NCBI GenBank assembly: GCA_017482485.1 | Contig: JAFUMV010000149.1 | Span: 1 to 54,810, forward strand | Direction: 5' to 3' | DNA from: Lachnospiraceae bacterium | Lineage (GTDB): Bacteria > Bacillota > Clostridia > Lachnospirales > Lachnospiraceae | Length of the DNA stretch: 54,810 nt | Part shown: positions 1-54,810 of the stretch, in pieces | Layout: every line of letters begins with the position of its first letter | How positions within the stretch are numbered: the stretch's first letter is position 1 | The notes under the pieces: generated by a model | What the model was told of the DNA's origin: nothing | Seen by the model: only the letters and a program-made list of their open reading frames with translations | Databases searched by the model: none | Program-made: the position numbers and the translations under genes

Positions 1-8
1 CAATAATT

Positions 9-35
9 GCCGCCAGGAACAAGGTTCCTGACGGC
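9..35 (-). terminator. Hairpin downstream of the ATC-hydrolase-like gene
   Basis: A 12-bp stem (GCCGTCAGGAAC pairing with GTTCCTGGCGGC, one G-U pair) closes a 3-nt loop on the minus strand. It is followed by AATTATTG, which is only weakly T-rich. It begins about 20 nt after the stop codon at 58, so it probably ends that transcript. The short U-tract makes efficiency uncertain. Confidence 0.6.
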
Positions 36-57
36 ATGGTATTTCCCGTAATGACGA

Positions 58-558
58 TTATTGCTTCCTGCGCACAAATCGAATTTGACACACATCATCG
101 CCTCTGGCAATTGTTGTCGGAAGTTCCAGTTCACAGCCAAAACTTTCCGCAATGCCTCTGTCCCCGCACATGGCATGGTCGCACAGAACACAGATTTCTT
201 CGTCAGAGCATCCCTGTTTCTGCCAGGCTTTCACAAGGGGACAATAATGAAAATCAATGTCCAGATTGTCATCGGTACAGCGCTTAATGTCCATTTCAAA
301 TACCCACTGTGCAAATTTGGAAAACAGTGTCTTTTTCAATCCTTTTAAAGAATCTCCTCCACCCGCTTTGGCCCGCAGATTCGCTCCCTGATACAGACCG
401 CAGCGTCTGATTGCCGCAGGTGCATAGTCTTCAGAATCCAATCCTTTCTTTTTTGCTTCATCGCAAAGCAGATACATCCAAAGCGCACGGTGCTCCAGCT
501 GTTCACGAATTGCTACGATCAACGGATTTTTGATTTTCGGTTCATTATTTATACTCAT
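58..558 (-). CDS. L-2-amino-thiazoline-4-carboxylic acid hydrolase-family protein
   Basis: This 166-residue protein resembles the small cytoplasmic family named after L-2-amino-thiazoline-4-carboxylate (ATC) hydrolase, which in pseudomonads opens the thiazoline ring on the way to L-cysteine. The support is the C-terminal half: HYCPLVKAWQ, a run of conserved cysteines (CSDEEICVLCDHAMCGDR) and the closing pattern GCELELPTTIARGDDVCQIRF, typical of the family. No signal peptide or membrane segment is seen. The start ATG has an AAGGAG site about 8 nt upstream and a TATAAT box further up, so it is probably its own transcription unit. Many family members in anaerobes are uncharacterised, so cysteine production is an inference from the family name. 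Confidence 0.75.
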   Translation of the reverse strand: MSINNEPKIKNPLIVAIREQLEHRALWMYLLCDEAKKKGLDSEDYAPAAIRRCGLYQGANLRAKAGGGDSLKGLKKTLFSKFAQWVFEMDIKRCTDDNLDIDFHYCPLVKAWQKQGCSDEEICVLCDHAMCGDRGIAESFGCELELPTTIARGDDVCQIRFVRRKQ

Positions 559-588
559 ACTTTTTCTCCTTAGTAATCATTTAATAAA

Positions 589-617
589 ATTATACTACAA
601 AGAAGAAACAATTTGAA
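589..617 (-). promoter_or_regulatory. Candidate promoter of the ATC-hydrolase-like gene
   Basis: A perfect TATAAT -10 box (589-594) lies 17 nt from a weaker TTCAAA -35 box (612-617), reading minus. The box is about 30 nt upstream of the start codon. It sits in the short gap after the ABC exporter stop, which suggests the gene can be transcribed separately. Confidence 0.55.
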
Positions 618-626
618 GTCACCTTT

Positions 627-2462
627 CTAAATCTGCGTTGAGTTGAGCTCGTAGAAATATCCTTTCTTTTCCATCAGCTCTTCATAGGAACCGATTTCCA
701 CAATCTTTCCTTCTTTCATTGCAACGATGCGATCTGCATTGCGAATGGTGGAAAGTCTGTGCGCCACAAGGAATGTGGTGCAGTTTTTCATCATCTTATC
801 CGTAGCCTCCTGCACCTTCTTTTCGGAAGCGGAATCCAGCGCACTGGTCGCCTCATCGAAAATGATAATTCTGGGCTTACGAATCAGCGCTCTTGCGATG
901 GAAATTCGCTGTCTTTGTCCGCCGGAGAGCTTATCACCATGCTCTCCCAGCTGGGTATCCAGGCCATGCGGAAGTTTTTCGATCAGATCTTCCAGACCAA
1001 CTTCCTTGATCACCTCTTCCACATCTTCTCTCGAGACACTCTCCAGACCATATGTAATATTGTCCATAATTGTCCCGGAAAAGAGAATCGTATTCTGGGG
1101 CACCACTGCAATCTGATGGCGGTATTCGTTCAGGTCCAGATTTACCATATTGATCCGGTCGATCAGGATTTTGCCGTTTGCAGGAGGAATAAATCCGATC
1201 AGCAGGTTTAAGATGGTTGATTTTCCGGAACCGGATTCTCCAACAAATGCGATGCTTTCTCCCGGCTGCACTTTCAGGGAAAAATCATGCAGAACCCATC
1301 TGTCACTGTCAGGATATTTGAAGTCCACATTGACAAATTCCACACCGCCCTTTAACTTGCCCAAAGGCACGATGGAATTGTTTTCTTCCACATGTGTGTC
1401 GCTCATGATATCTCCAATGGATTTTACAGATTCCAGTCCCTTGGTAATCTGAGGATATACATTGAGCAGAGTGGATACCTGATTCACCAGTGAATTAAAG
1501 TAATTCTGATACAAAACCACTTCCCCCACCGTAATCTTGCCCCTGAGCGCCAGACTTGCAGTAAACGCCAGACAAATCAGCTGGAATGACTGAAACAGCA
1601 CCCAGTTTACGGCGCCAAACAGGGCTGCAACCATATCCAGATTGTAGCCGCGGCTTGTCACTCGATTCACGTAGCTGTCCATCTTATTAATTTCCACATT
1701 CTGCAGGCCATGGGCACGGGCCACCGGTATCATTTCCAGCATTTCCGCCACAGCCCCCTGGGTATTTTCCATCTCACTTCGAAATTCCCGGTTTGTGTCC
1801 CGGATGGACTTTCGAAACACCCGCATGGTGATCACCACAAACGGAATGACTACCGCAAAGAATAAAAAAACCACAGGGCTTTTCTGCAGAGTGATGACCA
1901 CCACCACAGAAACGTCCAGCACAAAGAAGAATAAGGTCTTAAACACCTGATTCAAAAGCTCTGCCACGTTTTCCACATCTCGCATGATCTTGGACTGCAG
2001 CTTACCGGACTGCACTTCCTTATGAAACATGATGGACAAATGCTGCAGCTTGCGAACCATCGCACTGCGCAGCGTGCCTTCTATTTCTCTGTTCACACTG
2101 GAATATGCATCTGTTGCCAGATAATTGGTTCCGATATTCTGAACAATAAACATCAGGGCAATCACCACGTTGAACAGAATCTTTTCCATGGATTTGTCTT
2201 CCTGATAGGTTGCCGCATTGATAATATTGGCCGTCGCTATCGGGATCACCCAGACAGGGCTTCTTTGCAGCAATAGAAAAATGCAGGTTTTGATCATCTT
2301 CCACTGCTTTCCCCTGTAAAACGAAAGGAGAATTTTTACCGGACGATTTTTATTTTTCGAATATGTCTGCATGTATTCGTCAAACCGTTCCAGTCCCGCT
2401 CCCGACGCAATTCTTTCTTCCCAGCGGTTCTTTTTTTCCTTTTTCTCTTTTTTCCATTTCAT
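627..2462 (-). CDS. ABC exporter, fused permease and ATP-binding protein
   Basis: A 611-residue half-transporter of the B-type exporter family, acting in the cytoplasmic membrane as a homo- or heterodimer. The first ~340 residues form the six-helix membrane domain. The nucleotide-binding domain follows with Walker A (GESGSGKST), Q-loop (VVPQNTILFSGT), signature (LSGGQRQRISIARAL), Walker B (IIIFDEATSALD) and H-loop (VAHRLSTI), so all catalytic motifs are intact. The N-terminus is highly basic (KWKKEKKEKKNRWEER). It lies 100 bp after the GH95 gene on the same strand and may be read through from it. No partner half-transporter is adjacent. The exported substrate cannot be told from sequence. Confidence 0.93.
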   Translation of the reverse strand: MKWKKEKKEKKNRWEERIASGAGLERFDEYMQTYSKNKNRPVKILLSFYRGKQWKMIKTCIFLLLQRSPVWVIPIATANIINAATYQEDKSMEKILFNVVIALMFIVQNIGTNYLATDAYSSVNREIEGTLRSAMVRKLQHLSIMFHKEVQSGKLQSKIMRDVENVAELLNQVFKTLFFFVLDVSVVVVITLQKSPVVFLFFAVVIPFVVITMRVFRKSIRDTNREFRSEMENTQGAVAEMLEMIPVARAHGLQNVEINKMDSYVNRVTSRGYNLDMVAALFGAVNWVLFQSFQLICLAFTASLALRGKITVGEVVLYQNYFNSLVNQVSTLLNVYPQITKGLESVKSIGDIMSDTHVEENNSIVPLGKLKGGVEFVNVDFKYPDSDRWVLHDFSLKVQPGESIAFVGESGSGKSTILNLLIGFIPPANGKILIDRINMVNLDLNEYRHQIAVVPQNTILFSGTIMDNITYGLESVSREDVEEVIKEVGLEDLIEKLPHGLDTQLGEHGDKLSGGQRQRISIARALIRKPRIIIFDEATSALDSASEKKVQEATDKMMKNCTTFLVAHRLSTIRNADRIVAMKEGKIVEIGSYEELMEKKGYFYELNSTQI

Positions 2463-2561
2463 CTTTTTGTCCCCCGCATGCGCTGTTTTTCGTCCTCCGG
2501 ACAGCCATTTGATTCACAGGACATTCCTGCCGTCCTGATGGCCAGCAGTTTCCTTCAGCGT

Positions 2562-4856
2562 TTATGCCAAAACAAATGAAAACTCTTTTTCTTCATCCGC
2601 TTTCAGCGAAATCTCCAATGCCTGTCCGCAGCAAACCACCTTGCCATTCCAGTCTGATGATGCCTTTATTTTACCGCATACCAGCGACTCTGTCCATGCA
2701 AAAGAGAGGATTGCATTTCCTTTCAGACGAACGCCATCAAAGCTGCCTTCCTTCCAGGTATCCGGACATGCCGGAAGCAGAATGACGCGCTTGCCGTTGT
2801 CCTGTACCAGCATCTGTGCAATACCGTCACAGCCGCCCAGATTTCCGTCAATCTGGAATACCGGGCCGCCCACATGAGGATGATTATCCATCAGATTATC
2901 AAAAGTGGACTGTACAAACAGCTTGCGGATCATCTGACCGGCTTTCTCCGCCATGCCAAGCTGCGCATAAAAGCTGATCAGCCACGCTGCACTCCAGCCG
3001 GTATATCCGCCTCCGTAACTTACGCGGCGCTCCAGCGTAGCTTTTGCTGCCCTTGCCAGCTCCGGCGTTTCATCCAGCGTGATCTGATTGGAGGGATACA
3101 GCGCATACAGCTGAGAAATATGACGGTGTCCCGGCTCCTCTTCATCATAATCTTCACGCCATTCCATGATCTGGCCGTGTTTGCCGATTTTAATGGGCGG
3201 AAGCTTTTCTTTTATTTTCTTTGCTTCCAAAACCTTTTCATCCTCTGCTTTGCCCAGAATTGCAGCAGCCTTTTCATAAGCGTCAAACAGATCCCTCAGC
3301 ATCTGGTTATCCATGGACGGTCCGGCACAGACGCGGGCGTGAACGCCGTTTTTCATGATATAGGTATTCTCGGGTGAAACAGTAGGGCAGGTCACATATT
3401 CGCCCTGATCTTCAATCAGAAAATCCAGATAGAATTCTACCGCTTCTTCCAGCACAGGATACCATTTTTCCAGCCATCCCCGATCCTGACAGTATTCATA
3501 ATGCCGCCACAAAAACAGAACCAGAAAGGTCGCGCCCTGCGTCCAGTAGGTCGCAGGAATGTACTTGTCCTGCGGTGCCGTATCCGCCCAGATATCGGTG
3601 TTATGATGACACATAAAGCCCCGGCAGTGATACATTTCGCGGGCGGTTTTGCGACCGTTTGGACGCATCCGTTCAATGAGATCAAAAAGAGGCTCCATAC
3701 ATTCCGATAAGCCAAGACATTCTGCCATCCAGTAATTCATTTCCGTATTGATGTTGATCGTATATTTGGATTCCCAGGGCGGCATCATTTTTTCATTCCA
3801 GATACCCTGCAGATTTGCGGGCATGCTCCCAGGTCTGCTGCAGGAGATGAGCAGATACCGTCCGAAATCAAAATACAAAGAGATTAGTTCCGGGTCAATC
3901 GCATCCGCATCCGCCTGGGCCAGGCGCCGTGCGGTCGTTGCAGCGTTTTTCTCTTCTCCTGCATTTTCGGCTTTGTTTGCCTCTGCTATAGTCTTTTGTG
4001 TTTTCCCGCCGCTCAGCTTCAGGCTCACGGTGCCAAACAGCCTCTGATAATCCTCCACGTGCGCTGCTTTCAGTTCTTCCCAGGACAGATCCGCCGCTGT
4101 TTTCAAAACAGTTTTTACATTTTCCAGCGGATTTTCCCGATAAAATGTACTGGTGCCGTTTAAATAAATATAAGCACATTTTGCACCCTGTACTACCAGA
4201 TGCTCGCCGATGCGCTCCACGCTTCCTTCTTCCACTCTGATTTTGGCGCCCGCAACAAAATCAAGCCCACCTTTTCCAAGGTTGCCCGTCAGATAAACGC
4301 TGTCCGTTTCATCCATAACCATTTCATCATAAAACTTCTCGCGGGTCAAAAGCAGATCAAAATCGAGTTTCTCTCCTTCTCCTGCTTCCAGCTTCATCGC
4401 AATCACCTGATGCGGATAAGAAGCAAAGCATTCCCGACTGATTCTGCCCTTTGCAGTCGCATAAGTCACAGAAGCTATTGCGTTCTCCAGATTCAGCTCT
4501 CTGTCATATCGGCTTTCCTCCGCCGGGCAGGCACAGCTTCCGTGCATATTCAGCCAGCAGTCCCCAAGCGGCTGATAAATTCGCTGACTCTGAGGAGTCG
4601 CGGTAAAAGCATAGGAAAGCAGCCTTTCTGCTTCATCCGGTTTTTTGTCCAGAATCAGTTTTCTTACCTTTTCCAGATTTTTATAAGCATCGGGATTGTG
4701 GCGATCCACAGGCTTTCCATACCAGATGCTGTCTTCGTTAAGCTGTAAATGTTCCTGCTTGATGCCGCCAAAAAACATGGCGCCCAGGCGTCCGTTTCCG
4801 ATCGGAAGCGCTTCGCCCCAGTTCTGCGCCTCTTTATTAAATACTATTTTTCTCAT
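2562..4856 (-). CDS. GH95 alpha-L-fucosidase-type glycoside hydrolase
   Basis: A 764-residue GH95 enzyme; known members remove terminal alpha-1,2-fucose (or the analogous alpha-L-galactose) by inversion. Family landmarks are intact: the N-terminal beta-domain beginning EALPIGNGRLGAM, the paired asparagines in NINTEMNYWM that activate the water, the acidic residue in CPTVSPENTY, and the late aspartate in HVGGPVFQIDGNLGG. There is no signal peptide, so it should act on imported oligosaccharides in the cytoplasm. Start: the frame opens with GTG-ATG, and a CGGAG site 6 nt from the ATG favours the second codon, used here. It is the last hydrolase of the block. Confidence 0.93.
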   Translation of the reverse strand: MRKIVFNKEAQNWGEALPIGNGRLGAMFFGGIKQEHLQLNEDSIWYGKPVDRHNPDAYKNLEKVRKLILDKKPDEAERLLSYAFTATPQSQRIYQPLGDCWLNMHGSCACPAEESRYDRELNLENAIASVTYATAKGRISRECFASYPHQVIAMKLEAGEGEKLDFDLLLTREKFYDEMVMDETDSVYLTGNLGKGGLDFVAGAKIRVEEGSVERIGEHLVVQGAKCAYIYLNGTSTFYRENPLENVKTVLKTAADLSWEELKAAHVEDYQRLFGTVSLKLSGGKTQKTIAEANKAENAGEEKNAATTARRLAQADADAIDPELISLYFDFGRYLLISCSRPGSMPANLQGIWNEKMMPPWESKYTININTEMNYWMAECLGLSECMEPLFDLIERMRPNGRKTAREMYHCRGFMCHHNTDIWADTAPQDKYIPATYWTQGATFLVLFLWRHYEYCQDRGWLEKWYPVLEEAVEFYLDFLIEDQGEYVTCPTVSPENTYIMKNGVHARVCAGPSMDNQMLRDLFDAYEKAAAILGKAEDEKVLEAKKIKEKLPPIKIGKHGQIMEWREDYDEEEPGHRHISQLYALYPSNQITLDETPELARAAKATLERRVSYGGGYTGWSAAWLISFYAQLGMAEKAGQMIRKLFVQSTFDNLMDNHPHVGGPVFQIDGNLGGCDGIAQMLVQDNGKRVILLPACPDTWKEGSFDGVRLKGNAILSFAWTESLVCGKIKASSDWNGKVVCCGQALEISLKADEEKEFSFVLA

Positions 4857-4918
4857 CACATACTCCGTTCCGAAGAAATCTCAGATCCTTCCAAAATACC
4901 GTCCGTTCCGCATTCCTG

Positions 4919-6439
4919 TCATTTTCCCTCATAGCTGTATTTTGAAAATGCTGCTTTCGTCCGACACTTCTGTCCGTTTCCACAGCTGTACAGACCGATG
5001 TAATTCCCGGTAAAATTGCCGCCCACTTCGGTGGTCAGATATTGTGTTTCTCCCTGACCAAACAGCCTAAAACTGCCGTTCTCTGCCAGATAGCTGAAAC
5101 GATAAAAATCCTTATCCGCTTCCAGCTTCAGCGTAATGCTGTCCGCCTTCCAGTCCAGCGTATGCTCCACCTTCTCCAACGAACCGATCTGTCGCCTGAA
5201 GATCAGCTTTCTCATTCCATCCCGGAAACTTAGGGCCGCTTCATAATGATGCCGATGATTCATGAAAATTGTCAGTCCGGCTTCTTCCTTTTCCTGACAG
5301 CAGGGAAAGTCAAGCGTTACACAGACACTGCACACATGATGTTTCTGACGTCTTCCGATCCAGGCAATCTGCTCGGCATCTTTTAACTGTCTTTCGTTTC
5401 CAAAAAGATAAAGTCTGCCTTCTTTTACAGCGTAAAGGTCAGGGTCCGGATTATAGATATGATTCCAACCCAAATCCAGGTGCTCTGTCTCAAAGTCATC
5501 CCGATATCCTTCTCCGTTTTTGCATATGCCGCATACAGGAGCCGGTAGCAGATCCGTTTCAAATGTTTCCAGCACCCGTCCCTGTTTTCCAAACACCGGC
5601 CATTCACCGCTCCAGTCCACCGGCACAAGCATGGTTTCACGCCCCAGGTTATGACGGGGCGGATAGCCGAAATTGCGTGTCCCCAGGCAAACCGCCCACC
5701 AGTTTCCGTTTTGGTCCTCAATCAGATCTCCGTGTCCCGCGGATTCAATTGCCAGTCCGAGACTTCTGTTGGTCAGTACCGGATTATCCGGACAGGCCTC
5801 ATAAGGCCCGCTGACATTTTTACTGCGCGCCATGGTCAGCATATGACAGCGTTCTGTACCGCCCTCTGAAATCAGCAGATAATACCAGCCGTTTTTCTTA
5901 TATAAATGAGGACCTTCCGCATAGGCGCCGCCGCTGCCTTCCCACAGTTTTATCCTGTCTCCCACAAGTTTTTTCTGTGAAAAGTCCATTTCCTGCAGAA
6001 AAATCTCGCAGTCGGCGGTTCCCGTAAAGTAAACCTTTCCATCATCGTCAAAGAAAAAGGAAGGATCTATGCCGGGCGCATCCAGAAAGACCGGATCGGA
6101 CCATTCTCCTGCCGGATCTTTTGTCCAGACATAAAAATTCCCGGTTCCTTCTTCCCCGTTCGCCGCGTTGGTGGTTACCATATAAAAAATGCCTTCATGG
6201 TAACGAATGGTGGGCGCATAAATTCCTGTATAATTCTGTTTCCCCGTTCTTAAGGTCAGCTGGCTGTTTCTGGTGATACAGTGTCCGATCTGTTCCCACT
6301 GCACCAGATTTTTACTGTGAAACACAGGAACTCCCGGGAAATATTCAAATGTACTGTTTACCAGATAAAAATCATCACCTGCCCTGCAGATGCTGGGGTC
6401 CGGGTAAAATCCCGAAATAACCGGATTTTGATATCTCAT
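4919..6439 (-). CDS. GH43 glycoside hydrolase (beta-xylosidase / arabinofuranosidase type)
   Basis: A 506-residue GH43 enzyme with a five-bladed propeller and a C-terminal beta-sandwich from about residue 320. The three catalytic acids are visible: base Asp in FYPDPSICRAGDDFYLV, pKa-modulating Asp in GIDPSFFFDDDGKVYFTG, and acid Glu in YAEGPHLYKKNGWYYLL. The opening STFEYFPGVPVFHSKNLV is typical of the xylosidase-like GH43 branch; xylose versus arabinose specificity cannot be decided. No signal peptide, hence probably cytoplasmic. Start chosen at the second in-frame ATG (MRYQNPV), 6 nt after TGGAG; the first ATG, 12 nt earlier, has no usable site. It starts 14 nt after the GH3 stop, implying one transcript. 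Confidence 0.92.
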   Translation of the reverse strand: MRYQNPVISGFYPDPSICRAGDDFYLVNSTFEYFPGVPVFHSKNLVQWEQIGHCITRNSQLTLRTGKQNYTGIYAPTIRYHEGIFYMVTTNAANGEEGTGNFYVWTKDPAGEWSDPVFLDAPGIDPSFFFDDDGKVYFTGTADCEIFLQEMDFSQKKLVGDRIKLWEGSGGAYAEGPHLYKKNGWYYLLISEGGTERCHMLTMARSKNVSGPYEACPDNPVLTNRSLGLAIESAGHGDLIEDQNGNWWAVCLGTRNFGYPPRHNLGRETMLVPVDWSGEWPVFGKQGRVLETFETDLLPAPVCGICKNGEGYRDDFETEHLDLGWNHIYNPDPDLYAVKEGRLYLFGNERQLKDAEQIAWIGRRQKHHVCSVCVTLDFPCCQEKEEAGLTIFMNHRHHYEAALSFRDGMRKLIFRRQIGSLEKVEHTLDWKADSITLKLEADKDFYRFSYLAENGSFRLFGQGETQYLTTEVGGNFTGNYIGLYSCGNGQKCRTKAAFSKYSYEGK

Positions 6440-6453
6440 AAGCTTCTCCATCC

Positions 6454-8559
6454 CTATGATAAATGAACAGAAATTTCCTTCACTTTCTTTCCGGTAAGCT
6501 CGCTGCTTCTTGTGTCCGGCTGACTGCAGCCCACATAGAAGATAAAATGTTTGCTGTCAAGCTTACGCTCACCGTTTTCATCCACCACTTCCAGCGCCTT
6601 TTTATCCACGAGCACGGACAGCTTCCTGGTTTCGCCGCCGCTAAGTTCGAAGGGTTTTACGCCGCACAGACTGTAATTGGGCACCGCAAGAGCGGAATCC
6701 AGATCCTTTACATAAATCTGCAGCACGTCACCGGCAGTTCTTTCACTGTCATTTTTCACTTCTGCCTCTACCAGAACAGAACCGTCCTCCTTCAGGGTAC
6801 AGGAAGCATCGCTGCAGTATGTATCACCATAGTTTAAGCCAAAGCCGAAAGGATAGAGCACTTCCTTTTCAAAATACCGATAGGTGCGGCCCTTCATGCT
6901 GTAATCTTCAAAGGGCGGCAGATCCTCGATACAATTATAAAAAGTAACAGGAAGTTTGCCGGAAGGTGCAGCGTCGCCGAACAGGACCTCAGCCACCGCT
7001 TTTCCGCCCAGAGCGCCCGGATACCATGCCTGCAGAATGGCATTCACATTGCTGTCCGCGAAACGAAGATCCATGGAGCTTCCTGCCATCATCACAAGCA
7101 CGGTAGGTTTGCCGAGTTCCGCCACTTTTTCCAACAGTGCCTGCTGGGACTTGGGCAGAGACAGAGATTTCTTGTCTCCAGCCGCATATTCATTGCTGGC
7201 GTCCCCTTCTTCTCCCTCAATATTCGCATCCAGACCAAGGCACAGAATGACCACATCACTGCGCTGCGCCACGCTTACCGCCTCGCTGATTCTGTCGCCT
7301 GCCCAGGCGCCTGCTTCATCGGTGGAACGGTACAGGTGGCTGCCCAGGGAATAGATCACCCGGGTATTTTCTCCAACCGCATCACGGATGCCTTCCAGGA
7401 TTGTGGTGTTCCAGGAGGAAGTTCCGAAATAGTTGCCCCAAAGCGCTTCACGGCTGTCCGCATTTGGTCCGATCACGCCGATTGTCTTTAAGTTTTCTCT
7501 GGACAGAGGGAGCAGTCCGTCATTTTTCAAAAGCACCATGCTGCGTACCGCCGCATCCTTTGCAAGTTTAAGATGCTCCTCGCATTCCACTACCTCATAA
7601 GGGATGTCATCGAATTCACAGGGTTCAAACATGCCCAGACGCATCCGGGTCATCAAAAGATGTTCCACTGCTCTGTCCACATTTTCTTCGGGAATCAGTC
7701 CTTTCTGCACCGCTCTGAAAACAGAAAGGTATACATCGCCGCAGTTTAAGTCGCAGCCCGCTTCCAGTGCCACTGCAGCAGACTCTTCTTCTGTGTTGGT
7801 CAGCTTGTGATTTCTGTGGATATCTGCAATTGCGCCGCAGTCAGAAACCACATAACCATCGAATTCCCATTTGCCGCGCAGAATCTCTTTCAGCAGCGTA
7901 GGGCTGGCGCAGCATGCCTCTCCGTTTGTGCGGTTGTAAGCGCCCATAACGCCTTCCACTTTCGCTTCCTTCACGCAGGCTTCAAAGGCAGGAAGGTAGG
8001 TTTCCCACAAATCCTTTTTGGAGACAACAGCATCAAAAGAATGTCTTCCCTCTTCCGGACCGCTGTGCACAGCAAAATGTTTTGCACAGGCTGCGGATTT
8101 TAAATGTTCGGAATCTCCCTGCAGACCCTTTACATAGGAAACGCCCAGCTTTGAGGTAAGATAAGGGTCTTCACCGAAGGTTTCATGCCCTCTGCCCCAG
8201 CGGGGATCTCTGAAAATATTAATGTTAGGACACCAGAAAGTAAGTCCTTTATAAATGTCTCTGTCCCCTTTTCCGGAATATTCATTGTATTTTGCACGCC
8301 CCTCCGTCGCAATCGCATCTGCAACCTCTCTGAGCAGTTCTTCATCAAAGGAAGCCGCCATGCCGATCGCCTGAGGGAAGCTGGTTGCCGTACCCGCTCT
8401 TGCAACACCATGCAGCGCTTCATTCCACCAGTTATAGGTGGGAATTCCCAGCCGGTCCACCGCTTTGGAACGGTAACTTAACAGGCCTGTTTTTTCTTCC
8501 AGCGTCATCTGTGAAATCAGTTCTTTCGCCCTTGCTCTCCAAAGTTCTTCTTTTTTCAT
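6454..8559 (-). CDS. GH3 glycoside hydrolase (beta-xylosidase/beta-glucosidase type)
   Basis: A 701-residue GH3 enzyme: TIM barrel, alpha/beta sandwich and a C-terminal fibronectin-like domain. The nucleophile Asp sits in GYVVSDCGAI, and a candidate acid/base Glu lies in the LDANIEGEEGD loop. The stretch NWWNEALHGVARAGTATSFP is typical of GH3 enzymes acting on xylosides, which fits the neighbouring GH43. No signal peptide, so it likely works on imported oligomers. Start: the second in-frame ATG (MKKEELW) has AGAGAGG 7 nt upstream, while the first ATG is only 1 nt from it. The substrate sugar is inferred from family resemblance only. Confidence 0.92.
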   Translation of the reverse strand: MKKEELWRARAKELISQMTLEEKTGLLSYRSKAVDRLGIPTYNWWNEALHGVARAGTATSFPQAIGMAASFDEELLREVADAIATEGRAKYNEYSGKGDRDIYKGLTFWCPNINIFRDPRWGRGHETFGEDPYLTSKLGVSYVKGLQGDSEHLKSAACAKHFAVHSGPEEGRHSFDAVVSKKDLWETYLPAFEACVKEAKVEGVMGAYNRTNGEACCASPTLLKEILRGKWEFDGYVVSDCGAIADIHRNHKLTNTEEESAAVALEAGCDLNCGDVYLSVFRAVQKGLIPEENVDRAVEHLLMTRMRLGMFEPCEFDDIPYEVVECEEHLKLAKDAAVRSMVLLKNDGLLPLSRENLKTIGVIGPNADSREALWGNYFGTSSWNTTILEGIRDAVGENTRVIYSLGSHLYRSTDEAGAWAGDRISEAVSVAQRSDVVILCLGLDANIEGEEGDASNEYAAGDKKSLSLPKSQQALLEKVAELGKPTVLVMMAGSSMDLRFADSNVNAILQAWYPGALGGKAVAEVLFGDAAPSGKLPVTFYNCIEDLPPFEDYSMKGRTYRYFEKEVLYPFGFGLNYGDTYCSDASCTLKEDGSVLVEAEVKNDSERTAGDVLQIYVKDLDSALAVPNYSLCGVKPFELSGGETRKLSVLVDKKALEVVDENGERKLDSKHFIFYVGCSQPDTRSSELTGKKVKEISVHLS

Positions 8560-8635
8560 GTCCATACCTCTCTGTCAAATTTTTCATGTAAATTGGTAAC
8601 TGTAAAACTGCCAAACCGTTACGTAAATTCATACA

Positions 8636-8683
8636 GCCCCCGGCAGACGTAAGGGTACACTACCCTGCCGCCATGCCGGGGGC
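8636..8683. other. Branched inverted repeat between the two GH3 genes
   Basis: A 10-bp outer stem (GCCCCCGGCA with TGCCGGGGGC) encloses a second perfect 6-bp stem (AGGGTA/TACCCT). It lies in the 145-nt gap between the GH3 genes. Reading minus there is no T-run after it; reading plus it is followed by GTTTTATT. It may be an RNA stabiliser or partial terminator that sets expression of the downstream GH3-GH43-GH95 genes. Confidence 0.55.
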
Positions 8684-8704
8684 GTCAGTTTTATTCAGTC
8701 GAAT

Positions 8705-11326
8705 TTACCCGATCACGATGGTCTCTTCCAGACGGATATCCCGACAGGAAGCGCCTACCATAATGGAAAATTCTCCGGGTTCCACCACCCACTCAAATTT
8801 CTTATTTAAAAGTTTAAAGCTGTCAAAGTTCAGTGTAAAGCTCACTTCTTTTTCTTCCCCTGCATTCAGATGAATTCTTTCAAAGCCCTGCAGCAAAAGC
8901 TCCGGGGTTACAACAGAAGTGCAGATATCATTGATGTAAAGCTGTACCACTTCATCCGAAGCCACATCCCCGATATTTTTCACGGTGGCTGATACGCGAT
9001 AGTCATAGGGTGCGCCCAGATTTTCCACCTTCAGATCAGAGTAGGCAAACTCAGTATAGCTCAATCCATGGCCGAAGGGGAACAGCTCTCTGCGGGTACC
9101 TTCCAGATAAAACGGGCTGCCGCCGGGAAGCGCCGAGTAATAGCAGGGCAGGTGTCCCACACTCTTCGGGAAGCTGATGGGCAGTCTTCCTGCCGGGCTG
9201 ATATCGCCAAACAGTGCATCCACAATAGCCTTCGCACCCAGCTCACCGCCAAACCACGCTACCAGAATCGCATCCACGTGTTCCTTTTCCCAACTCAAAT
9301 CCACAGGTTTTCCATTCTCCAAAACCAGAATGGTGGGTTTGTTCACCGCGCAGACCTGACGAATCAGCTCCTGCTGTTTTCCGTACAGCTTCAGATCGCA
9401 GCGGTCCATGCCTTCACCGCTGGTTATTTTGTTATCACCGCATACCAGAACGACCACATCGCTCTGTTTTGCCAGTTCCACAGCTCTTTCAATGTCTTCT
9501 CCATGATGATCGATGCTCAGCGTTACGTTATTGCCGTTCACATCACAGACATAACGGATTTCGATTTCATAGGTCTGTCCGTTTACAAAAGTGAAAGGAC
9601 AGGCAGGAAGCTGCTGTTTATTTTCGCCGCCGCTTTGAATCACCGTTTCGCCATCCACCAGCACTTCCACGGTATCATTTGTGGTGAAAGCCAGTCTTCC
9701 CACGATCTGCTCGTCATCCGTAAATTCATGGGTATTCACCTTCATCTTCGTTTTCATCCGAACAGAATAGCCCTTGAATTCCAGATCTCTGTGAGGCTTT
9801 GCCAAAATCCAGTTAAACTTGATCAGGTTTGCTTTATCATATCCTACCGGCTCTCCTGCAAAATGATCGTTGGCGTAATATTCCAGTTCCACACCATCCG
9901 GATACCAGCTCTGGGGAATTACGGTCACATCGTTCTCCGTGATACCACAGCCATCCGCCTGAAGCACCTTACAGTTTTTGCCCGCTCTGTCCCGGATTTC
10001 CTCATAAACGCTGTTCATATGATAGCCATAAGGCACGGAGGCATAGCTGCCTTCCCTCTGCAGATTGGAGCTGGGTCCCAGCACTGCAATGGTGTTCACA
10101 TTCTTTGCAAGAGGCAGCACCCCATTCTCATTCTGCAAAAGGACAAGTCCTTCCTGAGCCACGCGATAGGAAATGTCTTTGTGTTTTTCACAGCGGACAA
10201 CATTTTTGTAATTCTCTTCATCCGTATAGGGATGTTCAAACAGTCCCAATTCAAATTTCATATTCAGGATTCGCAGAACCGCTTCATCAATAACGGACTC
10301 GGCCATCTGACCGCTTTTGACCAGATCGATCAGACCGGATTCCCATTCCGTATTGGAATAGTCAAAGCCCTGCACGTCCAGGCCGGCTTCCACCGCCAGC
10401 TTCATAGCTTCCTGATTGTCCTTTGCGATATGATGGGTATGCGTCAGTCTGTTCACGGCGCCGAAATCTGCACGCACATAGCCTCTCAGACCAAAACGGT
10501 CTTTTAAAACTTCTCTCAGATAATGTTCTGAATTGATCACTGCTTCGCCGTCGATGCAGTTATAGGATGCCATTGCATTGCAGGCGCCTGCCTTTTTGAT
10601 GCCCGCTTCAAAAACCGGCAGATAAGCACTTTCCACTTCTCTAACACCCACTCTTGCGGGAGAACAGTTTGTGCCGCCCTCCGGAATTCCATGCACGCAA
10701 TAGTGTTTGGGCTCTGCCATAACCGCATCAGGCGCGCTGATATCATCCCCCTGTTCGCCGGTCACAATCGCATATGCCATCTGAGAAGACAAATAAGTAT
10801 CTTCTCCGAAAGTTTCTTCCACGCGTCCCCACCTTGGTTCTCTTGCCAGATCCAGATTGGGCGCCAGAATTTCGTGGATGCCAAGGCTTCTGGTTTCTGC
10901 CGCAATCGCATGTCCCACTTCCTTCGTCAGCGCAGGATCAAAAGAAGCTCCCATGGCAATCGGCATAGGGAAAATGCAGGCTCCCGGATAGGACAGGCCG
11001 TGCAGGGCCTCTCCTGTAAAAATACAGGGAATGCCAAGTCTTGTCTCCTCCACCAGATACTTCTGCAGTTTATTCAAAACTGCCGGAGAAGAATACACGT
11101 CATGCACAAAACCCATGCCTCTGTCTCCAAAACTTTCTTTTACCTTATCCCAGTAAAAATCAGACTTTTCATCCACCGCGCAGAAATGCGCTTCATGCAC
11201 CTTTGTTGCCAGTTCCACGCCGCGGATCATGTCCATCTGCGCAACTTTTTCTTCCAGTGTCATTCTGGAAAGCAGATCCTGCGCACGTTCCTTTGCGCTT
11301 AAGGAAGTATCCTTATACTTTTCCAT
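8705..11326 (-). CDS. GH3 glycoside hydrolase with inserted PA14-like domain
   Basis: An 873-residue GH3 enzyme. The barrel domain (residues ~15-330) carries TGEALHGL, the KH pair in AEPKHYCVHG, and the nucleophile Asp in RGYVRADFGAV. The candidate acid/base Glu is in KITSGEGMDRCD. Between them (about residues 440-600) is an extra beta-rich segment with GRLAFTTNDTVEVLVDG, matching PA14 insertions that shape the active site of many GH3 beta-glucosidases. A fibronectin-like C-terminal domain closes the chain. No signal peptide. A good AAAGGAG site precedes the start. It is the second GH3 of the block and probably has a different linkage preference from its neighbour; specificity is not resolved. 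Confidence 0.92.
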   Translation of the reverse strand: MEKYKDTSLSAKERAQDLLSRMTLEEKVAQMDMIRGVELATKVHEAHFCAVDEKSDFYWDKVKESFGDRGMGFVHDVYSSPAVLNKLQKYLVEETRLGIPCIFTGEALHGLSYPGACIFPMPIAMGASFDPALTKEVGHAIAAETRSLGIHEILAPNLDLAREPRWGRVEETFGEDTYLSSQMAYAIVTGEQGDDISAPDAVMAEPKHYCVHGIPEGGTNCSPARVGVREVESAYLPVFEAGIKKAGACNAMASYNCIDGEAVINSEHYLREVLKDRFGLRGYVRADFGAVNRLTHTHHIAKDNQEAMKLAVEAGLDVQGFDYSNTEWESGLIDLVKSGQMAESVIDEAVLRILNMKFELGLFEHPYTDEENYKNVVRCEKHKDISYRVAQEGLVLLQNENGVLPLAKNVNTIAVLGPSSNLQREGSYASVPYGYHMNSVYEEIRDRAGKNCKVLQADGCGITENDVTVIPQSWYPDGVELEYYANDHFAGEPVGYDKANLIKFNWILAKPHRDLEFKGYSVRMKTKMKVNTHEFTDDEQIVGRLAFTTNDTVEVLVDGETVIQSGGENKQQLPACPFTFVNGQTYEIEIRYVCDVNGNNVTLSIDHHGEDIERAVELAKQSDVVVLVCGDNKITSGEGMDRCDLKLYGKQQELIRQVCAVNKPTILVLENGKPVDLSWEKEHVDAILVAWFGGELGAKAIVDALFGDISPAGRLPISFPKSVGHLPCYYSALPGGSPFYLEGTRRELFPFGHGLSYTEFAYSDLKVENLGAPYDYRVSATVKNIGDVASDEVVQLYINDICTSVVTPELLLQGFERIHLNAGEEKEVSFTLNFDSFKLLNKKFEWVVEPGEFSIMVGASCRDIRLEETIVIG

Positions 11327-11347
11327 GCCCTTAACACTCCTTTATGT

Positions 11348-13207
11348 TTATTCCCAGGAAATTTCATGATTTTCATTCAAAACCAGTTCTCTGTCGCCGA
11401 TTCTTGTCTTCACAATCTGGCCCTCTTTCAGCACCATGGGCTCCTCACCCGCATACTCTCTGCAGCAGTCTTCCAAAAGAAGCCTGAATGCGGGAGAAGG
11501 GGTCCAGATCGCATCTGCCATAGCATCCAGATCCAGCGGCGCCGCAAAATAGAAGGCCCGCCCTTTTCCATAGAGCCGTTCGAATGCACAATAAGCCAGC
11601 TGTGTTCCATTCTCACCGCCCACTCTGGCGCTGTTTTCAAAAATCGGAATCACATCTTCCTCCAGCTTGTTCCAGGCGATCATGGAATGCTGGTGTACAC
11701 AGTTTTTCAAACCGCCCATCCAATCCTGAGCGCAAAGAGCGAATTCGCTGTGTCCCCAGACTTCCTCTGATTCATCGTTCATGCCGAATACCGCTTCAAA
11801 TTCCGGCACCCGTCTGCAGGTTTCATCAAATGGATGACAATTGGCGATCAATGTTCCGCCCTCTTTTACCCATTCTGCAACCTTAAGAAGCGCTTCTCTT
11901 GTGCTGAATGCAGTGTCCAGAAGCACAAGGACCTTTGTATCTTTCAGGCAGCCGTCTGCGATCATCTTCTCATCCGCCGCATTGAGATCATAGGATTTTC
12001 TGATCTCTGATACGGCAAGGCGGATATTGTCCAACACCTGTGTCGATTTTGCCCAGGAATCGATGATGGGCCAGAACATGGTGACCTTGCGGTCCAGCCT
12101 GCGCTCCCCGATCAGATCTTCATACTTTTTAACGATTGTGCCTGCATTTCGGCCGTCTTCCTGTCCATGCAGATTTCCGTAATAATGAAAAATCTGCACA
12201 TCTCCGTAGGCAGCACTTCCATAAGTGCGAACCGCCACGCCTTCCGGCAGGATAGGTCCTACCGGCTCCAGTCCCAGAAACGCCCCATATTGTTCGCAGG
12301 CGCTCTGCATATGTATTGTCAGATAAAAATTCTCAAAGAAATTATTTCCTTCATTGGTCAGCCGGATGCCGCATCCGTTCTTTGCCGCCACTTTAGCCTG
12401 CTCTGCAAAGGAGGAAGCATGTTCCGGCTCTTCGATGCCGCCGGTGCACAGATAAACCGGTACCTCTTTAAAGACTTTTTTCGCGGCTGCCAGACAGAAA
12501 TCCGAATATTTTGTCATGGAACCGTGATACCAGTCCATCAGATCCAGATACGCCGTCAAAGAAGGACGAAATTCCTTCAAAAACGGCACCACCTCTTGAT
12601 AATTATTATAATGGCTGTTCCAGCGTTCATTCAAGCCCTCAATCGTGCCAAAGTGTTCTTTTAAATATTCTCTGAAGGATTCTTTCGCGTCCTCACCGCC
12701 GCACCAGAAGCCTCTGTGAGTATGGTATGCGCCCGGCCAGTTACCCACCACCGGCATGATGGCCTCACCGTAATCTCCGTTGATGCCAAGCTGTACGCTT
12801 TCCAACACATTCCAGGGCAGATAATGTTCTGCAAACGCCTTATAAACCCGCTCAATTTCTTTGCGGAATGCCGGATTCCAGATGGATTCCACCGGACATT
12901 CCTTTCCATGCTCCAGACAGATCATTCCTGTGTGGCCGGGCTCTTTCAGCCACCAGTCCGGCGCAGAATATCTGGGGCCCAAAAGCAGGAAGGGCAAAAA
13001 ACGCAATCCGGCATTCTGAACTTCCTTCACCATTTCATCATAATAGTCAAAGGAAAAACTGCCGCGCGCTTCGGGCTCAAATTTGTTCCAGTGGCAGTAT
13101 ATCTGTACGGAAGTAACCCCATCGGCCTTCAGCTGGGCAAGCTGCTTTCTGATCGTTTCCTTATCCGTTTCAAAATGTACGCCGCACACAGCGATTTCTC
13201 TATCCAT
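11348..13207 (-). CDS. TIM-barrel glycoside hydrolase, GH14/GH42-like, family unassigned
   Basis: A 619-residue protein built like a clan-A retaining hydrolase, with an N-terminal TIM barrel (~1-390) and a second alpha/beta domain resembling the trimerisation/glutamine-amidotransferase-like domain of GH42 (NCHPFDETCRRVPEFEAVFG). Candidate acid/base is Glu148 in GINGDYGEA, candidate nucleophile Glu314 in LGLEPVGP. EPEARGSFSFDYYDEMV near residue 45-60 recalls the substrate-entry strand of GH42 and GH14. I cannot place it confidently in a numbered family. GGGAGGG precedes the start. It starts 31 nt after the GH38 gene and is surely co-transcribed, so it likely cuts a beta- or alpha-linked unit of the same glycan. 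Confidence 0.8.
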   Translation of the reverse strand: MDREIAVCGVHFETDKETIRKQLAQLKADGVTSVQIYCHWNKFEPEARGSFSFDYYDEMVKEVQNAGLRFLPFLLLGPRYSAPDWWLKEPGHTGMICLEHGKECPVESIWNPAFRKEIERVYKAFAEHYLPWNVLESVQLGINGDYGEAIMPVVGNWPGAYHTHRGFWCGGEDAKESFREYLKEHFGTIEGLNERWNSHYNNYQEVVPFLKEFRPSLTAYLDLMDWYHGSMTKYSDFCLAAAKKVFKEVPVYLCTGGIEEPEHASSFAEQAKVAAKNGCGIRLTNEGNNFFENFYLTIHMQSACEQYGAFLGLEPVGPILPEGVAVRTYGSAAYGDVQIFHYYGNLHGQEDGRNAGTIVKKYEDLIGERRLDRKVTMFWPIIDSWAKSTQVLDNIRLAVSEIRKSYDLNAADEKMIADGCLKDTKVLVLLDTAFSTREALLKVAEWVKEGGTLIANCHPFDETCRRVPEFEAVFGMNDESEEVWGHSEFALCAQDWMGGLKNCVHQHSMIAWNKLEEDVIPIFENSARVGGENGTQLAYCAFERLYGKGRAFYFAAPLDLDAMADAIWTPSPAFRLLLEDCCREYAGEEPMVLKEGQIVKTRIGDRELVLNENHEISWE

Positions 13208-13238
13208 ATCTTCACCCTCCCAACTTCCACAGGTCAGA

Positions 13239-16040
13239 TTATTTTAATGCTTCAAGTCCGAAAGTAGCGATTTCAAACGGCGCAATAACCTTTTCATACC
13301 AGCCGTCTTCAGAAACCTTCATTTCTTCCTTCTTTTCTTCCAGAACATTACTGAAATACATACCGGACATCCAGGACGCTTTTTCCAGACGCACGACAGA
13401 CGCCTTATCGGTTACGTTCACAAAACGTACCATCACGTCTTCTCCGGCATCTTTACGCTTAAAGCCGGTGAGCGCCAGTCCTTCGCCCTTCCAGTTCAGA
13501 TAAGACTTCACTGCAGGCAGACTTTCTTCGCCCTTTCTGACACAGGTTTCTTTCAGCTCATCCTTTTCATACGGAGGAACCTTGCCGCAGCATCCGCCCG
13601 GAATCTGACAGGCCGTCAAATCACTCTGGAACAGATATGCCTCTTTGTAAGTCTCTGTCTTTTTCTCTGCTGCAAACGGAACGATTTCATATTCCATACT
13701 GTAAGTGCCAAGCAGCTGTGCATCAGGAGTCAGGAATACGCCCCAGTCACCCATTTCACCGGTACCGCGAAGCAGCGTTACCGCCATGGCATTATTTTGT
13801 TCGGGCAAAATTTCATATTCGTACAGACCGAAGTTCGCCACCAGAATGCCGTTTGTATCTCCGCAGACTGCCACAAAATTCTGCTGATGCTCACAGCCGC
13901 TGGGATTCTTCCATGTTTCCGCATGACGGTTCGGACGTTTTGTCACTTCAAATACGGAATCAGCATAATGACTGTCCGTATCGATTCCGGTAGGCACCAC
14001 CACACGAATTCTGTGATTCTTTGCAGTGTTTTCAATCGTTGTCTGCGCTTTTAAGCCTGCTGCACTCTTTTCCAGCGTCAGTTTTGTCACGAGCGTTATC
14101 GTGGTCATCTCGCTGCTGCGCCGGGACCGACGGTCATGATAGCTGTACATGCACGCTTTTTCGTGTTCAAAAACCTCATCCGCACCAACAGGTACTGTCA
14201 GCCTGTGGGTAATCGTAAATGCAGCTCTGACAGGAGTATCCTCTGTCAGCTCAACCACCGCTGCACTGCCCCTGGTCGTAATCGTTTCAGAGCCTTTAGG
14301 CTGTACGAAAATATATTCGTTGCCCACATCACCGCACTCTTCAAACCAGCCGATTTCCGGATAAGAAGCACCGGTTTTTTTATCTGTCAGAGTATAACTG
14401 CCGTCATCTCCAATCTCCACCTTCAGGAATTCATTTTCCATCGTGTTTGTTCCGGATACCAGAGAAGCTTTCTTTGCTTCTGTCTGCTCACTGACATTGT
14501 CTTTTTTGGCTGCAGGTTCCAAAATCCAGGAAGCATAGCCAAGAGCAGGAACGGTGGCTTCAAAAGTAACCTTCACCTGTCTGGCCATATAAGGACGACG
14601 GAATCTGTCAGAAGGAAGCATATGGCCATAGCTTACGCCCGCGTCTTCAATCAGCGCATCCACCACATTTCCATTGGCATCCTTAAGCACAAATTCAGGA
14701 AGCTTGAGTTTTTCCATGGCATCATGGCCGTCAGGAAGACTTCTCTGCCAGTCTCTCCTCCAGTCCAACACCACGCTGATCACCTGAGTTTTTTCCCAGC
14801 CTGCGCCGTTAAATACCACAAAGGGGCGAATAGAATCACCAAAATCTGCAAAGCAGCTTTCCCCCACCTTTTCAGCAAGGTATTTTCTGCTTTCCAGAGC
14901 CAGTTCTTCTGCCACCTGGTAACTCTTATCAAAGCGGGTAACCATTTCTTTATTTACATCATCCACGCTGCAGTTGCAGATGCTGTCATGAGGATGGTTC
15001 TGCATCAGGGTCTTCCAGGAATAGCGCAGAAGATCCTGCGGATATTCTTTTCCGTTCAGCCATGCGAGAACACCCATAGGCTCTGCGCCCTTTTCCAGCG
15101 CAGTCTCACATTCACGGTTGCGGATTTTTAAGTCCACTCTGTTGGAGCAGGTGTTCACCAGTGTAAACAGGCCATCGGTTTTCTGCCCGATTAATTCTCC
15201 CCTTACTGTGGTAATGTTATCTCCCAACTCTTCTTCTACCGCCTTAATATAAGAAGGAAAATCAGAATGAACAAATTCAATATCGGGGTATAATCTGCGC
15301 GCCACAGCAATGGCTTCACTCAGGTCCTTCTGCACAGGCTGGTGGTCACAGCCATTCATGAACAACAGGTGACTGGTACCAGCAAACTGTCTGGCCTTTG
15401 CAAGTCCCTCATCCCAGTAAGCCTTTGCCGCTTCCTCTTCCACCGGAATCTCCACACCGTTATTATACCAGTTTGCGAACAGAATTCCGGTCAGCCTGCT
15501 GCCGTCCGGAGATTCCCAGTACATCTCGGAAAAAGCGGATTCATATTCACCGTCACCCATTACCATATTGTTAAAACCAACCGGCTTTACGCCTCTTCCG
15601 AAGATGACGGCTTCCATACTTGCCTGTGATAAAAGCTGAGGCATCTGACCCGCATTGCCAAACGCATCAGGGAAATAACCGATTTTACAATCCCCGCCGA
15701 AATCTTTTGCTTCCTGTGCGCCAACCAAAAGATTCCGAACATTCGACTCACCACTGGTCAAAAACTCATCCTGCAAAATATACCACGGACCTGCTACAAA
15801 TCTTCCCTCTTTTACATATTTGATAACTTTCTCCCGGTTCTGCGGTTTAATTTCAAGATAATCATCCAGGACTATCGTCTGTCCGTCCAGGTGAAAACTG
15901 CGGTAATTTTCATCCTTTTCAAACAGTTCCATCGCATCATCGATCAGTTTGACCAGTTTGATACGATGCTTTTCAAATGCCATATACCACTCTCTGTCCC
16001 AGTGAGAATGGGAAATAATGTGTACCGTCGTCTTCTTCAT
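13239..16040 (-). CDS. GH38 alpha-mannosidase (MngB-like)
   Basis: A 933-residue GH38 retaining alpha-mannosidase. The zinc-binding start HSHWDREW (11-18), the nucleophile Asp125 in GYFPDAFGNAGQMPQ and the later zinc histidine in NHPHDSICNCSVDD are all present. The rest is the three-helix bundle and large beta-sandwich domains of the family. The HSHWDREWY form with ~900 residues is the bacterial MngB-like branch, which includes cytoplasmic enzymes acting on mannosides after import. No signal peptide. GAGGG lies 7 nt upstream of the start. The gene follows the binding-protein gene, separated by a hairpin at 16060-16094. Confidence 0.92.
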   Translation of the reverse strand: MKKTTVHIISHSHWDREWYMAFEKHRIKLVKLIDDAMELFEKDENYRSFHLDGQTIVLDDYLEIKPQNREKVIKYVKEGRFVAGPWYILQDEFLTSGESNVRNLLVGAQEAKDFGGDCKIGYFPDAFGNAGQMPQLLSQASMEAVIFGRGVKPVGFNNMVMGDGEYESAFSEMYWESPDGSRLTGILFANWYNNGVEIPVEEEAAKAYWDEGLAKARQFAGTSHLLFMNGCDHQPVQKDLSEAIAVARRLYPDIEFVHSDFPSYIKAVEEELGDNITTVRGELIGQKTDGLFTLVNTCSNRVDLKIRNRECETALEKGAEPMGVLAWLNGKEYPQDLLRYSWKTLMQNHPHDSICNCSVDDVNKEMVTRFDKSYQVAEELALESRKYLAEKVGESCFADFGDSIRPFVVFNGAGWEKTQVISVVLDWRRDWQRSLPDGHDAMEKLKLPEFVLKDANGNVVDALIEDAGVSYGHMLPSDRFRRPYMARQVKVTFEATVPALGYASWILEPAAKKDNVSEQTEAKKASLVSGTNTMENEFLKVEIGDDGSYTLTDKKTGASYPEIGWFEECGDVGNEYIFVQPKGSETITTRGSAAVVELTEDTPVRAAFTITHRLTVPVGADEVFEHEKACMYSYHDRRSRRSSEMTTITLVTKLTLEKSAAGLKAQTTIENTAKNHRIRVVVPTGIDTDSHYADSVFEVTKRPNRHAETWKNPSGCEHQQNFVAVCGDTNGILVANFGLYEYEILPEQNNAMAVTLLRGTGEMGDWGVFLTPDAQLLGTYSMEYEIVPFAAEKKTETYKEAYLFQSDLTACQIPGGCCGKVPPYEKDELKETCVRKGEESLPAVKSYLNWKGEGLALTGFKRKDAGEDVMVRFVNVTDKASVVRLEKASWMSGMYFSNVLEEKKEEMKVSEDGWYEKVIAPFEIATFGLEALK

Positions 16041-16059
16041 GCATATACCCTCTTTTAGA

Positions 16060-16094
16060 ACAAGCCCCGGTAATACGAAATTACAGGGGCTTGT
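16060..16094 (-). terminator. Intercistronic hairpin after the binding-protein gene
   Basis: ACAAGCCCC pairs with GGGGCTTGT and the stem continues as GTAAT/ATTAC after a one-base mismatch, around a 5-nt loop. On the minus strand it is followed by TCTAAAAG, so the U-tract is poor. The position, between an abundant lipoprotein gene and a hydrolase, suggests a partial terminator or 3'-end stabiliser that keeps binding protein more abundant than enzyme. Confidence 0.6.
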
Positions 16095-16160
16095 ATCTAA
16101 GCACGTTTTATTTACTTGTTACTGTCAATCTATCCTTTTGATCGGTCTTTCTAAAACGCT

Positions 16161-17756
16161 TTATTTGCCTGCCAGGAACTCATCAATCTGTCTCTGGTAC
16201 TCGTCGATCAGAGCCTGCTTGCCAGCTGCTTCGCTGTCAGCTTTCAGTTTTTCAACTGCAGTCTTGGTATCGCCTGCCAGACCTACACCTAACAGTTTAT
16301 TAGCATCTTCAAAGATCTGGTTACGCTGTGCAACTTCTGTGGTCACGCTGGAAGCATCAAAGCTGAAACCTTCCAGAGGAGAAACAACGTTCTTGTCGCT
16401 GGATGCAGCATATTCTGCTTCCTTCTCCCAGAAACCAGGGCCATAAGAAGCGTTTGCTCTCATGAACTGAGGTTTCCACATAGCCCACTGGCCGCCCCAT
16501 TCCTGATAGTTGGAGCTTGCGCCGTCCATACCTTCGGGATATTCTGCGCCGCCGGTTTCTTCGTTCAGTACATATGTCTTGCCTTCAATACCATACTGTA
16601 CCAGATCATACAGGGTCTGGTCTGTTTCAAGCATATCCAGGAACATCAGAGTTCTTTCAGGATTTTCACTGGTTGCGGAGATACATAAAGCGTTTGCCAG
16701 AGGTGTTCTGTTTGCATACAGATCATCTGCATAAATTTCTGTGTAATCCCAGTAAGCGCCTTCTTCAACCCATGCTCTGTTCTGAGTAGCGAATTCATGT
16801 GTGCCCCACTTGGTGATCAGCTTGCCTTCGTTGATCAGAGAGTTGTGATCCAGGTTGTCTGTTAATACGTCTTTCCAGATCAGTCCGTCTTTCTGCCACT
16901 TCTCAGCATATTCCATAGCTTCTACCCATTCCGGAATATCTTCTGCAGCAGTTACTGTACATGCAGGATCATTCAGGTTGAAATACAGACCCATGCCGTT
17001 ATCCAGTGTGAACCAGCCACCGCCGGAAAGCTGAGAGCATTCGATGATGTATTTGTCAGGATAAGCATCCTTTAACTGATACAGCAGTTTGTCAACATCT
17101 TCAATTGTGTTAATGCTGTCTTTGTCAACCTCGATACCAGCAGCTTCTGCCAGGTCGCCTCTCCACTGAATGAAAGGACGGTTGTTCATGGTCATTGTCC
17201 AGGGCAGGATGTTGATGTGGCCTTTGTTCTTCATAGCATCCAGCAGGCCTTTTTCTTCATATACAGCATACAGATTGGGAGCATATGCAGGAAGCAGTTC
17301 ATCCAGATTCAGGTATGCATCATTTGCAGCCATCTGGAAGTAACCGGTCCAGTCAGAGTCAAAGTTTAAATCCCAAACATCGCCGGTTGCTGCCTTAACC
17401 AGCAATTTCTGCTTGTAGTCATCACCGGAAACGAACTGAACATCGAAGTCACAGTTCAAGGTATCTCTTGTGTAATCTGCGATTGCTGCCCATACTTCGT
17501 CTACAGCAGATTTCTTATCGCCAAAAAGGATAAACTTCAGAGTAACGGGTTCCAGAGCTTCTCCGGTTACAGGATCAACAGGTCCTTCTGCTGCTGCGCT
17601 GTCTGCAGGAGCTTCTGCTTTCGTTTCTGCTGCAGGAGCCTTTTCTTCTTCTGCCGCTGCGGGTGCAGATTCTTTGGAAGCGGAATTGCCGCAACCAGCC
17701 AGAGCTGCTGCCACCATACTAACCGCCAATAAAGTGCTCACAATTTTCTTTTTCAT
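16161..17756 (-). CDS. Extracellular sugar-binding lipoprotein of a CUT1/LplA-type ABC transporter
   Basis: A 531-residue solute-binding protein. The signal peptide (MKKKIVSTLLAVSMVAAALA) ends in the lipobox LAGC, so Cys21 would be lipidated and anchored outside the membrane. A linker of Ala/Glu/Pro (~25-65) follows, then the two-lobed binding domain with DLNFDSDWTGYFQMA. The C-terminal ~75 residues (PLEGFSFDAS onward) match the extra domain often found on LplA-like proteins. AAGGAG lies 7 nt from the start. It is downstream of the two permease genes, a usual arrangement for complex-oligosaccharide importers. No ATPase is present locally, so a shared MsmX-type ATPase elsewhere is expected. 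Confidence 0.93.
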   Translation of the reverse strand: MKKKIVSTLLAVSMVAAALAGCGNSASKESAPAAAEEEKAPAAETKAEAPADSAAAEGPVDPVTGEALEPVTLKFILFGDKKSAVDEVWAAIADYTRDTLNCDFDVQFVSGDDYKQKLLVKAATGDVWDLNFDSDWTGYFQMAANDAYLNLDELLPAYAPNLYAVYEEKGLLDAMKNKGHINILPWTMTMNNRPFIQWRGDLAEAAGIEVDKDSINTIEDVDKLLYQLKDAYPDKYIIECSQLSGGGWFTLDNGMGLYFNLNDPACTVTAAEDIPEWVEAMEYAEKWQKDGLIWKDVLTDNLDHNSLINEGKLITKWGTHEFATQNRAWVEEGAYWDYTEIYADDLYANRTPLANALCISATSENPERTLMFLDMLETDQTLYDLVQYGIEGKTYVLNEETGGAEYPEGMDGASSNYQEWGGQWAMWKPQFMRANASYGPGFWEKEAEYAASSDKNVVSPLEGFSFDASSVTTEVAQRNQIFEDANKLLGVGLAGDTKTAVEKLKADSEAAGKQALIDEYQRQIDEFLAGK

Positions 17757-17835
17757 ATACTTTCTCCTTTTCTTAAAAATTTTATCTCATGGCGTCCCTT
17801 ATCGCCAATCAATCATATTTATTGAATATTTGCGA

Positions 17836-18720
17836 TCAGCCTTTTACCGCGCCGACCATGATACCTTTCATGAAATACTTCTGTACGAAAGGATATAACA
17901 GAATAATCGGTCCGGTTGTTACCACAACCATTGCCATCTTCACACCATCACCGGGTACAGATGCAAGCATCGCCTGTACTTCCGAGGACTGCTGTGACAT
18001 TGTCTGTAAAAACTGAATGTTTGATATCATCGTTCTGAGCAGCATCTGCAGAGGCTGCATGGTGGAATCATCAATCAGCATCAGGCCCAGCCACCAGTCA
18101 TTCCAGTAACCCAGTGCCGCAAACAATACAACCGTCGCGATAACCGGTGTTGCCAGAGGAAGATAAATCTTAGAAAATACTGTAAATTCGGAAGCTCCGT
18201 CCAGTTTTGCGGATTCCCAGAGTTCTTCCGGCACTCCGGTGAAATAGTTACGGATCAGGAAAATATACCATGCACTGACTACCGAAGGAAGAATCAATGC
18301 CCAATAGGTATCTTTCAGGTGCAGATACTGGGTACAAACCAGATACCAGGGTACCATACCACCGTTAAACAGCATGGTCAGCAGTACATACAAGTTCATC
18401 ACTCTGCGTCCTGCCAGATGCTTTCTGGAAAGTACATATCCCATCATGCCGTTCACAGCGATAGATAAGCACGTACCCACAACCGTAACAAAAACAGTAA
18501 TTTTATAACCGTTAAAAATCAATGCGCCGTTGCCGAGAAGGATCTGATAGGATGCAAGGGTCGGTTCATCCGGGATTACCTTGAATCCGCTGTTTATCGC
18601 TTCCGAGTTCGTCATCAGCGATCCGCCGACAACCAGTAAAAACGGATACAGGCAGACAAATGAAAATACGATTACGAACAGGTGCACTATAAATCTGCCG
18701 ATTGTCATTCTCTCTTTCAT
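17836..18720 (-). CDS. CUT1 ABC transporter permease (LplC-like)
   Basis: A 294-residue membrane protein of the carbohydrate-uptake ABC family. About six hydrophobic segments are visible, starting with FIVHLFVIVFSFVCLYPFLLVVG. The EAA loop that docks the ATPase reads ELWESAKLDGASEFTVFSKIYLPLATP. Start supported by AAGGAGGGGAG. It begins 14 nt after the stop of the partner permease, so the two are translated from one message and form the heterodimeric channel for the neighbouring binding protein. Confidence 0.93.
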   Translation of the reverse strand: MKERMTIGRFIVHLFVIVFSFVCLYPFLLVVGGSLMTNSEAINSGFKVIPDEPTLASYQILLGNGALIFNGYKITVFVTVVGTCLSIAVNGMMGYVLSRKHLAGRRVMNLYVLLTMLFNGGMVPWYLVCTQYLHLKDTYWALILPSVVSAWYIFLIRNYFTGVPEELWESAKLDGASEFTVFSKIYLPLATPVIATVVLFAALGYWNDWWLGLMLIDDSTMQPLQMLLRTMISNIQFLQTMSQQSSEVQAMLASVPGDGVKMAMVVVTTGPIILLYPFVQKYFMKGIMVGAVKG

Positions 18721-18734
18721 GTCTTCTCCCCTCC

Positions 18735-19718
18735 TTAGAACAATGCGCCTTCTTCTGAATATTTATTCGCTGCCCAGTTACTCAGCAGAACCAAGAAGAA
18801 GCCAACGATCGACTGGAAGAAGCCCGTTGCAGAGGAAATACCAATGTCCCCCAGCTGTCTCAAAGCGCGGTAAATGTATGTATCAATAACGTCCGCAGTC
18901 TCATAAAGTGTAGGCATATCGCCTGTCACGTTGTAGAACAGACCAAAGTCAGAGTTCATGATTTTACCAACAGACAACAGAGTCATCGTGATGACTGTAG
19001 GCTTTAGCAGCGGCAGGCTGATGTATCTGGTCTGCTGCCATCTGGATGCTCCGTCAATCTTAGCTGCTTCATAATAGGAACTGTCAATACCGCTGATGGT
19101 TGCCAGATAAACTACCGCATTGTATCCGGCACCTTTCCAGATGTTTACAATTAGTAAAATCCAGGGCCACCATTTTGCTTCCATATAGAAGGCAACCTTT
19201 TCACCGCCCAGGGATACGATAATCCGGTTGATTACACCATTCTCAAATCCCAAAAGACCGCTTACAAAAATACCGATTACTACTGTAGAAATGAAGTAAG
19301 GTAAAAAGGTAATTGACTGCGTAATCTTCTTAATATACTTATTGGAAATTTCATTAAAGCAAAGCGCCAGCGCCAGTGCAAATACTGTACCCACCGAGAT
19401 AAACAGCGCATTCAATATAATCGTATTCTTGATGGCATTAAGCGCTACTGCATTATTCTTGAACAGAATCTCAAAATTCTTATACCAGGGATCCATAAAA
19501 GGGCTGCCCCAGATACCAAGTCTGAAATTGTACTTCTTAAACGCGATGATCAAACCGCCCATGGGCAGGTAAGCAAAGCAGAACAGTAAAACAACAGCAG
19601 GAATCGACATTGCATACAGCTGCCAGTTATTTCTGATCGACAGCAGAATCCGTTCCCCAAGTTTCCGCTTCTTACCAGATACCGACTTTAATTTCTTCTG
19701 ATTTTTCAAGCTCTTCAT
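18735..19718 (-). CDS. CUT1 ABC transporter permease (LplB-like)
   Basis: First gene of the minus-strand glycan block. It has about six membrane segments and an EAA loop (SSYYEAAKIDGASRWQQTRYI). The open frame extends up to an ATG at 19760, but a TTGACA/TAGCAT promoter places transcription start at about 19754, so that ATG would not be in the message. The in-frame ATG at 19718 (MKSLKNQ) is used here; a TTG nine bases further in is also possible, preceded by AGGGG. The N-terminus is rich in lysine before the first membrane segment. Repression probably acts through the palindrome overlapping 19748-19760. Confidence 0.88.
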   Translation of the reverse strand: MKSLKNQKKLKSVSGKKRKLGERILLSIRNNWQLYAMSIPAVVLLFCFAYLPMGGLIIAFKKYNFRLGIWGSPFMDPWYKNFEILFKNNAVALNAIKNTIILNALFISVGTVFALALALCFNEISNKYIKKITQSITFLPYFISTVVIGIFVSGLLGFENGVINRIIVSLGGEKVAFYMEAKWWPWILLIVNIWKGAGYNAVVYLATISGIDSSYYEAAKIDGASRWQQTRYISLPLLKPTVITMTLLSVGKIMNSDFGLFYNVTGDMPTLYETADVIDTYIYRALRQLGDIGISSATGFFQSIVGFFLVLLSNWAANKYSEEGALF

Positions 19719-19747
19719 CCCCTTTTTCTTTGACTTATCAAGTGTTA

Positions 19748-19760
19748 TTTGATATATCAT
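19748..19760. promoter_or_regulatory. Operator-like site over the LplB-operon transcription start
   Basis: TTTGATATATCAT matches the palindrome TTTGATATATCAAA found upstream of the divergent GntR-type regulator. It lies immediately downstream of the -10 box of the permease promoter, where a bound repressor would block initiation. The site family is specific to this 262-bp intergenic region as far as I could see. Confidence 0.65.
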
Positions 19761-19789
19761 ATGCTATCATCATTTTGCTAACATGTCAA
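19761..19789 (-). promoter_or_regulatory. Promoter of the glycan-utilisation block
   Basis: A perfect TTGACA -35 (19784-19789) and TAGCAT -10 (19761-19766) are separated by exactly 17 nt on the minus strand. It would drive the permeases, binding protein and hydrolases downstream. An operator-like repeat covers its start point. Confidence 0.7.
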
Positions 19790-19892
19790 TACTTAAGTTA
19801 TGTTTTCAACGTCACTTTGTCTATTAGATAGAATTTTATATTATTATTTTGTACATATTGCACATTTCATATTTCTCGTCGGGGATTATTCA

Positions 19893-19926
19893 TTTGATAT
19901 GTCATTCATCATTTTGATATATCAAA
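19893..19926. promoter_or_regulatory. Two operator-like palindromes upstream of the GntR-type regulator
   Basis: TTTGATATGTCAT (19893-19905) and the perfect 14-bp palindrome TTTGATATATCAAA (19913-19926) lie just upstream of the regulator's -35 box. The 20-nt centre-to-centre distance would place them on nearly the same DNA face for two dimers. They share sequence with the site at the divergent permease promoter, so one regulator could control both directions. Confidence 0.7.
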
Positions 19927-19934
19927 TTATTCTA

Positions 19935-19963
19935 TTGACTATTTCTTCCATTTCTCTTATAAT
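19935..19963 (+). promoter_or_regulatory. Promoter of the GntR-type regulator
   Basis: TTGACT (19935-19940) and a perfect TATAAT (19958-19963) are separated by 17 nt. The promoter lies between operator-like repeats on both sides, which implies autoregulation. Confidence 0.8.
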
Positions 19964-19967
19964 CAAT

Positions 19968-19998
19968 TATATCAAACGATGTTTCGTATATATCAAAG
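19968..19998. promoter_or_regulatory. Further operator half-sites downstream of the regulator promoter
   Basis: TATATCAAA (19968-19976) and TATATATCAAAG (19987-19998) repeat the right half of the TTTGATATATCAAA palindrome. They lie between the -10 box and the start codon, where binding would block the regulator's own transcription. Confidence 0.5.
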
Positions 19999-20022
19999 AA
20001 TTCAGAAAGCAGATGTAAAGTT

Positions 20023-21162
20023 ATGAACCAGGAAGCCGGCAAAAAGCCTAAATATGAAATTATTACAGATGACATCCTGACCAGAATCAGGAATAATGAT
20101 TTTTCTTACGATACAGTACTGTGTACAGAGATGCAGCTGACAGAGCAATACGGTGTCAGCCGCATTACCGCCAAACGCGCGCTCACAGATCTGGAACAGA
20201 GAGGTATCCTCTACCGGAAGCGGGGCGTCGGCAGCTTTGTGGCGCGCAATGCCCTGAATAACCTCAACAACCAGCATCAACCGTCCTCTTCTTCCAAAAT
20301 GGTATCCTTTCTCCTGCCGTTTGATATCACCAAAGGCGGTATGCTCCAGACAATCAAAACAGTAAACGGCGCGCTGAATGACAACGGCTATCTGATGAGC
20401 ATTTACATTTCCAACACTTCCGCCGCAAAAGAAAAGGCCAACATACAGCTATTGCTTTCCCAGAATATTTCCGGCCTGGTTTATTACCCCTTCCGTGACA
20501 ACATTAATCTGAACATGCTCAACGAATTTGTTTATGCCAAGATCCCCGTTGTTGTCATTGATAAGTCTACCGACTGTCCTTATATTCAAAATGTAATCTC
20601 CGATAATTTCGAGGGCGGCCGGCTTTTAACAGAGCACCTGATCAATCTCGGACATAAGAATATCGGTTTTCTTACCACCGCACCGGTGGAAGAGACATCC
20701 ACCGTCCGCAACCGTTTCGGCGGTTACCTGCAGCAGCTTATTTCCGCAGGGCTCACGCCGGATCCTGCAAATATCATCTGCACGCCTTACGAGGTGACCG
20801 AAGAGGATATCGAATCCGAAAATTCGAGGTTTCGCAATGCTGTTCACCGTATGTATATCAACGGTGCCACAGCTCTTCTTACCGAAAATGACCGGGTTGC
20901 CCAGCTTGCAATCTGCGCCTGCCGAAAGCTCAATCTCCGGGTTCCGGAGGACATCAGCATCTGTGGCTTCGATGACCAGGAAATCGCTACGGAATATGAT
21001 ATCACCTCCGTCCGTCAGGACTTCACCGGTATCGGGCAGCGCATCAGCGAACTTATGCTCGCTTCCATTAAAGAACCGTCCTGCGGCGGCAAAAAGGTCA
21101 CGGTACCGGTTGAGCTCGTTATCCGCGGTTCCACCGGCGCCCCCAAGCAACCGTTGCTATAA
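20023..21162 (+). CDS. GntR-type winged-helix regulator with LacI-type sugar-binding domain
   Basis: A 379-residue regulator. Residues ~10-75 are a GntR winged helix-turn-helix (LTEQYGVSRITAKRALTDLEQRGILYRKRGVGSFVA). From ~90 on it is a periplasmic-binding-protein fold as in LacI and AraR, with EGGRLLTEHLINLGHKNIGFL and VPEDISICGFDDQEIA, where a sugar effector would bind. This domain order is the AraR type, common in Firmicutes for sugar-inducible repressors. It is divergent from the permease/hydrolase block and shares its operator repeats, so it most likely represses that block and itself until an imported sugar binds. The Shine-Dalgarno is weak (GTAAAG). A strong terminator follows. Confidence 0.93.
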   Translation: MNQEAGKKPKYEIITDDILTRIRNNDFSYDTVLCTEMQLTEQYGVSRITAKRALTDLEQRGILYRKRGVGSFVARNALNNLNNQHQPSSSSKMVSFLLPFDITKGGMLQTIKTVNGALNDNGYLMSIYISNTSAAKEKANIQLLLSQNISGLVYYPFRDNINLNMLNEFVYAKIPVVVIDKSTDCPYIQNVISDNFEGGRLLTEHLINLGHKNIGFLTTAPVEETSTVRNRFGGYLQQLISAGLTPDPANIICTPYEVTEEDIESENSRFRNAVHRMYINGATALLTENDRVAQLAICACRKLNLRVPEDISICGFDDQEIATEYDITSVRQDFTGIGQRISELMLASIKEPSCGGKKVTVPVELVIRGSTGAPKQPLL

Positions 21163-21183
21163 GCCGAACGGGTGTAAATTAAT

Positions 21184-21229
21184 AAAACCGGGCAAAATCT
21201 TCTTCACAGAGATTTTCACCCGGTTTTTT
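21184..21229 (+). terminator. Terminator after the GntR-type regulator
   Basis: AAACCGGG plus AAAATC pair with GATTTT and CCCGGTTT around an 11-nt loop, followed by TTTT. The A-run on the other side of the stem means it may also work for the converging GH38 gene. Confidence 0.85.
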
Positions 21230-21251
21230 ATGTAACTATGGATTTTTTACT

Positions 21252-24200
21252 TTAATATTTCACCAGTAATGTCTTAATTTCAAAGGGCTTGAAGCTTAAG
21301 TCAATCTCCTGTCCCGCTTCCAATACCTGTATGGTTTCTTCCAGCATATTCGTTTCCGCAATTTCCTTCACCGGAATGCCAAGGTGCAGTTTGGCTGCCG
21401 TCCAGGTTCCTTCCGCTTCATACAGACGCAGAACAAATCCTTTCACCGCATCTTCTGCCGGTTTGATGGTCTCTGCAATCACGTTCTCTGCATCTACATG
21501 CAGCAGGCTGTCAAGAACAAGTTCCCCATTTGTAATGAGCGGTTTTTCATTCAGCAGATATGCCGGGCGGATCACGTTTGCCGCATTCATGCTGCCCGCA
21601 TGAGGCAGGAATGCATAAGTACAGCAGTGTGTTCCCTTGTCCCCTCTGTAATCCGGCCTGCAGCCGCCCTTGTGCAGAGACAGATGCATTTCGGAATCTT
21701 TGATGCTGATACCGTATTTGCAGTCATTTAACAGCGCTGCGCCGTATCTGGTTTCGGAAAGGTCAGTATATTTGTGATTTGATACCTCAAATTTCGCTTT
21801 TTCTATGGATGTATTGCGGTTTGTCACTCTGCGGATATAACCGAACTGAATTTCCTGGCTTGCATAATCCGCATGAATGGTGGTATCAAAAGCAGTCTTT
21901 AAGAACCGGTGATCATCCTGCCAGTCCATCTTCGTTTCAAATACAATCTGCATATTGTCTGCATAGAAAATAATGTCCTGCACAAGAGAGGATTTTTCCG
22001 TCAGCTGATAATGGCTGCGAATACGATATTCCACCGCACCGTCTGCCACCACTTCTCTGCTCAGAAGCTTTGCTGTATCCGCAAATTTCTCTTCACAGTC
22101 AGCATCAATGTCCCAGTTGTCCCATCCCAGAGAAACATCTTCCGCTATAAGGAATGTATTTAATGCATACCCCTCACCGCGAAGCTGTCTGCCGTTTTGT
22201 TTATCAACCAGAGACTCCATGTATCCCTTTTCATTAAATACTACCGAATAAAACGGAGTATCCAGGCTCATTCCTTCCGCTTTAAAAGCAGATTTTTCCT
22301 TACCCTTCTCCTCTGCCTTCTGTAATGTAAGAGAACCATAAGCGGGAAGTTTTACGCCCATGACCGCAAGCTTCGGATTCCCGTTCATATCCACAATCAC
22401 CTGCTGGTCATAGCTTCCTTCCACAAAAGAACCGTCAAAGGGCAGATAAATCACATCCCCCCGCTCAAAAGGAAGTGTGTTAACCAGGGTAATTTTATCT
22501 TCTGTGCTGCTGCCAACTGCCATGCCTTCCAGAATCTCTGCAGACTTTGATTTCGCTTTCACAATTGCCGCCGAAACCTCACGAATCGCATCATCATGAG
22601 CATCCGGGATACAGGTGCCGGGCAAGGTATCATGGAACTGATTCACAAGCAGATCTTCCATTAAAGGACGAATTTCTTCGCCGCTGGCCGTCTGATCTTT
22701 CCGAATGGCATCGCGAACGGTCAGATATTCCAGATCACGCAGCGCAAACTCCGCTTTCCGGTTGTTGCGTTTGATCGTATGCTGGTTGGTCAGAGTGCCG
22801 CGGTGCAGCTCCAGATAAAGCTCTCCGGAATAAGTGGAAGGGCAGTACACGGAATCTTCCAGCTCCTCCATGAACCGGCTCACCGTTGTGTGAGAAGATC
22901 TGGGCAGACCTTCCACATCCCCCAGTCTTTCCGCCATTTCAATCATTTCAAACTGCGGACCTCCGCCGCCGTCACCATAACCATAGGAGAACAGGCGCAT
23001 ATTGGAAACTTCCCGTTCCTTGATGGTGTCTCCCTGCTTATCCAGCACATTTCTCTGCATATTTTCCGGGTCCGGCCACAGATGGCTTCTGTTTAAATGG
23101 GTCAGCACCTTCGATCCGTCAATTCCCTTCCAGTAAAAAGTATCATACGGGAAATCATTGGTATCGTTCCAGCTCATCTTGGTGGTCAGAAAATATTTGA
23201 TACCGCAGCCATGCATGATCTGCGGCAGGGCAGCAGAATATCCAAAGGTATCCGGCAGCCAGAAGGAATCCGAGGTATAATCAAAATTCTCTCTGGTGAA
23301 ACGCTGTCCCCATAAAAACTGTCGAATCATGGACTCACCGGAAGGAATATTACAGTCACACTCGATCCACACACCGCCGTTTGGTTCATAGCGACCGGCA
23401 GCGACCTGCTTTTTGATCTCTTCAAACAGATCCGGATACAGGCGTTTCATCATATCACTGTGATAGGCCGAACTCTGTACAAAAGTATAATCCGGATACT
23501 GATCCATCAGATTCATCTGATTTGCATAAGTTCTGGCACACTTCTTCTCTGTCTCCTTGCGCGTCCACAGCCAGGAAGTATCCATATGGGAGTGGCCGAT
23601 CAGTCCCACGTAAGGCGCCGAAGCGGAATTGGTTTCGGAAAGCATATCTTTTAAGATTGCATTGGCATTGCGGGCCCCTTCCATAAACTTTTCCCAGCCC
23701 ACATATTCAAAATCATAATAGATAAATCCATGAATCTCAAGGAGCGCCTTCACCACTTCTGCGCGGCGGAAGCTGCTTTTATCCATCACCGCTGCCATCT
23801 GATTCGCAATTTTTAAATTGTAATAAAAATCAGCCAGCTCTTCTCTCTTTAAGCAGATATCCACACCCTGATAGCTGATGATATAAGGTCTGTGCTCGTC
23901 ATCTCTAAAGGGCTGCGTCCCCTTTACGAAGTGACCGGCGTAAAATTCAATCGCCACATCAATCTTTTCGCCCGCTTTTACGTCCTGCTTTAACAGGTCA
24001 CAATAGTGATTGCCCCGGCTGTTCTTTTCATATTTTGTGGCATAGTTGCCGTAGGGCTTTCCATTCACCCAAAGCATGCCTTCATAAGCCTCGCCTCTGG
24101 GCCAGATGAAAAGAGATTTTCCCTCCAGCGCTTCCGGCACACGATAGCTGCCCTTCATCCAGACATAAAGCCCTTCGCCCTCGAAGTTTGTTCCTTTTTC

Positions 24201-24365
24201 CATCGGAGAAAAATTTTCATCCGCCGGAATCGCATGATGACTTCCATCAGTCGGATAAGCCATCATATCCATCTCGTCTACCTTTTCAAATAAATGCTCT
24301 TCCAGCATTTCTTCCAGACGCTTCAACTTTCCAAGCATCCGCTCAATCTGTTTTTCAGAATACAT
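21252..24365 (-). CDS. GH38 alpha-mannosidase (Ams1 type)
   Basis: A 1037-residue alpha-mannosidase of the long GH38 branch related to fungal Ams1. An N-terminal beta-sandwich (~1-240) precedes the catalytic domain. Zinc site GHSHMDTSWLW, nucleophile Asp in FWLPDTFGYSAALPQI and the later zinc histidine in NQFHDTLPGTCIPDAHDD are present, so it should be active. No signal peptide, hence cytoplasmic. It is the second GH38 here and differs from the 933-residue one in branch, suggesting different mannosidic linkages. It has its own promoter and converges on the GntR-type regulator gene. Start preceded by AAAGGGG. Confidence 0.93.
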   Translation of the reverse strand: MYSEKQIERMLGKLKRLEEMLEEHLFEKVDEMDMMAYPTDGSHHAIPADENFSPMEKGTNFEGEGLYVWMKGSYRVPEALEGKSLFIWPRGEAYEGMLWVNGKPYGNYATKYEKNSRGNHYCDLLKQDVKAGEKIDVAIEFYAGHFVKGTQPFRDDEHRPYIISYQGVDICLKREELADFYYNLKIANQMAAVMDKSSFRRAEVVKALLEIHGFIYYDFEYVGWEKFMEGARNANAILKDMLSETNSASAPYVGLIGHSHMDTSWLWTRKETEKKCARTYANQMNLMDQYPDYTFVQSSAYHSDMMKRLYPDLFEEIKKQVAAGRYEPNGGVWIECDCNIPSGESMIRQFLWGQRFTRENFDYTSDSFWLPDTFGYSAALPQIMHGCGIKYFLTTKMSWNDTNDFPYDTFYWKGIDGSKVLTHLNRSHLWPDPENMQRNVLDKQGDTIKEREVSNMRLFSYGYGDGGGGPQFEMIEMAERLGDVEGLPRSSHTTVSRFMEELEDSVYCPSTYSGELYLELHRGTLTNQHTIKRNNRKAEFALRDLEYLTVRDAIRKDQTASGEEIRPLMEDLLVNQFHDTLPGTCIPDAHDDAIREVSAAIVKAKSKSAEILEGMAVGSSTEDKITLVNTLPFERGDVIYLPFDGSFVEGSYDQQVIVDMNGNPKLAVMGVKLPAYGSLTLQKAEEKGKEKSAFKAEGMSLDTPFYSVVFNEKGYMESLVDKQNGRQLRGEGYALNTFLIAEDVSLGWDNWDIDADCEEKFADTAKLLSREVVADGAVEYRIRSHYQLTEKSSLVQDIIFYADNMQIVFETKMDWQDDHRFLKTAFDTTIHADYASQEIQFGYIRRVTNRNTSIEKAKFEVSNHKYTDLSETRYGAALLNDCKYGISIKDSEMHLSLHKGGCRPDYRGDKGTHCCTYAFLPHAGSMNAANVIRPAYLLNEKPLITNGELVLDSLLHVDAENVIAETIKPAEDAVKGFVLRLYEAEGTWTAAKLHLGIPVKEIAETNMLEETIQVLEAGQEIDLSFKPFEIKTLLVKY

Positions 24366-24407
24366 CGCTGACCCCTTTCCACCAAAACATTAGTCTGTTT
24401 TTTGCAT

Positions 24408-24436
24408 ATTTTAAGCGATATAACGGCAGATCACAA
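24408..24436 (-). promoter_or_regulatory. Candidate promoter of the Ams1-type GH38
   Basis: TTGTGA (24431-24436) and TAAAAT (24408-24413) are 17 nt apart reading minus, about 40 nt upstream of the start codon. It sits in the 152-nt gap after the isomerase-like gene, so the mannosidase can be transcribed separately from the dehydrogenase cassette. Confidence 0.5.
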
Positions 24437-24517
24437 GCATAAAACTACAAGATAATTAAATATGTAAAAAATGGGATACTCTTTCCAAAAATTATGCCCC
24501 GCCGATGCCCTGCATCT

Positions 24518-25378
24518 CTATTTTAAAATTTCCTCCAGCGCTTCATATGCCGCAGCAAATGCCTGTGCCCCATCGCCTTTTTCCTTCTTTTGTCCCTCTT
24601 TTTCCAACATGGCAAAGCCGGCAAAATCCACCAGATGAGGCTCCATGCTTAAAACACCCTCATATCCGGCGCTGTCCAGCCGTTTGAATATTTCCGCCAG
24701 CTTACCGTCCCCTTTTCCAGGAAGCACAACCCGTCCGGATGCAGTCTCCGCATCCTTGACATGAATGCAGGAAATATACGGTTTCAGCATTTCATAGGCC
24801 TCTGCCGTATCCTGCCTACACTGTACAAAGTTTGCGAAATCAAAAGTACAGCCGAAATTGGGACCATAAAAACGCTCCATCAATTCCAGGCAGCGGGGTG
24901 CCGTGTCTCCATAGATGTCTTTTTCGTTTTCATGCAGCAAAATCACATCCTTCTGCCGTGCAAGGGCCACCATAGCTTCCACGCGTTCCATCACCGTCTC
25001 CCGAAACGCTTCCGGCTGTCTGCCCTTCGGAATGAAAAAGCTGAACATTCTGATATATCTGCAATCCAGCACCTTTGCCAGATCCGCCACATGGTCAAGC
25101 TTTGCAAGATGTGGTTCAAAATCATCCTCAATGCTGATTTTTCCGATGGGAGAGCCCAGTGCCGATACCCGGATTTTGTTTTGATCCAGTTTTTCCTTTA
25201 AGGCTTTTGCCTGTTCCAATGTGTAATCGGCTACATTGATGCCGTCACCGCTGCGAAATTCGATCTGAGATATCCCCAGCTGTTTTAAAACAGCCAGCTG
25301 TTTATCCACATTAATATCAATCTCGTCCGCAAAACCGCTGACGGGACAATTTTTTAAGATTTTTCTTTCTTTGCTCAT
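24518..25378 (-). CDS. Sugar phosphate isomerase/epimerase-family TIM-barrel protein
   Basis: A 286-residue xylose-isomerase-like TIM barrel. Metal-ligand type residues appear in ILLHENEKD (Glu), CTFDFANF (Asp), and the terminal SMEPHLVDF (Glu), as in epimerases and 3-keto-sugar-handling members. No signal peptide. GGAGG lies 5 nt from the start. It is the last gene of a four-gene minus-strand cassette with two Gfo/Idh/MocA dehydrogenases and a second TIM barrel, suggesting oxidation of a sugar or cyclitol followed by isomerisation or cleavage. The exact substrate is unknown. Confidence 0.85.
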   Translation of the reverse strand: MSKERKILKNCPVSGFADEIDINVDKQLAVLKQLGISQIEFRSGDGINVADYTLEQAKALKEKLDQNKIRVSALGSPIGKISIEDDFEPHLAKLDHVADLAKVLDCRYIRMFSFFIPKGRQPEAFRETVMERVEAMVALARQKDVILLHENEKDIYGDTAPRCLELMERFYGPNFGCTFDFANFVQCRQDTAEAYEMLKPYISCIHVKDAETASGRVVLPGKGDGKLAEIFKRLDSAGYEGVLSMEPHLVDFAGFAMLEKEGQKKEKGDGAQAFAAAYEALEEILK

Positions 25379-25444
25379 TTTTCCTCCATATTGACGGCCA
25401 GTTTTTGTCAGCTGCTGTTGTCACATCTTTTCTGCATGGCGCAG

Positions 25445-26470
25445 TCACAAAGCCGCAGCGATGCTGTCCGTATAAATTCTGCTGTCGGTCCGGGCGGATT
25501 CATAAACCGCCAGCATCAGCTTCAGCGTATCCTCTATGCCTTCCAGATCCTGCTCATAGCGCTTCTGCGTTTTTATGCTTTCATAAAAGTCTTCGATGCA
25601 GCCGGCATGACCGCTGCCCCAATAGCTTTTTCCAAGCGGAGCGGTCACTTCCACCTCAGGCAGTTCCACTCTTGCGTCCGGGTAAAAATAAGTCACTCGT
25701 TCCCCTTCCATTCGAATGGTCCGGTTCTCACAGGCAATTTCAATCAGAGGCGGCACATCCGCACAGTATGCTGTCGTGGCATAAAAACTGGCGTTCACAT
25801 TTTCATAACGGATATAGGCTTCCACCGTATCTTCCGTTTCGATCACTCCCTGCAGATGATGATTCGCCATCCTCGCATCCGTCCACACCGGTTTTCCCAG
25901 AAAATAATTCAAAAGATCCAGCGTATGTACCGATTGATTGGCCAGCGCACTGCCGCCCTCCGTGGTAAGACTGCCTCTCCAGCCGCTTTCCGTATAGTAT
26001 TTTTCGTTTCGGCACCAGGTCACAAATCCTCTGGCTCCCAGGACTTTTCCTGCCTCGCCCGATGCAAGCAGTCCCTTTATCAGCTGTACGCTTTTATTGT
26101 ACCGATTCTGAAAACAGAATCCGATTCTTTTCTCCGCCTGCTGTACTGCTTCTGCAAGCTGCCGATACTGCTGTGTCGAAATAACCGGCGGCTTTTCCAT
26201 GAAAACATGAACGCCCTGACCGAGGGCGTAAACCGCCATGGGCACATGCAGATAATGCGGGGTGCAGATATGCAGGACATCGGGCTTTTCGGCAGAGAGC
26301 ATCTCCTCCAAAGAGCTGTAGGCACGTCCGCCAAAGCGCTGGGCATAGGCCTGCGCTCTTTCGGGCTTGATATCCGCAAATCCCACAATTTCACCGATCT
26401 GTCGCTGTATTAAGCTCTGTGCATGTACTACAGCAATGCCGCCGCATCCCACAATCGCCGATTTCATCAT
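25445..26470 (-). CDS. Gfo/Idh/MocA-family oxidoreductase
   Basis: A 341-residue NAD(P)-dependent dehydrogenase. The Rossmann start AIVGCGGIAVVHAQSL binds the dinucleotide; the family motif EKPP (VFMEKPPVIS) and a downstream His in NQSVHTLDLLNYF contribute to the active site. The C-terminal half is the alpha/beta substrate domain. It lies 27 nt downstream of another member of the same family. Two adjacent ATGs open the frame and share an AAGGAG site. Substrate unknown; the family oxidises sugars, inositols and glycosides, often reversibly at C3. Confidence 0.88.
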   Translation of the reverse strand: MMKSAIVGCGGIAVVHAQSLIQRQIGEIVGFADIKPERAQAYAQRFGGRAYSSLEEMLSAEKPDVLHICTPHYLHVPMAVYALGQGVHVFMEKPPVISTQQYRQLAEAVQQAEKRIGFCFQNRYNKSVQLIKGLLASGEAGKVLGARGFVTWCRNEKYYTESGWRGSLTTEGGSALANQSVHTLDLLNYFLGKPVWTDARMANHHLQGVIETEDTVEAYIRYENVNASFYATTAYCADVPPLIEIACENRTIRMEGERVTYFYPDARVELPEVEVTAPLGKSYWGSGHAGCIEDFYESIKTQKRYEQDLEGIEDTLKLMLAVYESARTDSRIYTDSIAAAL

Positions 26471-26497
26471 CTTCCGTCAGCTCCTTCCGGTCACCTT

Positions 26498-27673
26498 TCA
26501 GCCATTTTGTTTTGAACCATAGGAATTACTGGTATCAAAAGTTGTCTCCTGCACATTCTCCTTTTTCCGGGAGCTTCTGCGCAGTTCATTTAATTTTTCC
26601 AGGAAAAGATCTTCATCCACAGGCAAAGTTACCGGTCTTTCCAGCCAGGAGGACAAATGCATGGCATTGGAAAGCATCAATCCGTTAATGCCTTCTTCCC
26701 CTCTTGCCACCAGCGGCTCGCCCCGCAGAATATTGCCTGCAAAAGCGCGCAGCACGCCCACATGCTGCAGGTTTAATCCATCCGTCTCAAGTTCCACAAA
26801 CCGCCCGTCCGGTCTGGAAAATCCTTCTGTTGCCTGATAACAGTATTCTCTTTCACTCACGTCCAGCACGTAGAAGGTAAGCTTATCGTTTTCACAGACC
26901 AGCTTCGCTTTTTCCAAAGTCACTTCAAAACGATTGGTTCCGGGCGCATCCGCCGTGGTGGTCACAAATACACCCGTCGCACCGTTTGCAAATTCCAGAT
27001 AAGCAGTCACATCATCTTCCACTTCGATGTCATGCCATTTTCCATTGTGGCAGAACGCCTGCACCTTCACCGGCAGCCCGCAGATCCACTGCAGCAGATC
27101 CAGATTGTGGGGGCACTGGTTCAGCAGCACGCCGCCGCCCTCGCCGTCCCAGGTTGCACGCCAGCCGCCGGAATTATAATAGGCCTGGGTGCGGTACCAG
27201 TCCGTAATGATCCAGTTCACACGCTTGATCTGACCGTATTCGCCGCTTTCTACGATCTCTTTCATCTTACGGTACACATGGTTGGTCCGCTGATTGAACA
27301 TCATTGCAAATACTTTGTCGGATTTTGCTGCCGCTTCGTTCATTTCCCGAACCTGTTTTGTATACACGCCAGCCGGCTTTTCGCTGATGGCATGCATGCC
27401 GTTTTCCAACGCTTTGATCACAAAACGGGGATGATCATAATGGGGCACTGCCACCAGCACTGCATCGCAGCAATGTGCATCGATCAGGCTGTCGCCGTCT
27501 TCAAAAATCTGCACGCTCTCCGGCAGATTCTCTTTTGCCCACTGACGCCGGGATTCTTTCAAATCAGCGACTGCTGCAAGTTCCATATCCGGCACTTTTC
27601 CTTCTATAATATTGTTGCAGTGACCGGATCCCATATTTCCGATTCCGATCACGCCAAGTCTGATTTTCTCCAT
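26498..27673 (-). CDS. Gfo/Idh/MocA-family oxidoreductase
   Basis: A 391-residue dehydrogenase with Rossmann motif GVIGIGNMGSGHCNN, family motif EKPAG and the substrate-domain signature GGGVLLNQCPHNLDLLQW with its catalytic-type histidine. Start: the frame can be extended four codons to a GTG, but that codon overlaps the GGAGG site; the ATG 5 nt after it (MEKIRLG) is chosen. It is larger than its neighbour (341 residues) and only moderately similar, so the two are likely to act on different intermediates rather than being a recent duplication. Confidence 0.88.
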   Translation of the reverse strand: MEKIRLGVIGIGNMGSGHCNNIIEGKVPDMELAAVADLKESRRQWAKENLPESVQIFEDGDSLIDAHCCDAVLVAVPHYDHPRFVIKALENGMHAISEKPAGVYTKQVREMNEAAAKSDKVFAMMFNQRTNHVYRKMKEIVESGEYGQIKRVNWIITDWYRTQAYYNSGGWRATWDGEGGGVLLNQCPHNLDLLQWICGLPVKVQAFCHNGKWHDIEVEDDVTAYLEFANGATGVFVTTTADAPGTNRFEVTLEKAKLVCENDKLTFYVLDVSEREYCYQATEGFSRPDGRFVELETDGLNLQHVGVLRAFAGNILRGEPLVARGEEGINGLMLSNAMHLSSWLERPVTLPVDEDLFLEKLNELRRSSRKKENVQETTFDTSNSYGSKQNG

Positions 27674-27696
27674 ATTAACCTCCACTGATATTATTT

Positions 27697-28482
27697 TTAT
27701 CTGTATCCTGCCTTTGCCAGATTGTCATAGCTTAACTTCAGGCATTCGAAGGGACTGGTCCGGCACACATCCTGCTCCACCAGCAGATACTTACAGCAGC
27801 TGTCCTCAAGCTCTTTTAAGATCCCTTCAAAATTCAGGTTGCCCGCCATTACAGGCGCCATAACAGGGCCGTTCTGCGTCATTTCCATATCCTTTAAATG
27901 CACACAGGGAATTCTGTCTTTTAATCTGCGCACCCACTGGCACACATCAGCACCTGCTGCCTGCACCCAGAACGTATCCAGCGTAAACCCAAGTTCCCGG
28001 GGTGAAAACCAGTCCAGCAGATATTCAATGATATATTTATCTGCTGCAGCATTGGGAGCGCCCTCTGCGAGCACTTTGCGGAATTCAAAATCATGATTGT
28101 GATACATAAGCAGCTTCCCCGCATCCGCAATCTTTTGTGCCGGCTTTGAGAAATCGTCAGCAAAATGGTACAGCCACTCCGGCGTTCTGTATTTGTCGGG
28201 CATCGCACCGATTCCGATATAGGATGCGCCCAGAATATCATGTTCCTCAATCAGTTTATCCGTATCATTTAAAATCCGGTTTACATCACTGTGGGTCAGC
28301 ACGATTTTCAATCCGGCTGCATCGCATACCTTCCTGATCCATTCTGCCTTTAATTCTTTTCCGATGGCGGAAAGCTGTACTGTTTTGTAGCCCATCTGTG
28401 CCACTTTCTCAATGGTGTACTGAAAATCCTTCTCATTTTGTGTGTAGGCCCTGACTGTGTAGAGCTGAGCTCCTGTCTGCAT
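27697..28482 (-). CDS. Sugar phosphate isomerase/epimerase-family TIM-barrel protein
   Basis: A 261-residue xylose-isomerase-like barrel, first gene of the cassette. Typical features are GAQLYTVRAY at the start, LLMYHNHDFEF (His and Glu/Asp ligands), GFTLDTFWVQAAG and CVHLKDME. Start: the second in-frame ATG (MQTGAQLY) is chosen because GAGG is 8 nt upstream and homologues usually begin with this pattern; another ATG lies two codons earlier. It is divergent from an AraC regulator across 260 bp. Together with the two dehydrogenases it may open or rearrange a keto-sugar. Confidence 0.86.
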   Translation of the reverse strand: MQTGAQLYTVRAYTQNEKDFQYTIEKVAQMGYKTVQLSAIGKELKAEWIRKVCDAAGLKIVLTHSDVNRILNDTDKLIEEHDILGASYIGIGAMPDKYRTPEWLYHFADDFSKPAQKIADAGKLLMYHNHDFEFRKVLAEGAPNAAADKYIIEYLLDWFSPRELGFTLDTFWVQAAGADVCQWVRRLKDRIPCVHLKDMEMTQNGPVMAPVMAGNLNFEGILKELEDSCCKYLLVEQDVCRTSPFECLKLSYDNLAKAGYR

Positions 28483-28639
28483 GTTCATAACCTCTGTCCT
28501 TTCCCTGTCATGTTATTCTTCAGCTACATATCTGTTTCTGCTGCCGCAGCTGCTTTCTTTTTCCCGATTCTGCTCTTTTCTCTAAATTTAATATAGCGCC
28601 CCCGATCTGATATGAACATTGCAGGAGAAGACTTTTTTA

Positions 28640-28668
28640 TTGCAAATATAGCGATTATGAGTTATGCT
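28640..28668 (+). promoter_or_regulatory. Candidate promoter of the AraC regulator
   Basis: TTGCAA (28640-28645) and TATGCT (28663-28668) with 17-nt spacing. It lies in the 260-bp divergent region with the isomerase/dehydrogenase cassette. A TATATT on the minus strand near 28599 may serve the cassette, but its -35 is poor. Confidence 0.45.
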
Positions 28669-28748
28669 TTTTTCACAACACCTAAATGAAAAAGAATTAC
28701 AACTTGTGCATACTGCTCATGACATTTCCAATTCCGGAGGAACTTTCC

Positions 28749-29624
28749 ATGGATGAAAACATGCATATTTACACAGATGAAGTCAACTTCGGCTACGACA
28801 ACAGCCATACTCCCACAGAGGACTTCACCCTGCACTGCCACAATTTTTACGAAGTCTATTATTTTCTGGAAGGAAATGTGGACTATCTGGTAGAAGGTCA
28901 CAAATATACGCCCACGCCTCACAGCCTGCTTCTGCTCTCTCCTCACGTTTTTCACGGGGCAAAAATCATCGACAGCCGGCTTTACCGGCGCTACTCCCTG
29001 CATTTCCATCCGGATATTCTCACTCCGGAAAGAAGAGCCTTTCTCCTTTCCGTCTTTCCGTCCTTTGAAAAACAGCCCGGTCATTCCATCTATTTCGAAA
29101 ACCTGGAACAAACCGGACTTCCGGCTTACTTTGAAGCGATAAAGGACTGCTGCCGGCAAAGCGAAAAAATGAGAGAGCAGATGCTTCCCATTTCCATAGA
29201 AGCACTGCTCTCCCGTCTGGTTCGGATCTGCGGGCAGAAGGCCGCTCCCGATGAGGCCGATCTTCCCGACACCATTTCACAGATCATCTGGTATTTAAAC
29301 GGCCATCTCAAGGAAGAAATTTCCCTGGATTCTCTGGCCGAACATTTTTATATCAGTAAGCACCATTTAAACAAGGTCTTTCGCAAAGCCACCGGCACCA
29401 CTGTCTTTGATTATCTGCTCCATAAGCGGGTCATCACCGCCCAGCAGCTTCTCATCAAAGGTGTCAGCGCCCAGGAGGCCTGCATCCGTTCCGGTTTTTC
29501 AGACTACTCTTCCTTTTACCGCGCCTATGTACGCATTCTGGGCCATTCACCAAGAGAAGACCGGGGCGTATTGCCCTCTCTGAACGCTTCTTCCGCAAAA
29601 AGGCTGAAAGATCACAACCTGTAA
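28749..29624 (+). CDS. AraC-family transcriptional regulator with cupin sensor domain
   Basis: A 291-residue regulator. The N-terminal half is a cupin (LHCHNFYEVYYFLEGNVDYLV, LLLLSPHVFHGA) that would bind a sugar. The C-terminal ~100 residues carry two helix-turn-helix units (ISLDSLAEHFYISKHHLNKVFRKATG; AQEACIRSGFSDYSSFYRAYVRILGHSPREDR). The frame extends 21 codons further upstream, but GGAGG at 28736-28740 sits exactly 8 nt before the ATG at 28749, which is taken as the start. It is divergent from the isomerase/dehydrogenase cassette and probably activates it. Confidence 0.9.
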   Translation: MDENMHIYTDEVNFGYDNSHTPTEDFTLHCHNFYEVYYFLEGNVDYLVEGHKYTPTPHSLLLLSPHVFHGAKIIDSRLYRRYSLHFHPDILTPERRAFLLSVFPSFEKQPGHSIYFENLEQTGLPAYFEAIKDCCRQSEKMREQMLPISIEALLSRLVRICGQKAAPDEADLPDTISQIIWYLNGHLKEEISLDSLAEHFYISKHHLNKVFRKATGTTVFDYLLHKRVITAQQLLIKGVSAQEACIRSGFSDYSSFYRAYVRILGHSPREDRGVLPSLNASSAKRLKDHNL

Positions 29625-29631
29625 AAACAGT

Positions 29632-30762
29632 TTATTTGCGCGTCAGCAGGATACCGCTGGTGATGGCAGTCAGCGGCGCCACTGTCACAAGTCCAAAGGA
29701 CCCTACAATGGTATGAACGATTTCCGCTGCTACATATTTGTAATTCAGCATCAGTTCCACCGGCGTTCCCTGTGCCATAAAAACCATCAGAAGCGCTACA
29801 TAGCTTCCGGAATAGGCTAAAAGCAGCGTGGTCGTGGTGGAACCGCAGGCCGCTCTTCCCACCGCGAACCCGGAGGCGATCGCTTCTTTCGCTCCGATAT
29901 CAGGACGTTTCTGTACCACCTCATAAACCGCGGAGCAGATATCCACAGACAGGTCCATAACCGCCCCGGAGGAACCCAGGAAAATGGAAGCTACAAATAT
30001 TTTTGTCAGATCCAGATATTGATACCCGGCATACAAAAGGCTTTCGCTGGACTCCATGACTGCGCCGTGAATCTGAAACAGATCTGTAAACAGATACCCC
30101 AGCACTGCTGTCACTATTATGCCCAGCGCAGCTCCCGAGGCCGCTGCAAGACAGCGTCGATCCAATCCGTATATCAGGCTTAAAATCATCGCCGTCAGCA
30201 CCATTACAAGTCCCAGTGACACCCAGATCGGATTCCAGCCCCGAAGCAGGCAGGGAATCAATATCTTCCACATCATCAGTATGGTGCACACAAAAGATAA
30301 AATCGCCCGCAGTCCCGTTCCACCGGCAAAAAGCAGCAAGAGCAGTAAAAAGAGTCCTGCCAGAATCAGCTCCTTGTCCAGCCGAAAATGATCTGTCATT
30401 GTCACGGTGGTGATTTCGCCCTTGCTGTGACTGACCACAACGAACGCATCATCCCCGGGCTCAAAAATTTTATCCTGCGCAAGCGAACCGTTCAGCCGGT
30501 TTACGGCAATCGTCTCCTGTCCTGCAAACTGTCCGCCCATGATGCGCACTTTACAGCGCTGTTCGCCGGTACGGACCAGTCCGGTATCAACAATATCGCT
30601 TTCATCCGTTTCCAGCACCTCGGCTTTCACCCGATCTGCACTTTGATAGGACAGAGCGCCCTCGTAGCCGGTAGGCATGATGACTAAAACCGCCATCAAA
30701 ATCAGGGCCAGAATTACAGGCGCTGCTGTCTGATGTGAAAATAATTTTTTAATACAGCTCAT
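29632..30762 (-). CDS. YibE/F-family multi-pass membrane protein
   Basis: A 376-residue membrane protein of the YibE/F family. One N-terminal membrane segment (VILALILMAVLVIMPTGYEG) leads into an extracellular beta-domain (~45-135: GEQRCKVRIMGGQFAGQE), followed by seven or more membrane helices with the conserved LRAILSFVCTILMMWKILIP, GSSGAVMDLSVDICSAVYEV and GRAACGSTTTTLLLAYSG. Function is not established; a transport role has been suggested. The frame extends upstream into the phosphatase gene, so the start chosen is the ATG 7 nt after that gene's stop, implying coupled translation. Converges on the AraC gene. Confidence 0.85.
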   Translation of the reverse strand: MSCIKKLFSHQTAAPVILALILMAVLVIMPTGYEGALSYQSADRVKAEVLETDESDIVDTGLVRTGEQRCKVRIMGGQFAGQETIAVNRLNGSLAQDKIFEPGDDAFVVVSHSKGEITTVTMTDHFRLDKELILAGLFLLLLLLFAGGTGLRAILSFVCTILMMWKILIPCLLRGWNPIWVSLGLVMVLTAMILSLIYGLDRRCLAAASGAALGIIVTAVLGYLFTDLFQIHGAVMESSESLLYAGYQYLDLTKIFVASIFLGSSGAVMDLSVDICSAVYEVVQKRPDIGAKEAIASGFAVGRAACGSTTTTLLLAYSGSYVALLMVFMAQGTPVELMLNYKYVAAEIVHTIVGSFGLVTVAPLTAITSGILLTRK

Positions 30763-30769
30763 AACCGGA

Positions 30770-32389
30770 TTACTGAACATCCAGCAGGGATGCCATCTTG
30801 TTGTAAATTTCCGTATTGTCATAGTATCCGCCGAAATCTTCTGAACCAACGCCTTCTGCAAATACGGCAACCGGCAGACCTGTATGAGAATAGCTTGTGA
30901 AGTCGATACCGGACTTGTTGTTCAGGATATGCGTTACGGTTACGCTGAACGGATTATAAGTACCGTAAAGCACATACTGTTCCTGTGTGTAATTTTCGTC
31001 ATCATAATCTGTCATCGCCAGTTCATAAGCAGCTTTCAGACGTTCCACTTCATACTCGGTCAGAACCATTCTGTCCCCTTCTTCGCCTTCCATTTTCAGG
31101 CCAAACAGTTTTTCCACATCTTCCATTGCGGTTTCAAAAGGAGTCTGATTTTCTTTGTAGGAAGCAACATACTGTTCATCGAACTGAATATAGGAAATTT
31201 TCTGGCTTGTCAGGTTGGAAAGATATGTATCATAATCTGTTCCAGCAAAGCCGATGGTCAAACCGCCGGTTTCGTGGTCGCCGGTAACCAGAATCAGTGT
31301 CTCGTCTGCATGCTCTTTTGCGAAATCGATTGCCACCTGTACCGCATCAGCCAAAGCCAGTGTATCTGTTACAGTGGAGCCTGCATCATTTGCATGACAT
31401 GCCCAGTCGATCTTGCCGCCCTCACACATCATGAAGAAGCCGTTTTCATTATCCAGCACTTCAATTCCTTTTTCCACATAATCAGCCAGCGCCCATTCGC
31501 CGTCTTCACGGTCCAGCTCATAATCCATGGAATCGGAATCTGCCAGATGCTCGTCGATCAGAATTACCTTTTCATCAGCTGCGCTTACAGCTTCTGCTTC
31601 TGCCTGCGTGGTAGTCACCTTGTAGCCTGCTTCTTTGGCCAGATCATACAGATTTTCCTTATCGCCGTCCGGGCCGTTGGGTTTCTTCAGTGCACCGCCC
31701 GCAAAATATTCAAAATCAGATTCCACCAGTTCCACACCGATTTCATAGTAGTTGTTGCGGTCTGCCTGATGTGCATAAAATGCTGCGGGGGTTGCGTGAT
31801 TTAAGTTAACGGAAGAAATAACACCGATCTTCCATTCCTTCTGCTCATGGAGCTTTTCTGCGATGGTTTCAAATTCCGTAGAACCGGTCACATCCACATT
31901 GATCATGCCGGAATAAGTCTTGTTGCCGGTCGCAATAGAGGTTGCGGTGGATGCGGAATCCGGAGCAAAGCTGCAGGAATCATAGGTTACTGCAGAACCT
32001 GCCACATCAAAATCCATAAAATTTAAGGAAACAGGGCCATCTAAAACTGCACCGTTTCTGTCTTCGTAGTCCAGGCTGGGTTCTGCCTGCTCATAATCAT
32101 CATCGGCCACTGCTCCAAGATAGTCTGCCGCTGCCTGGAACTGAGGATAACTCATACCGTCACCAATAAATAAAAATACATATTTCGGTGCTTCTGCATT
32201 CTGCTGTGCCTCAGTTGTTTCTTCTGCCGCTTTTTCAGTTGTCTGATTTTCTGTCGCTGAAGCTTCCTTTGCTTCCACAACAGCCACATCTGCTGCCTTT
32301 GCGGTGTCATTTGCATTTGCGCCGCAGGCTGACAGGCTCAGTGCCATGGAACTGCTCAATAATACTGCCATTACTTTTTTCAGATTCAT
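30770..32389 (-). CDS. Alkaline phosphatase (PhoA family), lipoprotein
   Basis: A 539-residue secreted phosphomonoesterase. The signal peptide ends in LSLSACGAN, a lipobox, so it would be anchored outside the cell; an acidic Glu/Thr-rich linker (~25-65) follows. Active-site signs: metal ligand Asp in FLFIGDGMSYP, phosphorylated Ser in DSASTATSIATGN, and metal ligands in TGDHETGGLT. AGGAGG lies 8 nt from the start. It is probably co-transcribed with the YibE/F gene. No PhoP box was recognised upstream. Confidence 0.93.
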   Translation of the reverse strand: MNLKKVMAVLLSSSMALSLSACGANANDTAKAADVAVVEAKEASATENQTTEKAAEETTEAQQNAEAPKYVFLFIGDGMSYPQFQAAADYLGAVADDDYEQAEPSLDYEDRNGAVLDGPVSLNFMDFDVAGSAVTYDSCSFAPDSASTATSIATGNKTYSGMINVDVTGSTEFETIAEKLHEQKEWKIGVISSVNLNHATPAAFYAHQADRNNYYEIGVELVESDFEYFAGGALKKPNGPDGDKENLYDLAKEAGYKVTTTQAEAEAVSAADEKVILIDEHLADSDSMDYELDREDGEWALADYVEKGIEVLDNENGFFMMCEGGKIDWACHANDAGSTVTDTLALADAVQVAIDFAKEHADETLILVTGDHETGGLTIGFAGTDYDTYLSNLTSQKISYIQFDEQYVASYKENQTPFETAMEDVEKLFGLKMEGEEGDRMVLTEYEVERLKAAYELAMTDYDDENYTQEQYVLYGTYNPFSVTVTHILNNKSGIDFTSYSHTGLPVAVFAEGVGSEDFGGYYDNTEIYNKMASLLDVQ

Positions 32390-32397
32390 TTTTCTCT

Positions 32398-32419
32398 CCT
32401 CCTGCTGCCTTTTGGCAGC
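32398..32419 (-). promoter_or_regulatory. Hairpin abutting the phosphatase ribosome binding site
   Basis: GCTGCC-AAAA-GGCAGC (32404-32419) ends immediately next to AGGAGG (32398-32403) on the minus strand. The stem would sit beside, not over, the Shine-Dalgarno, so it may shape translation or mRNA stability. Confidence 0.5.
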
Positions 32420-32443
32420 TGTGCATCAGATTCTCTCAGGCCA

Positions 32444-32526
32444 GGCCGCAGGCACTTTCTGCGCTGTATCCCGTCAAATCGACTGGCTTTCTCCTCCGCA
32501 AGCTGCGGCACTTTTTCCGCGCTCAC
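32444..32526. repeat. Imperfect direct repeat in the phosphatase upstream region
   Basis: GCCGCAGGCACTTTCTGCGC (near 32445-32464) and GCTGCGGCACTTTTTCCGCGC (near 32502-32522) are related ~21-nt GC-rich units about 57 nt apart, in the long phosphatase leader. The rest of the 457-nt gap between phosphatase and YitT genes is AT-rich, with a TTACCATGGTAA palindrome at 32705-32716 and no gene that I can support. Confidence 0.4.
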
Positions 32527-32782
32527 TGATATTACTTTATCATCACGGCCTTTTCCGTAATATCACACTGCCGCAAAACATTTGAAAATGAAACGTAAAA
32601 AAAGAACCGATGAATCGACTCCTGTAAAAATGGCTTATTTGTTGGGTTTTTAAACAGTTTCCCTCTTTTTTGTTTCCAAATCAAACCTGCTATTTACATT
32701 CCCTTTACCATGGTAACGTGATAAATTTTACATTTTCCCTGGCCTTGCAGGAATGTTTGTAGTACAATTGCAATTACTTTAT

Positions 32783-32823
32783 ATTCAGAGCAGCCCCCCT
32801 CCAAAGGGATACCTGCGCTGAAT
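32783..32823 (+). other. Structured leader upstream of the YitT-like gene
   Basis: ATTCAGAGCAG pairs with CTGCGCTGAAT (one mismatch), enclosing a smaller CCCT/AGGG stem. It lies between a TACAAT -10-like box (32763-32768) and the start codon at 32847, so it should be transcribed. It does not match a riboswitch class that I know. Confidence 0.45.
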
Positions 32824-32846
32824 CAATAACTGAAAGGAACAAGTAG

Positions 32847-33494
32847 ATGACCGAATCCATTACAAACAAAAACTCCACTGCTCCAATGCATTTGTCCCTG
32901 ATCCGCTGCATCATTGCGCTTTTGAGCAGCGCTCTGCTGGCTTTTGGTCTGTATAACGTCCACTCTCTTTCCGGCGTGACAGAAGGCGGGATTTTAGGAT
33001 TAACCCTGCTTTTGCAGCACTGGTTTGATATTTCCCCTGCCATCTCCGGCCTGATTCTGAACCTGATCTGCTATGGGATTGGGTGGAAACTTATGGGAAA
33101 AGAATTTATGATCTATTCTCTTGTTTCTGCGGCCAGCTTTTCCGTGTCCTATAAAATATTGGAACAGTTTCCTCCACTGTGGCCTCAGCTTGCAGAGATG
33201 CCTTTGCCGGCTGCCATTCTCGGAGCAGCTTTTGTGGGCATCAGCGTCGGAATCTGCGTCAGAGCCGGCGGTGCTCCCGGCGGGGATGATTCCCTTGCCA
33301 TGAGTCTTTCCAAAGCAGCGCATATCGATATTCAGTGGGCGTATCTGATTTTTGATCTGATTGTCCTTTTTCTGTCGCTTTCCTATATTCCGCTGCAGCG
33401 CATCGCCTATTCTCTTCTGACGGTGGTGCTTTCGGGACAGCTTGTGGGCATTGTGCAGAGGATTCCTTTTCCAAAATTCCCGGCAGACAGATAA
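32847..33494 (+). CDS. YitT-family (DUF161) membrane protein
   Basis: A 215-residue integral membrane protein with about five hydrophobic helices. It resembles the YitT family: the first helix ends SALLAFGLYNVHSLSGVTEGGILGLTLLL, and the centre carries the glycine-rich turn RAGGAPGGDDSLAMSLSK seen in the family. It lacks the C-terminal cytoplasmic DUF2179 domain of longer members. Transport function is unknown. GAAAGGAA precedes the start. A terminator follows, so it appears to be a single-gene unit. Confidence 0.82.
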   Translation: MTESITNKNSTAPMHLSLIRCIIALLSSALLAFGLYNVHSLSGVTEGGILGLTLLLQHWFDISPAISGLILNLICYGIGWKLMGKEFMIYSLVSAASFSVSYKILEQFPPLWPQLAEMPLPAAILGAAFVGISVGICVRAGGAPGGDDSLAMSLSKAAHIDIQWAYLIFDLIVLFLSLSYIPLQRIAYSLLTVVLSGQLVGIVQRIPFPKFPADR

Positions 33495-33563
33495 AATCAA
33501 TCCGAGAATTTACAAAAAGGACTTGCCCAAACACCTTCCGTATGCTAAAGTTAATATATCTTA

Positions 33564-33590
33564 AATCCGCTGCGCGGATTCAATTTTTCT
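33564..33590 (+). terminator. Terminator after the YitT-like gene
   Basis: AATCCGC-TGC-GCGGATT followed by CAATTTTTC. A second stem (ACCGG/CCGGT, 33592-33616) followed by CGTTTTTTC lies just downstream, so termination may be tandem. Confidence 0.75.
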
Positions 33591-33690
33591 TACCGGACGT
33601 CAAAAGAACAGCCGGTCGTTTTTTCTTCCCTTTTATCGGGGAATGTTCAAACTTTTTACTTAACTATTTTTACGGAGGAGGTGTTTGCTT

Positions 33691-34926
33691 TTGGCAAATG
33701 CAAATCAATTAAAGACGTACTTTCCCATGATCCGGGAAAAGGAGGAACTGCTGTCAGAAATTCAGGGAAATTCCAGATTGAGGCTCATGTATGAGCAATG
33801 GAGCCAGGATGAGAAAGAGAATTTTGTGAATTTTTGCTGCGGCAACAGAGGGATCCGGATTTTGTATGATTCTTTTTTTAAAGAAGTCATGAACGCAGAA
33901 TCCGATCGTACCAGACTGGAGGATTTTCTGGGAACAATCCTGAATAGAAAGGTGAAGATCGTAAACATCCTTCAGAATGACAGCACTCGAATTGCAGATG
34001 AAACCAGTCTTCTGGTAACCGATATTGTGGTAGAACTGGAGGACGGCACCTTGGCTAATGTGGAAATTCAGAAGGTAGGTTACATGTTTCCGGGCGCACG
34101 ATGTGCCTGCTATTCTGCGGATTTGCTTTTGAGACAGTACAAGCGTGTGCGTGAGCAAAAGAAAAAGAAATTTTCCTATCGGGATGTCAAAACGGTATTT
34201 CTCATTGTACTTTATGAGCACAGTCCGCAGGAATTCCATGATTATCCGGATATTTACTGTCATCATGCAAAGCAGGTATTTGACAGCAGGCTGAAGCTGG
34301 ATTTATTGCAGGAATTCTACATGCTGCCCCTTGACATCTTCAAAAAGCATATGCAGAATAGAAATATAGAAAACAAGTTGGAGGCCTGGCTGACCTTCTT
34401 CAGCGAAGACAGACCGGAAAAGATCGTCGAGCTGATCAATCTTTATCCGCAGTTTAAGGCCATGTATCAGACACTTTATAACATGTGTCAGAATACGGAG
34501 CAGCTTATGGGTATATTTTCAAAAGAATTGCGCGAACTGGATCGTAATACGGCAGAATATATGATAGAGGAACAACAGCGGGTCATCGAGCAAAACCGGC
34601 AGACGATTGCGCAGAACCGGCAGACCATAGAGCAGCACCGGCAGACCATAGAGCAGAACCGGCAGACCATAGAGCAAAACCGGCAGACCATAGAGCAGCA
34701 CCGGCAGACCATAGAGCAGCACCGGCAGACGATTGCGCAGAATCAGAAGACGATAGAGCAGAACCAGCAGACCATAGAACAGGACCGGCAGACGATAGAG
34801 CAAAACCGGCAGACGATTGCCCGGCAGCAGGAAACGATTGCTCAGAATATGCAAACCATCTCTGAAAAAGATGAAATTATCGCTGCATTGATGAAAGCAC
34901 TGGAAGAACAGAAAAAGACGGTATGA
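33691..34926 (+). CDS. Rpn/PD-(D/E)XK nuclease-family transposase-like protein with heptad-repeat tail
   Basis: A 411-residue protein. Residues ~45-290 match the Rpn family of transposase-related PD-(D/E)XK nucleases; the active-site signature is VTDIVVELEDGTLANVEIQ (Asp ... Glu-x-Gln), and SFFKEVMNAESDRTRLEDFLG is the usual opening. The C-terminal ~115 residues are a tandem heptad repeat (RQTIEQN/H) predicted to form a coiled coil. No ATG opens the frame; TTG at 33691 is chosen because GGAGGAGG is 9 nt upstream, whereas the TTG six bases earlier is too close. No terminal inverted repeats were seen. Rpn proteins elsewhere promote RecA-independent recombination; the repeat tail varies between copies. 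Confidence 0.85.
   Translation: MANANQLKTYFPMIREKEELLSEIQGNSRLRLMYEQWSQDEKENFVNFCCGNRGIRILYDSFFKEVMNAESDRTRLEDFLGTILNRKVKIVNILQNDSTRIADETSLLVTDIVVELEDGTLANVEIQKVGYMFPGARCACYSADLLLRQYKRVREQKKKKFSYRDVKTVFLIVLYEHSPQEFHDYPDIYCHHAKQVFDSRLKLDLLQEFYMLPLDIFKKHMQNRNIENKLEAWLTFFSEDRPEKIVELINLYPQFKAMYQTLYNMCQNTEQLMGIFSKELRELDRNTAEYMIEEQQRVIEQNRQTIAQNRQTIEQHRQTIEQNRQTIEQNRQTIEQHRQTIEQHRQTIAQNQKTIEQNQQTIEQDRQTIEQNRQTIARQQETIAQNMQTISEKDEIIAALMKALEEQKKTV
34579..34872 (+). repeat. 21-bp tandem repeat encoding a heptad coiled coil
   Basis: About fourteen consecutive 21-bp units, mostly of the form CGGCAGACCATAGAGCAGCAC or close variants, encode RQTIEQN/RQTIEQH heptads inside the Rpn-like gene. Central units are nearly identical at DNA level, so copy number can change in frame by slippage or recombination. 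The outer units have diverged. Confidence 0.95.
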
Positions 34927-34932
34927 CTAACC

Positions 34933-34962
34933 GGCGGAGGGAGTTTTCCTCCGCCATGTTTT
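34933..34962 (+). terminator. Terminator after the Rpn-like gene
   Basis: GGCGGAGG-GAGTTTT-CCTCCGCC, an 8-bp GC-rich stem, followed by ATGTTTTC. It starts 7 nt after the stop codon. Confidence 0.8.
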
Positions 34963-35047
34963 CGCACCCAAAGTCGCTATCCTTCTGCCTGATACCAGGT
35001 CAAATGATTTCCGACATTCCCTTAAAAAGTACCTGAAAAATCATGAT

Positions 35048-36229
35048 TTATTTGTCCAGGCAGGAATATACCACATTCCGAAGTCTCGGCTGGTAATATT
35101 CTTCTCTGGGATTGAGCGTGTGCTGTACATAGAACACGCCCAGATTGATTTCGGGATCCACCATGACAGTGGAGCCTGCCGCGCCGCCCCAGCCAAACTC
35201 GCCCAGGCTGCCGATCTGACCGGATTTAATCTTGTCGATATGGGTGCGAACGCCCAGACCGTAGCCGCAGCCTGCCAGCTGTTTCCAGTCAAAATATTTC
35301 AGCTGCTCTTCGCTGAGCCGATTGGTTCTCATCAGATTTACGGAATAGGGAGATAAAATCCGCTCTCCCGTCAGGCCAAGACCATAGTTTGCCAGCGCTG
35401 CTGTCAGCTTTGCATAATCGGACACTGTGGTGATGATGCCACCGCCGCCGCTGTCGTACTCCTCTCCCAGGATACAGTCTGCTTCTTTTTTGAGTTCTTT
35501 GAACATGCCTTCATTGCCGCTTCCGTACTTCTGGGCTTCCACGATATCAAACTCTTCGCTTCCGGCCGGCACAAAGGCATATTGTGCAGCCGTTCTTTTC
35601 AGCGTTTCTTCCGTGTGGTGGTATACCGTATCGCCCATATCCAGCGGTGCAAAGATGTGGTCTTTCATATAATCCCTGAATTTCTGTCCGGATACCACTT
35701 CAACGACTGCCGCCAGCACGTCATGGCAGATGCTGTAGCCCCAGCGGGTTCCGGGTTCAAAGGCGAGCGGATCTGTGGCAGCACACCGGATGGTGGTGAG
35801 TGTGTCCATTTTGCCGTTTGTGACCTTTTTTGCCAGCTGAAATCCTTTGGAATCCATATCGTAGGTAAATCCGGCAGTCATGGTAAACAGGTGATTGATC
35901 GTAATCGGATTTTTCGCCTTTGTCAGAGTTCCGTCTTCCTTTTTTACATACATTTCCCTAAATTCCGGAATGTAATCATAAAGCGGGTCATTTAACAGAA
36001 TCTTTCCCTGCTCCAGAAGCTGGGTAGCCGCAGTCACAGCCGCCACCTTGGAACAGGAATAAATATTGAACATTTCCTCCCCTGTCATCAGCTTCTTAGC
36101 CGCCAGATCAGAATAACCGCTGGCATAACGAAATACAAGCGTTCCTCCCTGATACACTTCCACCGCATTGCCCGGTGTGCGCTCTGCCGCCATGAAGTCC
36201 ATAAACTTTTTTAAATTGGTAAAATCCAT
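35048..36229 (-). CDS. Serine hydrolase of the beta-lactamase / class C family
   Basis: A 393-residue enzyme with the beta-lactamase/transpeptidase fold. The nucleophile motif SxxK is Ser58-Cys-Ser-Lys61 (IYSCSKVAAVTAATQLLE), and the general-base Tyr lies in WGYSICHDVLA (Tyr165). A glycine-rich strand near the end (GEFGWGGAAGSTVMVDPE) stands where the third motif (HxG/KTG) is expected. No signal peptide, so it is probably a cytoplasmic esterase or peptidase rather than a true resistance enzyme. GGGGGAAA precedes the start. It follows the polyamine operon on the same strand by 95 nt and may be read through. Confidence 0.88.
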   Translation of the reverse strand: MDFTNLKKFMDFMAAERTPGNAVEVYQGGTLVFRYASGYSDLAAKKLMTGEEMFNIYSCSKVAAVTAATQLLEQGKILLNDPLYDYIPEFREMYVKKEDGTLTKAKNPITINHLFTMTAGFTYDMDSKGFQLAKKVTNGKMDTLTTIRCAATDPLAFEPGTRWGYSICHDVLAAVVEVVSGQKFRDYMKDHIFAPLDMGDTVYHHTEETLKRTAAQYAFVPAGSEEFDIVEAQKYGSGNEGMFKELKKEADCILGEEYDSGGGGIITTVSDYAKLTAALANYGLGLTGERILSPYSVNLMRTNRLSEEQLKYFDWKQLAGCGYGLGVRTHIDKIKSGQIGSLGEFGWGGAAGSTVMVDPEINLGVFYVQHTLNPREEYYQPRLRNVVYSCLDK

Positions 36230-36324
36230 GAATTTTCCCCCTTTCGTGCGTTTGCTTTTCCCCGGTGGCCAACCGTGCAGCAGGCATCAAAAGTTCCGCA
36301 GCCCGGCCGCACTGTCACCACATT

Positions 36325-38217
36325 TTATTTTGCATTGCTCGCCGCAATCTTCACCTTGCTCCACAGATTGCTGATGAGTTTCCGGGTGTCCTCATTATAG
36401 ACAAATACCTCATCTTTGTCATTATCCGTTCGCGGCAGGTAAGCATTGATGCCCTCATACTCGCCGCCTTCGCCGGACAGATCCTCCATAACTTCCTGAT
36501 TGGCGGAGGTGTACCCCACATAACTGGAGTTGTCATAAGCGCCTTCATAAGAGCTGACAAAGTTGATAAACGCATGAGCCAACTCCGGATTTTTTGCATT
36601 TGCCGGAATAACCATGGCATCGGACCAGAGGTTCGTGCCTTCGTTTGGCAGATAAAATCCCATATTTTCGTTTTCGCTCATGATATAAGTTGCATCACCG
36701 GAATAAATCAGACCGAGAGCTTTTCTGCCCTGCGCCATGTTATCAATGATCTCATCCGTGACAATTTCCGGCTCCATGGTCTCTACGCACTGTATCAGCC
36801 ACTCATAAGCCTGCTGAATTTCCTCCTCATTTTCCGTATTCATGGAGTAGCCCAGTGATTTTAATGCCATCATGAAGCTGTCGCGTTCAGAGTCATACAG
36901 ATAGATATCGCCTTTATATTTTTCATCCAGAAAAACACGGAACCCTTCCTGTTCCAGATCTTTTTGGGAAACCTTTGTCTTGTCATAAACAATTCCCACA
37001 TTCCCCCAGAAATAAGGAACAGAATATTCGTTTCCCGGATCATAAGGAAGACCGATGACGGATTCCGTCAGATTTTCCATGCAGTCCAGTCTGGAATAGT
37101 CCAGCTTCTGAAGTAAATCTTCGTCGATCATTCTCTGAATCATGTAATCGCTGGGCACCAGAATATCATAAGCCTCTCCATTTGCCACCTTGATGTACAT
37201 CTGCTCGTTGGAATCAAAATTTTCCATCACAACGGTAGCGCCGGTTGCGGCTTCAAAATCCGGAATCAGATTTTCCCCGGTATATTCCCCCCAGTTATAA
37301 ACATAAAGGGTTTCCCCCTCATAGGGAAGGCCGGAAGATGTTCCGCTCATCTTTACAATACATAAAATCAACACCACTACGGCTGCTGCCGCAGCAGCAG
37401 GCACAAAAATTCTGCGCTTACTGATTTCGCTCTTTTTCGCCCGTTTTGCCAGAAGCATAGGCGCCACATTGATCAGCACCAGCACCAGGGTGATGATGAG
37501 AACCACCAGCGTAGAGATCGCGTTGATGCTGGGATTGACGCGCTTGCTCATGGTGTAAACCATAATGCTTAGGTTCTTTACACCGCTTCCCGTCACAAAA
37601 TAGGAAATGATGAAATCATCTACGGACATGGTAAAGGCGATCAGCGCACCGGATACAATGCCCGGCGTGATCTGGGGCACAATAACCTTTGTCAGCGCCT
37701 GCCATGGCGTCGCACCCAGATCCATGGCCGCGTTCGCCAGGTTAGGATCCAGGGACCGAATCTTTGGCATTACGGAAAGCATCACATAAGGAATGCAAAA
37801 AGCGATGTGGGCCAAAAGCATGGTCACATAACCTTTTTCCACCTTAAAAGTGATAAATAAAAGCATAAAGCCAATGGCCGTCACGATTTCCGGGTTCATC
37901 AGAGGCAGGTTGTTCACCTGCTCCATCACGTCCCGAACGATTTTCTTTGACTTGCTTAAACCGATGGCAGCAATGGTTCCCACTACGGTAGAGATAAAGG
38001 TGGCCAACAGTGCCACACTGAAGGTGGTATACAAGGCTTCCATCATATCCCGGGATTCCAGCATATGCAGATACCAGCGCAGCGAAAATCCGGTGAAGTT
38101 TGTCAGTGATTTTCCTTCATTGAAGGAGAAAATAATCATGTATACAATCGGAAGATAAAAGAAGATGATCATCAGACCCATCAATACCTTCCCGAAGGTA
38201 CGTTTTCCTTTTTTCAA
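36325..38217 (-). CDS. potC-potD: Polyamine ABC transporter: permease PotC fused to binding protein PotD
   Basis: A 630-residue fusion. Residues ~1-265 are the PotC permease with six helices and the EAA loop (NAAMDLGATPWQALTKVIVPQ). A seventh hydrophobic segment (~272-292, VPAAAAAAVVVLILCIV) then tethers an extracellular PotD-like domain (~300-630), starting YVYNWGEYTGENLIPDFE. The binding-pocket style residues YFWGNVGIVYDKTKV and LIYSGDATYIMSENENM are typical of spermidine/putrescine binders. A permanently tethered binding protein replaces the usual lipoprotein; such fusions are known in Firmicutes. The start lies 4 nt after the PotB stop. Confidence 0.93.
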   Translation of the reverse strand: MKKGKRTFGKVLMGLMIIFFYLPIVYMIIFSFNEGKSLTNFTGFSLRWYLHMLESRDMMEALYTTFSVALLATFISTVVGTIAAIGLSKSKKIVRDVMEQVNNLPLMNPEIVTAIGFMLLFITFKVEKGYVTMLLAHIAFCIPYVMLSVMPKIRSLDPNLANAAMDLGATPWQALTKVIVPQITPGIVSGALIAFTMSVDDFIISYFVTGSGVKNLSIMVYTMSKRVNPSINAISTLVVLIITLVLVLINVAPMLLAKRAKKSEISKRRIFVPAAAAAAVVVLILCIVKMSGTSSGLPYEGETLYVYNWGEYTGENLIPDFEAATGATVVMENFDSNEQMYIKVANGEAYDILVPSDYMIQRMIDEDLLQKLDYSRLDCMENLTESVIGLPYDPGNEYSVPYFWGNVGIVYDKTKVSQKDLEQEGFRVFLDEKYKGDIYLYDSERDSFMMALKSLGYSMNTENEEEIQQAYEWLIQCVETMEPEIVTDEIIDNMAQGRKALGLIYSGDATYIMSENENMGFYLPNEGTNLWSDAMVIPANAKNPELAHAFINFVSSYEGAYDNSSYVGYTSANQEVMEDLSGEGGEYEGINAYLPRTDNDKDEVFVYNEDTRKLISNLWSKVKIAASNAK

Positions 38218-38221
38218 GTGA

Positions 38222-39058
38222 CTATTCCTCCTTTCCGCCCTGATTTCTGATTTCCACCTTGCGCACCGCCATCATCATCAGCATCATGATCACGGCCATG
38301 ATCATGGAAATTGCACTTCCGAAATTCCACTCTCCCACGGTGATGAACTGATTTTCAATCACATTACCGATGAGGAAATACTGTCCGCCGCCCAGAAGCT
38401 TCGGGATGAAGAAGGAGCTCACCGCCGGCAGAAATACCAGCGTAATTCCGTTGATGACGCCGGGCAGAGAAAGAGGCAGGGTAACTCTGCGGAAAGTCTG
38501 CAACGGATTGGCCCCCAGATCTGCTGCCGCTTCCAGCAGAGAGTGATCCATTTTACATAAAGAGGTATTGATCTGCAAAATCATAAAAGGCAAAAAGTTA
38601 TACACCATGCCCAAAAGCACTGCTCCCTCGGTATACAAAAGCTCTACCTCTTTGAATCCGAAAAAGCCCAAAATCTGCTGAATCAGACCGCCTTCGCTCA
38701 AAAGACCGATCCATGCATAAGTCCTCACCAGCATGTTGATCCAGGTAGGCAGTGTGATGCACAGCACCAGAATGCTCTGCAGCCTTTCGGAACTTCGGGC
38801 GATAAAATATGCCACAGGATAACCAAGCAGCAGGCAGATAATCGTTGTTTTAACAGCAATGACCAGTGAACGCCAGAGAATCAGCAAAAAGTCAGGGTCG
38901 GTGAAAAATTTGACATAATGATCCAGCGTCAATGAGAACGACACAATGCTGTTTCCATGCTCGGTCACAGAATAAAGTGCGATTAAAGCCATGGGAAGGA
39001 TCAGCATCAGCGCCGCCCATACAATATAAGGAATTGCCAACTGTGAAAAGCGTTTCAT
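38222..39058 (-). CDS. potB: Polyamine ABC transporter permease PotB
   Basis: A 278-residue membrane protein with six helices; the EAA loop reads EAAADLGANPLQTFRRVTLPLSLPG. It forms the channel with the PotC half of the next gene. Its ATG directly follows the PotA stop codon (TAAATG arrangement), so translation is coupled. Confidence 0.93.
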   Translation of the reverse strand: MKRFSQLAIPYIVWAALMLILPMALIALYSVTEHGNSIVSFSLTLDHYVKFFTDPDFLLILWRSLVIAVKTTIICLLLGYPVAYFIARSSERLQSILVLCITLPTWINMLVRTYAWIGLLSEGGLIQQILGFFGFKEVELLYTEGAVLLGMVYNFLPFMILQINTSLCKMDHSLLEAAADLGANPLQTFRRVTLPLSLPGVINGITLVFLPAVSSFFIPKLLGGGQYFLIGNVIENQFITVGEWNFGSAISMIMAVIMMLMMMAVRKVEIRNQGGKEE

Positions 39059-40636
39059 TTAGTATACCATCCTTGACATAACATGAATATCTTCCGGGAA
39101 GAATGTCAGTCCGACCTCCTGACCCACTTCCGAATAATCCGTGGTGTGTACCTTAAATTCCCGTCCCGGCGTGGAGAAGGTCACCTTATAAATGCCTTCC
39201 TTCACATTTTCCGGCTCGAAAGTGTAATCCACCCAGATATCAATGCTCTGGCTTTCATCGCTGAGCTTCCAGCCCTGGGCATTGGCCCAGGTCTTGATAT
39301 CTGTATCCAGCGCCTGAGACTCCACGATTTCATCTACGGTTTTAAAAAAGTTAAAGGCCATGATCGCTTCATTCGCCTTTTCATTTTTAACGAAAGGCTG
39401 ATTGACCACGAAAATGGAGCGTTCGATACTGGTTCCGTTTGCTGTTGAAAAAGTAACCGGATACTGTCCCAGTTCTTCTTTCAGACCATACTCGATTCTG
39501 GCGATGGAAATATAATCATCACTTTCCGGATTCCATGCCTGGGCGTTGGAACGGGCAATGATTTCCTTATCGTCAAGTGCCTTTACATCTTCCAGATCCA
39601 CGTAGAAGTTGTTGGCGCTGATCTTTTCTTTTCCGTCTTCGCTGGTCACATCATGATTGCGGATCACGTGCATATTGACGGTCACGCTGGTACCGGGCAC
39701 GGTTTCCACCATGATCTCATAATGTACGCCCTTAAACAGTACGCTTAAAACTTCACCGGTCATCTTGCCGTCTTTGACCGGCACAATGTCCAGGTCTTCA
39801 GGACGAATGACCACATCCACCGGCTCATTTTCCTTAAAACCATAATCCACACAGTCGAAGGTGATATCGTCAAAACGAACCTTATAATCCTCCACCATCA
39901 CACCGGGCAGAATGTTGCTTTCTCCGATGAAGTTGGCCACATAGCGGTTCGCCGGCTCGTTATAAATTTCCTCCGGGGTGCCCACCTGCTGAATTTCACC
40001 GTTTTTCATGACCACGATCTTGTCGGACATGGTCAGCGCTTCTTCCTGATCATGGGTGACAAAAATGAAGGTGATGCCGACCTCCTGCTGAATGCGCTTC
40101 AATTCATACTGCATTTCTTTGCGCAGCTTTAAGTCAAGGGCTGCTAAAGGCTCATCCAAAAGCAGCACCTTGGGCTCATTGACAAGCGCCCGGGCGATGG
40201 CAACACGCTGCTGCTGGCCGCCGGACAGCAGAGTGGTATTTTTATTTTCATAGCCTTCCAGGCCGATGAGTTTTAACATCTTCATCACCTTCTGATCGAT
40301 GATGTCCTTGCTCATCTTCTTGATTTTTAAACCAAAAGCAATATTTTCATAAACGCTCAAATGGGGAAACAGGGCGTACTTCTGAAAAACCGTGTTCAGC
40401 TCCCGCTCATAAGGCGGCTTCTGACTGATTTCCTCCCCGTCAAAAACGACGCTTCCTTCGTCCGCATCCAGAAATCCTCCCAGAATTCTCAAAAGCGTTG
40501 TCTTACCGCAGCCGCTGGGTCCCAGCAGGGTCACAAACTCCTTCTCATAAATGTCGAGATTCACGCCCTTTAAAATGATCTGTCCGTCAAAGCTCTTCAC
40601 AATGTTGCGAAACTCAATCAGCTTCTTTTTCTCCAT
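39059..40636 (-). CDS. potA: Polyamine ABC transporter ATPase PotA with an insert in the TOBE domain
   Basis: A 525-residue ATPase, about 150 longer than usual PotA (~370). The nucleotide-binding domain is intact: Walker [10 protein letters not shown], signature [16 protein letters not shown], Walker [14 protein letters not shown]-loop [10 protein letters not shown]. The regulatory TOBE domain starts normally ([24 protein letters not shown]) and ends normally ([24 protein letters not shown]), but ~150 residues are inserted between. The insert is two related ~75-residue units, each with SNAQAW/ANAQGW and YPVTFST/YKVTFST, resembling beta-sandwich repeats of surface proteins. It follows the XRE-cupin regulator by 15 nt, in one operon. 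Confidence 0.93.
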
Positions 40637-40651
40637 GTCGCATTTCCTTTC

Positions 40652-41185
40652 TTAAAACGATGGCGGAGTTGTTACCCACAGCACCTTTGCATCGCTTTTC
40701 CCATGATTGTATAAATAATGATTCTTTGCTCCATCCAGGTAAAAGGTTTCCTGTTCCTTTAATTTATATTTCTCATTTCCGCAGACCAGCGTTACCCTGC
40801 CCTTCAGGACATAGCCGAATTCCTCGCCCTCATGGCAGTGCAGTTCCTGGCTCTTCTGCTGGGGATGCAGCGTCAGTAAGATAGGCTCCATCTCATTCTT
40901 CTGCGCATTCGGTATCACCCATTCAATCGTATAGCCTTCCCGCTCGTCCACATAAAAATCCTGCGCGCAAAAGACCACCTGCCGTTTTGGCTCTTCTCTG
41001 AAAAACTCGGACAGATTGCTTCCCAGCGCTTCCAGGATGTCCTCCAGCGTGGCGATGCTCGGCGTAGTCAGATTGCGCTCCACCTGGGACAAAAATCCCT
41101 TTGTCAGTTCACTTCTTGATGCCAGATCTCCCAGCGTCAGGCCATTCTTTAATCGAAGCTCCTTCAGCTTCTTTCCGATATCCAA
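40652..41185 (-). CDS. XRE-family regulator with C-terminal cupin domain (polyamine operon)
   Basis: A 177-residue regulator: helix-turn-helix at ~5-60 (LKNGLTLGDLASRSELTKGFLSQVERNLTTPS) and cupin at ~100-177 (LHCHEGEEFGYVLKGRVTL). This PuuR-like architecture often controls polyamine genes, matching the PotA-B-CD genes that follow. The open frame has an upstream ATG, but TTG at 41185 (MDIGKKLKELR) has GGGAGG 8 nt before it and begins where homologues begin, so TTG is chosen. It is the first gene of the operon and likely autoregulates in response to polyamine. Confidence 0.9.
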   Translation of the reverse strand: MDIGKKLKELRLKNGLTLGDLASRSELTKGFLSQVERNLTTPSIATLEDILEALGSNLSEFFREEPKRQVVFCAQDFYVDEREGYTIEWVIPNAQKNEMEPILLTLHPQQKSQELHCHEGEEFGYVLKGRVTLVCGNEKYKLKEQETFYLDGAKNHYLYNHGKSDAKVLWVTTPPSF

Positions 41186-41245
41186 AAACCACACCTCCCG
41201 TTTTCTAATACTAAACTTTTTTTTAAAAATTACCAAACAACTTAT

Positions 41246-41273
41246 ATTATACATATATGTCGAAACATTGCAA
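41246..41273 (-). promoter_or_regulatory. Promoter of the XRE-cupin/Pot operon
   Basis: TTGCAA (41268-41273) and a perfect TATAAT (41246-41251), 16 nt apart, reading minus. About 60 nt upstream of the TTG start codon. An ACATATATGT palindrome (41251-41260) in the spacer could be an operator. Confidence 0.65.
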
Positions 41274-41303
41274 TAGATTTGCGTAAAAAAGGGACCGGCG
41301 CAG

Positions 41304-41337
41304 ACAGGGCAGACACCATTTTCGGTATCTGCCCTGT
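41304..41337 (-). terminator. Hairpin downstream of the GH2 remnant
   Basis: ACAGGGCAGA pairs with TCTGCCCTGT and the stem extends inward by an ACC/GGT step with a mismatch. On the minus strand a TTTTTT run comes only about 13 nt after the stem. It probably was the terminator of the intact GH2 gene. Confidence 0.55.
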
Positions 41338-41374
41338 AACATTTGCTCCATTTTCTGTTCTTTTGGAATAAAAA

Positions 41375-42280
41375 TTATTTGCTGATCTTTGTCAGCTGAC
41401 GGTTTAACTGCGCCAGTTCTTTCTTTGTAACGCCGCCCATCATGGTGGAAGCCTGCTCAATCTTCATGAATCCAACCATATCGCGCAGTGCGGTGAGCAT
41501 GGATGCCACGGTCAGGTTACCGTTCTTCATCAGCCAGCCCTTCACGGTTCTGATGCATTCGTCATTGGCAAGCAGAACATTCAGCGGATCTTCCACAGAA
41601 TAATGCCCCTCAATCACTTCGATTTCTTCGCTTTCGGACTCGTCTGCAATCTCATCAAACCAGTTGCCGACCTTGAGCGCTTCAGCCAGATCCGGCAACG
41701 TGTAATCCATGTTGTGCTCTGCAACGCCGTTTAAGGTGATGGTATCCTCCACAGCGCCGGCTTTTGCGGTGATGGTGTTCGCGCCGTCATTCAGTGCAAC
41801 ATTCTCAAATACAACGGCATGATCCACAGCCTGCTTTGTCTCAACTTCTTACGATCATAGGTGATCAGACCTTTGTTATTGCGCCCTACAACACCGCCTT
41901 CATCACGGGCATCCGCTTAGAAATAAGTGCCCCGTCTGCATTAACAGGAAACAGATCCACACGGGTCTTTCCCGTGCAGTGAGGCGTTACTAACACACCG
42001 GAAGTGCCATCCTTGAGCAGATCAAAATGCGTTTCGTTCACTTCAATAAAGTTCACATCGCGGTACAGACCGCCATAAAAAGTAAAGTCTGCATGCTGCG
42101 GGTAAATATCGCTGGGAGCATTGGTAACAATGACTGTCAGCACGTTGCCGTCTGCCTTCATGGCAGGAGTCAAATCATAACGGAAGGTGGAAAAGCCTCC
42201 CTTGTGAGTGCCCAGTCTGTTGTCAAAGTTTCCCCAAACTTTGCAAAGCGTGCCTCAGTCATCAGTGTAATGTTGCGCAT
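41375..42280 (-). pseudogene. Degraded GH2 glycoside hydrolase (beta-galactosidase-like)
   Basis: Pieces of one GH2 protein appear in order but in different frames. (1) A start, MRNITLMTEARF, at 42280. (2) Part of the N-terminal sugar-binding domain: KVWGNFDNRLGTHKGGFSTF then FYGGLYRDVNFIEV. (3) A short piece of the catalytic barrel end, DEGGVVGRNNKGLITYDRKK, near 41880-41830. (4) The C-terminal region from QAVDHAVVFENVALNDGAN to the stop at 41375. At least three junctions shift frame, and most of the catalytic domain, including both catalytic glutamates, is missing. About 300 codons of an expected 800 or more remain. The pieces cannot give an active enzyme. It is back to back with a broken AraC gene. 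Confidence 0.88.
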
Positions 42281-42378
42281 TGGTATAACCCCTTTCTCTT
42301 TTTATATACTGTCTGCAGCAGTGCACAAAATCATACATCTCTCACCGCTGACATGATCGGTTATACTAAAATTGTAAA

Positions 42379-42554
42379 ATGGACAGGCACGTTCGTCAAA
42401 CGATGCACAACGGATGGGATTCAATACTCCGTAAGGAGAGCTTCCTTCCATTCCGAAGAATGATCCGCAATGTAGTAAGTCTGAACGGACCAGGAAATTC
42501 TTTGGGGTAACTCCGACGCAGATGCGGGCTGATGCTGCCCTGTCCTGCGTTTAA
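42379..42554 (+). pseudogene. Remnant of an AraC-family regulator
   Basis: An ATG at 42379 opens a short frame that stops at 42510. In another frame the sequence just before the TAA at 42552-42554 reads SERTRKFFGVTPTQMRADA, the typical C-terminal end of an AraC DNA-binding domain. Everything between is missing, so a large internal deletion plus frameshift is implied. It is divergent from the GH2 remnant, the usual layout of a regulator and its target hydrolase; both seem to have decayed together. Confidence 0.65.
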
Positions 42555-42584
42555 CGTTTCCTGAACATCACCGGAATTTTTATC

Positions 42585-43349
42585 TTATGCATTCACTTGA
42601 CCGACAGTCGCTGCCAAAACAGTAAATTCACCTTCACCATCGACTCCCAGATAGTCATCACATTTCTGCTGCCCATATGCCCCGATACAACAAGCGCCAA
42701 GTCCCAGCGCTTCTGCACTCAGATACAGGTTCTGATCCAGATGGCCCAGATCCACCAGTGACATACGATGAGCTTCCGTATCATAACGATATTCACTTCT
42801 GTAAATATCACAGGTCCAGTAGATGATGACTGATGACTTTGCCGTCCAGATCTGCTCCTCCAGATTTTCCACAGATTTTCTTTCAAAATCCGCCTCTTGG
42901 CGTATCAGCTCCAGCACGTTTTCATCCGGTGCATAATGATAAAGTCCGGGAAGCAAACCCTCCACACGGTTTACCTGGATATAGGTTTCAAACGGATGTC
43001 TGGCCCCTGCACTTGGAACCGGTCTTGCGGTTCTGGTCATATTTTCTCTGTATAACCTGACTCCCTGTACGCTCCACAGAAGGAAGGCCAACTGTGAAAG
43101 AGTAATTGCCTCTCCAGTGTACTTTCTGCGCGATCTGCGATTTTGCAGCAGCTTAAAGTAATCCTTTTCTGCAAAACCGTTAAAATCCGAAATCTCCGGC
43201 AGCAAAATCTTCTCAATTGCTGTTCTATGCCGAAAAAGCGGCGGCTGCGTTAATCCTTTTTTCTGATCGGAGGGCTCCCGCTCCAGTCCAAATCCGCTTT
43301 TCATGAAGTTTCTGCGCTCTGCCAGCAGCTGTCTAGTCCTGTCTTCCAT
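42585..43349 (-). CDS. SagB/ThcOx-family FMN-dependent dehydrogenase
   Basis: A 254-residue nitroreductase-fold flavoprotein of the SagB/McbC type. Flavin-contact regions are visible: RRSRRKYTG (71-79), PVPSAGARHPFETYI (110-124), and LGLGACCIGAYGQ near 215-230. SagB enzymes oxidise azoline rings to azoles in RiPP pathways, but related proteins act on other substrates, and no YcaO cyclodehydratase is encoded here. It starts 6 nt after the LanC-like gene and ends the operon that begins with the Cys-rich micro-ORF. AAAGGG precedes the start. Substrate unknown. Confidence 0.85.
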   Translation of the reverse strand: MEDRTRQLLAERRNFMKSGFGLEREPSDQKKGLTQPPLFRHRTAIEKILLPEISDFNGFAEKDYFKLLQNRRSRRKYTGEAITLSQLAFLLWSVQGVRLYRENMTRTARPVPSAGARHPFETYIQVNRVEGLLPGLYHYAPDENVLELIRQEADFERKSVENLEEQIWTAKSSVIIYWTCDIYRSEYRYDTEAHRMSLVDLGHLDQNLYLSAEALGLGACCIGAYGQQKCDDYLGVDGEGEFTVLAATVGQVNA

Positions 43350-43355
43350 TTGTCT

Positions 43356-44750
43356 TCACCCTTTCTCCGTTAAGCTGGTTTTAGGGAACGGATCATTGGG
43401 CAGTCTTGATACCTGAAATTGATTCTGATTCGCCAGATAAAGCTGCAGCAGCGCTGTTCCGATACCTGCAGCACCATTCTGGAAACCGGTGTCATAGGTT
43501 GTAAGAGCAGGCCGAATTCTTGTATAGGATTGCAGCCAGTACATATAAGGATCCTTTGTAATCTTGGCAGCACCGATAATATGCCGGCCGCCCCGATTTG
43601 CAAGTTCCAGGTATTTCTGTTCTCCGTTATCAGCCCAAAGACCCAAAAACAGGTTGACAATTCCTGCGGTGCCGCAGCACTGAGAATAGACATTCCAATA
43701 TCCTTCAGAATGATTTTCCGGTGCACCTGCATCAATTACACCCTGAACCAGCCGATCCAGCCATTCCTTATAGGACTCTTTTCCTGTCAGTTTATATAAC
43801 AGATAAAACAGTCTTCCTGTCCCGGCAGGTCCATGGCAATATCCCAGATAAAAAACATCTGTCAGATCAGGATAGCGGTAAGGAATCAGCGCGCCGTCTC
43901 CCTGTACTACCGCAATGGACGTAAGATATTCTGCCGCTTCATCTGCCGCCTTCAGGAATTCTTCCCGTCCGGTCGCCTCATAAAGTCGTGCGAAAGCGTA
44001 GGCTGCTCCTGCATCTCCATGTTCAAAGTTAGGCCAGTAAATCTTATACTCAATTCCCTGCTTATAGTAGCCGTTATCATAACTGATATGACCGTCATCC
44101 AGCTTTCGTGCTGTAGTCAGCAAATACTCTCCGACTTTAGCCGCGGTCTCTACCCAAGAACTCTCCTGGAAATATTCCGCCGCATACAAAAGAAACATGA
44201 TGGTGCCTCCATCAGCATCATAGGCAGCACGTCCGGTCCATTTCTTTCCAACTTCCGCTTTTACCGCACCCTTAACAAGCTTATCCACCAGTTTTTTGAC
44301 AAACGCCTCTAACTCCTTATCCTCATACACTTTCAAAAGCTCAATAACAGGATAAAGGATGCCGGACAGTCCTGAGGAAAAAGACCATTTGGAAAAGGCT
44401 TCCGGCAAGTCAAATCCATAAGGAAACTCATCGTCCTGCTGCGCTCTGATATAGCGAATTCCGTCCAATGCAGCATTCAAATATTCCTCTTCCCTGACAG
44501 CAGCGTACAGCTGTACAAAATAGAAAATAATTCCGGCATTTCCGGCATAAAACGTCAAACCGCTTTCCGGATCCTCTTTAGGCAAAATACCATCTACGTC
44601 CACTAATTTGGGCCAGGTCAGTCCTTCCGGTGTCCGGATGCTCACGTCCAGCAGCCACTTTGCTACAGCTCTGGCTCCATCCAGATAACTGATTTTATCC
44701 GGGGCCTGAAACAGCGGCCGGATCTGATAAAGAATTTTCTGATTGCTCAT
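43356..44750 (-). CDS. Stand-alone LanC-like protein
   Basis: A 464-residue alpha/alpha-toroid protein of the lanthionine-synthetase C family. Successive inner-helix glycine motifs are visible: FYAGNAGIIFYF, FSSGLSGILYP, NFEHGDAGAAYAF (His244), YCHGPAGTGRLFY (Cys305-His306), QCCGTAGIVNLF (Cys358-Cys359) and FQNGAAGIGTALL. In LanC cyclases zinc is held by Cys and Cys-His, the CHG coming last; here CHG comes first and CCG second, so zinc binding is likely but the ligand order is altered. No LanB/LanM dehydratase is present. It lies between OppF and the SagB-type gene in a tight operon. Lanthionine formation is therefore not assured; thiol addition or removal on another substrate is possible. 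Confidence 0.87.
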   Translation of the reverse strand: MSNQKILYQIRPLFQAPDKISYLDGARAVAKWLLDVSIRTPEGLTWPKLVDVDGILPKEDPESGLTFYAGNAGIIFYFVQLYAAVREEEYLNAALDGIRYIRAQQDDEFPYGFDLPEAFSKWSFSSGLSGILYPVIELLKVYEDKELEAFVKKLVDKLVKGAVKAEVGKKWTGRAAYDADGGTIMFLLYAAEYFQESSWVETAAKVGEYLLTTARKLDDGHISYDNGYYKQGIEYKIYWPNFEHGDAGAAYAFARLYEATGREEFLKAADEAAEYLTSIAVVQGDGALIPYRYPDLTDVFYLGYCHGPAGTGRLFYLLYKLTGKESYKEWLDRLVQGVIDAGAPENHSEGYWNVYSQCCGTAGIVNLFLGLWADNGEQKYLELANRGGRHIIGAAKITKDPYMYWLQSYTRIRPALTTYDTGFQNGAAGIGTALLQLYLANQNQFQVSRLPNDPFPKTSLTEKG

Positions 44751-44769
44751 AGTTGTTATCCTCTCTCCT

Positions 44770-45705
44770 TCATGAATTTAACTGCTTTTGATATTCCAAA
44801 AGCTTATCACTGTCGCATAAAATAAAATGACGATCTGACAGCTTCTGCAGCTTTCCTTTATGATCTGCTGCCTGCGGTATGTATTCCGTCTGCTTCATGC
44901 TGCCGCGCTGGTAAGGATCGGGAACGGGAATCGCGGAAAATAAGCTTCTGGTGTAAGGATGCAGCGGATGGTTATAAATTTCTTCTGTATCCCCCATTTC
45001 CACAATTTTTCCCTGATACATAACCGCCACTCTGTCACTGATATGTCTGACCATATAAAGGTCATGGGCTACAAACAGCAGCGTAAGCTTTTCCTCCAGC
45101 TGCAGTTTTTTCAACAGATTGATAATCTGCGCCTGTATAGACACATCAAGTGCGGAAACCGGCTCATCGCAGATAATCAGCTTAGGGCGAAGGGCAAGTG
45201 CCCGCGCAATTCCAACTCTCTGCCGCTGTCCTCCGGAAAACTCACTGGGATAACGTCTGATGAAATCCGGCCGCAGTCCCACCTGCTTCAGAAGTTCAAC
45301 AGTCCGCTTTTCCAGCTCCTGCCTGTTCTTATACTGTTTATGGATCTCAAGCGGCTCCTGGATTATTTCACCGATTGTCAGTTTGGGATTCAGAGACGCA
45401 TAAGGATCCTGGAAAATCATCTGTACATTTCTGCGGTATTCACTTAATTCCTGCTTGTCCATCCTGGAAACATCTTTCCCGTTAAAGTAGATATTTCCGG
45501 AAGTCGGATCATAAATTTTTACAATAGTTCTTCCCAGCGTCGTCTTTCCGCACCCGGATTCTCCAATCAGTCCAAATGTTTCGCCTTCCCGAATTTCAAG
45601 ACTGACATCGTCCACCGCACGTATGCAGCGCCTCTTTCGAAAGATTCCGCCGGATACCGTAAAATATGTCTTCAATGATTCTATCTTTAATAATGTTTTT
45701 TCCAT
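44770..45705 (-). CDS. oppF: Oligopeptide ABC transporter ATPase, OppF-like
   Basis: A 311-residue ATPase with Walker A GESGCGKTT, signature EFSGGQRQRVGIARALAL, Walker B LIICDEPVSALD and H-loop FVAHDLYMV. The end (HPLHPYTRSLFSAIPVPDP) is the Opp/Dpp C-terminal extension. It overlaps the OppD gene by 19 nt, showing translational coupling, and pairs with OppD to power peptide import. Confidence 0.92.
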   Translation of the reverse strand: MEKTLLKIESLKTYFTVSGGIFRKRRCIRAVDDVSLEIREGETFGLIGESGCGKTTLGRTIVKIYDPTSGNIYFNGKDVSRMDKQELSEYRRNVQMIFQDPYASLNPKLTIGEIIQEPLEIHKQYKNRQELEKRTVELLKQVGLRPDFIRRYPSEFSGGQRQRVGIARALALRPKLIICDEPVSALDVSIQAQIINLLKKLQLEEKLTLLFVAHDLYMVRHISDRVAVMYQGKIVEMGDTEEIYNHPLHPYTRSLFSAIPVPDPYQRGSMKQTEYIPQAADHKGKLQKLSDRHFILCDSDKLLEYQKQLNS

Positions 45706-46733
45706 TTCGCATACCTTTCCCTGATATCCTCAGGAACATCCACTTTCGGTGCCCTCGGATCTAATAGCCAGGTCGCCGCGTAATGCGTATTTGTCACCTT
45801 AAAAAACGGTGGCTGCAAAACTGCATCTATATTTAACGCATACGGATTTCTCGGATAAAACGCATCTCCCACAGGAGGTGTGTGCAGATCCGGAGGATTG
45901 CCCGGTATCGCATAAAGCTCTTTATTCTCTCCGTTCACCTGAGGAATCGACTGCAGCAGTCCCCAGGTATAAGGATGCTGGGGATGATAAAAAATCTCAT
46001 CCACCTGTCCGTATTCCACAATTTTTCCAGCATACATAACGGCCACACGATCCGCCAGTTCTGCAATAATTCCCAGATCATGGGTGATAAAGATGATTGA
46101 TGTTTTAAGTCGCGCGCAGACATCCTTCAGGATATTCAGCACCTGTGCCTGAACAGTAACATCCAGCGCTGTTGTGGGCTCATCCGCTATGATCAGCTTT
46201 GGTTCATTGGCAATCGCAATCGCGATAATAATTCTCTGACGCATACCTCCGGAAAGCTGAAACGGATACTGCTTTAATCTCTGCTCGGGATCATGGATTC
46301 CCACCATCTTCAACAGCTCGAGTGCCCGTGCTGCGGCCTGCTGCCTGGAAATCCGGTTGTGATTCAAAATCGTTTCCTCGATCTGCGCCCCGATGGTAAG
46401 GGAAGGATTTAAAAAGGTCATCGGATCCTGGAATACCATACCGATCTGACTTCCACGAAGTGTATTCATTTTATGGGTATATTCCTTTTCAGAAGAAAAA
46501 GCAGTTCGCCCAATCTCCTGACCGTCAAAGACGATGCTGCCTCCGGTCACCTGTCCGTTCTCGGAAAGCAGGCCCAGGATAGAGCGCATCATTGCACTCT
46601 TTCCGCATCCGGATTCACCGACAATTCCCAATACCTCGCCGCTGTTGAGTGTAAAAGAAACGTCTCTGACAGCCTGAACACTCCCCATATCTGTTTTAAA
46701 TTCTGTAGATAAGTGGTTGACTTCCAATAACAT
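45687..46733 (-). CDS. oppD: Oligopeptide ABC transporter ATPase, OppD-like
   Basis: A 348-residue ATPase: Walker A GESGCGKSA, signature LSGGMRQRIIIAIAIA, Walker B LIIADEPTTALD, H-loop FITHDLGIIAE. The C-terminal extension has the HPQHPYTWGLLQSIPQ motif, but the cysteine cluster that often holds an iron-sulfur centre in OppD is absent. Residue 9 of Walker A is Ala rather than Thr, a mild change also seen in relatives. Starts 14 nt after OppC. Confidence 0.92.
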   Translation of the reverse strand: MLLEVNHLSTEFKTDMGSVQAVRDVSFTLNSGEVLGIVGESGCGKSAMMRSILGLLSENGQVTGGSIVFDGQEIGRTAFSSEKEYTHKMNTLRGSQIGMVFQDPMTFLNPSLTIGAQIEETILNHNRISRQQAAARALELLKMVGIHDPEQRLKQYPFQLSGGMRQRIIIAIAIANEPKLIIADEPTTALDVTVQAQVLNILKDVCARLKTSIIFITHDLGIIAELADRVAVMYAGKIVEYGQVDEIFYHPQHPYTWGLLQSIPQVNGENKELYAIPGNPPDLHTPPVGDAFYPRNPYALNIDAVLQPPFFKVTNTHYAATWLLDPRAPKVDVPEDIRERYAKWKKHY

Positions 46734-46747
46734 ATCTTTTCTCCATC

Positions 46748-47665
46748 CTATTCAAATGCTTCCGTCAGTCCGTCTCCAATGAAATTAAAGGAAAGTACGG
46801 TCAGGCTGAGTGCCAGCATCGGCCATATTACATGAATCGGATAGGAAGTTATTACTTCTCTGGCTTCATTTGCCAGAACACCCCAGCTGGCATTCGGCGG
46901 TGTAATTCCGATTCCAACAAAACTGAAAAAGGACTCCGTCAGAATGGCTTTCGGAATGCTGGTTACCATGACAATGATGATCGGTCCCAGTGAATTGAGC
47001 ACCACATCTTTAAACAGGATGCGCGCCTGTCCCGCTCCCAGGGTTTTTGAAGCCAGCACATACTCCCTTTCTTTCAGCGCCAGTACCTGTGCACGTACCT
47101 GACGTGCCATGCCCACCCAGGATGTAAGGGTGATGGCAATTAACATGCTCTTAAATCCGTTTCCCAATGTCACCAAAATAAGAATCACATACAGATAGCT
47201 CGGGACTGAGTAAATAATATCCACAATACGCATCATTACATTGTCTACCCAGCCGCCCTTCAGGCCTGAAATTCCACCGTAAATTACACCGATCACCAGG
47301 TTAAAAAAAGCCGCCGAGAAGCCGATCAGTAAAGAAACCCTTGCTCCTACCATAACACGTACAAGAATATCTCTTCCCAGCTTATCCGTTCCGAAAGGAT
47401 GGGTCCAGGAAGGCAACGCATTTCGATTGGACAGATCCTGGGTATTGTACTGAAACTCCGAAAAAGCAGGTACAAAAATTGCCATGAGGATAATCAGTCC
47501 AATGAATATAAGTCCCAACATAGCCAGTTTATTCTGCATAAACCTTTTTCCGGCTCTCCTGAGAACTGTCTGTGTTTTCAAAAGCTTAATATCTGCCGTT
47601 TTTTCTGCTTCCGGTAAAAAATCGAATAACGCATCCTGCGACAGATCTTTTTTTACACTTTCCAT
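46748..47665 (-). CDS. oppC: Oligopeptide ABC transporter permease, OppC-like
   Basis: A 305-residue permease. A cytoplasmic N-terminus is followed by the first helix (LAMLGLIFIGLIILMAIFVPAF), then an extracellular loop with HPFGTDKLGRDILVRVMVGAR, which marks OppC/DppC. The EAA loop is LKEREYVLASKTLGAGQARILF. Start preceded by GGGAG. Confidence 0.92.
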   Translation of the reverse strand: MESVKKDLSQDALFDFLPEAEKTADIKLLKTQTVLRRAGKRFMQNKLAMLGLIFIGLIILMAIFVPAFSEFQYNTQDLSNRNALPSWTHPFGTDKLGRDILVRVMVGARVSLLIGFSAAFFNLVIGVIYGGISGLKGGWVDNVMMRIVDIIYSVPSYLYVILILVTLGNGFKSMLIAITLTSWVGMARQVRAQVLALKEREYVLASKTLGAGQARILFKDVVLNSLGPIIIVMVTSIPKAILTESFFSFVGIGITPPNASWGVLANEAREVITSYPIHVIWPMLALSLTVLSFNFIGDGLTEAFE

Positions 47666-47687
47666 TTTCTTACTCCCAAGTCTCCAC

Positions 47688-48611
47688 TTACTTTTCCAAT
47701 TTGATTTGCGGACTGAGTATCGCTGACAAAATATCAGTCAGCAGATTAATCAGAATTACGATCACACCCAGAAATACCGCAAGTCCCATAATCAGAGTAT
47801 AATCACGTCCGGAAACGCTGGATACGAACTCATAACCGATTCCGGGAATGGAAAACAGCGATTCTATCACAAAGCTTCCCGTAATCAGCGCTGAAAACTG
47901 CGGACCGCTGTAAGTCAGTACGGGCAGGAATGCATTTTTCAGACAATGTTTTAAAACAATCCGCCTTTCCGAAGTTCCCTTCGATCTGGCCAGCACTATA
48001 TAATCCTGTGAAAGTACATCCCTTAAACTGTTTCGCGTCAGACGACAAATCATGGAAATCGGATTAAAGGACAGAGCCAGGGTCGGAAGGATGTAATGGA
48101 GCGGTGTCTTCAATCCAACGATTGGCAGCACCGGAATTTTTACCCCCAGCAATATCATCAGAAGCATGGCGACGAAGAAGTTGGGAACACTGATTCCAAG
48201 AGATGTAATCACAGAAATAACGTAATTAAATTTCTTACTTTTGGAAAGAGCTCCCGCCGTCCCCAAAGCCACTCCGACAATCAGCGAAAAGAAAAATGCA
48301 CACAACCCAAGCTTCAGAGAAGCAGGAAAACTCCTTCCAATGATATATGTAACGGACATACCCGTCATGACCATGGAATTATCAAAATTCCCTGTCAGGG
48401 CATTTTTCATATAATTAAAATATTGTACATAGATTGGCTGATCCAGTCCGTATTTTGCATTCAGATTATCAATATATTCCTGCGGGAATATTTTGTCTTC
48501 CAGTTCAAATGGGCTTCCAGGTATACTTTTCATCAAAAAGAAAACAACTGTTGCCAGGACAAGAAGTGTCAGCATCCCATATAACAGTCTTTTTAAAACG
48601 TAACTGGTCAT
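47688..48611 (-). CDS. oppB: Oligopeptide ABC transporter permease, OppB-like
   Basis: A 307-residue permease with first helix KRLLYGMLTLLVLATVVFFL, the extracellular YGLDQPIYVQYFNYMKNALTGNFD typical of OppB/DppB, and EAA loop SQDYIVLARSKGTSERRIVL. The frame can be extended six codons, but AAAGGAG lies 8 nt before the ATG used here (MTSYVLKRL). A hairpin separates it from the binding-protein gene. Confidence 0.92.
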   Translation of the reverse strand: MTSYVLKRLLYGMLTLLVLATVVFFLMKSIPGSPFELEDKIFPQEYIDNLNAKYGLDQPIYVQYFNYMKNALTGNFDNSMVMTGMSVTYIIGRSFPASLKLGLCAFFFSLIVGVALGTAGALSKSKKFNYVISVITSLGISVPNFFVAMLLMILLGVKIPVLPIVGLKTPLHYILPTLALSFNPISMICRLTRNSLRDVLSQDYIVLARSKGTSERRIVLKHCLKNAFLPVLTYSGPQFSALITGSFVIESLFSIPGIGYEFVSSVSGRDYTLIMGLAVFLGVIVILINLLTDILSAILSPQIKLEK

Positions 48612-48634
48612 TTGACCTGCTCCTTTCATAAACT

Positions 48635-48662
48635 GACATCCTGCCTGTTACAGCAGGATGTC
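48635..48662 (-). other. Hairpin between OppA and OppB genes
   Basis: GACATCCTGC pairs perfectly with GCAGGATGTC around an 8-nt loop. No U-tract follows on the minus strand. It probably limits read-through or protects the 3' end of the binding-protein message, raising OppA over the membrane subunits. Confidence 0.65.
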
Positions 48663-48680
48663 ATTCTGACTTTTTTACGG

Positions 48681-50399
48681 TCAGTTAATATCAGCATACC
48701 AGAACACATAGCCGCCGTCCGGATACCATTCGATTCCGCTGACATTGGTCTTAACCAGATGTGCATTGTTAAAAGCAAAGATAGGAACTACGTAGTTCTC
48801 CTGCTCGATCAGCTTGTTTTCCACATTGTGCAGCAGTTCGTTTCTCTCATTCTCATCCAGCTCAACTGTTGCTGAATCCAGCCAGGTATTAATATCGCTG
48901 TCGTTTAAATAAACAGGTGACTGATTGGTGGAGTTGAAATAATCCAGCAAAGTCTGAGGATCCATATAGTCGGGGCCCATCGCATAGCGATACAGATTAA
49001 AGTCCAGACTGCCCTTTTTCGTTGAAAGTGCCTGAGATTCCAGTGCTTCAATTTCCAGATTTACATTAATTTCAGCCAGCTGTGCCTGAAGGATTTCTGC
49101 AACAGTGGTATTTCTGGTGTTGGAAGAATAAGGATAGTAAAGAGTCAGCGGATTATCCTGTGTATATCCTTCTGCTTCCAGAAGTGCTTTCGCTTCTTCC
49201 TTATCTTCTACAATCAAATCTCCTGCCTCAGTACGGAAATCTTCTCCGTTAGGACCACTGATTCCGGAAGGTACGATACCGTACAGTGCAATGTATGCAT
49301 TTCCTCCATCCAGTGCCTCTACGATCTGCTGGCGGTTGATACCGATGCTGACAGCTTTTCTCACGTTCTCAGACAATACTGCGTTCTCGCTGTCCTCACT
49401 GACATTAAAGGTCAGGTAATAATTGAAAGCAGCTTTGGGAATCTGAATTTCCGCCTGATCTCCGGAATATGTCAATACCGTGTCGGAAGGAGGATCCAGC
49501 GCCACATCGATACTTCCATTCTGGAAAGCCAGAAGCTGTGACTGGGCATCTGAAATAATTTTGAGAGTCAGTTTATCCAGATTAATCTTATCTGCATCCG
49601 CAAAATAGGGATTCTTTACCAGTACCACTTCTTCCTTTTCATTTACTGATTCCAGATAGAAAGGACCATTGAAAGGAGTTTCCGGATTGAAGGACCAGCT
49701 CTCATCATGCTCCGGTGCAAAATCCGCACGAACCGGGAAATATACATTGTATGCTGTCAGCTGTACAAAATATGCACAGGGCTTCTCCAGCGTGATTTCA
49801 AGGGTATCGTCATCCAGCGCCTTAATGCCTACTTCCGTCTGCTCCGCCACGGACAGACCCTGATCAAAGGCTTCTTTTGCACCAACCACATAATTGTAAA
49901 TGTAATAAGGATAATCTGCATCTGCGCCATAACTGAGAACACGCTTGATGCCATATTCAAAATCACTCGCTTTTACCTTTTCGCCGTCACTCCAGTAATT
50001 TTCAATCAGTTTAAAGGTATAAACCAGTCCATCCTCACTGACTGTATAGGATTCACAGCTTGCATTCTGTAATTTACCATTCTCATCGAAATAGAACAGC
50101 GGATAATAAAGCTCACGCAGCACGTTTGTCGTAGTTGTTCCGGAGTTCACCGGGTCAAAATAGGACGGACTGCTGCTCCAGCCTACTACCAGTTCCTTGC
50201 TTTCTGCAGCATCACCTTCTGCTGCTTCACTTTCCTCTGATTGATCCTGTACAGATTCTGTCGCTTTGCTCGTAACATTCTCCGTATCGGCTGCCACTGT
50301 TCCACTATTGGCAGTATTGCTTCCGCATCCAACCAGTCCTGCCAGCAATGCTGCTGCCATGCCGATTGCTAAAACTCTTTTGTAGCTCTTCTTTATCAT
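48681..50399 (-). CDS. oppA: Oligopeptide-binding lipoprotein, OppA-like
   Basis: A 572-residue family-5 extracellular solute-binding protein. The signal peptide ends LAGLVGCGSN (lipobox), followed by an acidic Ser/Thr-rich linker. The binding domain shows SSPSYFDPVNSGTTTTNVLRELYYPL, the family start, and the late YPYSSNTRNTTVAEILQAQL. Start: the frame begins with ATGGAGGTTATGATG; the GGAGG in it is the ribosome site, so the ATG 5 nt later is chosen. The stop of the Cys-rich micro-ORF lies 70 nt upstream with a hairpin between. It should capture a peptide, possibly one rich in cysteine or modified, but specificity is not visible. Confidence 0.92.
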   Translation of the reverse strand: MIKKSYKRVLAIGMAAALLAGLVGCGSNTANSGTVAADTENVTSKATESVQDQSEESEAAEGDAAESKELVVGWSSSPSYFDPVNSGTTTTNVLRELYYPLFYFDENGKLQNASCESYTVSEDGLVYTFKLIENYWSDGEKVKASDFEYGIKRVLSYGADADYPYYIYNYVVGAKEAFDQGLSVAEQTEVGIKALDDDTLEITLEKPCAYFVQLTAYNVYFPVRADFAPEHDESWSFNPETPFNGPFYLESVNEKEEVVLVKNPYFADADKINLDKLTLKIISDAQSQLLAFQNGSIDVALDPPSDTVLTYSGDQAEIQIPKAAFNYYLTFNVSEDSENAVLSENVRKAVSIGINRQQIVEALDGGNAYIALYGIVPSGISGPNGEDFRTEAGDLIVEDKEEAKALLEAEGYTQDNPLTLYYPYSSNTRNTTVAEILQAQLAEINVNLEIEALESQALSTKKGSLDFNLYRYAMGPDYMDPQTLLDYFNSTNQSPVYLNDSDINTWLDSATVELDENERNELLHNVENKLIEQENYVVPIFAFNNAHLVKTNVSGIEWYPDGGYVFWYADIN

Positions 50400-50430
50400 C
50401 ATAACCTCCATGTGTCATTCCATTTGATTT

Positions 50431-50451
50431 GCAGAAAACACGGTTTTCTGC
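50431..50451 (-). other. Perfect hairpin between the Cys-rich micro-ORF and OppA
   Basis: GCAGAAAAC-CGT-GTTTTCTGC, a 9-bp stem with 3-nt loop. On the minus strand it is followed by AAATCAAATGG, so there is no U-tract and simple intrinsic termination is unlikely. It could be a processing or stability element for the micro-ORF message, or part of an attenuator responding to ribosome position on the cysteine codons. Confidence 0.65.
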
Positions 50452-50469
50452 TTTAAGCATATTTCTTTA

Positions 50470-50568
50470 TCAGTTAAAATCCGCTATGCAGCAACAGGCC
50501 ATATGAACTTTTTGTCTCATACAACAGCAATAGCCTGCTTCTTTTCTTGCAATCTGAATGTAAGCCAT
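50470..50568 (-). CDS. Micro-ORF with two triple-cysteine clusters, candidate RiPP precursor or Cys leader peptide
   Basis: A 32-codon frame that standard gene callers would miss. Residues 1-13 are MAYIQIARKEAGY; then Cys14-Cys15-Cys16, a 8-residue MRQKVHMA spacer, Cys25-Cys26-Cys27 and the tail IADFN. Six of 32 residues are cysteine, encoded TGC TGT TGT and TGT TGC TGC. The Shine-Dalgarno AAGGAGG is optimal, 6 nt from the ATG, which strongly argues for translation. It is the first gene after a TTGACA box and precedes OppABCDF, a LanC-like protein and a SagB-type oxidase. Two readings fit: a peptide modified by LanC/SagB-type enzymes, or a polycysteine leader that stalls ribosomes when Cys-tRNA is short. 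No exporter or leader peptidase is encoded nearby. Confidence 0.75.
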   Translation of the reverse strand: MAYIQIARKEAGYCCCMRQKVHMACCCIADFN

Positions 50569-50615
50569 CTCGTTCCTCCTTCTAGCAACCTTTTACCCAT
50601 TAATCCGGTAGGTTT

Positions 50616-50649
50616 GTTATAAGTTAACACTATCTTAATAATTTGTCAA
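50616..50649 (-). promoter_or_regulatory. Candidate promoter of the micro-ORF/Opp/LanC/SagB operon
   Basis: A perfect TTGACA -35 (50644-50649) reads toward the micro-ORF. The -10 is ambiguous: TAACTT at 17-nt spacing or TATAAC at 22 nt. The start codon is about 50 nt downstream. The poor -10 could mean an activator is needed. Confidence 0.5.
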
Positions 50650-50953
50650 TAGAAAACGTAGAAAAATTTACATTTTTTACAAAAACATCGAAAATACTCT
50701 TACTTCTCACAAAAATTATAAAAAAATACAGGTATGATGGCATATGGAAGCGATTTTTCCCGAATTATCCCGAAAAACCTTACTTACTGATAATTTCTGC
50801 GGAACATATGACAATTTCACCCCACGCAAAAAAGACATCCCCCCGAAATTTCTTTCAGGAAAATGTCCTTTTATATTGGTTCATCCTTCTTCGACTGTGT
50901 GTTCCTTTGTACACTGCAGGAAGCAGCGGTGGGCTGTTTCAACGTTTATGAAC
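50650..50953. other. Gene-free AT-rich spacer
   Basis: About 300 nt between the lyase stop and the Opp-operon promoter. Plus-strand frames of 102 and 74 codons exist but lack ribosome sites and family resemblance. No terminator for the lyase gene was found. A weak GACAT/ATGTC pairing near 50832-50866 is the only structure seen. Confidence 0.5.
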
Positions 50954-52156
50954 TCATACTTTTACTGACAGCCCGGTCTTCTCCAACGCCTGCTGCAGAT
51001 CTGCAATAATATCCTCTACATCCTCAATCCCCACTGAGAAACGGAAAAATCCATTGTGGAATTCTTCAGGATACAGATACTGCCGCTCGTCGTTCTCGCC
51101 CAGAAATACGATGAGGCTTTCATCATGTCCCAAAGAGACAGCTGAAGTGATAACCTTCAAATGGCTTACAAATTTGTTGTGGGTGTCATGATCAGCCTTC
51201 AAGCCGAAGGACAGCACCCCTCCAAAGCCGGGAGACATCTGTTTTTTTGCCGTCTCGTGCCCTTTGTTGCTCTCCAGCCCGGGATAAGCGACAAAGCTCA
51301 CACAGGGCTGCTTTTCCAGCCATTTGGCAACCTTTAAGGCATTCTCATTATGCTGACGCATCCGCAAAGGCAGCGTGACAGAGCCCCGCATAATCAGCCA
51401 GGCATTGAAAGGACTGATCGTACCGCCCAGATTCACCTGGGACTGGGCCCTGATCTGATCCAGATATTGAGTTTTTCCCACAATGGCGCCTCCCATGGAG
51501 TCACCGTGTCCGTTGATATACTTGGTCAGACTCTCCAGCGCAAAGTCCGCTCCCAGTTCAATGGGACGCTGGTTGTAGGGAGAAGCAAAGGTATTATCCA
51601 CGCTGAGCAGCGCACCGTGGCGATGTGCGATATCAGCAATCGCAGTGATATCCGAAATAGTCAGAGTAGGATTTCCCGGTGTCTCGATATGGATGAGTTT
51701 CGTGTTGGGGCGGATAGCGGCTTCTACATTAGCAGGATCGGAAGTATCCACAATGGTAGTCTCCACACCAAATTTATTGTTCAGCAGCTCGTTTAACAGA
51801 CGATAGACGGCAATATATGTAACGCTCGAGAAAATCACGTGATCGCCCTGATTCAGTAAAGCAAAAAACAGGCCGCTAAGAGCCGCCACACCGGAAGCGA
51901 GAACCACGCAGTCCTCCCCACCCTCCAGCGAAGCAATGCGCTCCTGCAAATATTTCTGGTTGGTACCACCGTTACGGGTATAAAGGTTTCCGGCCGCACT
52001 GGACCAGTTCATATCCGTAGGATCATAGGGCAGGGCATAGCTGTTGGCCATGGTGATCGGCCGCTTAATCGCTCCACTGTCCTGATCAATATCATTGCCG
52101 GTATGTACCGCTCTGGTGGCAAAACCGTACTCCGGACCAAAGGTATGCTTTTCCAT
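50954..52156 (-). CDS. Trans-sulfuration-family PLP enzyme (methionine/cystathionine gamma-lyase type)
   Basis: A 400-residue PLP enzyme of the Cys/Met-metabolism family. The PLP lysine is in SLTKYINGHGDSMGGA, the ring-stacking and Asp regions are in LASGVAALSGLFFALLNQGDHV and SVDNTFASP, and YTRNGGTNQKYLQERIASLEGG is the active-site tyrosine segment contributed by the partner subunit. The family includes cystathionine gamma-synthase, gamma- and beta-lyases and methionine gamma-lyase; a lyase is likely but not provable by eye. It lies upstream of the Cys-rich micro-ORF on the same strand, with its own promoter, tying the neighbourhood to sulfur amino acids. Start preceded by AAAGGGCG. Confidence 0.9.
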   Translation of the reverse strand: MEKHTFGPEYGFATRAVHTGNDIDQDSGAIKRPITMANSYALPYDPTDMNWSSAAGNLYTRNGGTNQKYLQERIASLEGGEDCVVLASGVAALSGLFFALLNQGDHVIFSSVTYIAVYRLLNELLNNKFGVETTIVDTSDPANVEAAIRPNTKLIHIETPGNPTLTISDITAIADIAHRHGALLSVDNTFASPYNQRPIELGADFALESLTKYINGHGDSMGGAIVGKTQYLDQIRAQSQVNLGGTISPFNAWLIMRGSVTLPLRMRQHNENALKVAKWLEKQPCVSFVAYPGLESNKGHETAKKQMSPGFGGVLSFGLKADHDTHNKFVSHLKVITSAVSLGHDESLIVFLGENDERQYLYPEEFHNGFFRFSVGIEDVEDIIADLQQALEKTGLSVKV

Positions 52157-52199
52157 ATTTTCGCCCTTTCTTTAGATAAATATTTATAAACCTATTATT

Positions 52200-52247
52200 C
52201 CAATCTGTTTATTGGTATATGGTATCACCGCAATTTCCGACTGTCAA
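52200..52247 (-). promoter_or_regulatory. Promoter and inverted repeat upstream of the PLP lyase
   Basis: TTGACA (52242-52247) and TACCAT (52219-52224) are 17 nt apart reading minus. Just downstream, CCAAT-N6-ATTGG (52200-52215) overlaps the predicted transcription start and could be an operator. No SAM or T-box leader was recognised. Confidence 0.6.
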
Positions 52248-52292
52248 CATAATTTTATTTTTCGATTCGCGGTTTTCTTTTACCAGCATGGA

Positions 52293-52325
52293 TGTACAGA
52301 TGGCAGCACGGTTGCCATCTGTACA
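52293..52325 (-). terminator. 13-bp perfect hairpin downstream of the XRE membrane regulator
   Basis: TGTACAGATGGCA pairs perfectly with TGCCATCTGTACA around a 7-nt loop. It lies 50 nt after the regulator stop, reading minus. There is no T-run on the minus side, and only AAATATGATTCTTTG on the plus side, so it is either a Rho-independent variant or a stabilising structure. Confidence 0.6.
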
Positions 52326-52375
52326 AATATGATTCTTTGCTGCCAGCTTCTGCATCCACAGCTTTTCCTCACTTT

Positions 52376-53368
52376 TCAGCGGTTTCTAAGCATCGCCGCA
52401 ATTCCGCAGACTGCCGCATAGAATACTCCTGCGCAGGGCCATATCACCCAGGTGATATACCACTTTCCTGTCAGGAAGCTGACGCCCAGATAGATAGCAG
52501 TTGCCGTGCACCAGTATGCGGTAGCCAGATTGGCATTTTTCTTATTTTCCTGTTTTTTCTCCCGAGTGTATTCCCCTTCTTCCAAAAGTTTCTGATAACT
52601 GCCAAAGATCATGCCGGACCAGACGAACAGAAATACCGCGCAGGCAACAAATGTAAGCAAAATGGCCGTACAGTATATCATCACGATGTCGGGCATTCCG
52701 AAAGCCGCCGCAATCATAATCGGCACTGCACTGATGATGCAGACAACAACACCTGCTGCAACACATTTTTTGAAGACAGGCTCAAACTGTTCTTTTTTCA
52801 CTTCCACAATGCCTGCGATTCCGTACTGAAGGGAAAGGGGTTCTTTTTCCAGATATTCAAATTTGTCCAGCTTCATTCCCTGGGTGATAAAAACCGCTAC
52901 CGCTGCCGCGATAATGAAAAGCAGCAATGCCACACCTATACCGCCTGCCATGTCTTCCGTGATAGAAATGATCTGATATTCTGCCATGCCTGCCAGCAGA
53001 ATCAGCGGAATAACGGAAAGAATACAGGCTGTTACTCCTGCACCTATCTTTCCTGCCGCTTTTTCCACCAGCTCCATGTATCGGTTCGCATCCTCCAGAG
53101 AAATGCTTCTCATATTTTCTTCATCGACTTCCGGAATGTCCTCGATGGTCTCCGGCATCATCTCTTCTTCCAACTCATCTTTTAATAAGTAATCTGTGCT
53201 CACATCGAAAATCCGGCTCAGCTTTATAATTTTGTCCAGATCCGGAATGGATGCCGCGCTTTCCCATTTGGACACAGACTGCCTGGAAACATTCAGTTTC
53301 ATCGCAAGTTCCTCCTGAGACCAGCCGTTTTGTTTTCTGAGTTTTGTAATTTTTTCCGCTAAAATCAT
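52376..53368 (-). CDS. XRE-family regulator with C-terminal membrane domain
   Basis: A 330-residue protein. Residues 1-60 are an XRE helix-turn-helix ([37 protein letters not shown]). An acidic linker ([19 protein letters not shown]) leads to about six hydrophobic helices from ~105 to 328. This architecture is common in Clostridia, where the membrane part is thought to sense envelope or drug stress; target genes are unknown. GAGGAGG lies 4 nt from the ATG. A palindrome inside its promoter suggests autoregulation. Confidence 0.88.
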
Positions 53369-53399
53369 GTTGCCTCCTCATCTGAAAAGATATGTTTTG

Positions 53400-53428
53400 A
53401 TCTTACGATATCGTATCTGTTCTCTTAA
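53400..53428 (-). promoter_or_regulatory. Promoter with internal palindrome of the XRE membrane regulator
   Basis: TTAAGA (53423-53428) and TAAGAT (53400-53405) are 17 nt apart reading minus. The perfect 12-bp palindrome TACGATATCGTA (53404-53415) overlaps the -10 and spacer, an ideal site for autorepression by the XRE protein. Confidence 0.6.
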
Positions 53429-53514
53429 GATGATTACAGCATAACAGAAAACGCGGTTGACAGCCACCAATTTTGCTTGGAAATCTGTCAACCGACGGTT
53501 GCGCTGAGCTTCAA

Positions 53515-53548
53515 AGGAAAAAACACCGGCCTTTTTTTGACCGGTGTT
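53515..53548 (-). terminator. Terminator after the PHP-domain gene
   Basis: AACACCGG pairs with CCGGTGTT around an 11-nt loop, followed on the minus strand by a TTTT run and CC. It lies about 65 nt beyond the PHP stop. Confidence 0.8.
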
Positions 53549-53614
53549 CTAACTCATGCCTGTTGAATTGTCAATACATCATATTCATACAAATAATCGA
53601 AATTCGAATTCAAA

Positions 53615-54562
53615 TCATCGATACTCGCGGGAATCGAGAAAAATAGGATTAGTCCACGCATATTTGCCGTTCTTATCGATAACAGTCGCACGGATGTACT
53701 TATATTTGCCTTCCCATTGGTTTTCCAGGTCAAATTCCGCGCGTGTCAGCGTCCCATCGGGAGACTTCACAATGCGGGTGGGATGCATACAGCTGTGAAA
53801 ACGAACTTTGGCAGCCGGAGAACATTCCACGACAGCTTTTCCGTCTTCCACATAGAAATTATAAATTTCAGGGCCGCAGGAGGAATAAAATGCTCCGTTT
53901 TTTAACGCTTCGAGGATCGCGTTGATATTATTTTCCGCGTTTACCATAACCCAGCCATTGCAATGCTGGTACATAGCATGACCGTCATCAGTTGCTACCC
54001 CGTAGATAATCTTGCCCTGTCCGAGAATTTCATCCCAGTACGCGGCATCGGTATCCATGTCGCATTCCATCGCACTGCCGCTGTTCCATATTTCCATTGC
54101 GAAGTCGCCTTTCAGATTATCAAAACAGCGGGCAGGGGTCGAACTCCATTCCGGATGACAGTATACCGTCAGATTCCCTTTTGCATGAATATCGTCCAGA
54201 TATGGCTGGTATTCTTCCTGGTTTTTGGCTGTGCCGGACTCCAGATACTGATCCTGCTCATAACCGTTTCCATCCTCCTTTGCCGGACCGATGCATACGG
54301 TATGAAAACACCGGAATCCGCTTCCGCGTTCGAAGGTATTATCGAATTCCATTCCGGGAATGATCGTGATCGGCACATCGGGCGCATAATTTTTAAAATT
54401 ATACTTTCTGTGATCTGTAATCGCAAGAAAATCGTACCCGTTTTGATAATGACAACGGATCACTTCCTCGGGAGTGACTTTACCGTCTGAACGCGTGGTG
54501 TGACAATGAAGTCCTCCCTTTAACATTTTTTCTTTTCCGGAAAATGCCTGCTGTTGTTTCAT
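53615..54562 (-). CDS. PHP-domain metal-dependent phosphoesterase
   Basis: A 315-residue protein of the PHP family. Metal-binding motifs appear in order: GLHCHTTRSDGKVTPEEVI (His-x-His and Asp), FLAITDHRKY (Asp-His), IIPGMEFDNT (Glu), VYCHPEWS (His) and GVATDDGHAMY (Asp-x-His). A C-terminal beta-region (~225-315) with WTNPIFLD is found in related secreted or cytosolic phosphoesterases. No signal peptide. AAAGGAG lies about 10 nt from the ATG. Substrate unknown; family members hydrolyse phosphate esters such as histidinol phosphate or nucleotides. It ends 65 nt before a strong terminator. Confidence 0.88.
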   Translation of the reverse strand: MKQQQAFSGKEKMLKGGLHCHTTRSDGKVTPEEVIRCHYQNGYDFLAITDHRKYNFKNYAPDVPITIIPGMEFDNTFERGSGFRCFHTVCIGPAKEDGNGYEQDQYLESGTAKNQEEYQPYLDDIHAKGNLTVYCHPEWSSTPARCFDNLKGDFAMEIWNSGSAMECDMDTDAAYWDEILGQGKIIYGVATDDGHAMYQHCNGWVMVNAENNINAILEALKNGAFYSSCGPEIYNFYVEDGKAVVECSPAAKVRFHSCMHPTRIVKSPDGTLTRAEFDLENQWEGKYKYIRATVIDKNGKYAWTNPIFLDSREYR

Positions 54563-54608
54563 ATTAAGTTGTTCTCCTTTAAGTGTAGTGTATATTTTTT
54601 ATTTCCAA

Positions 54609-54674
54609 TCAAGCCATATTTCCACTTCGATTATAACTGCGATTCGGATAAACTTCAATAACGAGACGAAACAC
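54609..54674 (-). CDS. Possible 21-codon micro-ORF upstream of the PHP gene
   Basis: GTG at 54674 is preceded by AGGAGG with 7-nt spacing and opens MFRLVIEVYPNRSYNRSGNMA before a TGA. It ends 46 nt before the PHP gene on the same strand. The strong ribosome site is the only evidence; the product matches no family I recognise. It could be a leader peptide coupled to the PHP gene, or chance. Confidence 0.3.
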   Translation of the reverse strand: MFRLVIEVYPNRSYNRSGNMA

Positions 54675-54700
54675 GTTTCTTCCTCCTAAAATGAAATTTT

Positions 54701-54732
54701 AAATTCCACTCCTCCAATGGGGAGTGGAATTT
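54701..54732. repeat. 12-bp perfect inverted repeat near the right edge
   Basis: AAATTCCACTCC and GGAGTGGAATTT flank an 8-nt centre. Reading minus it is followed by AAAATTTCATTTT, so it may terminate a transcript from outside the window; it also lies between a plus-facing promoter and the micro-ORF, where a regulator could bind. Confidence 0.55.
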
Positions 54733-54750
54733 ACTCCCGCACAGTAGATA

Positions 54751-54779
54751 TTTACTCTTTCATACAGAAATGGTATGGT
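54751..54779 (+). promoter_or_regulatory. Plus-strand promoter and ribosome site leading out of the window
   Basis: TTTACT (54751-54756) and TATGGT (54774-54779) are 17 nt apart. An AAGGAGG ribosome binding site occupies the last bases (54804-54810), so a plus-strand gene probably starts just beyond the edge. Confidence 0.5.
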
Positions 54780-54810
54780 TATCTTTCCTTCTGACAGCAG
54801 TAGAAGGAGG

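Follow-up and report, generated by a model that had tools for sequence, protein, structure and literature searches.

The micro-ORF and its surroundings

The window, by which we mean the whole 54,810-nt stretch of Lachnospiraceae DNA under analysis, carries a short frame (the micro-ORF) that encodes the peptide MAYIQIARKEAGYCCCMRQKVHMACCCIADFN. Six of its 32 residues are cysteines, the two CCC runs are separated by an 8-residue spacer (MRQKVHMA) and, on inspection, serine and threonine are absent. Downstream and in the same orientation lie genes for a binding lipoprotein, a pair of permeases, a pair of ATPases, a LanC-like protein and a SagB-family dehydrogenase (Table 1). An earlier, sequence-only reading had described the frame with its AAGGAGG site and two CCC clusters eight residues apart, and had placed it at the head of an operon with a peptide importer and LanC-like and SagB-family genes; reading of the letters confirms the former, while shared strand and domain matches confirm the latter. 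As in a classical cysteine attenuator, a short SD-led ORF with a Cys-codon run lies upstream of an operon. The candidate promoter was missing from a consensus promoter scan. Residues C305, C358 and C359 of the LanC-like protein (window numbering), which are invariant across six aligned LanC-like proteins, are presumably zinc ligands.

Table 1. Features around the micro-ORF, by position in the window
Feature	Position	Strand	Remarks
SagB-family dehydrogenase (nitroreductase family)	42585..43349	-	TIGR03605 124.4 bits, cut-off 78.4
Stand-alone LanC-like protein	43356..44750	-	
OppF-type ATPase	44770..45705	-	
OppD-type ATPase	45687..46733	-	
OppC-type permease	46748..47665	-	
OppB-type permease	47688..48629	-	
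SBP_bac_5 binding lipoprotein	48681..50402	-	listed ORF 48681-50411; likely start 50399 or 50402
Hairpin GCAGAAAA-CCGTG-TTTTCTGC	50431..50451	-	8 bp, between leader stop and SBP start
Cys-codon leader ORF	50470..50568	-	32 codons, ATG start, CCC-8aa-CCC
Shine-Dalgarno AAGGAGG of leader ORF	50575..50581	-	6-nt spacer to ATG; read from sequence
Palindromic candidate operator ACCTA-N9-TGGGT, ACCTACCGGATTAATGGGT	50595..50613	-	45 nt before leader start
Candidate promoter TTGACA-17-TAACTT	50621..50649	-	weak -10; read from sequence
Cys/Met-metabolism PLP enzyme	50954..52156	-	separate gene upstream of leader
Partial palindrome copy before Cys/Met PLP gene	52187-52208		pattern match

A micro-ORF that combines an SD site with two runs of Cys codons, six codons in all, is unlikely to have arisen by chance. 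Across 994,061 nt (the loci over 4.5 kb plus the window, with some overlap), there are 596 SD-preceded ORFs of 12 to 60 codons (78 do not lie within a larger ORF), and only two distinct ORFs of this sample contain two CCC runs: the micro-ORF and one at a second locus (L032:12749-12871). A simulation of 21.68 Mb of third-order Markov sequence produced 8,978 SD-preceded ORFs of 12 to 60 codons, of which 38 had at least six Cys and none had a double CCC run. Neither Pfam nor NCBIfam gave a match for the micro-ORF. As a query against 299 family genomes, it reached a best non-self E-value of 0.001, which we judged to be chance; no convincing homologue was obtained.

In a classical attenuator, an intrinsic terminator separates the leader from the first gene, and leader codons form an antiterminator pairing with a terminator arm. 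In the window, the hairpin after the leader stop has no U tract and is therefore not an intrinsic terminator, and the absence of any terminator-like site in 50300-50960 counts against reading the micro-ORF as a leader. The best complement of the leader to downstream sequence is 5 bp, which 484 of 500 shuffles equal, and the leader region folds ordinarily (z-scores of -0.63 and -0.26).

Cysteine-run leaders and a shared palindrome

The candidate operator was noticed by comparing the window's two promoters and was then used as a query in its own genome. Before the Cys/Met PLP gene, the left half-site of the partial copy differs at two bases. The 22-base palindrome pattern, some of whose degenerate letters derive from the window itself, is not enriched in the genome (6 places with up to three mismatches, and 9 for the reversed control). 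The window-site pattern led to a second Cys leader in the same genome (L153:1553-1699, on contig G000:C107; the same leader is L213). Its site, ACCTATTAAACAAATAGGT, shares the half-sites ACCTA/TRGGT with the micro-ORF site, ACCTACCGGATTAATGGGT. Directly after the palindrome there is an SD-led leader, MTLHKSYLNNVTDGVRNSSMGMGAMHMCCCCACCMQDVLPPGDKLGQR, which contains MCCCCACCMQ (CCCC-A-CC), then an intrinsic terminator, GGAGCAGAGATGCTCC-TTTTTTT, and then a transporter permease gene (BPD_transp_1). A homologue of the lipoprotein at L032, 69% identical, is encoded another 2.5 kb along. This second leader heads an ABC-transporter operon of cystine/methionine type.

At L032, the Cys-run ORF immediately precedes an ABC operon. 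The lipoprotein of this operon combines an SBP_bac_3 with an NlpA domain, the ATPase contains a NIL domain, and the neighbours are aminotransferase, Cys/Met PLP, LysR and PALP genes. Behind the Cys-run ORF comes the sequence GCCTGGG-AGTTG-CCCAGGC-TTTTCTTTT. Cys-run leaders are found upstream of at least 11 of 30 homologues of this cystine/methionine-type lipoprotein (L166, L168-L170, L172-L176, L187 and L190), where the remaining loci were partly re-read by eye and L177 offers 2 nt of upstream sequence only. Five loci are incomplete (L167, L170, L184, L193 and L207), and re-reading gave leaders at L170 and L207.

We built a profile, A2, from nine leaders including the window's own; run against the 299 family genomes, it matched in 57 of them at E<=0.5. 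A leader-like ORF was read in 21 of the 24 loci inspected out of 30 (L200-L219 and L222), eight of which are profile rows (L200-L206 and L213) and 13 of which are new; L220, L221 and L223 were dropped, no leader-like ORF having been read there. Most leaders share the core MCCCRML(F/N)S(R/Q)A, and a simple finder places an intrinsic terminator after 13 of 19. By names read from sequence, genes for binding lipoproteins and a methionine-type ATPase are among those that follow. The L222 leader precedes an O-acetylhomoserine sulfhydrylase gene (TIGR01326, 628 bits, cut-off 495), and almost this same protein comes first at L217 and L219. The profile does not recover the window micro-ORF at E<=0.5, although it is one of the nine rows, and in the window's genome it recovers only the C107 leader. 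Since terminator, arm complementarity and A2 recovery are all lacking, the micro-ORF, which would work like a cysteine leader, does not qualify by these tests as a classical attenuator.

In 17 of the 21 (L200-L203, L205, L207-L212, L214, L215, L217-L219 and L222), a stretch of at least 10 consecutive bases after the Cys run can pair with a downstream arm, G-U pairs allowed. Five of these 17 are among the 8 profile rows and the other 12 among the 13 new leaders; such complementarity was not seen in L204, L206, L213 and L216. Counted without phylogenetic correction, the arms carry compensatory changes: CTCCCAGGCA pairs with TGCCTGGGAG, CTCCCGGGCA with TGCCCGGGAG, CTCCCGGACA with TGTCCGGGAG and CTCCCGGGCG with CGCCCGGGAG. 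The Cys-codon leaders appear to form a family in Lachnospiraceae.

The palindrome ACCYA-N9-TRGGT lies within 250 nt upstream of 7 of 24 Cys leaders, or 6 of 23 without L213, which is set apart because it was found through the palindrome; the background loci, which partly overlap and total 854,709 nt, contain this strict form a single time. When one base is relaxed, so that the last base is A or T, 12 of the 24 leaders have it. An upstream ACCTA-N9-TRGGT palindrome, as in about half of the MCCCRML-type leaders, is present in the window. Most leaders that carry the palindrome have it overlapping the -35 box (ACCTATTGACA...), and promoter sequence may therefore account for some of its excess; the copies at the window leader and at C107 sit downstream of the -10. 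A further candidate at L032:15521 was rejected as a terminator-like hairpin.

One of the genome's own Rrf2 genes, at L198, has a two-mismatch palindrome site in its promoter (ACCTATTGACATAGTAGGA, minus strand, L198:226), which is suggestive of a link to that regulator kind. At L196, an inverted repeat, TTCCTA-N9-TAGGAA, lies between an own Rrf2 gene and a 391-aa gene, and the sites at L196 and L198 possibly belong to a cysteine or iron-sulfur regulon. At L111:2741, an ACCTA-N9-TAGGT palindrome lies upstream of a gene starting MKIYADNAATT, a putative cysteine desulfurase by its sequence.

Distribution of the operon and its neighbours

LanC homologues are patchily distributed. Counting the own genome each time, they occur in 19 of 145 relatives at an E-value of 1e-3, in 20 of 397 family genomes at 1e-20 and in 2 of 13 genus genomes; of two genome-contig scans for LanC loci, one confirmed none and the other gave 12 loci. 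SagB and the binding lipoprotein were each also searched in the 145 relatives. When the window's proteins were compared by tblastn with 45 neighbourhoods and 12 more, no locus had LanC and SagB together, and consequently none had Opp, LanC and SagB. An orthologous operon was not found in these genomes and neighbourhoods, and this counts against the leader reading. So does the outcome for the SBP homologues from the 145-relative search, before which no Cys leader was found. In 165 loci read on both strands, Cys-run ORFs occurred only in the window's own copies and at L032; the filter required CCC or two CC and would pass over leaders of the CMCMC type.

The nearest partial case, L124, has in order a SagB gene (42% identical), a terminator, and a family-5 SBP with Opp permeases and ATPases (32-51% identical to the window's). 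It lacks LanC, and neither a Cys ORF nor the palindrome was found before its SagB or its SBP gene; it weighs mildly against a general link between Opp-SagB operons and Cys leaders.

The neighbours of LanC genes may point to sulfur metabolism. A PALP gene lies within 6 kb in 23 of 33 LanC loci and a Cys/Met PLP gene in 6 of the 33, where the window is uncounted and several loci come from one genome; neither gene type lies within 6 kb in any of 18 SagB loci, many of them from other families. The LanC/PALP loci include L109, L028, L117, L160, L165, L031, L032 and L164. For four PALP proteins tested, the best model was the cysteine synthase subfamily at 258-289 bits, below the cut-off of 344; the LanC-adjacent proteins are accordingly best called cysteine-synthase-like, which falls short of proof of that function. 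This pairing is a hint that the role of many stand-alone LanC-like proteins lies in sulfur metabolism and not in antibiotic synthesis. The closest LanC homologues (L024, L155 and L156) have no cysteine-type neighbours, which counts against this link. L154, on the same contig as L024, includes genes for Fe-S and FAD oxidoreductases, for a lactate/malate dehydrogenase and for an antiporter.

A second SagB-like gene, 40% identical to the window's, lies on a short contig of the same genome (G000:C119:1576-2304, L128). Elsewhere in the window, at 33685-34926, a 413-aa ORF ends in C-terminal repeats of the QNRQTIEQ type.

Interpretation and related systems

We consider it likely that the micro-ORF is a cysteine-codon leader (an upstream ORF) of the Opp-LanC-SagB operon and not a peptide product. 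A Cys-sensing leader was one of two possibilities raised by the sequence-only reading, and it gains support both from the own-genome Cys leader, which has a palindrome of this kind, and from the Cys-run leaders that other Lachnospiraceae carry ahead of sulfur genes. Under a shortage of Cys-tRNA, the translating ribosome would stall on the UGY runs and the importer and two enzymes would be expressed more; when cysteine is plentiful, the leader would be completed fast and operon expression would stay low. Because the window leader has no intrinsic terminator, we infer a different relay of stalling, and our guess is Rho-dependent termination or translational coupling. A second layer of control would probably be a repressor on the ACCTA-N9-TRGGT palindrome, perhaps of the Rrf2 kind (CymR or IscR); for Clostridium acetobutylicum, CymR and IscR motifs are proposed (PMC3828012).

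The operon would then act as a cysteine or sulfur scavenging route, importing peptides and salvaging their sulfur. Should the leader prove responsive to cysteine, the function of this orphan Opp-LanC-SagB operon becomes open to direct test. A broader scheme is possible, though we hold it as doubtful: a Lachnospiraceae cysteine regulon would stack a palindromic operator on a Cys-codon leader and command a new sulfur-scavenging operon, in which Opp would take up peptides, the LanC-like and SagB-like enzymes would release or remodel cysteine or thioether sulfur, and control would be relayed without an intrinsic terminator.

The other possibility raised earlier, in which the micro-ORF supplies a RiPP precursor and the LanC and SagB enzymes turn it into a Cys-modified peptide, draws on the adjacency of these two genes and on the six cysteines within 32 residues. 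A lanthipeptide precursor has Ser or Thr to dehydrate as well as Cys; with neither Ser nor Thr, the peptide offers no dehydroamino acid for a LanC thioether. A SagB-associated azole RiPP (TOMM) has a YcaO cyclodehydratase, and none was found in this genome, which is 90% complete, by a search that matched 5 of 14 control genomes. No dehydratase (LanB or LanM), protease or exporter was recognised among the operon genes, and in the PF13575 (LanM) profile search of the genome no control genome matched. LanC-like proteins of this subfamily are, moreover, often paired with cysteine-synthase-like genes, as described above. The data weigh against the precursor proposal, which we now regard as highly improbable.

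Alternatively, the micro-ORF could be a decayed attenuator, a former full Cys leader that is now without U tract and antiterminator and whose control is left to the operator; a complete version exists in the same genome, and an 8-bp hairpin with no T run stands at the terminator's place. However, the SD site and both Cys runs are intact and intermediate forms were not seen, and we consider such decay unlikely. A chance ORF, or an unrelated non-regulatory small protein (metal-binding, for example), would agree with the missing homologues and domain matches, but is opposed by the chance calculations, by the palindrome and by the own-genome parallel, and we give it very little credence.

Canestrari et al. 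(2020) reportedly described polycysteine short ORFs of mycobacteria. The cysteine leaders of Actinobacteria (PMC1262725) resemble the window's in having a short Cys-run ORF upstream of an operon and no conserved terminator hairpin, and Rho-dependent termination has been suggested for these terminator-less leaders. They belong to another phylum and have other targets, whereas the window leader has two CCC runs, an SD-led start and a palindrome, and its cysteine response is a prediction. Tandem Cys codons in an upstream ORF are also found in uORFC-8-2 before cysS of Rhodobacterales, for which PMC8632094 proposes ribosome-mediated attenuation; that leader has a terminator and controls cysteinyl-tRNA synthetase, while the window leader has no terminator.

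For clostridial cysteine control, T-boxes are described and CymR-type regulators proposed (PMC2940859, PMC3828012). In Clostridium perfringens, cysteine supply controls cyst(e)ine uptake and synthesis through T-boxes and premature termination, as proposed here, but T-boxes bind tRNA directly, unlike a leader (PMC2940859). Neither the window nor 15 leader loci had an Rfam match. Outside cysteine, PMC2965389 reported a histidine leader in bacilli in 2010, when its authors were aware of no example beyond Proteobacteria and Actinobacteria except the ermC leader, and a leucine-rich attenuator peptide is reported for Staphylococcus aureus (PMC5794164).

Within the open-licence literature, we found no cysteine leader from Firmicutes or Lachnospiraceae, nor the family of Cys-codon leaders with covarying arms before Lachnospiraceae transporter and sulfhydrylase genes. 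Its members at L200-L219 and L222 share with the window a short Cys-run ORF, an upstream palindrome in about half of the cases and, where read, a transporter or sulfur gene downstream; most of them have the MCCCRML(F/N)S(R/Q)A core, arm complementarity and a terminator, whereas the window leader has none of these.
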